The notes beneath the pieces were generated by a model that made no database searches, was not told the origin of the DNA, and saw nothing but the letters and a program-made list of their open reading frames with translations. This document shows, piece by piece, positions 1 through 46,041 of a stretch of DNA of 46,041 bases (position 1 is the stretch's first letter; every line of letters begins with the position of its first letter). Origin of the DNA: Acidobacteriota bacterium (GTDB lineage Bacteria; Acidobacteriota; Thermoanaerobaculia; Multivoradales; JAGPDF01); the NCBI GenBank assembly GCA_012521815.1, contig JAAYLR010000215.1:1-46041 (forward strand), in the 5' to 3' direction. The position numbers were made by a program, and so were the translations under genes.

Positions 1-47
1 ACGCCCGCGCGGGCGTAGGCGCTGTCGGATCTGCGGGAACGAGCCAT
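1..47 (-). CDS. purM: PurM, N-terminal fragment (phosphoribosylformylglycinamidine cyclo-ligase)
   Basis: The minus strand from an ATG at 45-47 reads MARSRRSDSAYARAG and then leaves the window. The SAYARAGV-type start is the conserved beginning of AIR synthetase (PurM), which closes FGAM to AIR with ATP in purine synthesis, just after the PurSQL step encoded upstream. It starts 33 nt beyond the purF stop on the same strand, the usual purF-purM order. Only 15 residues are visible, so the call rests on this short match plus context. No clear Shine-Dalgarno sequence is seen, which fits an internal operon gene read through from purF. Confidence 0.75.
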   Translation of the reverse strand, partial: MARSRRSDSAYARAG

Positions 48-80
48 CGGTCAGGAGAGGGAGAGCGTTCGCACCCCGGC

Positions 81-1481
81 TCACCGCTCGTCGTCGGCGA
101 GCGGAAAGAGCGGCGCCTGGGCCGGATCGCCTCCGGTCGGAGCCACCCGGTAGTCACCGGACCAGCAGGCGGTACAGAAGCTCTCGGCCGGGCTGTCCAC
201 CACGCCGAGCAGGCCTTCGAGCGAGAGATAGCCGAGCGAGTCCGCCCCGATGAACTGCCGGATCTCCTCCAGCTCGCAGCGCGCGGCGATGAGGTCGGTC
301 CGCCGGGGCGTGTCCATGCCGTAGTAGCAGGGCCAGCGGGTGGGCGGGGAGGAGATCCGCAGATGGACCTCCCGCGCTCCGGCTTCGCGCACCATCTGCA
401 CGATCTTCCGGGAGGTGGTGCCGCGGACGATCGAGTCGTCGACGAGCACGACCCGCCGCCCCGCGATCACCCCGCGCACCGGGTTGAGCTTCACCTTCAC
501 GCCGAAGTTCCGGATCGTCTGTTTCGGTTCGATGAAGGTCCGGCCGACGTAATGGTTCCGGATCAGCCCGAACTCGAGCGGCAGGCCGGATTCGCGGCTG
601 AAGCCGAGGCCGGCGAGCAACCCGCTGTCGAGCACCGGCACCACGAGGTCGGCCGCCGCCGGCTGCTCGCGAGCGAGCTGGGCGCCCATGCGGCGGCGCA
701 CCTCGGCGACGCTCTCGCCGAAGAGGAGGCTGTCGGGGCGGGCGAAATAGACGTGCTCGAAGATGCAGCGGGTCGGCCTCGTGCTGCCGCACAGGCGATG
801 ACTCTCGATCGCGCCGGCGCCGTTGCGCAGCGCGATCACCTCGCCGAGCTCGACCTCCCGCACGATCCGCGCCCCGAGCAGGTCGAACGCCCCGCTCTCG
901 GAGGCGAAGCAGGGCGTGCCGTCGAGATCGCCGAGCAGCAGCGGGCGGAAGCCGTGGCGATCCCGGGCCGCCACCAGCACCTCCTCGCCGAGGAGGAGGA
1001 GCGAGAACGCTCCCTCGACCTGTTCGAGCGCCACCATCAGCGACTCCACCACGTCGCGGCGCGGGTTGCGCGCCATCAGGTGGAGCACGACCTCGGTGTC
1101 GCTCGTCGTCTGGAAGATCGAGCCCGACCGCTCGAGCTCGCGGCGCAGCTCGCCGGCGTTGGTCAGATGGCCGTTGTGGACGACGGCGAGAGTGCCCATC
1201 GAGGTCCGCACCGCGATCGGCTGCGCGTTCATCAGGGCGCTCGCGCCCGCCGTCGAGTAGCGGGTGTGGCCGATGGCCCGGCGGCCGGGGAGACGGCGGA
1301 GCACCTCGCCGTCGAAGATGTCGGCGACGTGCCCCATGCCGACCTTCACGGCGAACCGGCCTTCGTCATCGGCGGTGGCGATGCCGGCGCTCTCCTGCCC
1401 CCGGTGCTGCAGGGAGTAGAGCCCCAGGTAGGTGAGGTTCGCGGCGTCGTCGTGACCGCCGATACCGAAGATGCCGCACAT
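81..1481 (-). CDS. purF: Amidophosphoribosyltransferase (PurF)
   Basis: This enzyme catalyses the committed step of purine synthesis: PRPP plus glutamine gives phosphoribosylamine. The protein is 466 aa, normal for the family. The Ntn-hydrolase glutaminase nucleophile is Cys2 (MCGIFGIGG), directly after the initiator Met, so no propeptide is encoded. The PRPP-binding loop VVLVDDSIVRGTT lies at about 344-356. Four cysteines match the [4Fe-4S] ligand positions of the B. subtilis-type enzyme: Cys239 (RCIFEHVYFARP), Cys385 (PCYYGMD), and Cys436 and Cys439 (FCTACW). A cluster is therefore likely. It lies 45 nt after purL and 33 nt before purM, so it is part of the pur operon. Confidence 0.97.
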   Translation of the reverse strand: MCGIFGIGGHDDAANLTYLGLYSLQHRGQESAGIATADDEGRFAVKVGMGHVADIFDGEVLRRLPGRRAIGHTRYSTAGASALMNAQPIAVRTSMGTLAVVHNGHLTNAGELRRELERSGSIFQTTSDTEVVLHLMARNPRRDVVESLMVALEQVEGAFSLLLLGEEVLVAARDRHGFRPLLLGDLDGTPCFASESGAFDLLGARIVREVELGEVIALRNGAGAIESHRLCGSTRPTRCIFEHVYFARPDSLLFGESVAEVRRRMGAQLAREQPAAADLVVPVLDSGLLAGLGFSRESGLPLEFGLIRNHYVGRTFIEPKQTIRNFGVKVKLNPVRGVIAGRRVVLVDDSIVRGTTSRKIVQMVREAGAREVHLRISSPPTRWPCYYGMDTPRRTDLIAARCELEEIRQFIGADSLGYLSLEGLLGVVDSPAESFCTACWSGDYRVAPTGGDPAQAPLFPLADDER

Positions 1482-1526
1482 CGCGCCGAGCCTATCCCGA
1501 CCGCCGCATCCGGCCCAGCGGCCCGC

Positions 1527-3737
1527 TCACCGCCCGAGCGCCCGCGGCAGCGCCGTCGCCCATTCCCGGGCGAGCGCGGCGACCTCGACCCGCAGCCGGC
1601 CGCCGTCGAACTCCACGCTCAGCTCCTCGCCACCCACCTCGCCCGCCTCGTGGACCGGCACCCCCGCCTCCTCGGCGAGCCGCAACGCCCGCTCGACGCT
1701 GCGTGGCGGCACCGCCACGAGCGCCCGCGCCTGGCTCTCGGAGAAGAGCGCCGCCGCCCCCAGCGCGGGGAAGCGGAGGGTAGCGCCGAGGCGACGGGGG
1801 AAGGTGGCTTCGGCCAGCGCCACCGCGAGCCCCCCTTCGGCGAGATCGTGCGCGGTGCGCACCAGCCCGGCGCCGACGAGCTGCCGCAGGAGCCGGGCGA
1901 GCCGCGCCTCGGCCGCGAGGTCGACCGCCGGCGGGAGGCCCTGCTCGCTCTCGTAGCAGTGCCGCAACCAGGCCGCGCCGCCGAACTCCTCCCCGGTGGT
2001 GCCGAAGAGGAGCACCCGGTCGCCGGGATGCGCGAAGCCGGGCTCGGGCAGGTTGCCGAGGTCCGGGATCAGCCCCACCATCGCGACGGTCGGGGCCGGA
2101 TGGATCGAGCGGTCGGCGGTGGTGTTGTAGAGCGAGACGTTGCCCGAGATCACCGGCACGGCGAGCGCCCGGCACGCTTCGGCCATCCCGAGCACGCACT
2201 CCCGGAACGACCACATCACCTCCGGGATCTCCGGGCTGCCGAAGTTCAGGCAGTCGCTGAGCCCCACGGGTTCGGCCCCGACGCAGGCGAGGTTGCGCAC
2301 CGCCTCGGCCACCGCCTGGGCGCCCCCACGGCGCGGATCGAGATGGCAGTAGACCGGGTTCACGTCGCAGGTCATCGCGAGGCCGGTAGGCGTCCCCTTG
2401 AGCAGGAGCACCGCCGCGTCCCCGCCGGGGCCGGCGACGGTGTTCGTCCGCACCGTATGGTCGAACTGCCGGTAGAGCCACTCCTTGCTCGCGAGCTCCG
2501 GGGTGGCGAGCAGCCTCTTCAGATCCCCGGCCGGATCGGCGGACACCGGGACCGCGGGCGGCGCCTGGCGGGCGGCGAGATCGGCGGGGGCCGCCACCGG
2601 ACGGCGGTAGACCGGCGCCTGGTCGGTGAGCGGCCGGATCGGCAGGTCGGCGGCGAGCCGCCCCTGGAAGTGGACCCGCACGCGCCCGTCGGCGGTCAGC
2701 TCGCCGATGCGCGCCGTCTCGACGCCCCACTTCCGGAAGACCCGCTCGACCTCCTCCTCGCGGCCCCGCTTCACGACGAGCGCCATCCGCTCCTGCGACT
2801 CGGAGAGCATGATCTCGTACGCCCCGAGCCCGGCGCCGCGCAGCGGCACGCGGTCGAGGTCGAGGCGCAGGCCCATCCCCCCGCGCGCGGCCATCTCGAG
2901 CGTCGAGCTGGTGATCCCGGCCGCCCCCATGTCCTGGACGGCGACGATCGCCTGCGACCGCATCGCCTCGAGGCACGCCTCGAGGAGCACCTTCTCGGCG
3001 AACGGATCGCCCGCCTGCACGATCGGCAGCTCCTGCTCCCGCCCGTCGTCGAAGCTCCCGGAGGCCATGGCGGCGCCGTGGACCCCGTCGGCGCCGGTCC
3101 GGCTGCCGGCGTAGAGCAGCGGGTTGCCGACGCCGGCCGCCCGGGCGCGGAAGATCCGCTCCCGGCGGGCGATGCCGAGCGCGAAGGCGTTGACGAGGAT
3201 GTTGCCGTCGTAGCTCGGGTGGAACCCCGTCTCGCCGCCGACGCACGGCACCCCGACGCGGTTGCCGTAGTCGGCGATGCCGCGCACGACGCCGTCGACC
3301 AGCGCCCGCATCCGCGGCGCCTCGAGCCGGCCGAAGCGGAGCGAATCCATGCAGGCGATCGGCCGCGCCCCCATCGTGAAGATGTCGCGCAGGCAGCCAC
3401 CCACCCCGGTGGCCGCCCCCTGATACGGCTCGAGGAAGCTCGGGTGGTTGTGGCTCTCGATCTTGAACACCGCCACCCAGCCGTGGCCGATGTCCACCAC
3501 CCCGGCGTTCTCCCCCGGCCCCTGGACGACATGCGGCCCGCTCGTGGGGAACTCGCGCAGATGGACCTTCGACGACTTGTACGAACAGTGCTCCGACCAG
3601 AGCGCCGAGGTGATGCCGAGCTCGGTCCAGGTCGGGGTGCGGCCGAGCAGCTTGACCAGCCGCTCGTACTCCTCCGCGACGAGACCGTGCGCCGCGGCCA
3701 GCGCGGCGTCGACCCGCGGCTCCTCCCGCTTCTTCAT
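1527..3737 (-). CDS. purL: Phosphoribosylformylglycinamidine synthase, small PurL subunit
   Basis: This is the ATP-dependent synthetase subunit that turns FGAR plus ammonia into FGAM. At 736 aa it is the short PurL type, which lacks a fused glutaminase and works in a complex with PurS and PurQ, both encoded directly upstream. The N-terminal [19 protein letters not shown] region and the later [17 protein letters not shown] and [16 protein letters not shown] segments are typical of the duplicated AIR-synthetase-like domains. The ATG at 3735-3737 overlaps the purQ stop (ATGA at 3734-3737), implying translational coupling. Its ammonia supply depends on PurQ, whose nucleophile appears to be lost (see purQ). 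Confidence 0.97.
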
Positions 3738-4444
3738 CGTCCGCCTCCCGCCCCCCGGGCCGCTCCGACCGCGCCCGCGAAGAAGGCTAGCCCGGCCGTG
3801 TTGCCCAGGATCTCCTCGGCGCAGCGCTCCGGATGGGGCATCAGGCCGAGCACGTTGCCGCCGGCGTTGCAGAGTCCCGCGATCGCGTTCGCGGCGCCGG
3901 TCTCGTCGGCGGCCGCCTCCGGTACCGTGCCGTCGGCCTCCACGTAGCGGAAGACGACCTGCCGGGCGGCCTCCAGCTCGGCGAGCGCCGCCGGCCGATG
4001 CGCGTACCGTCCGGCGCCGTGCGCGACCGGCATGCGGACGATCTCCCCCTCGCGGTAGCGGCCGGTGAACGGCAGGTCGGTCCGCTCGACGCGCAGGTGG
4101 ACGTCGCGGCAGACGAAGCGCCCGCTCCGGTTCGCGAGCATCGCGCCGGGGAGCAGCCCCGCTTCGAGGAGGATCTGGAAACCGTTGCCGATCCCCGCGA
4201 CCAGCCCGCCCCGCTCGGCGTGCCGCCGCACCGCCGCCATCACCGGCGCCTGCGCGGCGAGGGCGCCGGGGCGCAGGTAGTCGCCGTACGAGGCGCCGCC
4301 CGGCAGCACCACCAGGTCACACCCCTTCAGGTCGCTCGCCTGGTGCCAGAGGAAGGTCACCTCCTGGTCGAGGACGTGCTTGAGGACGTGGTAGACGTCA
4401 TGGTCGCAGCTGGCGCCCGGAAAGACGACGACCCCGCATCTCAT
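3734..4444 (-). CDS. purQ: PurQ glutaminase subunit of FGAM synthase, nucleophile Cys86 replaced by Gly
   Basis: A class-I glutamine amidotransferase that normally hydrolyses glutamine and channels ammonia to PurL. It is 236 aa. The start [16 protein letters not shown] was chosen because it is the conserved family beginning and its ATG overlaps the purS stop (ATGA, 4441-4444); the frame stays open upstream without similarity. The nucleophile elbow, normally GICNGFQIL, reads GIGNGFQIL here. Residue 86, encoded at 4187-4189, is Gly (GGC) rather than Cys (TGC), a single-base difference. The other two triad residues are kept (His204 and Glu206 in MPHPER). The rest of the protein looks intact, so this is either a real loss of glutaminase activity or a base error. 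Confidence 0.93.
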
Positions 4445-4695
4445 GACCGCGGCCGCCCCTCCACCTCGATCTCGTACTCCTCGACCATCGGGTTGGCGAG
4501 CAGCCGCTCGCACATCTCGCGCACCCGCTTGCCCGCCCGGGCGGCGGTGAGGTCGCCGAGATCGAGCTCGAAACGCCTGCCGGCGCGCACTTCGCGCACC
4601 TCGGAGAAACCCAGCCCCGCGAGCGCCTCGCGGATCGCCTTGCCTTCCGCATCGAGGATCTCGCGCCGCGGGTAGATCGTCACCGTCGCCTTCAC
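4441..4695 (-). CDS. purS: PurS, small subunit of FGAM synthase
   Basis: An 84-aa protein that bridges PurL and PurQ in the PurSQL complex. The sequence MKATVTIYPRREILDAEGKA and the C-terminal NPMVEEYEIEV segment are typical of PurS. The start is a GTG at 4693-4695, preceded on the coding strand by a strong GGAGGTGACAGA ribosome-binding site. It overlaps the stop of the upstream metallo-hydrolase (GTGA, 4692-4695), and its own stop overlaps the purQ ATG. A longer reading to 4941 is open but has no family similarity. Confidence 0.92.
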   Translation of the reverse strand: MKATVTIYPRREILDAEGKAIREALAGLGFSEVREVRAGRRFELDLGDLTAARAGKRVREMCERLLANPMVEEYEIEVEGRPRS

Positions 4696-5504
4696 TCTGT
4701 CACCTCCAGCCAGGGAGTCGCCGTGAACTGATCGCTGATCACCACCTCGGCACGGGAGCCGAGGCGGTCGAGCTGCTCGCCGAGCGCCGCGGCCGCGAGC
4801 GCCGGCAGGTTGTTGGTGCGGGAAAGGTGGTAGCCGACCACCCAGCGCAGGCGGCTGCCGGCGAGCTCGGCCAGGCCGTCGGCGGCCTGGTCGTTCGAGA
4901 GGTGGCCATGCCGCCCGGCCACCCGCTGCTTGAGCACCCACGGGTAGGGGCCGCGGCGCAGCATGCCGAGGTCGTGGTTCGCCTCGAGCAGGAGCAGGTC
5001 GATCCCGGTGAGGCGCCCCCAGGCGAGCCGGCTCGCGCAGCCGAGGTCGGCCACCAGCGCGAGCCGCCGGCCAGCATCGTCCTCGACCACGTAGCCGACC
5101 GGCTCGCGGGCGTCGTGGGGAAGGGCGAACGCCTCGACCCGGAACCCGGGCACCTCCACCGTCTCTCCGGAGCGGATCCGCCGGCCGCGGTCGCGCAGCT
5201 CGGCCCCGGCTTCGCCGCCGGCCCAGGTCCCTTCGGTGGCCCAGACCGCGACGCCGTGCCGCCGGGCGAAACGCTCCGCCCCGCGGACGTGGTCTTCGTG
5301 CTCGTGGGTGAGGAAGAGGCTCCCGATGCTCGCGGGATCGACCCCGCGGGCGCGGATCCGGCGTTCGAGCTCACGGCAGGAGAAGCCGGCGTCGAGCAGC
5401 AGCCGGTGCGGGCCGGAGCTGACGAGGACGGCGTTCCCGCCGCTCCCCGATCCGAGCACCGAGGCGCGCAACCCCGGACCGCCCTCCGGCCCCGCAAAGC
5501 TCAC
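4692..5504 (-). CDS. YycJ/WalJ-like MBL-fold metallo-hydrolase
   Basis: A 270-aa metallo-beta-lactamase-fold protein. It has the glycine-rich SVLGSGSGGNAVLV beginning and the zinc motif THEHEDH at 66-72 (His67, His69, Asp71, His72). Further matches to the YycJ/VicX group are EANHDLGMLRRGPYPW and GHLSNDQA. Family members are proposed nucleases linked to DNA repair and cell-wall control; the substrate here is unknown. It is the first gene of the purine operon, with its stop overlapping the purS start. The GTG start at 5502-5504 lies 6 nt after a TGGTAGCAT extended -10 element, so the operon mRNA is probably leaderless. Confidence 0.88.
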   Translation of the reverse strand: MSFAGPEGGPGLRASVLGSGSGGNAVLVSSGPHRLLLDAGFSCRELERRIRARGVDPASIGSLFLTHEHEDHVRGAERFARRHGVAVWATEGTWAGGEAGAELRDRGRRIRSGETVEVPGFRVEAFALPHDAREPVGYVVEDDAGRRLALVADLGCASRLAWGRLTGIDLLLLEANHDLGMLRRGPYPWVLKQRVAGRHGHLSNDQAADGLAELAGSRLRWVVGYHLSRTNNLPALAAAALGEQLDRLGSRAEVVISDQFTATPWLEVTE

Positions 5505-5510
5505 CGATTC

Positions 5511-5519
5511 ATGCTACCA
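5511..5519 (-). promoter_or_regulatory. Extended -10 promoter for the yycJ-pur operon, likely leaderless
   Basis: The minus strand reads TGG-TAGCAT followed by 6 nt and then the GTG start of the metallo-hydrolase at 5504. No TTGACA-like -35 is seen at the usual spacing, which fits a TG-extended -10. The same arrangement occurs at 30955-30963 and, with 7 nt, at 20417-20425. Confidence 0.55.
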
Positions 5520-5544
5520 CCGGCTCTGCGGCCGGCGCCGAATC

Positions 5545-6306
5545 CTAGAACTCGTAACCGCGGCCCTGCTCGAGAAAGTCGATGTCCGGGTTGCCCAGCG
5601 CCCGGATCTCCTCACGGATCCGGGTCCGGCAGGGGGGCTTGAGGTGATGCAGGAGGATCGGCACCCGCCGCTCCAGCTTCCGCAGCTCGCTCTCGAGCGT
5701 GCGGGGGGTGAGATGGAGCGAGACGTCGGCCACCCGCTGCAGGCCGTTGTCGAAGCTGGTGTCGAGGCAGATCGCCTTGAGGTGCGGGGTGGCGTTGGCG
5801 ATCTCCCAGAGCCGCCGGGTCGGACCGGTGTCGCTCGACCAGAGCACTGCCGATTCGCCGTCCTCGATCAGGAAGCCGTGCGTGGGCACCAGGTGATCGA
5901 CGGGGATCGGCGTGAAACGGACGCCGCCCACGGTGACCGGCCGTTCGTCGACCAGCTCGTGGAAACGGACCGCGGGCAGCAGGTGGTTGGGCAGGCGGGT
6001 GAAGTCCGGCCAGGTGTCGTTGTTGAACAGATGCTTGCGCAGCGCGTAGATCGTCGCCGCCGAGGCGTGGACGTCGACCGCCTCGCGCACCCGGCCGAAG
6101 ACGTTCTCGACGAAGAAGGGCAGCGAGGTGGTGTGGTCCATGTGCGAATGGCTGAGCACGATCGATTCCACCGCCTGCTGCCGCTCGATCGAGAGCGCCT
6201 GCGACAGCGAGCCGGCATCGAGGGCCACGCGGTCGTTGACCAGCAGACAGGTCATCCGGCAATCGAGGCTTTCACCGCCGAACACGCCCAGGGTTTCGAT
6301 CTTCAT
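5545..6306 (-). CDS. MBL-fold protein, class-II 3',5'-cyclic-nucleotide phosphodiesterase family
   Basis: A 253-aa soluble protein starting MKIETLGVFGGE. The metal site SHSHMDH spans about 52-58 (His53, His55, Asp57, His58), and later metal ligands are plausible in WSSDTGPT and LHHLKP. The layout, with LLVNDRVALDAGSL just before the motif, matches the class-II cAMP phosphodiesterase family, which hydrolyses cyclic nucleotides to 5'-NMPs. Activity on cAMP rather than another substrate is inferred. It follows the HD-GYP gene by 15 nt on the same strand, so two second-messenger phosphodiesterase candidates are co-transcribed. It is the last gene of the envelope operon before the separate pur promoter. 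Confidence 0.78.
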   Translation of the reverse strand: MKIETLGVFGGESLDCRMTCLLVNDRVALDAGSLSQALSIERQQAVESIVLSHSHMDHTTSLPFFVENVFGRVREAVDVHASAATIYALRKHLFNNDTWPDFTRLPNHLLPAVRFHELVDERPVTVGGVRFTPIPVDHLVPTHGFLIEDGESAVLWSSDTGPTRRLWEIANATPHLKAICLDTSFDNGLQRVADVSLHLTPRTLESELRKLERRVPILLHHLKPPCRTRIREEIRALGNPDIDFLEQGRGYEF

Positions 6307-6321
6307 CGTGTGTCCACCACT

Positions 6322-7506
6322 CTAATCGGTGTCGGGGTGGCCCGACAAGGACGCCAGCAGCTCCTCGCCCGCCGCGAGCGTGAGCTCACCCCGTTCGTAC
6401 AGCCTGGCGAACGCCGCCACGACCTCCGGCGCGTGCTGTCGGCCAGCCTGGCCGATGATCTCGGCCGCCGCCACGCCGGGGTCGAGACCCCGGCGGTAGG
6501 GCCGGTCGGAGGTCATCGCGTCGTAGGTGTCGGCCACGGCGACGATCCGCGCCGCGAGCGGGATCGCCTCGCCCGCGAGGTGATCGGGATAGCCGTTGCC
6601 GTCGATCCGCTCATGGTGGTTGCGCACCACCGGCACCAGCGGCCGGAGGCTCCGCACCCGCGCCACGATCTCCGCGCCTTCGAGCGCGTGCCGCTCCATG
6701 GTGGAGCGCTCCTCGTCGTCGAGCGGGCTCTCCTTGCGCAGGATGGCGTCGGGAATCGCGATCTTGCCGATGTCGTGGAGCGCCGCCCCCACCCAGAGCC
6801 GCTCGAGCTCGGAACGCTCGAGGCCGAGCTCGCGGCCGAGCAGCAGCGAGTAGCAGACCACGCGCCGGATGTGCCCGCCGGTGTACGGGTCGCGCTTTTC
6901 GACCGCCTCGGCGAGCGCGGTCACGGTATCGATGAACTGGCGCTTTTCCGCCTCGTGCAGGCGGGCGTTTTCGAGCGCGTGCGCGAGCGGCCCGGCGAAC
7001 AGCCGCAGCCGGCGCAGGTCGTCCGCGTCGAACGCCTCCCGGTCGAGGGCGTTGAGGAGCTGGAGCACGCCGATGACGCGGCCGCGCGCCACCAGCGGGA
7101 CCGCCAGCACGCTGCGGGTATGGAACTCCGAGGCCGCATCCCCGCGCCACCGCGGATCCCGTTCGGCGTCGGTGACGAGCGCGGGCTCGCCGCTGACGGC
7201 CACGGCGCCGACGATGCCGGTGCCGAGCGGCACCCGGAGATCCCGGATCCGGCCCGCGACCTGTCCGCGCACGACGCGGAAGAAGAGCTCGCCGCGCTCC
7301 TCGTCGAGCTCCCAGATCGACCCCGTCTCGGCCCGGCAGAGCCGCTCGGCGTGCTGGAGCGCGAGCTCGAGGACTCGCTGCCGGTCGAGCGTGCCGGCGA
7401 GCTCGACCCCGATCTCGAGCAGCGTCTCGTACTCGGCGAGACGCTGCCGGAAACCGGCGGCGCCCTCAGAAGGAGGTGCCGATCCAGAAGGAGGTGCGGA
7501 AGCCAC
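6322..7506 (-). CDS. GAF-HD-GYP protein, probable cyclic-di-GMP phosphodiesterase
   Basis: A 394-aa cytosolic protein. A GAF sensor domain occupies about residues 30-180 and an HD-GYP domain about 190-390. The HD pair is in ALHDIGK (His244, Asp245) and the signature HHERIDGNGYP is at 297-307, so the metal- and substrate-binding residues look intact. HD-GYP enzymes linearise c-di-GMP to pGpG or GMP. No receiver or membrane segment is present, so input would be a ligand bound by GAF. The start used here overlaps the end of the upstream barrel gene by 41 nt; a later start inside the first 25 residues cannot be excluded. It is coupled to a cyclic-nucleotide phosphodiesterase homologue downstream. 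Confidence 0.9.
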   Translation of the reverse strand: MASAPPSGSAPPSEGAAGFRQRLAEYETLLEIGVELAGTLDRQRVLELALQHAERLCRAETGSIWELDEERGELFFRVVRGQVAGRIRDLRVPLGTGIVGAVAVSGEPALVTDAERDPRWRGDAASEFHTRSVLAVPLVARGRVIGVLQLLNALDREAFDADDLRRLRLFAGPLAHALENARLHEAEKRQFIDTVTALAEAVEKRDPYTGGHIRRVVCYSLLLGRELGLERSELERLWVGAALHDIGKIAIPDAILRKESPLDDEERSTMERHALEGAEIVARVRSLRPLVPVVRNHHERIDGNGYPDHLAGEAIPLAARIVAVADTYDAMTSDRPYRRGLDPGVAAAEIIGQAGRQHAPEVVAAFARLYERGELTLAAGEELLASLSGHPDTD

Positions 7507-10387
7507 CGCCGATCGAGTCCTTGAAGTCCCAGCGCTGCGCGAAATCCCAGTTCAGATCGAGCCCGCCGAACTGGACCGTGAGCCCCCAGCCGTAGGAGGA
7601 GACGCCGTCCGCCAGCCGGCGCTCGTCGCTGTTCCAGAAGCGGAAGCCCTGGCCGGCGTAATCCCACCAGGCCCCGCCCACGTCGAGGAAGATCCGGCCG
7701 CGGACGCCGCGGATCCCGAGGATCGGGGTCGCGAGGACGTCGACGAGCGGGAAGCGCAGCTCGAAGTTCGCGAAGAAGGCCCGGTCGCCCGCCAGCTCGC
7801 GGAAGTCGAGGCCGCGCAGGGTGTTGAGGCCGCCGAAGTAGTACGGCGTGGGGAGGTTGCCGTTGGCGACCCCGGCGAAGAGGCGCAGCGAGAGGTTGCT
7901 CCGCTCCGTCAGCTGCACGTACTGCCGCCAGTCGAGATCGTAGTTGGCGCTCAGCGTGCCGTGGCCGTCGAGGTCGGGCGCGTAGCTCGCCGAGAGCCGG
8001 TAGCGGCGCCCCGCGATCGGCCCCCACGGAGCGAACACCGCGGTGTCGCCCACGAGGGCGGCCTGCACCATCGGGAAGTCGTCCTTGTACGTTTCGATCG
8101 TGTAGACCGGCAGCTGGGTCTGGGGGTCGAAGATCAGCCGCTGGAAGTCGTACTCGCGGAAGATGTACCCCACCCCGAGCTCGAGCCGCCGGTAGAAGTC
8201 GAACGGATACTCGAGCGATCCGACCAGCCCGGTCACCGAGTAGGCGGCCCGGCCGCGCTGCCGGATGCCGCGCGACTCGTCGATGCCGAGGTAGAACGTG
8301 CGGTCGTCGAAGGCGCGGAGCGACCAGTTGAGACGCCGCGAGAGGTTCGTGTAGACGATGTCGAAGTTCGAGAAGCTCTCGATCGAGCTGAAGGCCGCGA
8401 TCAGCCGCCGGTCGCCGAGGTAGTCGCTGAAGGAGAGGTAGGTGTAGCCGAGGAACGTCTGGTCGTCGGTCACCCCGACGGAGGCGCCACCGTCCTCGAG
8501 GAAGAGCTTCATCCCCCGGTAGGGGGTGAGGTTGGCGTCGTCGAGCGTGACCCGGATGTCCGGCTCGAAGGCCGCGGTCGCCGCCGGGGCGACCGGTTCC
8601 GCCGCCGGTTCGGTCTCCGGCTCCGCCGCCGGCTCCGCAGCCGGTTCGACGCGGAGCGGCTCGTCGAGATCCGCGAGGTAGAGCTCGAACTGCCCGCGCC
8701 AGAAGCCGGTGTAGACGAGCCGGTCCCCCTCCGGCGTGCGGAGGATCGTCGGCATGAAGCAGCCGGTGACGGCGTTGGTGTGCTTGGCGAGCTCGCCGGT
8801 CGCCAGATCGAGCGACCAGATGTTGTCGGCGCCGCTGCGGTCGGAGGTGAAGTAGAGCCGCTGGCCGTCACTGCCGAAGACGGCGTCCTTGTCGCTCCAC
8901 TCGCCGCTGGTCAGCTGGACGCGCTCGCCGCTCGCCAGGTCCAGCCGGTAGAGATGCGCGTGTTCGCCGTCGGGCATTCCGCTCCAGACCAGCGTCTTGC
9001 CGTCCGGGGAGAAGACCGGCGCCCCGTCGTAGGTCCCGTCGTCGGTGAGGTTGGCGAGCTCGCCGGTCGCGAGGTCGAGGGTGAAGATGTCGAAGCTGCC
9101 GCCGCGGTTGCCGGAAAACGCCACCCGCCGGCCGTCCGGGCTGAACGCCGGCCCGTGCTGCTGTTCGACCTCCATGTCGATCACCCGGTCGAGCTTGCGG
9201 GCGAGCACGTCGACGAGCACCAGGCTGCGCCCCCGCTCCCGCTTGGCGAAGACCGCGAGCCGGTTGCCGTCGGGCGAGAAGGCGAGGTCCCGCCCCATGC
9301 GCGCGCCGCTGGTCACGAACTGGCTGACCAGGTACTGGTAGTCGCTCGAGAAGCCGCGGGTGAGGTTGCCCACCGGCAGGCGCTTGCGGGCATCGAAGAG
9401 GATCACGTCGACGTCGTCGCGCACCGTCGAGAGCGCCGCCACGAGGTCGCCCGAGGGCGAGGCCGCCGGCGAGAGCGTCTGCCCTCGCTGCCCCTCCTCG
9501 TACCGGAAGCGCCGGCCGAAATCGGAAGGCTCGCCGGTGGCCACGAGCTGCGGCAGGTACTGCTGGCGCAGCCAGCGCCGGAACTCGGCGTCGAAATCCT
9601 CGGCGCTGATGCGAAACGCCCGTTCGACCGCCTTCTCCACCCGCCCGCCGAGGGTGTTGCGGAACTCGTAGACGAAATCCCGGAACCCCTCCTTGCCCCA
9701 GCGGTGCTCCATGAAATCGAAGGCGGCGTGCCCGAAACGGTAGGCGAAGAAGCCCGTGACCCCGCGCTGGACGATCGAGGGAACCCGGTCGTTGACCACC
9801 GCGTCGCGCAGGAACATCCGGTCCGACGTCCCCTCGTCCTTGGCCATGTAGCTCGCCATCCCCTCCATCACCCACTGGGGGACGCCGAGGCCGCGGCTGA
9901 GCTGCCCCTGGAAGAGGATCTCGTACTGGAAGATGTGGGTAAGCTCGTGCTGGATGAGCGCGAAGAGCTCGCCGTCGGGCAGGTCGACCGGCAGCACCAT
10001 CCGGTTGCGCACCGGGCTGGCGAAGGCGCCGACCCCTTCGGGGATGAAGTTGACGATGATGTTGTTCTGCTCGAACGCGGAGTGGGTCTCGTAGAAGACG
10101 AGCGGCGTCGGCTTCTGGATCTGGAAGTCGAACCCTCGCGAGAGCCGGTCGTAGGCGCTCTCGGCGAACGAGACGATCTTCTCGAGCTGCGCCGGGTCGG
10201 TGGTGTAGTGGTAGACGTCGAAGTGGGGCGAATGGTAGATCCGCCAGTCGAACTCGCGGTACTGGATCTTGTTCTTGCCGAACGACGGGTAGAGGCTCTG
10301 CGCCGCGACCCGCGCCGCGCTCGGCGGCAGCACCACGAGGAGCGTGATCAGAAACCGCAGCAGCCGGCCTGGACGGTGCACACCCAC
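7466..10387 (-). CDS. Peptidase MA-like / TolB-type propeller / BamA-like barrel fusion protein
   Basis: A 973-aa exported protein with three parts. After a signal peptide (about 1-30) comes a zinc metallopeptidase-like domain with HELTH at 147-151 and a downstream Glu175 (PQWVMEG), the gluzincin arrangement. Next is a series of PD40/TolB-like blades (repeated SPDG motifs: FSPDGNRLAV, FSPDGRRVAF, FSPDGKTLVW) to about residue 570. A Pro-Ala-Glu linker (near 590-615) leads to an Omp85-like C-terminal barrel with motifs such as GRIFLDVGGAWWDYAG and a terminal Phe. The GTG start has an AAAGGAG site 6 nt upstream. The role is unknown; a cell-surface or periplasmic protease anchored in the outer membrane is inferred. 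Confidence 0.85.
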   Translation of the reverse strand: MGVHRPGRLLRFLITLLVVLPPSAARVAAQSLYPSFGKNKIQYREFDWRIYHSPHFDVYHYTTDPAQLEKIVSFAESAYDRLSRGFDFQIQKPTPLVFYETHSAFEQNNIIVNFIPEGVGAFASPVRNRMVLPVDLPDGELFALIQHELTHIFQYEILFQGQLSRGLGVPQWVMEGMASYMAKDEGTSDRMFLRDAVVNDRVPSIVQRGVTGFFAYRFGHAAFDFMEHRWGKEGFRDFVYEFRNTLGGRVEKAVERAFRISAEDFDAEFRRWLRQQYLPQLVATGEPSDFGRRFRYEEGQRGQTLSPAASPSGDLVAALSTVRDDVDVILFDARKRLPVGNLTRGFSSDYQYLVSQFVTSGARMGRDLAFSPDGNRLAVFAKRERGRSLVLVDVLARKLDRVIDMEVEQQHGPAFSPDGRRVAFSGNRGGSFDIFTLDLATGELANLTDDGTYDGAPVFSPDGKTLVWSGMPDGEHAHLYRLDLASGERVQLTSGEWSDKDAVFGSDGQRLYFTSDRSGADNIWSLDLATGELAKHTNAVTGCFMPTILRTPEGDRLVYTGFWRGQFELYLADLDEPLRVEPAAEPAAEPETEPAAEPVAPAATAAFEPDIRVTLDDANLTPYRGMKLFLEDGGASVGVTDDQTFLGYTYLSFSDYLGDRRLIAAFSSIESFSNFDIVYTNLSRRLNWSLRAFDDRTFYLGIDESRGIRQRGRAAYSVTGLVGSLEYPFDFYRRLELGVGYIFREYDFQRLIFDPQTQLPVYTIETYKDDFPMVQAALVGDTAVFAPWGPIAGRRYRLSASYAPDLDGHGTLSANYDLDWRQYVQLTERSNLSLRLFAGVANGNLPTPYYFGGLNTLRGLDFRELAGDRAFFANFELRFPLVDVLATPILGIRGVRGRIFLDVGGAWWDYAGQGFRFWNSDERRLADGVSSYGWGLTVQFGGLDLNWDFAQRWDFKDSIGGGFRTSFWIGTSF

Positions 10388-10403
10388 GGAAGGCTCCTTT
10401 CGC

Positions 10404-11099
10404 TCAATCGGTCAGCAACAGCCGCGAGGCCTCGACCTGCTTCTGGGTGAAGACGCCCGCGATCCGGTCCTCGAGCGCGCGCAGGTTCTCGAACATCCCC
10501 AGCAGCGGGTCCGCCTTCTCCCCTTCGATCTGCTTGAAGTCCTTGAAGTTGTCGTGGAAGAGCAGCTCGCCGGTGCGGCCGTCGTAGACCTGGAAGACGA
10601 TGTCGTACTCGAAGCCGGTCTGCTCGACGAGCACCTGCCGGTAGTAGGTGCGGCCGTCGTAGGGGGAGACGTACTCCTCGGTCCGGTAGCCGCTCTTGTC
10701 CTGGACGTCGAAGTCGAGGCTGCCGGTCAGGATGAGATCGGTCTGCAGCCGCTCGCCAAGCGCCCGCCAGAAGTCGCGGTTGCGCGAGAGCAGGTCGAGC
10801 TCGTAGGTCGGGTAGTCGACGCGGCCGCTTTCGACCAGCTTCAGATCGGTCTCGCGCCGCAGCAGCTTGGTGAGGTGGCGCTCGAACTCCTGCTGGACGT
10901 CGACGCTCGACTCGGACTGGCGGCCGGCACCCTCCCGCCCGACGGTGATGAAGGGGGCGATCGCCACCGTGCGGCGGCCGGCGAGGTCGATCTTGGCGCG
11001 CACCGGCAGCTTGATGCGCACCTCCACCACGCCGGCGGCGAGCGGCGAGGCGCCGAGCAGGAGCGCGAGCAGGAGGGCGGCGGTGAGCGGTCGCGACAT
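10404..11099 (-). CDS. CsgG/FlgO-like periplasmic protein
   Basis: A 231-aa protein with a signal peptide (MSRPLTAALLLALLLGASPLA). The pattern RRTVAIAPF, then a helix-rich stretch, then LKLVESGRVD, TDLILTGSLDF and VYDGRTGELLF resembles the alpha/beta fold of the CsgG, FlgO and TolB-N group of outer-membrane-associated proteins. The specific function is not recognisable. The ATG at 11097-11099 has a GAAGGAG site; the open frame extends further upstream but lacks similarity. It ends 16 nt before the peptidase-barrel gene, and the pair may act together at the outer membrane. Confidence 0.7.
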   Translation of the reverse strand: MSRPLTAALLLALLLGASPLAAGVVEVRIKLPVRAKIDLAGRRTVAIAPFITVGREGAGRQSESSVDVQQEFERHLTKLLRRETDLKLVESGRVDYPTYELDLLSRNRDFWRALGERLQTDLILTGSLDFDVQDKSGYRTEEYVSPYDGRTYYRQVLVEQTGFEYDIVFQVYDGRTGELLFHDNFKDFKQIEGEKADPLLGMFENLRALEDRIAGVFTQKQVEASRLLLTD

Positions 11100-11172
11100 C
11101 GGCGGGCTCCTTCGGATCGGGCGGCGCGAGCGGCAGCGATGGCGGAACCGGTTCGTGACGCGCTCCGGGCTG

Positions 11173-11550
11173 TCAGGGAGTGGGGGCCGGCGCCGGCGGC
11201 GGAGGCCGGAACCCCTGGTAGAACTCGTTGAATCGATTGAAGTTCTGACGCACCTGGCGGTTCTCCGGAGCGAGCCGCAGAGCCTCCCGGTACGCCGCCA
11301 GCGCCTCGTCGAAGCGGCCGAGCGCCTCGAGCGCCACCGCCTGATTGTTGAGCAGCCGGGCGTCGTCGGGGCGCGCCCCGCCCGCGGCCTGGAAGCGGAA
11401 GAGGGCTTCGCTCCAGAGCCCGCGGCGGGCCATCTCGATGCCAAAGCGGGCCTGCGAGGCGGCGTCCTTCGCCGGACGCGCCGAACCGCAGCCGGCCATC
11501 GCCAGCGCCAGCGCCATGAGCATCAGGATACGCCGTGCGCTCTCTGCCAT
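11173..11550 (-). CDS. TPR-repeat lipoprotein
   Basis: A 125-aa lipoprotein. It has a signal peptide with lipobox AMAGC (Cys21) and then about two tetratricopeptide repeats, with motifs such as LLNNQAVALEALGRFDEALAAY and EALRLAPENRQV. It ends in a proline-rich tail. The start MAESARRILM was chosen because it sits directly before the signal peptide and has a GAGGAG site. TPRs usually mount protein complexes, so it may be an assembly partner for the co-transcribed CsgG-like and barrel proteins. It is the first gene of the minus-strand envelope operon and is divergent from dprA. Confidence 0.78.
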   Translation of the reverse strand: MAESARRILMLMALALAMAGCGSARPAKDAASQARFGIEMARRGLWSEALFRFQAAGGARPDDARLLNNQAVALEALGRFDEALAAYREALRLAPENRQVRQNFNRFNEFYQGFRPPPPAPAPTP

Positions 11551-11590
11551 CCCCGTTGCGCTCCTCTCCGTTCCGGAACTGCCGGCGCCG

Positions 11591-11600
11591 AGTATACCCA
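11591..11600 (-). promoter_or_regulatory. Candidate -10 for the envelope operon
   Basis: The minus strand carries TATACT at 11596-11591, preceded by TGGG. It lies 40 nt ahead of the lipoprotein ATG, leaving a leader of about 34 nt that includes a GAGGAG site. The element is in the divergent gap with dprA. Confidence 0.45.
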
Positions 11601-11678
11601 AGCGCCGGCACGGGTCCCGGAGGGCAAGGCGAGCGATCCACCGGGCGTCCGGCGTCCTTCTTCTTCCCGGAGATCGCC

Positions 11679-12779
11679 ATGGAACGCCTCCCCACCGACC
11701 GCCAGCTCCTTATCGCCCTCCACGCCGACGAGGGCCTCTCGCGGCCGGCCGCCTGCGCGCTCGGCGTCTCGCTCGCCGCCTGGCGCGACGCCGGGCCGGA
11801 GCCGGGGCTCGCCCGCGCTCTCGGCGTGCCCGTCCGGCAGCTCGCGCGCGGCCGCGAGCTGCTGCCCCACGCCGCCGCCCTCGCCGCCGCGGCCGAAGCG
11901 CGGGCGGCCGAGGCCGGGGCCCGGATCGTCACCCTCGCCGATGCGGAGTACCCCCGGGCGCTCCGCGACCTGCGGCTGCCGCCCCCCGCCCTCCAGGTCG
12001 CGGGCGAGCTCCCCGCGGCTCCGGCGGTGGCGATCGTCGGCTCCCGCCGCGCGAGCCCCTATGCGCTCGAGGTCGCCGACTGGCTCGGCCGGGAGCTGGC
12101 CGCCGCCGGGCTTGCGGTGGTCTCCGGCTTCGCCCGCGGGGTCGACGCCGCCGCCCACACCGGAGCGCTCACCGCGCCCGGCGGCCGGACGGTCGCGGTT
12201 CTCGGCTGCGGGCTCGGGATCGACTACCCCCGGGGGCACCGCGACCTCGGGCGGCGGATCAGCGGGAGCGGGGCGCGGATCTCGGAGTTCCCGCCCGCCA
12301 CCCGGCCGGAGGCGTGGCGCTTCCCCGTTCGCAACCGGCTGATCGCCGCCCTCGCCCGCGGCGTCGTGGTGGTCTCGGCGGCCCCCCGTTCGGGCTCGCT
12401 CGTCACCGCCCGCCTCTCCCTCGAGCTGAACCGGGAGGTCCTCGCGGTGCCGGGGCGGATCCTCGACGAGAGCTCGCTCGGCCCGCACGAGCTGCTGCGC
12501 GACGGCGCCGCCCTCGTGCGCCACCCCGCCGACGTCCTCGAGGCGCTCGGCCTCGCGAGCCCGGCCGGCAGGGGGGCTGCTCCCGCCGGCGGCGCGGCTC
12601 CGCCTCCCCCCGCCGACCCCCTCCTCGCCCTCCTCGCGACCGAGGGTCCGCTCTCTCCCGACGCCCTCGCGGTCGCGCTCGCTACCCCAATCGAACAGCT
12701 CCTCACCCGGCTGCTCGAGCTCGAGCTCGCCGGGCGCCTCCGGCGTCTGCCCGGCCCCCTCTACGCCTGCATGGGATGA
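11679..12779 (+). CDS. dprA: DNA-processing protein DprA
   Basis: DprA loads RecA on incoming single-stranded DNA during natural transformation. The protein is 366 aa from the ATG at 11679. It has an N-terminal helical (SAM-like) part, a Rossmann-type DNA-binding domain with VAIVGSRRASPY, VSGFARGVDAAAH and AVLGCGLGIDYPR, and a C-terminal winged helix beginning near LLALLATEGPLSPDALA. The start follows a GGAG site; an earlier in-frame start at 11535 would overlap the divergent lipoprotein gene and adds no similarity. The order dprA-topA is conserved with Firmicutes. Confidence 0.93.
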   Translation: MERLPTDRQLLIALHADEGLSRPAACALGVSLAAWRDAGPEPGLARALGVPVRQLARGRELLPHAAALAAAAEARAAEAGARIVTLADAEYPRALRDLRLPPPALQVAGELPAAPAVAIVGSRRASPYALEVADWLGRELAAAGLAVVSGFARGVDAAAHTGALTAPGGRTVAVLGCGLGIDYPRGHRDLGRRISGSGARISEFPPATRPEAWRFPVRNRLIAALARGVVVVSAAPRSGSLVTARLSLELNREVLAVPGRILDESSLGPHELLRDGAALVRHPADVLEALGLASPAGRGAAPAGGAAPPPPADPLLALLATEGPLSPDALAVALATPIEQLLTRLLELELAGRLRRLPGPLYACMG

Positions 12780-12822
12780 TGAGCGCCGGGAAGACGGCGA
12801 GTTGCGACCCGGTCCGGCGCGG

Positions 12823-12831
12823 TGCTACCCT
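12823..12831 (+). promoter_or_regulatory. Extended -10 promoter for topA
   Basis: TGC-TACCCT matches the TGnTAnnnT pattern seen at other unit starts in the window. A TTGCGA hexamer lies about 18 nt upstream as a weak -35. The topA GTG is 72 nt downstream, leaving a leader of roughly 65 nt. Confidence 0.4.
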
Positions 12832-12902
12832 GCGCCGCCCGACGGACCGATTCCCCTCCGGAGCTCTGTCGCGAACCGTCTTCCACCCGAAAGGGCGTAT
12901 CC

Positions 12903-15185
12903 GTGGCCAAGAACCTCATCATCGTCGAAAGCCCCGCCAAGACCCGCACCCTGCGCAAGTTCCTCGGCCGTGACTGGGCCGTCGAGGCGTCGGTGGGGCA
13001 TATCCGCGACCTGCCGAAGAAAGACATGGGTCTCGGGGAGGATTTCGAGCCGAAGTACGCCGTCCTCGCCGAGAAGAAGGAGGTCGTCAAGCGCCTCAAG
13101 GAGGCGGCGAAGAAGGCGGCGGCGATCTATCTCGCCCCCGACCCGGACCGCGAGGGGGAGGCGATCGCCTGGCACATCGCCGCGGTGCTCGGCCGCACCG
13201 GGGGCGAGATCCACCGGGTGACGTTCAACGAGATCACCAAGCGGGCGGTGCTCCGCGCCCTCGAGAGCCCCGGCAGCCTCGATCAGCACAAGGTCGACGC
13301 CCAGCAGGCGCGGCGGGTGCTCGATCGCCTCATGGGGTTCAGGCTCTCGCCGCTCCTCTGGGAGAAGATCAAGCGCGGGCTTTCGGCCGGACGGGTCCAG
13401 AGCGTCGCGCTCAAGATGGTCTGCGACCGGCAGGCCGAGATCGACGCCTTCGTCCCCGAGGAGTACTGGGTGCTCGGCGCCGAGCTCGCCGCGGCGGCCC
13501 CCCCGACCTTCCTCGCCCGCCTCCACACGATCCGGGGGCGGAAGGCGACGGTCGGCAACGGCGAGCGCGCCACGACGATCGCCACCGAGCTCGAACAGGG
13601 GCGCTTCACCGTCGCCGCCATCGAGCGGAAGGAGACGAAGCAGCACCCCGCGCCGCCGTTCATCACCAGCCGCCTGCAGCAGGAGGCGGCCCGCCGCTTC
13701 GGTTTCCCCGTCAAGCGCACGATGGCGCTCGCGCAAGGCCTCTATGAAGGGCGGACGATCGGCGACCGCGGGCAGATCGGTCTGATCACCTACATGCGCA
13801 CCGACTCCACCCGGATCGCCGCGGAGGCGATCGACGGCGTGCGCGAGGTGATCGCGGCGACCTGGGGGAAAGAGAGCCTGCCCGAGAAGCCGAACTTCTA
13901 CCGCTCGAAGAAAGGCGCCCAGGACGCCCACGAGGCGATCCGCCCGACCTTCTTCGACCTGCCGCCCGAGGCGGTCACCGCCTATCTGAAGCCCGACGAG
14001 CTGAAGCTCTACCGGCTCATCTGGGACCGCTTCGTGGCGAGCCAGATGCGGCCCGCGCTCTTCGACGTCACCCGGGTCGACGTCGAAAACGGCCCGTACC
14101 TCCTCCGCGCCACCGGCAAGGTCCTCAAGAGCCCCGGCTTCCTCGCCGTCTACCGCGAGCTGAGCGACGAGGAGAACGGCAACGGCGGCGACGCCCCCGG
14201 CCTGCCGCCGCTCGCCGAGGGACAGGAGCTGCGCCTCGTTCGCCTCGAGAAGGAGCAGAAGTTCACCCAGCCCCCCGCCCAGTACAGCGAGGCGACGCTG
14301 GTCCGGGCGCTCGAGGAGAACGGGATCGGCCGCCCCTCGACCTACGCCCAGATCCTCACCACCCTCACCGAGAAGGCGTACGCCGAGAAGGTCGAGGGGC
14401 GCTTCCGCCCCACCCCGCTCGGGAAGGTGGTCAACCGCTCCCTCCAGAGCGGCTTCGCCGACATCATCAACGAGGGGTACACGGCGCTGCTCGAAGCGGA
14501 GCTCGACAAGATCGAAGAGGGGCAGATGCCCTGGAAGCAGGCGGTGCGGGAGTTCGACGCGAAGTTCGCGCACGACCTCGCCCGGGCCGACGAGCACCTC
14601 CCGAACGTCAAGCGCGACGGGGTGCCGCTCGACGAGCCGTGCCCGCAGTGCGGCGCGGAGCGGGGCGGGCGGCTGGTGATCCGGTTCGGCCGCTACGGCG
14701 CGTTCGTCTCCTGCAGCCGGTACCACGACGAGCCGCCGTGCGACTACACGCGCGACCTCGAGCCGGCCCCCGAGGCGCCGGCGGGCACCGCCGAGGAGGT
14801 CCCCGTCTGCGAGGCGTGCGGCCGGCCGATGGCGCTCAAGCGGAGCCGGTACGGGCCCTTCTACGGCTGCACCGGCTACCCCGAGTGCAAGCAGACCCGC
14901 CGGATCGGCCCCGCGCCGGCACCGCCGAAGGAGACCGGGGTGGCCTGCCCCGACTGCGGCGAGGGGACGATCCTCGAGAAGCGCTCCCGGCGCGGCAAGC
15001 TCTTCTACAGCTGCAGCCGCTACCCGAAGTGCAAGTTCGCCCTCTGGGACCGGCCGCTGCCCACCCCCTGCCCGCGCTGCGGCGCCCCGTTCCTGGTGGA
15101 GAAGACGACGAAGACGAAGGGAACCCGCCACCTCTGCATCCGCGAGGGGTGCGGCTTCGAACAGGAGGCGCCCGCCGGGAGCTAG
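12903..15185 (+). CDS. topA: DNA topoisomerase I (type IA)
   Basis: This enzyme relaxes negative supercoils through a transient 5'-phosphotyrosyl link. It is 760 aa from a GTG at 12903; the conserved beginning VAKNLIIVESPAKTRT sets the start, although the frame is open upstream to 12822. The Toprim acidic motif DPDREGEA and the catalytic Tyr297 in ITYMRTDSTR are present. The C-terminus holds several C4 zinc fingers: CPQCG...CSRY, CEACG...CTGYPEC, CPDCG...CSRYPKC and CPRCG...CIREGCG. It belongs to the dprA-topA-trmFO-xerC-hslVU neighbourhood. Confidence 0.97.
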   Translation: MAKNLIIVESPAKTRTLRKFLGRDWAVEASVGHIRDLPKKDMGLGEDFEPKYAVLAEKKEVVKRLKEAAKKAAAIYLAPDPDREGEAIAWHIAAVLGRTGGEIHRVTFNEITKRAVLRALESPGSLDQHKVDAQQARRVLDRLMGFRLSPLLWEKIKRGLSAGRVQSVALKMVCDRQAEIDAFVPEEYWVLGAELAAAAPPTFLARLHTIRGRKATVGNGERATTIATELEQGRFTVAAIERKETKQHPAPPFITSRLQQEAARRFGFPVKRTMALAQGLYEGRTIGDRGQIGLITYMRTDSTRIAAEAIDGVREVIAATWGKESLPEKPNFYRSKKGAQDAHEAIRPTFFDLPPEAVTAYLKPDELKLYRLIWDRFVASQMRPALFDVTRVDVENGPYLLRATGKVLKSPGFLAVYRELSDEENGNGGDAPGLPPLAEGQELRLVRLEKEQKFTQPPAQYSEATLVRALEENGIGRPSTYAQILTTLTEKAYAEKVEGRFRPTPLGKVVNRSLQSGFADIINEGYTALLEAELDKIEEGQMPWKQAVREFDAKFAHDLARADEHLPNVKRDGVPLDEPCPQCGAERGGRLVIRFGRYGAFVSCSRYHDEPPCDYTRDLEPAPEAPAGTAEEVPVCEACGRPMALKRSRYGPFYGCTGYPECKQTRRIGPAPAPPKETGVACPDCGEGTILEKRSRRGKLFYSCSRYPKCKFALWDRPLPTPCPRCGAPFLVEKTTKTKGTRHLCIREGCGFEQEAPAGS

Positions 15186-15210
15186 CGCTCGCGCCCGGCC
15201 ACCCGTCGCC

Positions 15211-16734
15211 ATGTCCGCCACCGCCATCGTCCCGGGTGCGCCCCGCCCCGCCTGGCTCGAGCCGCTGCTGCCGGCGTTCCGCCAGGCGCTCCTGCGGCGC
15301 GCCTTCGACGGCGGCAAGCCGCCGCTCCCCCGGCGCGTCTTCGTGAACCGGAACCTGCGCCTCGAGCGGATCCGCCACGTCGGCTTCGACCTCGACTGGA
15401 CGCTCGCCGAGTACGACCGGGAGGCGATCGACGCCGCGATCTTCGAGCTCGCGCTCGACTTCCTCATCGCCGAGAGCGGCTATCCGGCCGAGCTGCGCGC
15501 CGAGGCGGAGTTCCGTCCCGGCTTCCCGCGCCGGGGGCTGATCGTCGATCGCCAGCTCGGCATCGTCCTCAAGATGAGCCGGCACCGGTACGTCGGGCGC
15601 GCCTATCTCGGGCGCACCCCGCTCGACCGGGAGGAGCGGTTCCGCCGCTACCGGCTCGAGCCGCTCGACATCGGCAGCGACCGCTTCTACCGGGTCGACA
15701 CCCTCTTCGAGCTGCCGGAGGTGAACCTCTACAGCGAGCTCGTCGAGAGCGGCCGGCGCGATCCCGCGCGGATCGGCCACCGCACGCCGCAGGCCCTCTT
15801 CGACGACGTGCGCCACGCGGTCGATTCGATCCACGCCAACGGCTCGCTCAAGGCGCGGATCACCGCCGACCTGCCGCGCTTCGTGCCGCGCGATCCGGAG
15901 CTCGCGCTCGCTCTCGTGCGCCTCGCGCTCGGCGGCCGGCGCCTCTTCCTCCTCACCAACTCCGACTTCGCCTACACCGACCGGATCTGCTCCTACCTCT
16001 TCGACGGGGCGCTCCCGGGGCTCGGCTCGTGGCGCACCCTCTTCGATCTCGTGGTGACGAGCGCCGCCAAGCCCTCCTTCTTCCGCCGCGAGCGCCCGTT
16101 CGTGCCGCTCGCCGCCGACGGCAGCGAGGGCCCGCCGGTGGCGGCGCCGGCCTGGGGCGGGATCTACCGGGGCGGCTCGCGCGAAGGCCTGATGACGCTC
16201 CTCGAGGGGCCCGGCGAGCAGGTCCTCTACGTCGGCGACCACATCCACAGCGACGTGCTCACCTCGAAGCTGCGCACCACCTGGCGCACCGCGCTCATCG
16301 TGCGCGAGCTCGAAGAGGAGCTCGAAATCGACGCCGAGGTGGCGCCCGAGCTCCGGCAGCTCGCGTCTCTGCGCGAGGAGCTCTCCGGCCTCGGCCATCG
16401 CCTCGACGACCTGCGCGACGTCGTCCAGCTCGCCGGCGAGAGCGGGGAGAACGGCGAGCTGTTCGCGGCCGCCCGCACCCGGCTCGCCGAGCTCGAGGAG
16501 CGCCACCTCACGCTGCGCCTCCAGGCCGGCGAGCTCCAGGCGCGCATCTCCGCGCGCCACCACCCGATCTGGGGCCCGCTCTTCCGGCAGGGGAGCAACC
16601 AGAGCCTCTTCGGCGCCCAGGTCGAGGATTTCGCCTGTCTCTACACCTCCCGGGTCAGCAACTTCGCCCGCTACGGCACGAACCATTACTTCCGCGTGCT
16701 CGAGGACCCGATGACCCACGACCTCCCCGGGTAG
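15211..16734 (+). CDS. HAD-IG family 5'-nucleotidase
   Basis: A 507-aa member of the cytosolic purine 5'-nucleotidase (NT5C2-like) HAD family, which dephosphorylates nucleoside monophosphates such as IMP or GMP. HAD motif I is GFDLDWTLAEY (about 58-68), motif II FLLTNSDFAYT, and motif IV LYVGDHIHSDVLTSK. A helical insertion around LEIDAEVAPELRQLA to LEERHLTLRLQ is typical. It starts 25 nt after topA and ends 7 nt before trmFO. It is an extra gene within the otherwise conserved topA-trmFO pair. Substrate preference cannot be read from the sequence. Confidence 0.88.
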   Translation: MSATAIVPGAPRPAWLEPLLPAFRQALLRRAFDGGKPPLPRRVFVNRNLRLERIRHVGFDLDWTLAEYDREAIDAAIFELALDFLIAESGYPAELRAEAEFRPGFPRRGLIVDRQLGIVLKMSRHRYVGRAYLGRTPLDREERFRRYRLEPLDIGSDRFYRVDTLFELPEVNLYSELVESGRRDPARIGHRTPQALFDDVRHAVDSIHANGSLKARITADLPRFVPRDPELALALVRLALGGRRLFLLTNSDFAYTDRICSYLFDGALPGLGSWRTLFDLVVTSAAKPSFFRRERPFVPLAADGSEGPPVAAPAWGGIYRGGSREGLMTLLEGPGEQVLYVGDHIHSDVLTSKLRTTWRTALIVRELEEELEIDAEVAPELRQLASLREELSGLGHRLDDLRDVVQLAGESGENGELFAAARTRLAELEERHLTLRLQAGELQARISARHHPIWGPLFRQGSNQSLFGAQVEDFACLYTSRVSNFARYGTNHYFRVLEDPMTHDLPG

Positions 16735-16741
16735 CACCCCC

Positions 16742-18070
16742 GTGTCCGGCCCCGGCCCCTCGAGCGTCCACGTCGTCGGCGGCGGCCTCGCCGGCACCGA
16801 GTGCGCCTGGCAGCTCGCCCGCCGCGGGGTGCCGGTGGTGCTCCACGAGATGCGCCCGGAGCGCTCGACGCCGGCCCACCAGACCGGCGATCTCGCCGAG
16901 CTCGTCTGCAGCAACTCGCTGCGGAGCGACGACCCCGACCACCCCGCCGGGCTGCTCAAGCGGGAGATGGAACGGTTCGGCTCGCTCGTCGTCGGCGCCG
17001 CCCGCGCCGCGGCGGTGCCGGCCGGCGGGGCGCTCGCCGTCGACCGGGAGGCGTTCGCCCGCGGCGTGACCACCGCCCTCGCCGCCGCCCCCGGGATCGA
17101 GATCGTCCGCGCCGAGGTCACGGCCCTGCCCGCAGGCGAGGTCGTCATCGCCACCGGTCCGCTCACCTCGCCGGCGATGAGCGCGCTCCTGCAGGAGCTG
17201 CTCGGCGGCGAATGGCTCTACTTCTACGACGCGATCGCCCCGATCGTGGAGGGCGAGACGCTCGACCGGACGCGGCTCTTCCGCGCCTCGCGCTACGGCA
17301 AGGGGTCCGGCGAGGATTACCTCAACTCGCCCCTCGACCGGGAGGGCTACCGCGCCTTCCGCGAGGCGCTCCTCGCGGCCGAGGTGGTGCCGCTGCGCGA
17401 TTTCGAGCAGGCGCTCTTCTTCGAGGGCTGTCTGCCGATCGAAGAGCTCGCCCGGCGCGGCGAGGAGACCCTGCGCTTCGGCCCGCTCAAGCCGGTGGGC
17501 CTGCGCGCCCCGGACGGGAGCCGGCCGTGGGCGGTCGCGCAGCTGCGGCGCGAGGACCTCGCCGAGAGCCAGTACAACCTCGTCGGTTTCCAGTCGCGCC
17601 TGAAGTGGCCCGATCAGCAGCGGGTCCTGCGCCTCCTGCCGGGGCTCGAGCGGGCCGAGTTCGTCCGCCTCGGCCAGATCCACCGGAACACCTTCGTCAA
17701 CTCGCCCCGGCATCTCGACCCGTTCTACCGCCTCCGCGTCGCTCCACGGGTACGCCTCGCCGGCCAGCTGACCGGGGTGGAGGGGTACCTCGAGTCGGCG
17801 GCCACCGGGCTCGCCGCCGCCCTCTACCTCGCCCTCGAGCGCCGGGGCGTGCCGGTCACGCCGCTGCCGGCGTCGACCGCCCTCGGGAGCCTCGCGCGCC
17901 ACCTCACCGCCTCCGATCCCGCGCACTTCCAGCCCGCCAACGTGAACTACGGCCTCTTCCCGCCGCTCGGCACGCGGCTGCCGCGACGGGAACGGCGCGC
18001 CGCCTTCGCCGCACGCGCCCACGCCGACCTCGCGGCCTGGATCGCCGCCCACCCCGGCGTGGCGGCCTGA
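16742..18070 (+). CDS. trmFO: tRNA uracil-54 C5-methyltransferase, folate-dependent (TrmFO)
   Basis: TrmFO makes ribothymidine at position 54 of tRNA, using methylenetetrahydrofolate and FAD. It is 442 aa from a GTG start. The FAD-binding motif VVGGGLAGTE is at 11-20, the ELVCSNSLRSDD motif carries the conserved Cys56, and the second conserved Cys lies in FFEGCLPIEELARRG. The ending NVNYGLFPPL is also characteristic. It sits between the nucleotidase gene and xerC with short gaps. Confidence 0.96.
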   Translation: MSGPGPSSVHVVGGGLAGTECAWQLARRGVPVVLHEMRPERSTPAHQTGDLAELVCSNSLRSDDPDHPAGLLKREMERFGSLVVGAARAAAVPAGGALAVDREAFARGVTTALAAAPGIEIVRAEVTALPAGEVVIATGPLTSPAMSALLQELLGGEWLYFYDAIAPIVEGETLDRTRLFRASRYGKGSGEDYLNSPLDREGYRAFREALLAAEVVPLRDFEQALFFEGCLPIEELARRGEETLRFGPLKPVGLRAPDGSRPWAVAQLRREDLAESQYNLVGFQSRLKWPDQQRVLRLLPGLERAEFVRLGQIHRNTFVNSPRHLDPFYRLRVAPRVRLAGQLTGVEGYLESAATGLAAALYLALERRGVPVTPLPASTALGSLARHLTASDPAHFQPANVNYGLFPPLGTRLPRRERRAAFAARAHADLAAWIAAHPGVAA

Positions 18071-18081
18071 GGAGCGCCCGG

Positions 18082-18999
18082 ATGCGCACCCTCGTCTTCC
18101 GCTACCTCGAGCACCTCGACCGGGAGCGGAACTACTCGCCCCACACGCTGCGCGCCTACGCCGGCGATCTCGACCGGTTCCTCGACTTCCTCGGCACCGA
18201 CTACCTCGGCCGCGATCCCGGAGCGATCCGTCCGGAGGAGGTCGACGCCGCCGCGGTACGCGCCTTCCTCGCCTGGCTCGCCCGGCGCGGCACGAGCCGC
18301 CAGAGCCAGGGGCGGGCGCTCGCCGCGGTGCGGGGGCTCCTGCGCTACGCCTGCCGCTCCGGGGTGCTCACGGTCGACCCCTCCCGGGGGATCCGCGCCC
18401 CGAAGGCCCCGAAGCGGATCCCCGAGCACCTCCGCCCCGGCGAGATCGAGAACCTCCTCGAGGCGCCCGCGGGCGACGAGCCGCTCGCCCGGCGGGACCG
18501 GGCGCTCCTCGAGCTGCTCTACGCCACCGGGCTGCGCGTCTCGGAGCTGGTGAGCCTCGACTGGGGGGATCTCGACCTCGGCCACCGGGTGCTGCGGGTC
18601 GTCGGCAAGGGGCGCAAGGAGCGGATGGTGCCGTTCGGCCGCCCGGCCGCCGAGGCGCTCGCCGCCTGGCGGGAGGTCTGGCCGGAGCGGCTCGCGCCGG
18701 GGAGCGAGGAGGAGGCGGTCTTCCTCAACGCCCGCGGCGGCCGGCTCACCGACCGCTCGGTGCGGCGCCGTCTCGACCGGGCGGTGGCCGCCACCGCGCT
18801 CGCCCGCGGGGTCCACCCGCACGTGCTGCGCCACACCTTCGCCACCCACCTGCTCGAGCGGGGCGCCGACCTGCGGGCGATCCAGGAGCTGCTCGGCCAC
18901 GAGTCGCTCTCGACCACCCAGCGCTACACGCACGTCGACCTCGAGCGCCTGCTCACCGTCCACCGCGAGGCGCACCCGCGCGCCCGCCGCCAGGAGTGA
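18082..18999 (+). CDS. xerC: Tyrosine recombinase XerC
   Basis: A site-specific recombinase of 305 aa that resolves chromosome dimers at dif with XerD. The N-terminal SAM-like domain (LDRERNYSPHTLRAYAGDL) is followed by the catalytic domain. All six catalytic residues are visible: Arg152 (GLRVSEL), Lys176 (GKGRK), His247 and Arg250 (HVLRHTFATHLL), His273 (LLGHESL) and Tyr282 (TTQRYTHV). The ATG at 18082 was chosen over much earlier in-frame starts that lie inside trmFO. The call XerC rather than XerD rests on the trmFO-xerC-hslV context. No dif site was identified in the window. Confidence 0.93.
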   Translation: MRTLVFRYLEHLDRERNYSPHTLRAYAGDLDRFLDFLGTDYLGRDPGAIRPEEVDAAAVRAFLAWLARRGTSRQSQGRALAAVRGLLRYACRSGVLTVDPSRGIRAPKAPKRIPEHLRPGEIENLLEAPAGDEPLARRDRALLELLYATGLRVSELVSLDWGDLDLGHRVLRVVGKGRKERMVPFGRPAAEALAAWREVWPERLAPGSEEEAVFLNARGGRLTDRSVRRRLDRAVAATALARGVHPHVLRHTFATHLLERGADLRAIQELLGHESLSTTQRYTHVDLERLLTVHREAHPRARRQE

Positions 19000-19004
19000 A
19001 CCCC

Positions 19005-19871
19005 GTGCGCATCGCCCTCGTCACCTCGGCCGCGCTGCCCGCCCTCGATCCCGACGACCGGCCGCTCATCCCGGCCTTCGCCGCCCTCGGCGCCCGCGCC
19101 GAGCCGGTGCGCTGGGACGACCCCGCCGCCGTCTGGACCGACTTCGCGGCGGTGCTCCTCCGCTCCCCCTGGGACTACTTCCACCGCCTCGACGAGTTCC
19201 TCGCCTGGTGCGAGCGGACGGCCGCCGCGGTGCCGCTCTTCAACCCGCCCGCGCTGGCGCGCTGGAACCTCGACAAGCGGTACCTCCTCGCCCTCGCCCG
19301 CCAGGGGGCGCCGGTCGTGCCGACCGCCCTCTGCGAAGCCGGAACCCGCACCGACCTCGCCGCCCTCGCCGCCGAGCGGGGCTGGCGGGAGGTGATCCTC
19401 AAGCCCGCCGTCTCGGCCGACTCGTGGGAGACGCTCCACGTGACGCCGGAGCGGTACGCGGAGGGACAGGCGCACCTCGACCGCCTCCTCGCCTCCCGCG
19501 CGATGCTCGTGCAGCCGTTCCTGCCCGCGGTCGAGAGCCACGGCGAGCGCTGTCTCGTCTTCCTCGACGGGGAGTACGCCCACACGATCCGCAAGAACCC
19601 GCTCACCCGCGGGGGGCGGTGGGCGGGGCTGCCCGAGGGGATTCCGGTCACCCCGGAGCCCGCCGAGCGGCGGGCGGCGGAGGCGATCCTCGACCTCGCG
19701 GTTCCGGAACGCCCCCTCTACGCCCGGGTCGACCTCGTACGCGGCGCCGACGGCGCCCCGCTCCTGCTCGAGCTCGAGCTCATCGAACCGACCCTCTTCC
19801 TCGCCCCCCACCCCGGGGCGGCGGACCGGCTCGCGGCGGCACTCCTCCGCCGGGCAGGCCTCGCCGGCTGA
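19005..19871 (+). CDS. ATP-grasp domain protein
   Basis: A 288-aa soluble protein. VLLRSPWDYFHRLDEF, WNLDKRYLLALA, EVILKPAVSADSWET, MLVQPFLPAVE, GERCLVFLDGEYAH and LLLELELIEPTLFL line up with ATP-grasp carboxylate-amine ligases of the RimK/DcsG-like type. Such enzymes join a carboxylate to an amine through an acyl-phosphate; the substrate here is unknown. The GTG at 19005 is preferred because AGGAG lies 8 nt upstream. A GTG at 18996, overlapping the xerC stop, is an alternative adding three residues. It is one of two genes inserted between xerC and hslV relative to B. subtilis. Confidence 0.8.
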   Translation: MRIALVTSAALPALDPDDRPLIPAFAALGARAEPVRWDDPAAVWTDFAAVLLRSPWDYFHRLDEFLAWCERTAAAVPLFNPPALARWNLDKRYLLALARQGAPVVPTALCEAGTRTDLAALAAERGWREVILKPAVSADSWETLHVTPERYAEGQAHLDRLLASRAMLVQPFLPAVESHGERCLVFLDGEYAHTIRKNPLTRGGRWAGLPEGIPVTPEPAERRAAEAILDLAVPERPLYARVDLVRGADGAPLLLELELIEPTLFLAPHPGAADRLAAALLRRAGLAG

Positions 19872-19876
19872 ACCCG

Positions 19877-20395
19877 ATGCCGGACCGGCGCCACCCCGGG
19901 GAGGACGAGGAGCTGCTGCGGGCGGCGCTCCCGGACGTCGAGCCGCTTGGCAAGAGCGCTCCGGAGCGGATCCGGCGGCGACAGAGCACCGGCCGGCGCG
20001 CGCCGGAGCCGGCCCCGCCTCCGCTTCCCGCCGGCTCTTTTCGAGTCGAATGGCAGGGGGAGCGGGTCTCCGGCTGGTGGGGAGAGCTGCCGCCAGCGGC
20101 GCTGGCCGCGCGCACCCCGATCGCCGCCGCGGCTACGCTCGACCTCCACGGCCTCGACCGGGAGGCGGCGCGGGAGCGGCTCGGCCGCTTCCTCGCCGAG
20201 AGCCATCGCGCCCGCCGGCGGGCGGTGCGGGTGATCACCGGCCGGGGCCGGGGACGCGCGGCGGGCGGGGTACTCCAGCGCGAGGTCCCCGGCTGGCTCG
20301 CCGCCCCGCCGCTCGCCGCCTGGGTCCTCGCCTTCGCCTCGGCCCCCGCGTCGGAGGGGGGCGCCGGCGCGCTCCGGATCCTGCTGCGCTCCTGA
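19877..20395 (+). CDS. Smr-domain protein
   Basis: A 172-aa protein. The first 80 residues are charged and proline-rich, and the C-terminal half is an Smr (small MutS-related) domain: [16 protein letters not shown] near 93-108 and [16 protein letters not shown] near 121-136. The LDxHG and HGxG-like (here TGRGRG) motifs define the fold; Smr domains are often nucleases. The ATG is 6 nt after the ATP-grasp stop. The start is set by this ATG, since the open frame extends backwards through the previous gene without similarity. The physiological target is unknown. Confidence 0.8.
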
Positions 20396-20416
20396 GCGCC
20401 CGCGCCCGGAGGCCGT

Positions 20417-20425
20417 TGCTATGAT
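20417..20425 (+). promoter_or_regulatory. Extended -10 promoter for hslVU, likely leaderless
   Basis: TGC-TATGAT is a near-ideal extended -10 and ends 7 nt before the GTG at 20433. The ATG ATG at 20421-20426, which could also be read as a start, lies inside the element and so would not be transcribed from it. This supports the GTG as the real hslV start. Confidence 0.5.
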
Positions 20426-20432
20426 GCCGGCC

Positions 20433-20972
20433 GTGTCCACCCCCCTCCACTCCACCACCGTGCTGCTCGTCCGGCGGAACGGCGCGGTCTGCCTCGCGAG
20501 CGACGGGCAGGTGACGCTCGGCAACACCGTGCTCAAGCGCGGAGCGAGCAAGGTGAAGCGGGCCGGCGGCGGCAAGGTGCTGGTCGGCTTCGCCGGCGGC
20601 GCCGCCGACGGCCTCGCGCTCTTCACCCGCTTCGAGGCGAAGCTCGACGAGTACCGCGGCAACCTCGAGCGGGCGGTCGTCGAGCTGGCCAAGGACTGGC
20701 GGACCGACCGGATGCTGCGGCAGCTCGAGGCGATGATGATCGTCGCCGACCGCGAGAAGAGCTACCTCGTCTCCGGCACCGGCGACCTCCTCCAGCCCGA
20801 CGAGGACGGCCTGCTCGCGGTCGGCTCCGGCGGTCCGTACGCGCTCGCCGCCGCCCGCGCCCTCGTCCGCCACACCGAGCTGCCGGCGCGCGCGATCGCC
20901 GAGGCGGCGCTCGGGATCGCCGCCGGGATCTGCATCTACACCAACGACCGCCTCACCATCGAGGAGCTGTGA
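20433..20972 (+). CDS. hslV: ATP-dependent protease proteolytic subunit HslV (ClpQ)
   Basis: This is the peptidase of the HslUV (ClpYQ) proteasome-like complex in the cytosol. From the GTG it is 179 aa. The catalytic Thr exposed by processing is expected at Thr8 in [13 protein letters not shown]. Other family marks are [40 protein letters not shown] and [14 protein letters not shown]. An ATG at 20421 with a GGAGG site is the alternative start. Its stop overlaps the hslU GTG (GTGA, 20969-20972). Confidence 0.95.
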
Positions 20973-22339
20973 GCGCGGGCGCCGGAACCCCCGTGGCGCT
21001 GGAGGAGCTCACCCCGCGCCAGATCGTCGCCGAGCTCGACCGCCACGTCGTCGGCCAGGCGGCGGCGAAGCGGGCGGTGGCGATCGCGCTGCGCAACCGC
21101 TGGCGGCGGCAGCGGCTCCCGCCCGAGGTGGCCGAGGAGATCCTGCCGAAGAACATCCTGATGATCGGCCCCACCGGCGTCGGGAAGACCGAGATCGCCC
21201 GGCGGCTCGCCAAGCTCGCGCGGGCACCGTTCGTGAAGGTCGAGGCGAGCAAGTTCACCGAGGTCGGCTACGTCGGGCGCGACTGCGAGGCGATGGTGCG
21301 CGACCTGATGGAGATGGCGGTGGCGATGGTGCGCGAGGAGCGGCGCGTCGCGGTGCGCCCGAAGGCCGCGGCGCGGGCCGAGGAGCGGCTGCTCGCCCTC
21401 CTCCTGCCGCCGACCCCGGCGCCGGGCGCCGTCACCACCTCCGCCCCGGTGGCCGAGGAGCCGTCGGCCACCCGCGAGAAGCTCCGCGAGCGGCTCCGCA
21501 GCGGCAGCCTCGACGACCGGCCGGTCGAGATCGAGGTGGACGACCGCTCGGGCCCGAGCCTCGAGATGATCGGCCCGCAGGGGATCGAGGAGGTCGGGAT
21601 CAACCTGAAGGAGATGATCCCCGGCTTCTTCGGCCGCAAGAGCCGGATCCGGGTCACCGTCGCCGAGGCGCGCGAGCTGCTCGAACAGGAGGAGGCCGAC
21701 GCCCTCATCGACCGCCAGCAGGTCGCCCGCGACGCCCGCCACCGGGTCGAGCAGGCGGGGATCATCTTCCTCGACGAGATCGACAAGATCGCCGGCCGCG
21801 AGCGCGGCCACGGCCCCGACGTCTCGCGCGAAGGGGTGCAGCGCGACCTCCTGCCGATCGTCGAGGGGACGACGGTGGCGACCAAGCACGGGCCGGTGCG
21901 CACCGACCACATCCTCTTCATCGCCGCCGGCGCCTTCCACATCGCCAAGCCGTCGGACCTGATCCCCGAGCTCCAGGGACGCTTCCCGATCCGGGTCGAG
22001 CTCGAGGCCCTCGGCGAGGCGGAGTTCCTGCGCATCCTCGTCGAGCCCGAGGCGTCGCTCACCCGGCAGTACACGGCGCTGCTCTCGACCGAGGGGGTGA
22101 CGCTGCGCTTCACCGACGGCGCGATCGCCGCGCTCGCCCGGCTCGCGGTGGAGGTCAACGCCGCGACCGAGAACATCGGCGCCCGCCGCCTCGCCACGCT
22201 GCTCGAACGCCTCCTCGAGGAGATCTCCTTCGCCGCCCCCGACATGGCCGGCGTCGAGCTGGAGATCGACGAGGGGTACGTGAGCCGGGCGCTCGCCGGG
22301 ATCGCCGAGAACCAGGACCTCTCCCGCTATGTGCTCTGA
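20969..22339 (+). CDS. hslU: ATP-dependent protease ATPase subunit HslU (ClpY)
   Basis: The AAA+ unfoldase that feeds substrates to HslV. It is 456 aa. Walker A is GPTGVGKT (67-74) and Walker [11 protein letters not shown] (about 265-274). The beginning [16 protein letters not shown], the central I-domain, the arginine-finger region ([12 protein letters not shown]) and the C-terminus ending LSRYVL, which docks into HslV, all fit the family. The GTG start overlaps the hslV stop. The next gene begins 11 nt before its stop. Confidence 0.96.
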
Positions 22340-23393
22340 GCGCCACCCGTCCCGCCGCCTCCTGCTCCTCCTCGCGACCCTCCTGCCGCTCGCCGCCGCC
22401 TGCGGCAAGAAGGGGGATCCGCTGCCGCCGCCGCGCGCGGTGCCGGCCCGCGCCGAGCAGCTCACGGTGCGGCAGCGCGGGGCCGAGCTCCTCCTCGACT
22501 TCCCCTATCCGCAGACCACGGTGGCCGGTCTCGCCCTCGGCGGGATCCACGCCGTCGAGGTCGAAGAGGCGGTGCGGCCCGCGCCCCCCGAGGGGCAGCC
22601 GCTCGCCGTCGACGGCCGGGAGTTCGCGGCGGTGGCCAGGCCGCTCCTGAAGCTCGCCGAGAGCGAGCTGCGCGGCGCTACCTCGGGCGACCGGATCGTC
22701 CTCCGCTTCCGGCTCCCCGAGCCGCTTCCCGAGCCGCCCGCGGCCCGCTTCTACGCGGTGCGCACCCAGGGACCGAAGGGGGAGTGGTCGGATCGCTCGG
22801 CGCTTGCGGGGATCGTCCCCCGCGAGCCCCCGGCTCCGCCGCAGCCGCTCCAGCTCACGGCCCGGGCCGAGGGGATCGAGATCGCCTGGGGAGAGGTGGC
22901 GGGGGCCGCCGGCTACCACGTCTACCGCCGGGAGGCGGCCTCGCCCGTCTACGGCGCCCCGCTCCACGCGGCCAGCGCCGGGGAGCGCACCTTCCTCGAC
23001 ACCGGAGTGCGGCACGATGGCCGCTACGTCTACACCGTCTGCACGCTGGCCGCTCGCGAGCCGGTCATCGAGAGCGCCCCGGCGGGCGAGCGGGAGCTTC
23101 TCTACGAGGACCGTTTCCCGCCCCCGCCGCCGGCCGGGCTCACGGCGCTGCCGCTCGCCGGCGCTGCCCGGCTCCTCTGGGAGGCGAGCCCGGCCCCCGA
23201 TCTGGCTGGCTACCTCGTCTACCGGCGGGATCCGGCGGGCGAGCTCCGCCTCCTGACCCCGGCGCCGATCACCGCCCACGAGTTCCTCGACAGCGGCCTC
23301 GCGGCCGGCTTCACCTTCTCCTGGCGGGTCACCGCGATCGACACCCAGGGGAACGAGGGCGAGCCGGCCGCGGTCGAGCTCGCCCTCCCGTGA
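22329..23393 (+). CDS. Lipoprotein with two fibronectin type III-like domains
   Basis: A 354-aa lipoprotein. The signal peptide ends in lipobox LAAAC (Cys25), and the mature start [11 protein letters not shown] resembles the CGxKGPL beginning of LptM/YifL lipoproteins. After a beta-rich segment there are two FN3-like modules at about 170-255 and 258-354 ([10 protein letters not shown] and [11 protein letters not shown] strands, each followed by a T/S-W-rich strand). The function is unknown; it may be an outer-membrane-associated adhesion or assembly factor. It overlaps hslU by 11 nt at the start and dapF by 4 nt at the end, so it is embedded in the operon. Confidence 0.78.
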
Positions 23394-24226
23394 GCCGCCT
23401 CTACCGCCTCTCGGGCGCCGGCAACGACTTCCTCGCGCTCGCCGCGCCGGCGGCCGCCCCCCCGGCGGCGACGATCGCCGCCTGGTGCCGGCGCGGCCTC
23501 TCCCTCGGGGCGGACGGGCTCTTCGCGCTCCACCGCGACGGCGACGCCGTCCGGATGGAGTACTGGAACGCCGACGGCTTCCCGGCACGGCTCTGTCTCA
23601 ACGGCACCCGCTGCGCGGCCCGCCTCGCCTTCCACCTCGGCTGGGGCGCGGCCGAGGTCGAGATCCGGACCGGCGCCGGGCCGATCCGCGCCCGGGAGGT
23701 CCCGGGGGCACCGGCCGAGATCGCGCTCGTCCTCCCGGCCCCGGAGCGGCAGCACCGTCCCCTCGCCCCGGAGGTTGCCGGCACGCGGTGCGCGGGGTGG
23801 CTCGTGGACGCGGGCGTCCCGCACTTCGTCCTCCCCTGGCCCGAACCGCTCGGCGCGGCGCCGGTCGCCACCCTCGGCGCCGCGCTCCGGCGCCATTACG
23901 CCTTCGGCCCCGGCGGCACGAACGTCGACTTCGTCCGCTTTCCCGACCCCCACCGCCTCGAGATCCGGAGCTTCGAGCGCGGGGTGGAGGCCGAGACCCT
24001 CGCCTGCGGCACCGGCGTCCTCGCCGCGGTCGCCGCCGGGCTCGCGCAGGGTGCCCTCGAGCTCCCGGTGCGGGCGCTCACCCAGGGCGGCTGCGAGCTC
24101 GCGATCGCCCGCGAAGCCCCCGGCCCGCCCCCCCTCTGGACCCTCACCGGCGACGCCCGCCTCCTCGCCACCCTCGAACCGACCCCGGAAGCCACCCGGC
24201 TCCCCCCACCCCCGGCCTGGTCGTAG
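23390..24226 (+). CDS. dapF: Diaminopimelate epimerase
   Basis: Converts LL- to meso-diaminopimelate for lysine and peptidoglycan synthesis. It is 278 aa from a GTG that overlaps the previous stop (GTGA). The beginning RLSGAGNDF is conserved. The two catalytic cysteines are Cys69 in LCLNGTRCAA and Cys206 in ETLACGTGVLAA. The first motif deviates from the usual CGNGxRC by having Leu after the Cys. The C-terminal 20 residues are proline-rich and extra. It is the last gene of the long plus-strand run and is followed by a hairpin cluster. Confidence 0.85.
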   Translation: MSRLYRLSGAGNDFLALAAPAAAPPAATIAAWCRRGLSLGADGLFALHRDGDAVRMEYWNADGFPARLCLNGTRCAARLAFHLGWGAAEVEIRTGAGPIRAREVPGAPAEIALVLPAPERQHRPLAPEVAGTRCAGWLVDAGVPHFVLPWPEPLGAAPVATLGAALRRHYAFGPGGTNVDFVRFPDPHRLEIRSFERGVEAETLACGTGVLAAVAAGLAQGALELPVRALTQGGCELAIAREAPGPPPLWTLTGDARLLATLEPTPEATRLPPPPAWS

Positions 24227-24237
24227 CACCCTTCCCA

Positions 24238-24290
24238 GGGTGCCAGGCGATTTGCGGACGGCACCCCCGAAGGTGCCAGCCGATTTGCAG
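24238..24290 (+). repeat. Tandem copies of the GGTGCCAGSCGATYTGCRG repeat
   Basis: GGGTGCCAGGCGATTTGCGG at 24238-24257 is followed 33 nt later by a diverged copy, GGTGCCAGCCGATTTGCAG, ending at 24290. A third copy (GGGTGCCAGGCGATCTGCGG, 19 of 20 bases identical) is at 32340-32359. The copies sit at the two ends of the accessory region. Confidence 0.6.
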
Positions 24291-24357
24291 CCGCCCTTCG
24301 GCTGCAAGGTTGGCGGGGGGATTGCTGAGGAGTCAGCGATCAGCCCCCTTTGGGCTG
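24285..24357. terminator. Cluster of three hairpins between convergent dapF and the DUF2142 gene
   Basis: The hairpins are TTGCAGCCG/CGGCTGCAA (9-bp stem, 5-nt loop, 24285-24307), GCTGA/TCAGC (24324-24337) and CAGCCC/GGGCTG (24341-24357). They fill the gap between the convergent genes and could terminate both. No T-run follows, so Rho-independent action is uncertain. Confidence 0.5.
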
Positions 24358-24365
24358 AACGCTGG

Positions 24366-25655
24366 CTAGGTACCCGCGTATGCCAAATGGAGCGCTCGAA
24401 GCCCGGCGAGACACACGACAACCGCGCCAACGAAGCTGAGGGTCACCATTCGCCTCGGGGACCCCACCGGCCGGCGAGCCAATCGCTCGATCCCCAGCCC
24501 GGCGAGAGCGCTCGCCGGACCGATCGCCGGAAACAGAAGCCGACCCTGTGGTTGCCAGTCGGTGGTGGTCATGTAGACGAGGAGTAACGCGAAGGCCCCG
24601 CCAGCCGCGGCGAGACACGCGACACCCGCCACGGTTCTGCCTCTCAGTGCCGCCCACACCCCCGCGGCGAGAGCGGTCGCCGGAAACAGGAACCAAGCGT
24701 ACAGCGGAATGGGAAGGTGCACGTTGAACCAACCGAGCTTCGCCCACGTTCCGAGCCAGAGGGTGACGAGCCAACCCGGTTCGGTGATGAGAGCGCCGGG
24801 TGAGCCGCCGCCCCCCCCCCACGAGGGAGGCACGGCGTGCCCGAGAGGGATGCCGCGGGTCGCTTGGTAGAAGAGCAGGGCCGAGAGCATCGCGAGCCAG
24901 GCCGCTCCCGTGACGGCTGCGATCCGGCGGCGAGGCCAACGAGTCGCGACGACCATCAACGGAAAGAACAGGAAGGCCGCCGTTAGCTTGGCCCAAAGTG
25001 CGAGCCCGCAGAAACCGGCGGCGAGGAGTAACAGGGAGTCGGAACGGCGGCGGTTCGATTCGAGTACCAGCGCGAAGGCGAGAGTCGAGAGGCTGATGAC
25101 AGCGGCGTCGTTGTTGAAGGTCCCGAACGAGAAGATCACCTGTGGCGTGAGCCCGACCAGAAAGAACGCGGCCGAGCCTGCACTGACTTCCCGGACCATC
25201 GCTCCGGCACAACTCCAGAGGGCCGGGACGAACAGGACGGCCCAGAAGCAGCTCACCAGACGAGGAGGCCACCATCCTCTCGACCCGACTGCGCCATCCA
25301 CGTACCGCTTCGGCGGCTGACTGAAGTCGAACTCCGCAGATCGGTGGAGCTCGGGCAGGGGCCTCCGGTGCTGCGAAACCCGGACCACCGCCGCAGTGAG
25401 AGCGTAAGCCAGTGGTGGCTGGTGGAGTTCGTAGGCGACCTCCCCCGGGCTTCCCGGTACCGCAGGGATCTGCTCCGTCTCGAGGAGGAGTCGCAGGTAC
25501 TCCAGGTGTGCCGGCTCGTCCGGAGCCTCGCCGAGCGGTGTGAGCCTCGAGTAGGCTAGCGCCAGGGCGACGAAAGCTACGACTCCGAAGAGGAGCCAGC
25601 CAGATTTCTCGGGCAAGATGGAGCCCAACGCCCGATAGAATGGCCGCTCAGTCAC
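24366..25655 (-). CDS. DUF2142-type GT-C multispanning membrane protein
   Basis: A 429-aa protein with about 9-11 hydrophobic segments. The first periplasmic loop carries GEAPDEPAHLEY, an acidic motif as in GT-C glycosyltransferases. ELHQPPLAYAL and the late QGRLLFPAIGP segment are typical of DUF2142. It is likely involved in polyprenyl-linked sugar transfer to surface glycans; the substrate is unknown. The GTG start overlaps the stop of the upstream secreted protein (GTGA, 25652-25655). It contains a run of ten G on the coding strand (24811-24820). Base composition is lower in G+C than the neighbouring housekeeping genes, suggesting transfer. Confidence 0.78.
   Translation of the reverse strand: MTERPFYRALGSILPEKSGWLLFGVVAFVALALAYSRLTPLGEAPDEPAHLEYLRLLLETEQIPAVPGSPGEVAYELHQPPLAYALTAAVVRVSQHRRPLPELHRSAEFDFSQPPKRYVDGAVGSRGWWPPRLVSCFWAVLFVPALWSCAGAMVREVSAGSAAFFLVGLTPQVIFSFGTFNNDAAVISLSTLAFALVLESNRRRSDSLLLLAAGFCGLALWAKLTAAFLFFPLMVVATRWPRRRIAAVTGAAWLAMLSALLFYQATRGIPLGHAVPPSWGGGGGSPGALITEPGWLVTLWLGTWAKLGWFNVHLPIPLYAWFLFPATALAAGVWAALRGRTVAGVACLAAAGGAFALLLVYMTTTDWQPQGRLLFPAIGPASALAGLGIERLARRPVGSPRRMVTLSFVGAVVVCLAGLRALHLAYAGT
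24811..24820. repeat. Homopolymer C10 (G10 on the coding strand) within the DUF2142 gene
   Basis: Ten consecutive C on the plus strand encode part of the SWGGGGGSPG stretch. A one-base slip would shift the frame and truncate the protein after about two-thirds of its length. Confidence 0.9.
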
Positions 25656-27949
25656 GGTGCCGAAACACTCCAGGCGGACGTCGATCCCGACTCGAACCCA
25701 TCGGAGAAGATCACGATGGGTGCGATATGAACCCTGCCGTCGGCAGGCATCGCGACACTTGCCAAGACGTAACCCTCGGTGTTGGCCGCAACGGTCGTCG
25801 ACGAGTACGTTCCGGTCGCGAAATTGTCGATCCTTATCAGCACGGGCATCGCCTGGGCGAAGCCGCCCACCGCCAGCGGGAGTGTGTGCGGAGCGTTGCC
25901 GAAACCAGGGATCCCGGTCTCCGGGTAGGTCTCGACGGTCACGTCCGGGTATGGATTCTTTCGTGCTCTGACGTTGTAGAAGTGCTTGCGGAAGTGCAGG
26001 CGTTGAGCACCCAGCTCGTCCACGTGGGTGGGAAGCTGAGGCTCGAGGTGCAGGCCCTGTGGGCCGACTCGATACCCGAGGAATCCATAGAGGGTCGCGA
26101 GGGGAACCAGGGCGTTCTCGATGAATTCGCAGTCCAACCCTATGTTGCCGGCCGAACCGCAGCCCTGGAGGAGGCCGGGGTTGCTCTGGTAGTAGTTTCG
26201 GAAGCCACCAGCAGCCTGGGTCGCGGCGTACCAGGTGCGTATCTGGTCAAGGCGACTCCAGGCGTCATCCGGCCCGCGTATGCGTATCCTGGAGACCAGA
26301 TCGTAGAACGAGAGCCAGAACCAGCCGCCTCCATTCATGACCTGCTGATCCCAGAGAGCGCCTGGGGGAACCGTGAGGTTGCTGCCGAACCAGATGTACA
26401 TTGGCCAAATGTACCAATCTGATACGTCCACCGTATTGGTCCGCGGACCAAAAGTCCAGCCGTAGATCTGAGAGCCGACGGCGTCGTCGCCGGCGACAGT
26501 TCGAGTCCCTGCGATCCAGTCCATCACGATCGGCTTCCGTTGAGGTAGCAACGCATCGTAGAAGATCGCCATGAGGTTCAGCCCGACATGACCGATATCT
26601 CGAAGATTGCCATTGATGTCCCGGACCGCCCCCAGGCGCCCAGAGCTCGAATCCCAGAATCGCTGATCGATGAGCGCCTTGGCCTGCGCAGCCTGCTGAC
26701 GGTAGGTAGCCGCAGTCTCGCCATAGGGATTCGGTGCCACGCCCCATTGCGGATTCGCGGCTGCTGCATCCTCGAGGTCGGCCAGCGCCAAGAGCGCCGC
26801 GTAGTAGTGAACCGAGGCATAGGCATCCTCGCGTCCGCTCGGCCAGATATCGTAGATGCTTCCCTGGATGCCGTGACCGAAATTGAGCTGGCCAGAGACC
26901 TTGCCCGGCAATCCGTCGTGACCCGGCCAATCCAGATAGACGTACCCTTGTGCGGTACCGCCCATCTTGGTGTTCACGAAGTTCATGGCCTGCCTGGCGC
27001 GATCGAGGATCGACCCCTGTGGTGTTCCCGTGTCGGTGAAGACCTGAGGCTCTCCCGTGTTGAAGTAAAAGAGCGCAGCACTGAGGATGTAGTTCAGGTT
27101 GTTGACCGTGCTTCGAGCATCGTATGCAAGGACGATTCGATCGATCTCCACTCGTCGGCCAGCCTGTCCGTCGAACACCGGGTCAAAACGGAGGCGTGTG
27201 ATGATCCCGGTCCACTCGGGGTGCTCGTAGATCGGGATCATGTAAGCGGCGGGCGCCTGGGGATAGTTCTCCTGCGGAGAGAGGAGAGAGAAGGTCCGAG
27301 ACCTCGTCTCGCTGAATGTAGGGGCGTCTTGTCGCTGCCAGAATAGCTGGCCGACGGCACCAGAACAATCGGTAGATACGTCAACGCAGCGGAGGTGAAT
27401 CTCGATGAGGTGCGCTTGGCTTGCTGCGACTGCAATTGTTGGCGAGATCAACTGGGGGTCGGAAGATGGAAGCTCGACTCGCCACAAGCCTCCGCTTACC
27501 GTGGACGTGCCTGTGTTCACGGCCGCCCAGCCCTCTGTGTCAGAACCGTTGAACTCCCAGCCTTTGAGTCTGCCCTGGCTTGCGGTGTAGTCGGGGAAAG
27601 GCCACAGTGGACCGTTGAAATGGTGGTAGACGTAGCCTTGCGGATCCAGACGCGCCGCTCGCAGCGCGAAGCGAATGCCACTCAGGAGCTCGGAGCTGCC
27701 GATGGTGCCGAGAGGTAGATTCCCGAGGGCTGCGAAGTTGAGCCATTCCATGCTGAAGCCTTGATTCGCCAGAGTTTGACCTGACGGATTACGCGTTGGG
27801 TCGTAGTAGAGGTGAAGCATGTCGGTGATCTGCTGGGCAGCGGCAGCGTCAGACGATGTAAATTCCAGCGTGTCCAGGACTCTGGCTGAAACACCAGCGC
27901 CAACCACCGTGCATGCGATTGCGGCGAGTATCGAGACTCTGTGACGCAT
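25652..27949 (-). CDS. Secreted protein with jelly-roll-like and putative six-hairpin regions and a C-terminal DGFESG motif
   Basis: A 765-aa exported protein; the exact function is not recognised. The start MRHRVSILAAIA is chosen because it opens the signal peptide and has GAGGT at good spacing; an earlier ATG at 27991 lacks a site. A beta-sandwich-like region begins at KGWEFNGSDTEGW, a pattern found in carbohydrate-binding-like modules. The middle is helical and rich in Trp and Tyr (ASVHYYAALLALADLED, GWFWLSFYDLV), reminiscent of alpha/alpha-toroid glycosidases. The protein ends with IFSDGFESGSTSAWS, a short C-terminal motif I associate with secreted proteins of Acidobacteriota and some Gammaproteobacteria. 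It has lower G+C than the neighbours and is translationally coupled to the DUF2142 gene. Confidence 0.6.
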   Translation of the reverse strand: MRHRVSILAAIACTVVGAGVSARVLDTLEFTSSDAAAAQQITDMLHLYYDPTRNPSGQTLANQGFSMEWLNFAALGNLPLGTIGSSELLSGIRFALRAARLDPQGYVYHHFNGPLWPFPDYTASQGRLKGWEFNGSDTEGWAAVNTGTSTVSGGLWRVELPSSDPQLISPTIAVAASQAHLIEIHLRCVDVSTDCSGAVGQLFWQRQDAPTFSETRSRTFSLLSPQENYPQAPAAYMIPIYEHPEWTGIITRLRFDPVFDGQAGRRVEIDRIVLAYDARSTVNNLNYILSAALFYFNTGEPQVFTDTGTPQGSILDRARQAMNFVNTKMGGTAQGYVYLDWPGHDGLPGKVSGQLNFGHGIQGSIYDIWPSGREDAYASVHYYAALLALADLEDAAAANPQWGVAPNPYGETAATYRQQAAQAKALIDQRFWDSSSGRLGAVRDINGNLRDIGHVGLNLMAIFYDALLPQRKPIVMDWIAGTRTVAGDDAVGSQIYGWTFGPRTNTVDVSDWYIWPMYIWFGSNLTVPPGALWDQQVMNGGGWFWLSFYDLVSRIRIRGPDDAWSRLDQIRTWYAATQAAGGFRNYYQSNPGLLQGCGSAGNIGLDCEFIENALVPLATLYGFLGYRVGPQGLHLEPQLPTHVDELGAQRLHFRKHFYNVRARKNPYPDVTVETYPETGIPGFGNAPHTLPLAVGGFAQAMPVLIRIDNFATGTYSSTTVAANTEGYVLASVAMPADGRVHIAPIVIFSDGFESGSTSAWSVSAP

Positions 27950-28062
27950 ATTCGTGTACCTCGAGGTCAGGTAGGGCGTATCAGGCTTCATTCGTGGTGG
28001 TCAGCTTAGCCCAGGTCCACGAGTAAGCCCGCCTTGGGCCTGCCCCGCTTCGGTGGACGCTA

Positions 28063-28302
28063 CTAGATGGAGCCCTGCAGGGGCTCCAGCAGCCCTTCGG
28101 TCCTACGGAAACGAGGCGCGTCGCGGGGCGCGTCGTCAGGGTGGCGTGCGGCGTGAAGCGTCTCGAAGCGCATCGGGCTGACGTTGCCGAGGGCCGAGTG
28201 ACGGCGGCGCGGGTTGTAGAAGCCCTCATGCAGATTGGACGCCTCTTCGCGACAAGCTCTCCAGACGGCGCGTCTCTCGACCCCCTCAAATGTGGTGCCA
28301 AG
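28063..28302 (-). pseudogene. IS3-family transposase remnant (C-terminal end)
   Basis: The minus strand reads ERRAVWRACREEASNL, then HEGFYNPRRRHSALGNVSPM and RFETLHAARH, ending at a stop at 28063-28065. The FYNxRRRHSALGxxSPxxFE block is the hallmark C-terminus of IS3-type OrfB transposases. The frame is bounded upstream by a stop at 28303-28305, so the catalytic DDE core and OrfA are gone. It sits between the low-G+C gene pair and the next high-G+C gene. Of the remaining gap from 27950 to 28352, only the hairpin at 28336-28354 and a GGAGCCC/GGGCTCC hairpin at 28069-28087 stand out. Confidence 0.82.
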
Positions 28303-28335
28303 CTATTTCCGGCAAGGCCGTCACCGGGTGACCGC

Positions 28336-28354
28336 GAGGCGCTCACCGCGCCTC
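28336..28354 (-). terminator. Hairpin at the 3' end of the carboxypeptidase-regulatory-like gene
   Basis: A perfect 7-bp stem (GAGGCGC/GCGCCTC) with a 5-nt loop ends at the minus-strand stop codon at 28353-28355. No T-tract follows, so the call is moderate. Confidence 0.4.
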
Positions 28355-30851
28355 AGCGCTCGCCGGCTTCGGCCTCCGCGCCGAGGTCGATCACCTGCTC
28401 GGTTCCCGGCTCGAGGTGGAACGACGCGAGGGGCACCCCGGAGAGCGGCTCGCCCTGCAGAACCCCGCGAAGCACCGAGAGAGAGTTCCACTCGGGCGAG
28501 CGCACCAGCATCCACGACCCTGCGGCCAGACCGTCCAGCCGGAGAACACCGTCGCGAAGCCCGGTCTCGAGCAGGTTGACCAGACCGCCCAGCGGGAGGA
28601 CGGCCTCCGCCCCGACGAGGTAGAGCGGAGCCGTGAGCAGCAGCGCTCCCCCGGGGCCTTCGTCCAGGATCGCCCGCTCCTTGGGAACTCGACGGACGGC
28701 GCGCAGCAGGAGTGAACCCGTGGGCGGGACCACGAGGCGGTGCAGGCCGCCGCGCCCGGTGTCGACCCGGAAGCCGGCGATCGCGCGGCCCGGGGCGTCG
28801 AGGAGCACGAGCGCCCGCCCCCGCGCGCCCCCACGCAGGCGGACGGTCGCACGCCCCCCGACATCGGTGACGAACTGGTGCCCATCGATTTCACCGTCCG
28901 CGCGAAGGGCAAAGACAACGCCCCCGGCTGTCGGGAAGGGAAAGCCCTCCGCGGAGACGAAGGCGAGATCGAGCGGGCGCGACGCGCGCAGCACGAGCAC
29001 GATACCGGTGAGCTGCCCGTCCTCGGGCAGCTCCACGACCTTCGAATCGCTTGCCTCCTCGTCGCCTTCACTCCCTGCCCGGAGGCGGTAGCTCCCGCCG
29101 GCCAGGCGCGTCAGCGCGAAGCTGCCGTCCTCGCGGAGCCGGGCGGAGGGGGCGCGGCTTGGTCTCACGACCTCGCACTCCGGCCCCTGCCCGCAGTCGA
29201 CGCCGAGCGCGTTGACGAAGCCCTTTCCCACCGGCTCCCCCTCTTCGTCCACCACCCGGCCCTCGATCCGCCCGCGCGGCGGCCGCACGATCACCTCGTC
29301 GCGCGGGTCCTCGAAACGCACCTCCGGGACGACGGTCTCCTGCTCGCTCGCCGGGTCGAACCAGCGGACCGTGTACTTTCCGGGGCCCGGGAGCCGGATC
29401 GTGAACGAACCGTCCCGTTCGGAATCGGTGGAAACCGTCCCGCCAGTCCGCCCCTCCTGCTCGTCCCAGCTGAAGCTCAGGTGGAAAGCGAGGCCCCGCT
29501 CCTCCTGGCGCTCTCCCGCCTCCGTCTCGCCGTCGTCCTCGATCCGGCCATGGAAGGTGAGACGGCGCGCGAGCGGCGGCACCGGGAACTCCACGAAGCG
29601 CGTCTCCCCCTCGGCGAGCTCCAGGGTGCGGCTGCCTGCGATGCCCACCATCTCCTCGTCATCGAAAACGAACAGCTCGACCCGCCACGCTCCCGGCGGC
29701 AGACCTCCAAGCGTCACCGCGCCACCGGGCAGCAACGCCTTCTCGACGACCGGAGCCTGCATCTGCGCCAGCCCCTCTTCCCCCGCGTCCGGGGCGGCCG
29801 ACGTGAGCCGGGCGAGCAGTTCCAACTGCTCCGCTCCAGCTTCCGCCTCGGTCACCACGGTGATCGCCGCCCCGAGCTGCTCGCGTACCTTGCCCAGGTC
29901 GTGGCGCGCTCCGGGGGCGAGATCGGGGGCTTCCGCCACCACCGACGCCAGCGTCTCGGAACGCGGCACCACGACCACCGCATGCGCCCCCGCCGGGAGC
30001 CCTTCGAACACCACCCGTCCGTCCCGATCGCTCACCTCTCGGCCCAGGACGCGCGGCCTCCGGCCCGCGAGCAGCTCCCGCACGACTCCCGGTGCCTGCT
30101 TCGGGGCCGTCAACAGCACCTCGACCTCCCGCACCGGCGCGCGGCCGGCGCTGTCGACGACCGTGAGCGCCACCTCGACCGCCGGCGTGAGCCGTCGCGT
30201 TCCGAGGTCCCGCCTCCCCCCGGGCGGCACCTCCACGCCGAACGCCGTCTCCGGGGCGAAACCGGGGAAGCGCGCCAGCAGGTCGAGGCAGCCGGTGGGA
30301 ACGACTGCCTCGGCCTCTCCCTCCGGACCCACGACGAGCGGCAGCGAGAAAGTGAAGACCGGCGCCCGGCCGGCGCTCCGGCAGTCGCGCACCGTCCACT
30401 GCGGATCGCCGTGCAACTGCCGCCCCGGTGGCGGCAGGAAGCGCGCCGCCACCCGCCCGGCGGCGAGGAGCGGCACCTCGAGCGCCGGGCGCTCGCCCTC
30501 CGCACAGGCCGCCGAGGGCAGCGCGAAGACGAGCGACACCAGCCCGGGCGCATGCACCCGGTAGAGGGCCTCCGCGGCGCACGGCACGTCGAGGTCGACC
30601 GCGAGCCGCCCCTCGCCCGCCTCCCGGAGCCGCACCGGCACGGCCTCCCGGTCGCCCCCCGCGACCCGCTCGACGAAGATCGCGGTCGGATCGGCGACCG
30701 GCACCGCCGGCACGAGGAGGAGCTCCATCCGCGCCGGGACCGGCTCTTCGGAGGGGCCGACCGGTGGCTCCTCGGAGGCGACCCCACCTGCCCCGAAGAG
30801 GGCGAGTGCCACCGCCACCGAAAGCACTGCGAACGGCTGGCCTCTCCTCAC
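28353..30851 (-). CDS. Large secreted protein with carboxypeptidase-regulatory-like repeats
   Basis: An 832-aa exported protein. The GTG at 30849-30851 is chosen because a strong GGAGG lies 6 nt upstream and the signal peptide (VRRGQPFAVLSVAVALALF) begins there. A candidate TAGCAT -10 at 30890-30895 would place the transcript start downstream of the alternative ATG at 30911. The body is a chain of beta-sandwich modules of the CarboxypepD_reg/SdrD-B type: VSDRDGRVVFEGLPAGAHAV, DGSFTIRLPGPGKYTVRW, RGRIEGRVVDEEGEPVGKG and DGSFALTRLAGGSYRLRAG. No enzyme motif was seen. Such proteins are usually surface or periplasmic structural proteins; the role is unknown. Confidence 0.75.
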   Translation of the reverse strand: MRRGQPFAVLSVAVALALFGAGGVASEEPPVGPSEEPVPARMELLLVPAVPVADPTAIFVERVAGGDREAVPVRLREAGEGRLAVDLDVPCAAEALYRVHAPGLVSLVFALPSAACAEGERPALEVPLLAAGRVAARFLPPPGRQLHGDPQWTVRDCRSAGRAPVFTFSLPLVVGPEGEAEAVVPTGCLDLLARFPGFAPETAFGVEVPPGGRRDLGTRRLTPAVEVALTVVDSAGRAPVREVEVLLTAPKQAPGVVRELLAGRRPRVLGREVSDRDGRVVFEGLPAGAHAVVVVPRSETLASVVAEAPDLAPGARHDLGKVREQLGAAITVVTEAEAGAEQLELLARLTSAAPDAGEEGLAQMQAPVVEKALLPGGAVTLGGLPPGAWRVELFVFDDEEMVGIAGSRTLELAEGETRFVEFPVPPLARRLTFHGRIEDDGETEAGERQEERGLAFHLSFSWDEQEGRTGGTVSTDSERDGSFTIRLPGPGKYTVRWFDPASEQETVVPEVRFEDPRDEVIVRPPRGRIEGRVVDEEGEPVGKGFVNALGVDCGQGPECEVVRPSRAPSARLREDGSFALTRLAGGSYRLRAGSEGDEEASDSKVVELPEDGQLTGIVLVLRASRPLDLAFVSAEGFPFPTAGGVVFALRADGEIDGHQFVTDVGGRATVRLRGGARGRALVLLDAPGRAIAGFRVDTGRGGLHRLVVPPTGSLLLRAVRRVPKERAILDEGPGGALLLTAPLYLVGAEAVLPLGGLVNLLETGLRDGVLRLDGLAAGSWMLVRSPEWNSLSVLRGVLQGEPLSGVPLASFHLEPGTEQVIDLGAEAEAGER

Positions 30852-30954
30852 GACCCACCTCCTCTCGCCGAGTCCGCGTCTCTTTCCTGATGCTACCGAA
30901 ACCACGCCCATCGCCCGGAGCGATCTCGCCGGAACGAGTCTCCCGCCGGGCTGG

Positions 30955-30963
30955 TGGTACCTT
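30955..30963 (+). promoter_or_regulatory. Extended -10 promoter placed for a leaderless GTG start
   Basis: TGG-TACCTT ends at 30963, and exactly 6 nt later lies the GTG at 30970 that opens the N-terminal part of the GT-C membrane gene. No -35 is recognisable. The arrangement copies that at 5511-5519 on the other strand. Confidence 0.5.
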
Positions 30964-30969
30964 CACGCT

Positions 30970-31095
30970 GTGATCCACACCCGGAGGAAGGCGAAGGATG
31001 GCGGTGGTGACCGGTCTGGCCGCCGGGGCGTCCCGAGGAGCTGGCTCGTCGGGGCGCTGCTGCTCCAGCTGCTCCCCTTCGCCGGCTGGCGTTGA
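30970..31095 (+). pseudogene. N-terminal fragment (first membrane segment) of the GT-C gene, separated by a frameshift
   Basis: From the GTG at 30970 the frame reads MIHTRRKAKDGG, a basic linker, and then the hydrophobic segment WLVGALLLQLLPFAGW. It stops at TGA 31093-31095. The continuation expected of a GT-C glycosyltransferase ([10 protein letters not shown]) is in the frame one base back. One missing T near 31091-31094 explains the break. The stop also overlaps a TTG (TTGA), so reinitiation as a separate 41-aa peptide is an alternative. Confidence 0.6.
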
Positions 31096-32258
31096 TCGGG
31101 GGCGACGAGCCTCATTACGCGCTCCTCGCCCACTCGCTCGCCGCCGACGGCGATCTCGAGCTCGAGGACGACTACGAGGCCGTCGAGATGGGGAGCGCGG
31201 CAGCCGGCCGGAAGCGGGCCGGGCAGCGGCTCGACCGGCACCTCCGCGAACACGAAGGGCGTCTCGTGCCCGCCCATCCGGCCGGGATGCCCGCCCTCCT
31301 CGCGCCGCTGCTTGCCGTCCAGCTGGCGATCGCTCCCGCGGCGGCGCCCGACCTCCTGATCGGGCTGACCGGGCTCGCCCTCACCTTCGCCGCCCTGCTC
31401 GCCGGAGCGAGGCTCCTCGGCCGCTGGCTCGGAGAGCCGGTGACCGGAACGGTGGCGGCGCTCGCGACCTACTTCGCTTCCCCGCTCTGGTTCTCCTCGC
31501 GAACCTTCTTCACCGAGCCGTACACCTGGTCGCTCGCGGTCCTCTCGGTCGCGGCCGTGGCCGCGGGCCGGCTCGGCGCCGGCTCGCTCCTCCTCGGGCT
31601 GGCTCTGATCACGAAAGAGAGCGCCCTGCTGCTCGTGCTCGCGGTGCTCGGCGGCGCCGCAACCCGCCTGGGCCAGCGGCGAGCCGCCGCGCTCGCCGTG
31701 GGTCCCGTGCTGGCCGGGACGGCGTGGATCGCGAGCAACGTCGTCCGCGGGCTGCCGCCGCTCCACACTCCCCAACCCTTCCAGGCCGGAGACCTCCTCG
31801 AAGGTGTCAGCGGTCTCCTCCTCTCCGGCGATCGCGGTCTCGTCTGGTTCGCACCGATTCTCGTGGCCGGAGTCGTGATCTGGCTCACGGGAGCCGCGCT
31901 AGATGCGCTTCGGGGACGGCACCGGGCGGAGAGAGCCCTTCTCCCCTTCTCCCCTTCTCCCCTTCTCCCCTTCTCCCCTTCTCCCCTTCTCCCCTTCGCA
32001 CTTCTCGCCTTTGTCGCGTACTTCGTTCTGGCGGCCGCCTGGATCGACTGGCGTGGCGGTAGCGGGTTCGGTCCGCGCCTGCTGCTCCCCGGCCTTCCCG
32101 GTCTCGCCCTCCCCCTAGCCCTCGCGATCCGGACCGGGCAACGGGCGGTGCGCCTCGGGCTCGCCGCGCGCCCCGCGGTGACGGTGGCGGGCGTCGCTCT
32201 CGCCGCCTGGCTCGCCTCTCGCCTGCTGCGCCGGCTGCCTCCGGCGAGCCCGGCCTGA
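31092..32258 (+). CDS. GT-C (GT39-like) membrane glycosyltransferase, body of a frameshifted gene
   Basis: 388 aa from a TTG at 31092. The frame begins at [20 protein letters not shown], the acidic first-loop motif of GT39-type dolichyl/polyprenyl-phosphate-sugar glycosyltransferases, and continues with about eight hydrophobic segments. [20 protein letters not shown] and the late [20 protein letters not shown] are typical of this family. The first membrane helix is encoded in another frame upstream (30970-31095), so the intact gene would be 30970-32258. A tandem octanucleotide (31936-31997) encodes LLPFSPSP repeats in the middle. The protein may decorate surface glycans. Present activity is doubtful unless the frame is restored or reinitiation occurs. 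Confidence 0.7.
31936..31997 (+). repeat. Tandem octanucleotide repeat (CCCCTTCT)n
   Basis: Six perfect CCCCTTCT units (31943-31990) are flanked by partial units of 7 nt on each side, 62 bp in all. The unit is not a multiple of three, so loss or gain of one copy shifts the frame of the GT-C gene. In the present state the downstream frame matches the family C-terminus. Confidence 0.93.
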
Positions 32259-32339
32259 CCCTCGACGCCGCGGGCAGCCAACCCGGGGGGCTGCTCCCGG
32301 GGTCCGATCCGTACGGGTCATGAGCCCTTCTCCCTGCCC

Positions 32340-32359
32340 GGGTGCCAGGCGATCTGCGG
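32340..32359 (+). repeat. Third copy of the GGGTGCCAGGCGATYTGCGG repeat
   Basis: It is identical to 24238-24257 at 19 of 20 positions. It lies in the 265-nt gap before tyrS, which also holds a GGCGGCGT/ACGCCGCC hairpin (32361-32386). I see no gene in 32259-32523. Confidence 0.6.
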
Positions 32360-32504
32360 TGGCGGCGTGCTCAGGGGTACGCCGCCGGGAGGGGGGCGGC
32401 GAGGCGCAGCTGGCAGGCCTGCGGGCGGTCCACGAGACCGCTCGCGACCCTCAGCCAGCCGATCAGCCCCGGGAGGCCGCCGAGCCCGAAGAGCCCGGCG
32501 CCTC

Positions 32505-32513
32505 TGCTAACCT
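32505..32513 (+). promoter_or_regulatory. Extended -10 promoter for tyrS
   Basis: TGC-TAACCT ends 10 nt before the tyrS ATG. With a start site 6-7 nt downstream, the leader would be only 3-4 nt. No Shine-Dalgarno sequence or T-box-like leader precedes tyrS. Confidence 0.45.
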
Positions 32514-32523
32514 TCCGCCCGCC

Positions 32524-33765
32524 ATGAGCTCACCGTTTCCTCCCGTCGACGAGCAGCTCGCGCTGCTGCAGCGGGGCGTGGTGGATCTCGTCTCGGAGGA
32601 GGACCTCCGGCGCAAGCTCGAGCGCGCGGTGGCGACCGGCGTGCCGCTCGTCGCCAAGGCGGGGTTCGATCCGTCCGCTCCCGATCTCCACCTCGGCCAC
32701 ACCGTGCTGCTGCGCAAGATGCGCCACTTCCAGCAGCTCGGCCACCGGGTCGTCTTCCTCATCGGCGACTTCACGGCGATGATCGGCGACCCGTCGGGGA
32801 AGAAGGCGACCCGGCCGCAGCTCAGCCGCGAAGAGATCGACGCGAACGCCGAGACCTACGCCCGGCAGGTCTACCGGATCCTCGACCCCGAGCGGACCGA
32901 GATCCGGTACAACAGCGAGTGGCTCGCGCCGATGGGCGCCGAGGGGATGATCCGCCTCGCCGGCCGCTGGACGCTCGCCCGGATGATGGAGCGGGACGAC
33001 TTCCGTACCCGCTTCCAGAACAACCAGCCGATCTCGATCCACGAGCTGCTCTACCCGCTCGTGCAGGCGAAGGACTCCGTCGAGATGGCGAAGCGCGCCG
33101 ACCTCGGCTGCGACGTCGAGCTCGGCGGCCACGATCAGATCTTCAACCTCCTCGTCGGCCGGGGGCTGATGAAGGATGAGGGGCTCGAACCGCAGGTCGC
33201 GCTGACCGTGCCGCTGCTCGTCGGCCTCGACGGCCACGACAAGATGTCGAAGAGCCTCGGCAACGCGATCGCGGTGGAGGATCCCCCCCAGGAGATCTAC
33301 GGCCGCACGATGTCGATCCCGGACTCGCTGATGTGGGAGTGGTACCTCCTGCTCACCGACCTCGAGGAGGCCGAGATCGCCCGCCGGCGGCGTGAGGTCG
33401 AGGCCGGGCGGCTCCACCCGAAGGGGATCAAGCAGGAGCTCGCCCGGCGCCTCGTCACCGACTACCACGGCGCGGCGGCGGCCCGGGAGGCCGAGGCCGA
33501 GTTCGAGCGGGTCTTCGCCGGCGGCGGGGTGCCCGACGAGCTCCCGGAGATCGCGCTCGCCGGCGGCCAGCCGCTCATCACCCTGCTCGCCGAAGCGGGC
33601 CTCGCCCCGAGCCGCAACGAGGCACGACGGCTCGTCGAGCAGGGAGCGGTGACGATCGACGGCGAGCGGGCGAGCGCCCCGCTCGCCCCCCTCGCCGCGC
33701 GCGCCGAGCCGTACCTCGTCAAGGTAGGCAAGCGCCGCTTCGCCCGTCTCCGTCTCGGAGGCTGA
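32524..33765 (+). CDS. tyrS: Tyrosyl-tRNA synthetase
   Basis: Charges tRNA-Tyr. It is 413 aa from the ATG at 32524. The class-I signature appears as HLGH (56-59) and the second motif as KMSKS (240-244). [16 protein letters not shown] marks the Rossmann core, and a C-terminal S4 RNA-binding domain ([21 protein letters not shown]) closes the protein. The HLGH version with the [13 protein letters not shown] context fits the TyrZ-like subgroup. The ATG lies just after a TGCTAACCT element and has no Shine-Dalgarno sequence. The open frame reaching back to 32320 has no similarity. Confidence 0.96.
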
Positions 33766-33771
33766 ACCGCC

Positions 33772-34794
33772 ATGTCCGCTCATCGCCGCCGGTACCGCCG
33801 GGCCCTCACGGGGCTCCTGCCGGTGCTCGTTCTCGGCGCTCTCGTGCCGGGTCGCGCCGCGGCGGCGCCGGCGGTCGTCCGCCTCGACGGGGCGGCGTTC
33901 GGCTATGCCGCGCAGATCGAGGTGCGCGACCTGCCGGCGGCCGAAGGGGAGCGGGCGGCACAGGCCGCCTTCGCGGCGCTCGCGGCCGCGGAGGCCGACC
34001 TCGCTCCCGACGGTCCGCTCGCGGCGCTCACCGCCCGCGCCGGCGAGGCGGTCGAGCTGCCGCCGCCGCTCTTCGGCCTCCTCGCCAGGACGCTCGACTT
34101 CTGTCTCTGGTCCGACGGCCGGATCGGCCCGCTCGGCGGCGAGCTCTATGCGCTCTGGGGGCTGCACGCCCCGGCCCGCGCCCGGCCGACGGCGGCGCGG
34201 CTGGAGGCGGCGGCGGCGAGCGCCGCCTGCGACCGGCTCCAGCTCGACCCCGCCCATGGCCGCGCGACGCTGAGCCCCGGCAGCCGGATCGAGAGCTGGG
34301 GGTTCGCGCTCGGCTGGGCGGTCGACCGCGCCGGTACCGCGCTGGCCGACGCCGGGGTCACCAACGCCCGGGTGGCGCTCGGGGGCGTGCTCCTTGGCAT
34401 CGGGCCGGGGCCCGACGGACGCGGCTGGGAGGTCGCCGGGCTCCGCTTCCCCGGCCAGGCCGAGCCCCTCGCGCCGGTCTACCTCCGCGACCGGGCGCTC
34501 GCCCTCGTCACCCCCGAGGACCGGCAGCTCCAGATCGCCGGCGACCGGTACGCCCCCTACCTCGACCTGCAGGCCGGCCGCCCGGCCGGGGGCGCGGTGG
34601 CGGTACTCGCCGCGAGCCCGCTCGGGCTCGACGCCCAGGCGCTGGCGGTGGCGATGTTCATCGCCGGACCGCGGCAGGGACAGTTCCTGCTCGGCTCCCT
34701 GCGGCCGCCGCCGGCGGTGCTCTGGCTGCTCGGTTCGGGCGAGGGGGAGCCGCTCCTCGAGAGCTCCCGCTGGTCCGATCTGCGCGCCCGCTGA
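33772..34794 (+). CDS. Degenerate ApbE-like (FAD:protein FMN transferase) paralogue
   Basis: A 340-aa exported protein (signal peptide about 1-32). AQAAFAALAAAEADL, LGGELYALWGLH, IESWGFALGWAVDRAG, NARVALGGVLLGIG and the final LGLDAQALAVAMFIAG follow the ApbE fold. Key catalytic motifs are altered: the usual H-x-x-DPxTG is RYAPYLDLQAGRP, and the D-A-x-x-T metal site is DAQAL, keeping Asp but losing Thr. Compare the intact ApbE at 37233-38327. It may be inactive or have another role. It starts 6 nt after tyrS and converges on the flavinylation operon with a 6-nt gap. Confidence 0.7.
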   Translation: MSAHRRRYRRALTGLLPVLVLGALVPGRAAAAPAVVRLDGAAFGYAAQIEVRDLPAAEGERAAQAAFAALAAAEADLAPDGPLAALTARAGEAVELPPPLFGLLARTLDFCLWSDGRIGPLGGELYALWGLHAPARARPTAARLEAAAASAACDRLQLDPAHGRATLSPGSRIESWGFALGWAVDRAGTALADAGVTNARVALGGVLLGIGPGPDGRGWEVAGLRFPGQAEPLAPVYLRDRALALVTPEDRQLQIAGDRYAPYLDLQAGRPAGGAVAVLAASPLGLDAQALAVAMFIAGPRQGQFLLGSLRPPPAVLWLLGSGEGEPLLESSRWSDLRAR

Positions 34795-34800
34795 ACCGCC

Positions 34801-35238
34801 TCAGCGCCGGCGCCGGGGCGGGCGCACGAACCGCCGCCCGGCGTGGACGAGATGCCCGGCGATCCAGAGGCCGGCGGCGACGAGATGGATCCCGACCCAG
34901 AGCCGCCGCCACCCCGGCTCGACCGCGGTCTGGAGGAGATAGCCGGAGGCGATCATCGGCAGCGCCGCGACGAGCATCGCAAGGCCGCTCGCGCGCCCGT
35001 CGCGCACCCCGAGGCGAAGCGCCGTCCAGGCGTGCGAGTGGAAGAGCCCGCCGATGGCGAGGACGAGGAGCGGCGCCGTGAGGACGTGGAGGTGCTGCAC
35101 CATCGGCTGCCAGGGATGGCTCACCACCGCGTCGGGATCGGCGGGCGTCGCGAAGTAGCGCATCCAGGCGTAGACGAGCCCGGTGCCGCCGACGAGCAGG
35201 CTGCCGAGGTGGAGGAGCCACGCCTCGATCCGGCTCAC
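34801..35238 (-). CDS. Four-helix membrane protein, putative b-type cytochrome of the flavinylation operon
   Basis: A 145-aa protein with four hydrophobic segments. Histidines are placed in or near the helices: LLHLGSLLVGG, MVQHLHVLTAPLLVLAIGGLFHSHAW, and VGIHLVAAGLWIAGHLVH. This pattern suits bis-heme b ligation as in small membrane cytochromes (DUF4405-like), which would pass electrons from the quinone pool across the membrane. The GTG start follows GGGAGGAGGG and overlaps the stop of the FMN-binding gene (GTGA, 35235-35238). The open frame upstream is a shadow. Heme binding is inferred. Confidence 0.65.
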   Translation of the reverse strand: MSRIEAWLLHLGSLLVGGTGLVYAWMRYFATPADPDAVVSHPWQPMVQHLHVLTAPLLVLAIGGLFHSHAWTALRLGVRDGRASGLAMLVAALPMIASGYLLQTAVEPGWRRLWVGIHLVAAGLWIAGHLVHAGRRFVRPPRRRR

Positions 35239-35810
35239 GGCGCTCCCTCCTCCCGGGCCGTGATCACGGCGTGGAGGGCGAGCACCCGCTTGACCGCCGC
35301 CGCCGTCGTGCGGGTCGTCAGCGTCGCGCCGGTCACCCCCCGGACGTCGCGTCCCGGGACGAGCGGCGCGTCGCCATCCCGCCCTTCGAACTGGCGGTAC
35401 CACTCCTCCCGCGGGAGGTAGTCGGGCGGCTCGTCGAAGGAGAGCACCTCCACCCGGAGCACCCGGCCCGCGGCATCGAGGGCGACCATCACCGTCTGCG
35501 GCAGCGTGCGGACCCGGTGGGTGTCGAGGTAGGCGGTGCCGACGAGCTCGCCGCCCGCGTGCGCCACGTACGGCCGCGCCACCCCGCTCGCGAGCGGGCC
35601 GCCGGCCAGCGCCTCGGCGCGGGCCCGCTCCTCGGCGTCGAGGTAGAGCGTCCGGCGTTCGATCTCCGCGCCGGGATAGACGAGGCCGAGCGCCTCGTCG
35701 ACCCCGAGCAGCACCCGCGCGGCGGCCGGCGCCGTCGCGCTCAGGAGAATGAGGAGGGCGGCGAGGAGCGCGCCCGCCCGGAAGCGATCGGAATCAGAAG
35801 ATGTAGCCAA
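35235..35810 (-). CDS. FMN-binding domain protein, covalently flavinylated
   Basis: A 191-aa exported protein. Only a TTG at 35808-35810 precedes the signal peptide (FRAGALLAALLILLSATAPA) in this frame, and it overlaps the end of the porin gene by 17 nt. The C-terminal half is an FMN_bind domain (NqrC/RnfG/NosR-like). TVMVALDAAGRVLRVEVLSF is followed by the attachment motif GVTGATLTTR, in which Thr163 of TGAT would receive FMN through a phosphoester link made by ApbE. The intact apbE lies two genes upstream in the same operon. It is likely a periplasmic flavin carrier. Confidence 0.82.
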   Translation of the reverse strand: MATSSDSDRFRAGALLAALLILLSATAPAAARVLLGVDEALGLVYPGAEIERRTLYLDAEERARAEALAGGPLASGVARPYVAHAGGELVGTAYLDTHRVRTLPQTVMVALDAAGRVLRVEVLSFDEPPDYLPREEWYRQFEGRDGDAPLVPGRDVRGVTGATLTTRTTAAAVKRVLALHAVITAREEGAP

Positions 35811-37236
35811 GGGCGAGGTTCCACTGATTGACGCCGGTGCCGGCGCGGTTGTCCACGTCCTGCCAGTCGAGCTTGAAGACGACCTGCGCGAGCGGCTTCC
35901 AGACGAGCCCGAGGGTGAGGACCTCGACGTCGTTGGCGGGGTTGCGCGCGAAGCCGGCCGGCACCCGCGCCTGGGTGTCGTACCGCTCGTAGCGCGCGAA
36001 CGGCACGAGCGCCTGGTTCGCCGAGGCCCCGAGCGAGAAGAGATCGAAGCCCGCCTCGACGTACCCACCCTCCTGCCGTTCGCCCACCGAACGGAGGCCG
36101 GTGAGACCGCGGGCCCGGTTGAGAGCGGCGACGCCGCCGATGCTGCCGCGCACGCCGAGCGCCCGCAGCTCGAGCCCCCGCCACTTCCACTCCAGATGCC
36201 CCTCGAAAAGGGCGGTACGCACCCTCCCGACCCGGCCGCCGGCAGGGTCCCGGAGCCCCTGCCCCGAGTCGCCCACGAACGCCGAGCCGCCCGCGAGCAG
36301 ACCGGGGAGCGCGGTGTAGTCGAGCCGGCCGGTCCAGGCGAGATCCTCGGCCTTCGCGCGTGCCCCCTTCTGCCGGCCGCTGCGGATGCCGGCGGCGGAG
36401 AAGTCGGCGGCGTCGAGGCCGTTGACGAGGTAGGTCCGATAGGTCCACGGCCCGACCTCGCCGTGGACGCCGAGACCGACCTCCCGCCAGGTGGAGGGGA
36501 TCAGCGCCGACTCGACCCCCGGACGCCGGGAGCCGAGGAAGGTGGTCGGCTCGTGGAGCTCGTTGAGGAAGCCCATCGGGATCAGCAGGAGGCCGGCGCG
36601 GAAGCTCAGCTCGTCGCGCCAGAGGTGATCGAGGTAGGCGAACTCGATCGACGCTTCGCCGCCGTCGCCGGTGGACCCATGCTCGAACTCGAGCTCGGTG
36701 TTGAGCAGCCACCGGTCCGACCACTTGTAGCCGAAATAGACGACGCCCCGGAGCACGTCGGCCTCGGCGGTGCGGCCCGACGGCGTGCCGTCGTCCCGCT
36801 GCCGGTCCCAGTTCTGGTAGACGATCTCTCCGTAGCCGCCGACCGACAGGCCGTCGTGGGCGCGGTAGATCTTCGACGCCGCCGGACCGAAGCCCCTTTC
36901 CGAGACCTCCGCCTTGACCGCCGCCTCGCCCACGCGCAGGGTTTCGAGCTCTTCGGCGAGGAGATCGACGCGCCGGGCGAGCTCGGCGAGCTCGACCGCA
37001 TCGGGAGCCGCCGCAGGAGCGGGCGCGGGCGCGGCGGCCGCGAGCTGTGCGAGCGCCTCGCGGAGCGCGGCCACCTCCTGCTCGAGCCGCTCGAGCCGCT
37101 CGAGGCGCTCGTCGGGTGGCTCGGCCGCGGCGAGCGGGGCGGCAACGAACGAAACGAGGATCGCGGCCAGGAGTGCGACCAGGAGAGAACGACGCAGGAC
37201 GGCACGGCCGCCGGCGCGGAACGGGAAGGGATTCAA
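35794..37236 (-). CDS. Outer-membrane porin with N-terminal coiled coil
   Basis: A 480-aa outer-membrane barrel. The TTG start at 37234-37236 follows AAGGAG by 7 nt and overlaps the apbE stop (TTGA). A signal peptide (LRRSLLVALLAAILVSFVAA) is followed by a coiled coil with leucine heptads (RLERLERLEQEVAALREAL) and then many amphipathic strands: GYGEIVYQNWDRQ, GVVYFGYKWSDRWLLNTELE, SALIPSTWREVGLGVHGEV. It ends in NQWNLALGYIF with a terminal Phe. The layout fits phosphate-selective/OprO-like or carbohydrate porins. Within this operon it may let small redox shuttles or substrates reach the flavoprotein. Confidence 0.8.
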   Translation of the reverse strand: MNPFPFRAGGRAVLRRSLLVALLAAILVSFVAAPLAAAEPPDERLERLERLEQEVAALREALAQLAAAAPAPAPAAAPDAVELAELARRVDLLAEELETLRVGEAAVKAEVSERGFGPAASKIYRAHDGLSVGGYGEIVYQNWDRQRDDGTPSGRTAEADVLRGVVYFGYKWSDRWLLNTELEFEHGSTGDGGEASIEFAYLDHLWRDELSFRAGLLLIPMGFLNELHEPTTFLGSRRPGVESALIPSTWREVGLGVHGEVGPWTYRTYLVNGLDAADFSAAGIRSGRQKGARAKAEDLAWTGRLDYTALPGLLAGGSAFVGDSGQGLRDPAGGRVGRVRTALFEGHLEWKWRGLELRALGVRGSIGGVAALNRARGLTGLRSVGERQEGGYVEAGFDLFSLGASANQALVPFARYERYDTQARVPAGFARNPANDVEVLTLGLVWKPLAQVVFKLDWQDVDNRAGTGVNQWNLALGYIF

Positions 37237-38327
37237 TGCGGATCTCCTTGCGGGGCGAGGGAGCCGGCCACGGGCGGCCGCTCCTCGATATGGACCTCCG
37301 GGGCGACGGCGCGCACCCGGCCGGCGAGGGCGCCGGCCACCCGCGCGCGCAGGCCACCGGTCACGGGTTCGAGCAGGAGCACCCCCACCTCCGGGTGCCG
37401 CTCCGGGAAGGCGAGTGCCGCCTCGGCGCCGAGCACGAAGAGGCCGGTCGAGAGACAGTCGGCGAGAAAGGCGGTGGGGGCCCAGACGGTGACGCTTCCC
37501 GGATCGGACGCCGGCTCGCCGGTGCGGGGATCGAGCAGGTGTCCCACCCGCTCGCCCGCGACGCTCATCCCTCGCTCCGAGTTCCCGGAGGTGGCGAGCG
37601 AACCGTGCCCGATCCGGACCTCGACGGCGGGCCGCTCCCGCTGTCGCGGATCGGCCACGAGCAGCCGCTCCGGCCGGGGCTCGCCGGCGAGCAGGACCTG
37701 ACCGCCGAGATCGAGCCGGGCCCGCACGCCGCTGCCGGCGAGCGCGGCGGCGGCATGATCGAGGCCGGCCCCCTTGCCGAAGCCGCCCTCTTCGATCCGG
37801 GCCTCCGGATGGAGACGGGTCGCGAACGGCCCCGGGCCCAGCCGGAACGTCTCCGGCCCGCTCGCCTCCCGGGCGGCACGAAGCGCGGCCGCAGCGGGAA
37901 TCCGGCCGCCCTCGCGCAGGCCCCAGGCCGCGACGAGGGCGCCGAGTGCCGGTTCGAAGGCGCCCGCGGTCACCTCCCGGCATGCCCAGGCCGTCTCGAG
38001 CTCGGCGGCGAGCGCGGCGGAGAGCGGAAACGGCTCTCCCACCGGCTGCCGGTTCAGCCGGGCGAGCTCGCCTTCGGCGCGCCAGGTGGAGAGCCGCGCC
38101 TCGGTGGCAGCGAGCGCGGCGAGCGCCGCCTCGCTCGCCGCGAGGAGGGATCCCCGCTCCCCGCCCATGAGCACGAGCGCGAGCTCGGTGCCCATCGCGG
38201 CCAGCCGCCGCTCGACCCGGGCCTCGTCAGCGGCCGGCGGCGGGCTCGCCGCCAGCCGGCTCGGGACGAGGGCGAGGAGAAGCAACGCTCCGATGCGCCG
38301 GGAAAGCGGACCGATCCAGGGCCTCAT
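37233..38327 (-). CDS. apbE: FAD:protein FMN transferase ApbE
   Basis: A 364-aa exported enzyme that moves FMN from FAD onto a Thr of target proteins. A signal peptide covers about 1-27. Motifs: MGTELALVLMG near 45-55, EEGGFGKGAGLDHA near 179-192, GHLLDPRTG at 262-270 and the metal-binding DCLST at 290-294. All are intact, unlike the paralogue beside tyrS. It is the first gene of the operon apbE-porin-FMN-binding-4TM protein, and its likely target (TGAT motif) is encoded two genes downstream. Confidence 0.9.
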   Translation of the reverse strand: MRPWIGPLSRRIGALLLLALVPSRLAASPPPAADEARVERRLAAMGTELALVLMGGERGSLLAASEAALAALAATEARLSTWRAEGELARLNRQPVGEPFPLSAALAAELETAWACREVTAGAFEPALGALVAAWGLREGGRIPAAAALRAAREASGPETFRLGPGPFATRLHPEARIEEGGFGKGAGLDHAAAALAGSGVRARLDLGGQVLLAGEPRPERLLVADPRQRERPAVEVRIGHGSLATSGNSERGMSVAGERVGHLLDPRTGEPASDPGSVTVWAPTAFLADCLSTGLFVLGAEAALAFPERHPEVGVLLLEPVTGGLRARVAGALAGRVRAVAPEVHIEERPPVAGSLAPQGDPH

Positions 38328-38413
38328 TGCACCGAGAGTGGACCAACTCCGTACCGTTTGTCAAACTCCCGGCGCCGGTACGGTGGTCATGCCACGGCGC
38401 GCCGCGGGCCGTG

Positions 38414-38422
38414 TGCTACCTT
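38414..38422 (+). promoter_or_regulatory. Extended -10 promoter for the small membrane protein
   Basis: TGC-TACCTT matches the local TGnTAnnnT pattern and lies 23 nt before the ATG at 38446. It is in the divergent gap with apbE. Confidence 0.4.
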
Positions 38423-38445
38423 TCCCGCGCGCCCGCTGCGAACCG

Positions 38446-38733
38446 ATGAAGTTGCGCCCTTTTCGCCGCCCCCGCCCCCTGCCCCCGCTCTCGCTGCCGG
38501 TCCGGATCGTGCTGCTCGTGCTCGGCTGGCTGCTCATCCTCCTCGGCATCGCCGGGCTCTTCCTGCCGGTCCTCCAGGGCGGGCTCTTCCTCCTCCTCGG
38601 CGCGGCGCTCATCTCGCTCGTCAGCCGCCGCGTCCACGGCTGGCTGCGGACGCTCTTCAGCCGCTGGCCCCGGGGCTGGAAGCGGGTCGAGCGCTTCCGC
38701 CGCTGGCTGCACGGCAAGCTGCATCGGGAGTGA
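38446..38733 (+). CDS. Small membrane protein with two helices
   Basis: A 95-aa protein with a basic N-terminus (MKLRPFRRPRPLPP). Two closely spaced hydrophobic segments follow (VRIVLLVLGWLLILLGIAGL and FLLLGAALISLV), and then a strongly basic amphipathic tail. The layout LGWxLILLGIAGLFLPVLxGG resembles the DUF454/YbaN and PGPGW small-membrane families. The function is unknown. No Shine-Dalgarno sequence is visible. A strong hairpin terminator follows at 38753-38780. Confidence 0.65.
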   Translation: MKLRPFRRPRPLPPLSLPVRIVLLVLGWLLILLGIAGLFLPVLQGGLFLLLGAALISLVSRRVHGWLRTLFSRWPRGWKRVERFRRWLHGKLHRE

Positions 38734-38752
38734 GCCCGAAGCCTGAAGACGG

Positions 38753-38780
38753 CGCGGGCCGTGGTCTCCCACGGCCCGCG
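38753..38780. terminator. Strong hairpin terminator between convergent genes
   Basis: A perfect 12-bp stem (CGCGGGCCGTGG/CCACGGCCCGCG) with a TCTC loop lies in the 72-nt gap between the small membrane gene and gltA. On the plus strand a TTTCT stretch follows ten bases later. It may serve both genes. Confidence 0.75.
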
Positions 38781-38805
38781 ACGGTACGGTTTCTCCTGCG
38801 TGAAG

Positions 38806-40065
38806 TCAGGCGCGCTCGGCGAGCGGCACGTACGGCCGCTGCGTCTCGCCGATGTAGATCTGCCGCGGGCGGCTGATGCGCGCCCCGCCGTCCCGCGCCT
38901 CCTTCCACTGCGAGATCCAGCCGGGGAGCCGGCCGAGCGCGAACATCACCGTGAACATGTTGGTCGGGATGCCCATCGCGCGGTAGATGATGCCGCTGTA
39001 GAAGTCGACGTTCGGGTAGAGCTTGCGCTCGATGAAGAACTCGTCTTCGAGCGCCACCTTCTCGAGGTTCTTCGCGATCTCGAGCAGCGGGTCCTCGACG
39101 CCGAGCTTCTCGAGCACGGCGTCGGCGGCCTTCTTCAGGATCTTCGCCCGCGGATCGAAGTTCTTGTAGACCCGGTGGCCGAAGCCCATCAGCCGGAAGC
39201 CCGAGCCCTTCTCCTTCGCCAGATCGACGTACTTCCGGTAGTTGCCGCCGTCTCTGGCGATCAGCTCGAGCATCTCGATCACTTCCTGGTTCGCGCCGCC
39301 GTGGCGGGGGCCCCAGAGCGCGCAGATCCCGGCCGCGATGGTGGCGAAGAGGCTCACGTGCCCCGAACCGACCATCCGCACCGTCGAGGTCGAGCAGTTC
39401 TGCTCGTGATCGGCATGGAGGATGAGCAGGAGGTTGAGCGCCTGGTCGAGCACCTTCGGGATCTCGTACGGACCCGTCGGGAGCGAGAAGAGCATGTTGA
39501 GGAAGTTCTCGGTGTAGGAGAGATCGGTGCGCGGGTAGACGAACGGCTGCCCGACCGATTTCTTGTAGGAGAACGCCGCCAGGGTCGGCGCCTTCGCGAG
39601 CAGCCGGACGATGTTCTCCGGCTCCTCGTGCGGATGGCAGGCCGAGAGCATCGTCACCATCGAGGAGAGCACCGCCATCGGGTGGGCGACGTGCGAACAC
39701 CCCTCGAAGAAGTGCTTCATGCTCTCGTGGATCAGGCTGTTCGTGGCCAGCTGCTCCCGCCATCTCGCCAGCTCCGTGGCGTTCGGCAGCTTGCCGTAGA
39801 TGAGCAGGTAGGCGACCTCGACGAAGGTCGCGTGCCGCGCGAGCTCCTCGATCGGATAGCCGCGGTAGCGCAGGATCCCGCGATCGCCGTCGATGAAGGT
39901 GATCGCGCTCCGGCACGAACCGGTGTTGCCGTACCCCTCGTCGAGCGTGATCGCGCCGGTGACGTCGCGCAGCTTCGCGATGTCGATGCCGACCTCGCCC
40001 TCGCTGCCCACGACGACCGGAAACTCGTACTCCTTGCCGTCCAGAATCAGCTTCGCCGTGCTCAT
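38806..40065 (-). CDS. gltA: Citrate synthase (type II, hexameric class)
   Basis: Condenses acetyl-CoA with oxaloacetate at the entry of the TCA cycle. It is 419 aa, the size of the Gram-negative type II enzyme. The N-terminal beta domain (LILDGKEYEFPVVVGSEG) is that of the NADH-sensitive group. Catalytic residues sit in LHADHEQNCST (His217/His220), GPRHGGANQEV (His255) and VDFYSG (Asp354). GFGHRVYKNFDPRA binds CoA and oxaloacetate. It stands as a single gene, convergent with the small membrane protein and divergent from the 582-aa unknown gene. A TAGAGT element at 40120-40125 (minus) is a possible -10. Confidence 0.97.
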   Translation of the reverse strand: MSTAKLILDGKEYEFPVVVGSEGEVGIDIAKLRDVTGAITLDEGYGNTGSCRSAITFIDGDRGILRYRGYPIEELARHATFVEVAYLLIYGKLPNATELARWREQLATNSLIHESMKHFFEGCSHVAHPMAVLSSMVTMLSACHPHEEPENIVRLLAKAPTLAAFSYKKSVGQPFVYPRTDLSYTENFLNMLFSLPTGPYEIPKVLDQALNLLLILHADHEQNCSTSTVRMVGSGHVSLFATIAAGICALWGPRHGGANQEVIEMLELIARDGGNYRKYVDLAKEKGSGFRLMGFGHRVYKNFDPRAKILKKAADAVLEKLGVEDPLLEIAKNLEKVALEDEFFIERKLYPNVDFYSGIIYRAMGIPTNMFTVMFALGRLPGWISQWKEARDGGARISRPRQIYIGETQRPYVPLAERA

Positions 40066-40187
40066 CCGGAACCCCCGCGACTGTGGCCGGTCGCCGGCCT
40101 GTGATGTCCGTTCATGATGACTCTAGGATCGCGCTCTTCGCAAGTCCCCGCCCGCAGGGGTGGGAGCGTGAGCCCGGCACCCGGCGC

Positions 40188-40196
40188 TGGTACGAT
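40188..40196 (+). promoter_or_regulatory. Extended -10 promoter for the 582-aa unknown gene
   Basis: TGG-TACGAT is followed by GAGGAG and the ATG at 40214. The leader would be about 10-11 nt, enough for the Shine-Dalgarno sequence. No -35 is recognisable. Confidence 0.5.
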
Positions 40197-40213
40197 TCCG
40201 CGAGGAGCGTGAG

Positions 40214-41962
40214 ATGACCGATATCGCACAGCGGAACCTCGTCGCGCAGTGGGCCTTCGACACCCGGCCGGTGCTCCAGCGTTTCCACCTCTGGCTCGAG
40301 AACGTGGAGGTCGAGCGCGCCCAGAGCGAGCCCGTCTCGGACCACGCCTTCACCCCCCGGGAGATCACCCGCTGCCTCGCCCTCACCTCGGCGGCGACGG
40401 CGCTCGGCACGCGCCTCTTCGGCCAGTACGGCGCCGGCCGCGGGCTCGACAAGCAGGGCTACAACCAGGTCAAGAAGGCGGCCGACGCCATCTCCGCCTA
40501 CATCATGAGCGAGGGTCTCTGGTACCTGACCCGCGCGCTGCCGGAAAACCACGCGATCATGGTCTGCCTCGGCGAAGGGCTGATGCCGAAGGCCGGCGAG
40601 ACCCCGGAGATGGGCGCCAACCCCCTCCTCGGCTTCGGGCGCGTCTACGCCCGGCCCCAGGTGGCCCGGTTCGTCGACGCCGCCGTGCGCCGCCTCCTCA
40701 ACGACCCGGAGCCGCGCTTCCGCGAGTTCTACGACGCCCTGCGCAGCCACCGGATCACCCTCTGGGGCGCCGCCGTGGACACCCTGGAGAACACCTCCCG
40801 CTTCGCCGAGGGCCAGCCGACCGGACCGATGACGGTCCTCCACCTCTTCGACTCGCCGCTGACCGTGACCCGGCCGTACGAGGCGTACTTCGGCTCGCTC
40901 ACCGTGCCGCGCGAGCTCGTGCGCGAGGCCGAGCGGCGCTCGGTGCTCCTCGACTGGGCGACCCCGCGGGCGCAGGTGCTCGCGCTCGCGCGCGCCGCGT
41001 ACCCGGATCTCGAGCCGGGCAACGTCCACGTCTGGACGCTCGCCGGCAAGAGCCGCGTGACCCGCCTCGGCCGGCTCTGGGAGGAGTGGCGGGCGCTCGG
41101 CGTCCATCTCGTCGAGGAGGGCTGGGTCGCCCCTTCCGGGCTGCCGGTCTTCACCGACTCGGGCACCTACGCCCCCACCTTCCTCGTCGGCAGCTGGCGC
41201 GACCCGGCCGGCGCCCGCCACCTCTTCCTCTGCGACGGCTACGCCGCCACCGCCGAGGCGATGCAGGCGGCGAGCCTTTCCGAAGCCCTCGGCCTCGACA
41301 CGACGATGACCGTGCTCTCGCCGACCTTCCGGTTCCCGCACGACGAGGAGTACGCGCTGATGCGCGACGTCCCGGAGAGCGCCGGGCTCATCGGCGAGCG
41401 GCCGGACCGCGACGAGCTCCTCGCCCACTACCGCGAGGCGGTCGCGACCGCCGCGCGTTCGAACGTCCCGATGGGCCAGCGGGTGCTGCGCGCCGCCGAC
41501 TTCCTTCCCGAGAAGCGGTGGCAGGTCCTCGCTGCGCTCGGCTACATCTGCACCGACCCGTACACCGGCACGCCCGGCGTCGAGCAGCTCGACGAGCTGC
41601 GCTACCGCGTCACCGCCAGCCTGCGGACGCGCAACGCCGCGAGCCGGGTGACCTTCACGCTCCGCCTCAAGGAGAGCCTCGAGGAGGCGCGCCTGGTCTT
41701 CAGCCCCCTGCTCGTCCGCTTCCTCGGCGGCACCGACTGGCGGCGGCGGGCGGTGAAGATCTCCGACTCCGGCCGCCTGCGCAACGAGCTCCAGACCCTC
41801 GTCTCGCAGGCTCTCGAGTTCCGCGGCGAGCGGATCCGGGTGCACTTCGACCGGATCGACGAGAAGGTGATGCCGCGGGCGAGCCAGGAGACGATCCGCG
41901 AGGTCCTCACCTGGTACAAGGAGCAGCACCCGATCTGGTTCGACTGGCTCGAGCTGAGCTGA
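40214..41962 (+). CDS. Conserved-looking soluble protein of unknown function (582 aa)
   Basis: I do not recognise the family. It is 582 aa, with no signal peptide and no membrane segment, and a normal high-G+C composition. The ATG has a GAGGAG site. Visible features include a helical N-terminal third with GRGLDKQGYNQVKKAADAIS, a segment MVCLGEGLMPKAGETPEMG, an alpha/beta-looking middle (MTVLHLFDSPLTVTRPYEAY, VHVWTLAGKSRVTRLGRLWE), a possible binding motif LFLCDGYAATAEAMQAASLS, and a C-terminal part rich in Arg (VTFTLRLKESLEEARL, SGRLRNELQTLVSQALEF). It ends HPIWFDWLELS. It is divergent from citrate synthase and convergent with the ABC exporter, so it is probably a single-gene unit. Confidence 0.75.
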   Translation: MTDIAQRNLVAQWAFDTRPVLQRFHLWLENVEVERAQSEPVSDHAFTPREITRCLALTSAATALGTRLFGQYGAGRGLDKQGYNQVKKAADAISAYIMSEGLWYLTRALPENHAIMVCLGEGLMPKAGETPEMGANPLLGFGRVYARPQVARFVDAAVRRLLNDPEPRFREFYDALRSHRITLWGAAVDTLENTSRFAEGQPTGPMTVLHLFDSPLTVTRPYEAYFGSLTVPRELVREAERRSVLLDWATPRAQVLALARAAYPDLEPGNVHVWTLAGKSRVTRLGRLWEEWRALGVHLVEEGWVAPSGLPVFTDSGTYAPTFLVGSWRDPAGARHLFLCDGYAATAEAMQAASLSEALGLDTTMTVLSPTFRFPHDEEYALMRDVPESAGLIGERPDRDELLAHYREAVATAARSNVPMGQRVLRAADFLPEKRWQVLAALGYICTDPYTGTPGVEQLDELRYRVTASLRTRNAASRVTFTLRLKESLEEARLVFSPLLVRFLGGTDWRRRAVKISDSGRLRNELQTLVSQALEFRGERIRVHFDRIDEKVMPRASQETIREVLTWYKEQHPIWFDWLELS

Positions 41963-41977
41963 GCCTTCGGGAAGATC

Positions 41978-41993
41978 CCCCTCCCCGGAGGGG
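41978..41993. terminator. Hairpin between the unknown gene and the ABC permease gene
   Basis: CCCCTC/GAGGGG with a 4-nt loop lies in a 39-nt convergent gap and is probably a shared terminator. No T-run is present. Confidence 0.4.
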
Positions 41994-42001
41994 TGCCGGG
42001 G

Positions 42002-43204
42002 TCAGAGCTCCCGCAGCGCGGTGACCACCGGCAGCCGGGCGGCGCGCAGCGCCGGCGGCAGCCCGCCGACGAGCCCCAGGAGGAGGGCGAAGAGGAGGGC
42101 GCGGCCGACCAGCGCGGGGGTGACGGTGAAGGCGAAGGCGACCTGGCTCAGGCTCTGCCAGTTGAGGGTCGACGCCTGGAAGCCGTCGAATGCCCACCAG
42201 GCAGCGGCCGCCCCGGCGACGCCACCGGCCAGCGCGAGCAGCAGCGACTCGATGAGCACCGAGGCGACCACCGGCCCGCCCCCGAAACCGAGGGCGCGCA
42301 GGGTGGCGATCTCGCGCGAGCGGCCGGCGACCGCCGAGTACATCGTGTTGAGCGCGCCGAAGACGGCGCCGATCCCCATGAGCGCCGCGACGAGCAGGCC
42401 GAGACCCCGGATGATCGCCACGATCGTTCGCGACTGCCGCTCGTAATGCTCGTTCTGCCGCCGCACCCGGACGTCGAGCCGCGGATCGGCGCCGAGAGCG
42501 GCACGGAAGCGGTCGAAGTCGGCGGGCGATTCGAGCTTCACCAGCATCGTCTGCACCGTCGAACCGCGCCGGTAGGCGGGCTGGAGCACGGCGACGTCGG
42601 TCCAGAGCTCCGACTCCCAGAGGGTTCCGTCGGCGGCGAAGACGCCGACGACCTCCCAGTCGACCTGCCCCCAGTTCGGGCGGGCGCCGATCTCGAGCCC
42701 CGCGTACTCCGCCGCCGCGCGCTCGCCGACGATGATCTCGTTCTTCCCCCACTCGAACATCCGCCCGCGGACGAGCCGGACGTCGCCGCGGACCGCGAAG
42801 GCGGGCGGCTGGACGCCGCGCAGCGGGACGTTGGCCATCGTGCCGGTGGCGCGCCGGGGCACGTCCACCACCACGAACAGCTCGGCCGACGCGAGCGGCC
42901 CCGCCGAACCGCGCGCCACCCCCGGGGCATCGGCGACGATCCGGGTCGCCTCCCGGGAGAGGACGCTCATCATCTCCGAGTCGCTGCCGGCCCGCAGGAC
43001 GAGGGCGTTGTCGGGCGCCCCGGTGCTCGCCAGGGTGCGCCGGAACCCCTCGGCGATCGACAGCACGGCGACGAGGACCGCCACCACCCCGGCGACTCCG
43101 AAGATGGTGGCGAGCGAGGCGCCGAGCCGCTGCGGCACGGTGCGCAGCCCCACCCCGGTCACGGCGCCGAGCTGGACGAGCCAGTTGCCCGGTGAGGCAC
43201 GCAC
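42002..43204 (-). CDS. ABC transporter permease, FtsX/MacB-like (second permease)
   Basis: A 400-aa permease with an N-terminal helix (LATIFGVAGVVAVLVAVLSI), a large periplasmic domain (about 50-270) and three C-terminal helices (LGLLVAALMGIGAVFGALNTM, VASVLIESLLLALAGGVAGAA, ALLFALLLGLVGGLPPALRAA). This is the MacB/LolC-E topology. SREIATLRALGFG is the coupling helix region typical of FtsX domains. The GTG start is 3 nt after the stop of the first permease. With the other permease, ATPase and adaptor it would form an exporter of lipids, peptides or drugs; the substrate is unknown. Confidence 0.87.
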   Translation of the reverse strand: MRASPGNWLVQLGAVTGVGLRTVPQRLGASLATIFGVAGVVAVLVAVLSIAEGFRRTLASTGAPDNALVLRAGSDSEMMSVLSREATRIVADAPGVARGSAGPLASAELFVVVDVPRRATGTMANVPLRGVQPPAFAVRGDVRLVRGRMFEWGKNEIIVGERAAAEYAGLEIGARPNWGQVDWEVVGVFAADGTLWESELWTDVAVLQPAYRRGSTVQTMLVKLESPADFDRFRAALGADPRLDVRVRRQNEHYERQSRTIVAIIRGLGLLVAALMGIGAVFGALNTMYSAVAGRSREIATLRALGFGGGPVVASVLIESLLLALAGGVAGAAAAWWAFDGFQASTLNWQSLSQVAFAFTVTPALVGRALLFALLLGLVGGLPPALRAARLPVVTALREL

Positions 43205-43207
43205 CGC

Positions 43208-44371
43208 TCAGCTCCTCCGCAGCGCGTCCACGATACGCAGCCTGAGCGCCCGCACCGCCGGCAGGAGGCCGGAGGCGAGGCCGAGAAGGAGGACGAAGCC
43301 GATCCCGGCGACGAGCTGCCGGGGCGGCACGTAGAACGCCGCGAGGAGGCCGCCGGTCGGATCGCCGCGGCCGACGAGCAGGAGCCCGAGGCCGAGGCCG
43401 GCGATCCCGCCGACCGCCGTCAGCAGGCAGGCCTCGGCGAGCACCAGCGCCACCACCCGGCCGTTGGAGAAGCCGAGGGTCTTGAGCACCGCGAGCTCGG
43501 CGGTGCGCTCCCGCACCGCCTGCGCCATCGTGTTGCCGGTGACCAGCAGCAGGGTGAAGAAGACCGCGGCGAGGATCGCCTGGAGGATCGCGCCGATGTC
43601 TCCCACCTGATCGGCGAAGGTCTGCGCGAGCGCCTTCTCGGTCGTCGTCTTCGTCTCGTACGGCGAGTTGGCGAACTCGGCGTCGATCGCGCTCGCGATC
43701 GCCGCCGCCTGCCGGGGGTCGGCGATCCGCAGCACGTACCAGCCGACGAGCCCCTGCCCCCACCAGCGCGCCTCGTCGAAGTAGTCGTAGCGGATGAGGA
43801 ACTGCGTGGTGTCGGTCCCCGGCTCCGCGCCGTCGTAGATCCCGACGAGGTTGAACTCCCAGATGCCCGAGCCGTCCTTCTTCTTCCAGATCGTCGCCTG
43901 GATCGGGAGCCGGTCCCCGATCCGCCAGCCGTACCGCTCGGCGGTGCGCCGGCCGACCACCACCCCCTCCCGGTCGGCGAGCCAGGCGGCACGCTGCGCG
44001 GGCGGCAGCAGGAACTCCGGGTAGAGCGCAAGATACCGCTCCGGCTCGACCGGGATCTGGAGGACCGTCTGGAAGTTCCGGTCGGGCTGCTGGTAGATGC
44101 CGCCGAACCAGGTCGCGTGGGTGACGAGCTCGACGCCGCCCAGGCCGGCGATCCGCTTCTCGTAGCTCTGCGGCAGCGGCAGGATGATCGACGTCTTGTG
44201 GGTGACGATCAGCCGGTCGGCGCCCGCGACCTCGACGCCGCCGGCGAAGGCGACCCGGATCGCCGCGAGGTAGGCGAAGAGGAGGAAGGCGACGACGATC
44301 GCGAGCAGCGTGAAGGCGGTGCGCGCCTTCTTCCGCTTCAGGTTCCCCCAGAGGAGCGGCCAGAACCTCAC
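43208..44371 (-). CDS. ABC transporter permease, FtsX/MacB-like (first permease)
   Basis: A 387-aa permease of the same topology: helix 1 TAFTLLAIVVAFLLFAYLAA, a periplasmic domain (about 45-270), and C-terminal helices including ILAAVFFTLLLVTGNTMAQ and LLTAVGGIAGLGLGLLLVG. The RTAELAVLKTLGFSN segment is the FtsX coupling motif. It diverges strongly from its neighbour permease, so a heterodimer of two different half-channels is expected. The GTG start overlaps the ATPase stop (GTGA, 44368-44371). Confidence 0.88.
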   Translation of the reverse strand: MRFWPLLWGNLKRKKARTAFTLLAIVVAFLLFAYLAAIRVAFAGGVEVAGADRLIVTHKTSIILPLPQSYEKRIAGLGGVELVTHATWFGGIYQQPDRNFQTVLQIPVEPERYLALYPEFLLPPAQRAAWLADREGVVVGRRTAERYGWRIGDRLPIQATIWKKKDGSGIWEFNLVGIYDGAEPGTDTTQFLIRYDYFDEARWWGQGLVGWYVLRIADPRQAAAIASAIDAEFANSPYETKTTTEKALAQTFADQVGDIGAILQAILAAVFFTLLLVTGNTMAQAVRERTAELAVLKTLGFSNGRVVALVLAEACLLTAVGGIAGLGLGLLLVGRGDPTGGLLAAFYVPPRQLVAGIGFVLLLGLASGLLPAVRALRLRIVDALRRS

Positions 44372-45054
44372 GCCGGGACTCCCGCGAGCACGCCCTTGTC
44401 GAGGTGGAGGATCCGCCCGGCCCGTTCGGCCGCGTGCGGATCGTGCGTCACCATGACGATCGTCTTGCCGTGGTCGCGGTGGAGGGCGCCGAGCAGGTCG
44501 AGGATCTCGTCGCCCGCGCGGCGGTCGAGGTCGCCGGTCGGCTCGTCGCAGAGGAGGAGGGTAGGATCGGTGACGAGCGCGCGGGCGATGCCGACCCGCT
44601 GCTCCTGCCCGCCCGAGAGCTGGCGCGGGTAATGCTTCGCCCGGTCGCTCAAGCCGACCATCGCCAGCGCCGCGGCAACGTGCCGGCGGCGCTCGGCCGC
44701 CCGGAGCGAGGTGAGCAGCAGCGGCAGCTCGACGTTGCGCTCCGCGGTGAGCGCCGGCAGCAGGTTGTAGAGCTGGAAGACGAAGCCGACGTGCCGGGCC
44801 CGCCAGGCGGTGAGCCGGGCGTCGGAGAGACGGTCGAGGCGCTGCCCGGCGATCTCGATCGTCCCCGCGCTCGGCCGGTCGAGGCCGCCGAGGAGGTTGA
44901 GGAGCGTCGATTTGCCCGAGCCCGAGGGGCCCATCAGGGCGAGGAACTCCCCCGCCGCGATCTCGACCGAGAGCCCCTGGAGGACGTCGATCCGCTCGCC
45001 GCCGCGGCGGTAGGTCTTGTGGACGTCGCGGACCCGGACCAGCGGCTCGCTCAT
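44368..45054 (-). CDS. ABC transporter ATP-binding protein, LolD/MacB-like
   Basis: A 228-aa ATPase. Walker A is GPSGSGKST (about 42-50), the Q-loop FVFQLYNLLP, the signature LSGGQEQRV, Walker B LLLCDEPTGDLD and the H-loop VMVTHD. The family serves FtsX-type permeases in lipoprotein release or MacAB-type export. It lies between the adaptor gene (25-nt gap) and the two permease genes and is coupled to the first permease. The missing outer-membrane partner may be encoded elsewhere. Confidence 0.94.
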   Translation of the reverse strand: MSEPLVRVRDVHKTYRRGGERIDVLQGLSVEIAAGEFLALMGPSGSGKSTLLNLLGGLDRPSAGTIEIAGQRLDRLSDARLTAWRARHVGFVFQLYNLLPALTAERNVELPLLLTSLRAAERRRHVAAALAMVGLSDRAKHYPRQLSGGQEQRVGIARALVTDPTLLLCDEPTGDLDRRAGDEILDLLGALHRDHGKTIVMVTHDPHAAERAGRILHLDKGVLAGVPA

Positions 45055-45079
45055 CGCTCGCCTTCCGCGCCGGACCGGC

Positions 45080-46041
45080 TCAGGGCTCCAGCGGGCGGGG
45101 CCGCACCCGCTGGCCGTCGGCGAGCTCCTCGGCGCCCGCGACGACCACGAGCTCCCCCGCGGCGAGCCCGCTTTCGATCGCGACCGGGTCGCCCGCCCCG
45201 GGAGCCGGGCGCACCGGGCGCCGCTCCACCCGGTTGTCCGCGACCACGAACACGTGCTCGGCCCCGGCCATCCCCCGCACCGCGGCGCGGGGGACGAGGA
45301 GGACCGGACGCGGCGCGGCGCCGGCGGGCGGCGCCGGGGCGAGGAAAGCGACCTTCACCCCCATGTCGGGGAGGATCCGCGGGTCGAGGGCGTCGAAGCC
45401 GATCCGCACCCGCACCGTCGCCCGTTGCCGGTCGGCGGCGGGGATGGTGGTGATCACGTGCGCCGCGAGCGGCAGGTCGGGGTAGGCGTCGAGCGTGGCG
45501 GTGACCGCCTGCCCGGCCTCGACGCGCTGGATGTACGCCTCGTTGACGTCCACCTCGATCTCGAGCGAGGCCATGTCGACGATCGTCGAGATCCCGGTGC
45601 GGGTGAAGCCGCCGCCGGCCGAGACCGGCGAGATGATCTCCCCGGGCTGGGCGTTCTTCGAGAGGGCGACGCCCGCGAACGGGGCGCGGATCACGAGGTC
45701 GTCGAGCACCTGCGAGATCACCGCCACCGCGCGGCGGCGCACCTCGACCTCGCTCTGCTGCGCCGCGAGCCGGGCACGGAGCGAGTCGGCGGCGGCATCG
45801 GCGGCGTCGAGCTCGGCCTGCGCGCCGATCTCCCGCGCCACGAGCGAACGCGCCCGCGTCCGCGCGAGCTCCGCCTCCCGGATCCGCACCTCGGTCTCGG
45901 CGAGCGCGCGCTCGGCGGCCACGAGCTCGGCGCGGGCAAGCGCCTCCTGGACCAGGGTCTGGCTCGCGTCGAGCCGGGCCAGCACCTGCCCCTCCTCCAC
46001 CGCCATCCCCTCCTCGACGAGGACCTCGCTCACCCGGCCGG
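45080..46041 (-). CDS. HlyD/MacA-type periplasmic adaptor, N-terminus beyond the window
   Basis: About 320 aa are visible; the 5' end lies past the right edge. The in-frame GTG at 46031-46033 is probably not the true start, because the visible GRVSEVLVEEGMAVEEGQVL is the middle of the lipoyl-like domain. A helical hairpin follows (ELVAAERALAETEVRIREAE to LAAQQSEVEVRRRAV), then the second lipoyl half (VIRAPFAGVALSKNAQPGE), a beta-barrel domain (IEVDVNEAYIQRVEAGQAV) and a membrane-proximal domain (HVFVVADNRVERRPV). This is the standard RND/MacA adaptor order. It bridges the ABC exporter to an outer-membrane channel. Confidence 0.9.
   Translation of the reverse strand, partial: GRVSEVLVEEGMAVEEGQVLARLDASQTLVQEALARAELVAAERALAETEVRIREAELARTRARSLVAREIGAQAELDAADAAADSLRARLAAQQSEVEVRRRAVAVISQVLDDLVIRAPFAGVALSKNAQPGEIISPVSAGGGFTRTGISTIVDMASLEIEVDVNEAYIQRVEAGQAVTATLDAYPDLPLAAHVITTIPAADRQRATVRVRIGFDALDPRILPDMGVKVAFLAPAPPAGAAPRPVLLVPRAAVRGMAGAEHVFVVADNRVERRPVRPAPGAGDPVAIESGLAAGELVVVAGAEELADGQRVRPRPLEP

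Follow-up and report, generated by a model that had tools for sequence, protein, structure and literature searches.

Glutamine amidotransferases are textbook examples of tightly coupled enzymes, and the nucleophilic cysteine of PurQ is treated as indispensable. Class I amidotransferases without this thiol do not hydrolyse glutamine; free ammonia can generally still be used by the synthetase subunits. E. coli PurF has been quoted as an example of such ammonia use (PMC3261824). CPS1 has its catalytic Cys replaced and both glutamine site and tunnel altered, and it takes up ammonia from outside (PMC4655335); both CPS1 and the CPS III of Alcolapia fish keep a crippled glutaminase domain and are ammonia-specific, with changes in the glutamine site and the tunnel (PMC4655335, PMC7657897). 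In the purine pathway, PurF' of Crenarchaeota is an amidotransferase homologue without the catalytic Cys that has been proposed to use ammonia, and the Cys of PurQ was fully conserved in the archaea of the same study (PMC3261824). NAD synthetases include ammonia-dependent members, the family differing in glutamine versus ammonia as donor (PMC3376133). In the open-access literature searched we found no description of a Cys-less PurQ.

Such a PurQ is encoded in a 46,041-nucleotide stretch of an Acidobacteriota genome (GCA_012521815.1, contig JAAYLR010000215.1), hereafter the window. The purQ gene (3734..4444, − strand) codes for the 236 aa subunit I of FGAM synthase; with its M1 codon at 4442-4444, residue 86 falls on 4187..4189, where GCC on the + strand gives GGC on the − strand, so that the nucleophile elbow reads GIGNGFQIL, with Gly where the nucleophile Cys is expected. 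The two other members of the Cys-His-Glu triad, His204 and Glu206, are kept (codons 204-206, 3827..3835, −), as is the MPHPER motif. The protein passes the family models PRK03619 (NF002957; 284 bits, cut-off 212) and TIGR01737 (266 bits, cut-off 178), and its AF2 model (pLDDT 94) has T. maritima PurQ as the closest PDB match (3d54_D; TM 0.84/0.94, rmsd 1.3), i.e. a class I GATase fold of the PurQ type. By family score and predicted fold it is a PurQ orthologue, and by its incomplete triad not a canonical glutaminase. The gene shares an operon on the − strand with purS (4441..4695, 84 aa, third subunit of the FGAM synthase complex) and purL (1527..3737, 736 aa, FGAM synthase subunit II); purF then follows as the next purine gene downstream (81..1481, −), with its N-terminal catalytic Cys2 kept (MCGIFG). 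The draft genome (2.95 Mb, 243 contigs, 98.6% complete) holds this one PurQ only, with no second PurQ and no second full PurL found in it. The differences of the window PurS do not clearly match those of Cys-less Bacillaceae. Elsewhere in the window (20421-22339, +), a proteasome-like peptidase gene precedes one for an AAA ATPase of the Cdc48 subfamily; the pair is apparently hslVU. The exchange of Cys86, the retention of His204 and Glu206 and the PurSQL operon, all noted in an earlier, sequence-only reading of this DNA, are borne out; its further statement that the rest of PurQ is conserved proved wrong, as altered near-invariant columns lie mostly in active-site motifs.

Among 93 columns conserved in at least 95% of the relatives, the window PurQ deviates at nine, including S11A, N12S, L83A, C86G, N180D, N182T and S184A, and the relatives show 0 to 7 deviations in the same test, mostly mild ones (gaps from truncated rows aside). 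F51A, E144A and N146R lie in columns slightly under the conservation cut. The changes fall on the GSNCD motif (codons 11-12, 4409..4414, −; Ala-Ser replacing Ser-Asn), the GGFSYGD motif (codon 51, 4292..4294, −; Ala replacing Phe/Trp), the HGEGN motif (codons 144-146, 4007..4015, −; Ala-Gly-Arg replacing Glu-Gly-Asn) and the NPNGS region (codons 180-184, 3893..3907, −; DETGA replacing the N-x-N-G-S motif). The mutants N1051A and S1052D of Salmonella PurL have been crystallised (PDB 7dw7 and 6lyl, by their entry titles), which marks the N12 loop as a known functional part. This presupposes that N12 is N1051 of Salmonella PurL, an equivalence that we assume from the residue numbers in PMC3815217. 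Pro59 (4268..4270, −) is common among Cys-less PurQs and was considered as a signature residue as well; its value is weakened by T. maritima PurQ, which has P59 together with an intact Cys.

An alignment of close relatives, proposed in the sequence-only reading as a check, gave Cys86 in every PurQ of the same order that covers the site (41-42 sequences). One of these comes from the same genus; its PurQ is 88% identical to the window PurQ over 102 aa and has the standard residues where readable. Across these 102 codons the two genes differ synonymously at 22 codons and nonsynonymously at 12 (dN/dS 0.15); the nonsynonymous changes, which include S11A, N12S, F51A, A59P, S66A, V83A and C86G, lie mostly on signature sites. 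Judged from these codons, purQ is under constraint yet altered at selected places. In 396 genomes of the phylum searched for a PurQ elbow whose nucleophile codon does not start with T, the window alone was found. In the PurQ tree, the window PurQ nests among 26 Cys PurQs in a clade with good support, and the loss of Cys is therefore the window lineage's own.

The same loss recurs in other bacteria. A public scan of one genome per species (GTDB 220) with a strict elbow motif, excluding nucleophile codons that start with T (so that all frequencies are lower bounds), returned at least 119 stretches, of which tblastn confirmed at least about 90 as real PurQ genes; the remaining matches listed are chance hits, such as a repeated sequence in Leuconostoc that resembles a sugar epimerase. 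Among the matches listed, Gly is the commonest residue at the nucleophile position, followed by Ser, Ala and Arg; among the Cys-less lineages are Sporosarcina, Bhargavaea, Lederbergia, Siminovitchia, Tepidanaerobacter, Thermacetogenium, Actinomyces/Gleimia, Propionibacteriaceae and some archaea, and many of the records are isolates. About 21 of 35 genomes of the Lederbergia family (Bacillaceae) are Cys-less; Cys-less genomes are a minority in Planococcaceae and two Bacillota classes, and a sample of 99 Actinomycetales contains a single one (the central genome of the sample). A second small PurQ is absent from 27 of 32 Cys-less genomes, the rest showing a second PurQ in a few cases or short or large-PurL matches. 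Two PurQ genes occur in genomes G440, G442, G452 and G481, the last with one Cys and one Gly copy lying apart, a natural pair for experiments.

The loss of Cys is accompanied by a recurrent set of further changes. In the Lederbergia family, 10 Cys PurQs read S11, N12, F51, C86 and E144, whereas 20 Cys-less PurQs mostly read T11, S/T12, A/T51, G86 and K/Y/N144, with the exception of one Ala86 PurQ that still has S11 and E144. When 83 Cys PurQs are compared with 108 Cys-less ones, columns 51, 12 and 144 separate the two groups best after column 86; the window PurQ reads S12, A51, P59, G86 and A144 at the signature columns. The same split is observed in Planococcaceae and in the Tepidanaerobacter class, and partly in the Syntrophomonad class. 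The signature is not universal, since some Cys-less lineages (Syntrophomonads, Rhodobacteraceae) retain F51 or N12. Two MAGs of Alphaproteobacteria/Rhodobacteraceae (L112, L081) and one of Verrucomicrobiia (L059) carry Arg at the nucleophile position and retain both N12 and F51; a recent loss or an error in the sequence may account for them. The PurQ tree implies seven changes of Cys state, at least three of them forced by well-supported branches, with few Cys controls for many of the lineages.

PurL changes along with PurQ. The PurLs of the window and of the Cys-less Bacillaceae deviate from those of Cys-bearing genomes at the same sites: C160, S233, K236, V242 and Y425. In the window, Arg replaces Cys at codon 160 (3258..3260, −), Ser233 is changed to Arg and Lys236 to Glu (codons 233-236, 3030..3041, −), Ala replaces Val at codon 242 in the QVGDPF motif (3012..3014, −), and Phe replaces Tyr at codon 425 in the QYDH motif (2463..2465, −). 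The sites were then tested in lineages outside the discovery set, namely Planococcaceae and the Tepidanaerobacter and Syntrophomonad classes: in all three, genomes with a Cys PurQ keep PurL C160, V242 and Y425 with rare exceptions, and those with a Gly PurQ are without C160 and mostly without V242 and Y425. Over 160 genomes, C160 is present in 67 of 69 Cys versus 3 of 90 Cys-less genomes, V242 in 68 of 69 versus 15 of 89, and Y425 in 67 of 68 versus 18 of 89. Kinship was taken into account with a PurL tree built without the tested columns (a quick tree offering few independent contrasts, nine in all), on which the Cys state of PurQ needs at least nine changes. In these nine contrasts, PurL 160 is concordant in 7.4 and opposite in 0.1 on average (sign test p ~0.016), PurL 242 concordant in 7.0 and opposite in 0 on average (p ~0.016), and PurL 425 gives p ~0.03; K236E is weaker than these three sites (5 of 8 contrasts). 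Thirteen conserved PurL columns are altered in three or more of five further Cys-less groups; the window PurL is altered at 6 of these 13, versus 11 of the 241 remaining conserved columns (Fisher p 4.6e-5). The same-genus relative has Tyr at 425, and the part of its PurL with sites 160-242 is missing from the assembly. In the AF2 model of the window PurL (pLDDT 92), low-confidence blocks at about 221-240 and 421-430 contain or adjoin the changed sites 233-242 and 425; these blocks may be mobile loops next to the active site.

PurQ is not the only amidotransferase of this genome to have lost its nucleophile. CarA, the small subunit of carbamoyl-phosphate synthetase (locus L416, contig C1 of the window genome, 6337-7458, −), passes TIGR01368 (335 bits, cut-off 307), and in a full-length alignment to E. 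coli CarA it carries Cys269 to Gly, Gln273 to Leu, His353 to Gln and Glu355 to Gly, so that the whole triad Cys269/His353/Glu355 is absent. The G+C content of its contig is similar (0.73), and CarA may have lost its triad before PurQ lost its Cys. TrpG/PabA-like and PyrG proteins have Cys and the HPE motif intact; with Cys kept in these and in PurF, glutamine is still used elsewhere in the organism. A Pfam PF00117 search of the whole genome (98.6% complete) found no GuaA- or HisH-type amidotransferase domain. On contig C89, two class I amidotransferase-like genes with identical scores (L168 and L169, at 15580-15987 on the + strand and 32106-32513 on the − strand) may represent an inverted duplication or else an artefact of assembly.

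Taken together, the loss of the nucleophile and the joint changes in PurQ and PurL lend strong support to the proposal of the sequence-only reading that this PurQ is glutaminase-dead, and it is quite probable that the window encodes a real, expressed-looking, inactive PurQ kept in an FGAM synthetase remodelled for free ammonia. According to this reading, the lineage would have lost the thiol (C86G) after its split from the genus mate, the glutamine pocket would have been remodelled at S11A, N12S, F51A and E144A besides, and PurL would have been altered at 160, 233, 242 and 425, as appears to be the case whenever the Cys of PurQ is gone. Free NH3, we infer, is most likely what the complex uses to aminate FGAR, PurQ probably being retained as a structural part whose emptied pocket possibly still opens into the ammonia tunnel; in this genome, CarA has gone the same way. 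More broadly, the data suggest that the same package of PurQ and PurL changes arose separately in many bacteria as a repeated switch from glutamine to ammonia. As a tentative extension, which may well be wrong, bacteria might have made FGAM synthetase ammonia-driven repeatedly by stereotyped changes, in which the emptied PurQ pocket (N12S, F51A, C86G) becomes an entry port for NH3, active-site loops of PurL adapt (C160x, S233x, V242A, Y425F) and CarA follows in some genomes. The recurrence of small replacements (Ser, Ala, Gly) makes such a port plausible; CPS1 illustrates that an ammonia entrance can lie elsewhere than in the glutamine pocket.

The evidence can also be read without adaptation to ammonia entry: PurQ might be a dead remnant that only holds the complex together, with its pocket and the PurL sites drifting under relaxed constraint and ammonia still the donor. 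We regard this as possible but doubtful. The catalytic His is also gone in about a quarter of the Cys-less PurQs among the matches listed, and PurL 160 is replaced by many different residues, as relaxation predicts; the other replacements, however, are not varied (F51 mostly Ala, N12 Ser/Thr/Gly, V242 mostly Ala, Y425 always Phe, and this repeatedly), and the dN/dS reported above speaks for purifying selection on purQ. A retained amidotransferase activity through another nucleophile, or ammonia delivered by another, docking glutaminase, would fit the conservation of His204 and Glu206 in the window and of Glu206 nearly everywhere. Yet most Cys-less genomes are without a second PurQ, the discriminating columns show no new conserved Cys, and further residues of the glutamine-site motifs are lost along with the Cys, which makes this explanation improbable.

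Since the same residues recur across distant lineages, the Cys-less PurQ-PurL pair could in principle have been gained from another Cys-less lineage by horizontal transfer or recombination, but the window proteins are 63-88% (PurQ) and 64-82% (PurL) identical to those of their own order and genus, whereas their identity to Cys-less proteins of other lineages is only 43-53% and 35-49%, and PurQ nests among its Cys relatives; we consider such a transfer highly improbable. The least probable explanation is a one-base sequencing or assembly error in a draft metagenome assembly, which the sequence-only reading had named as the main alternative. The draft consists of 243 contigs, GGC is one base away from TGC, and all close relatives have Cys; still, several independent motif residues of PurQ and PurL are changed together and in the same direction as in isolates of other phyla, and CarA of the same genome is affected too.

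As to the source of ammonia, several Cys-less lineages are ureolytic or originate from ammonium-rich sites. In Bacillaceae and Planococcaceae, urease is commoner in Cys-less genomes (16 of 27 versus 8 of 43; Fisher p 7e-4, a statistic that ignores kinship); for the two families apart, p is 0.17 and 0.014. A search of the window genome for urease alpha gave no match; urease was thus rejected as the ammonia source of this organism, and the urease link does not explain the present case. Sporosarcina pasteurii has been reported to need ammonium for growth (PMC8621315), and Sporosarcina genomes other than S. pasteurii carry a Cys-less PurQ, a candidate link to physiology. Families in which close species differ in Cys state are natural experiments on the uncoupling of glutaminase and synthetase; they could show which PurL residues take part in the coupling or in the ammonia tunnel, and under which nitrogen supply uncoupling is possible. 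They also call for caution in annotation, as Cys-less PurQs pass the family cut-offs and get named glutamine-hydrolysing.

Set against the known systems, the window PurQ differs from the NAD synthetases by the fold of the glutaminase domain. PurF' of Crenarchaeota is a class II enzyme that accompanies an intact PurF as a second copy, whereas here it is the genome's sole PurQ that is affected. T. maritima PurQ, of a small-PurL FGAM synthetase (PDB 3d54), shares with the window PurQ the fold, the length, the purS/purL operon, His204/Glu206 and MPHPER; unlike it, the window PurQ is without the nucleophile Cys and has altered GSNCD, GGFSYGD, HGEGN and NPNGS motifs. CPS1 and CPS III belong to another enzyme and pathway, are eukaryotic and have a single lineage history, compared with many losses in bacteria. 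The window PurSQL nevertheless resembles CPS1 in that the Cys is lost with the domain kept and that changes are found both in the glutamine site and on the synthetase side, with the use of ammonia being the presumed outcome here.
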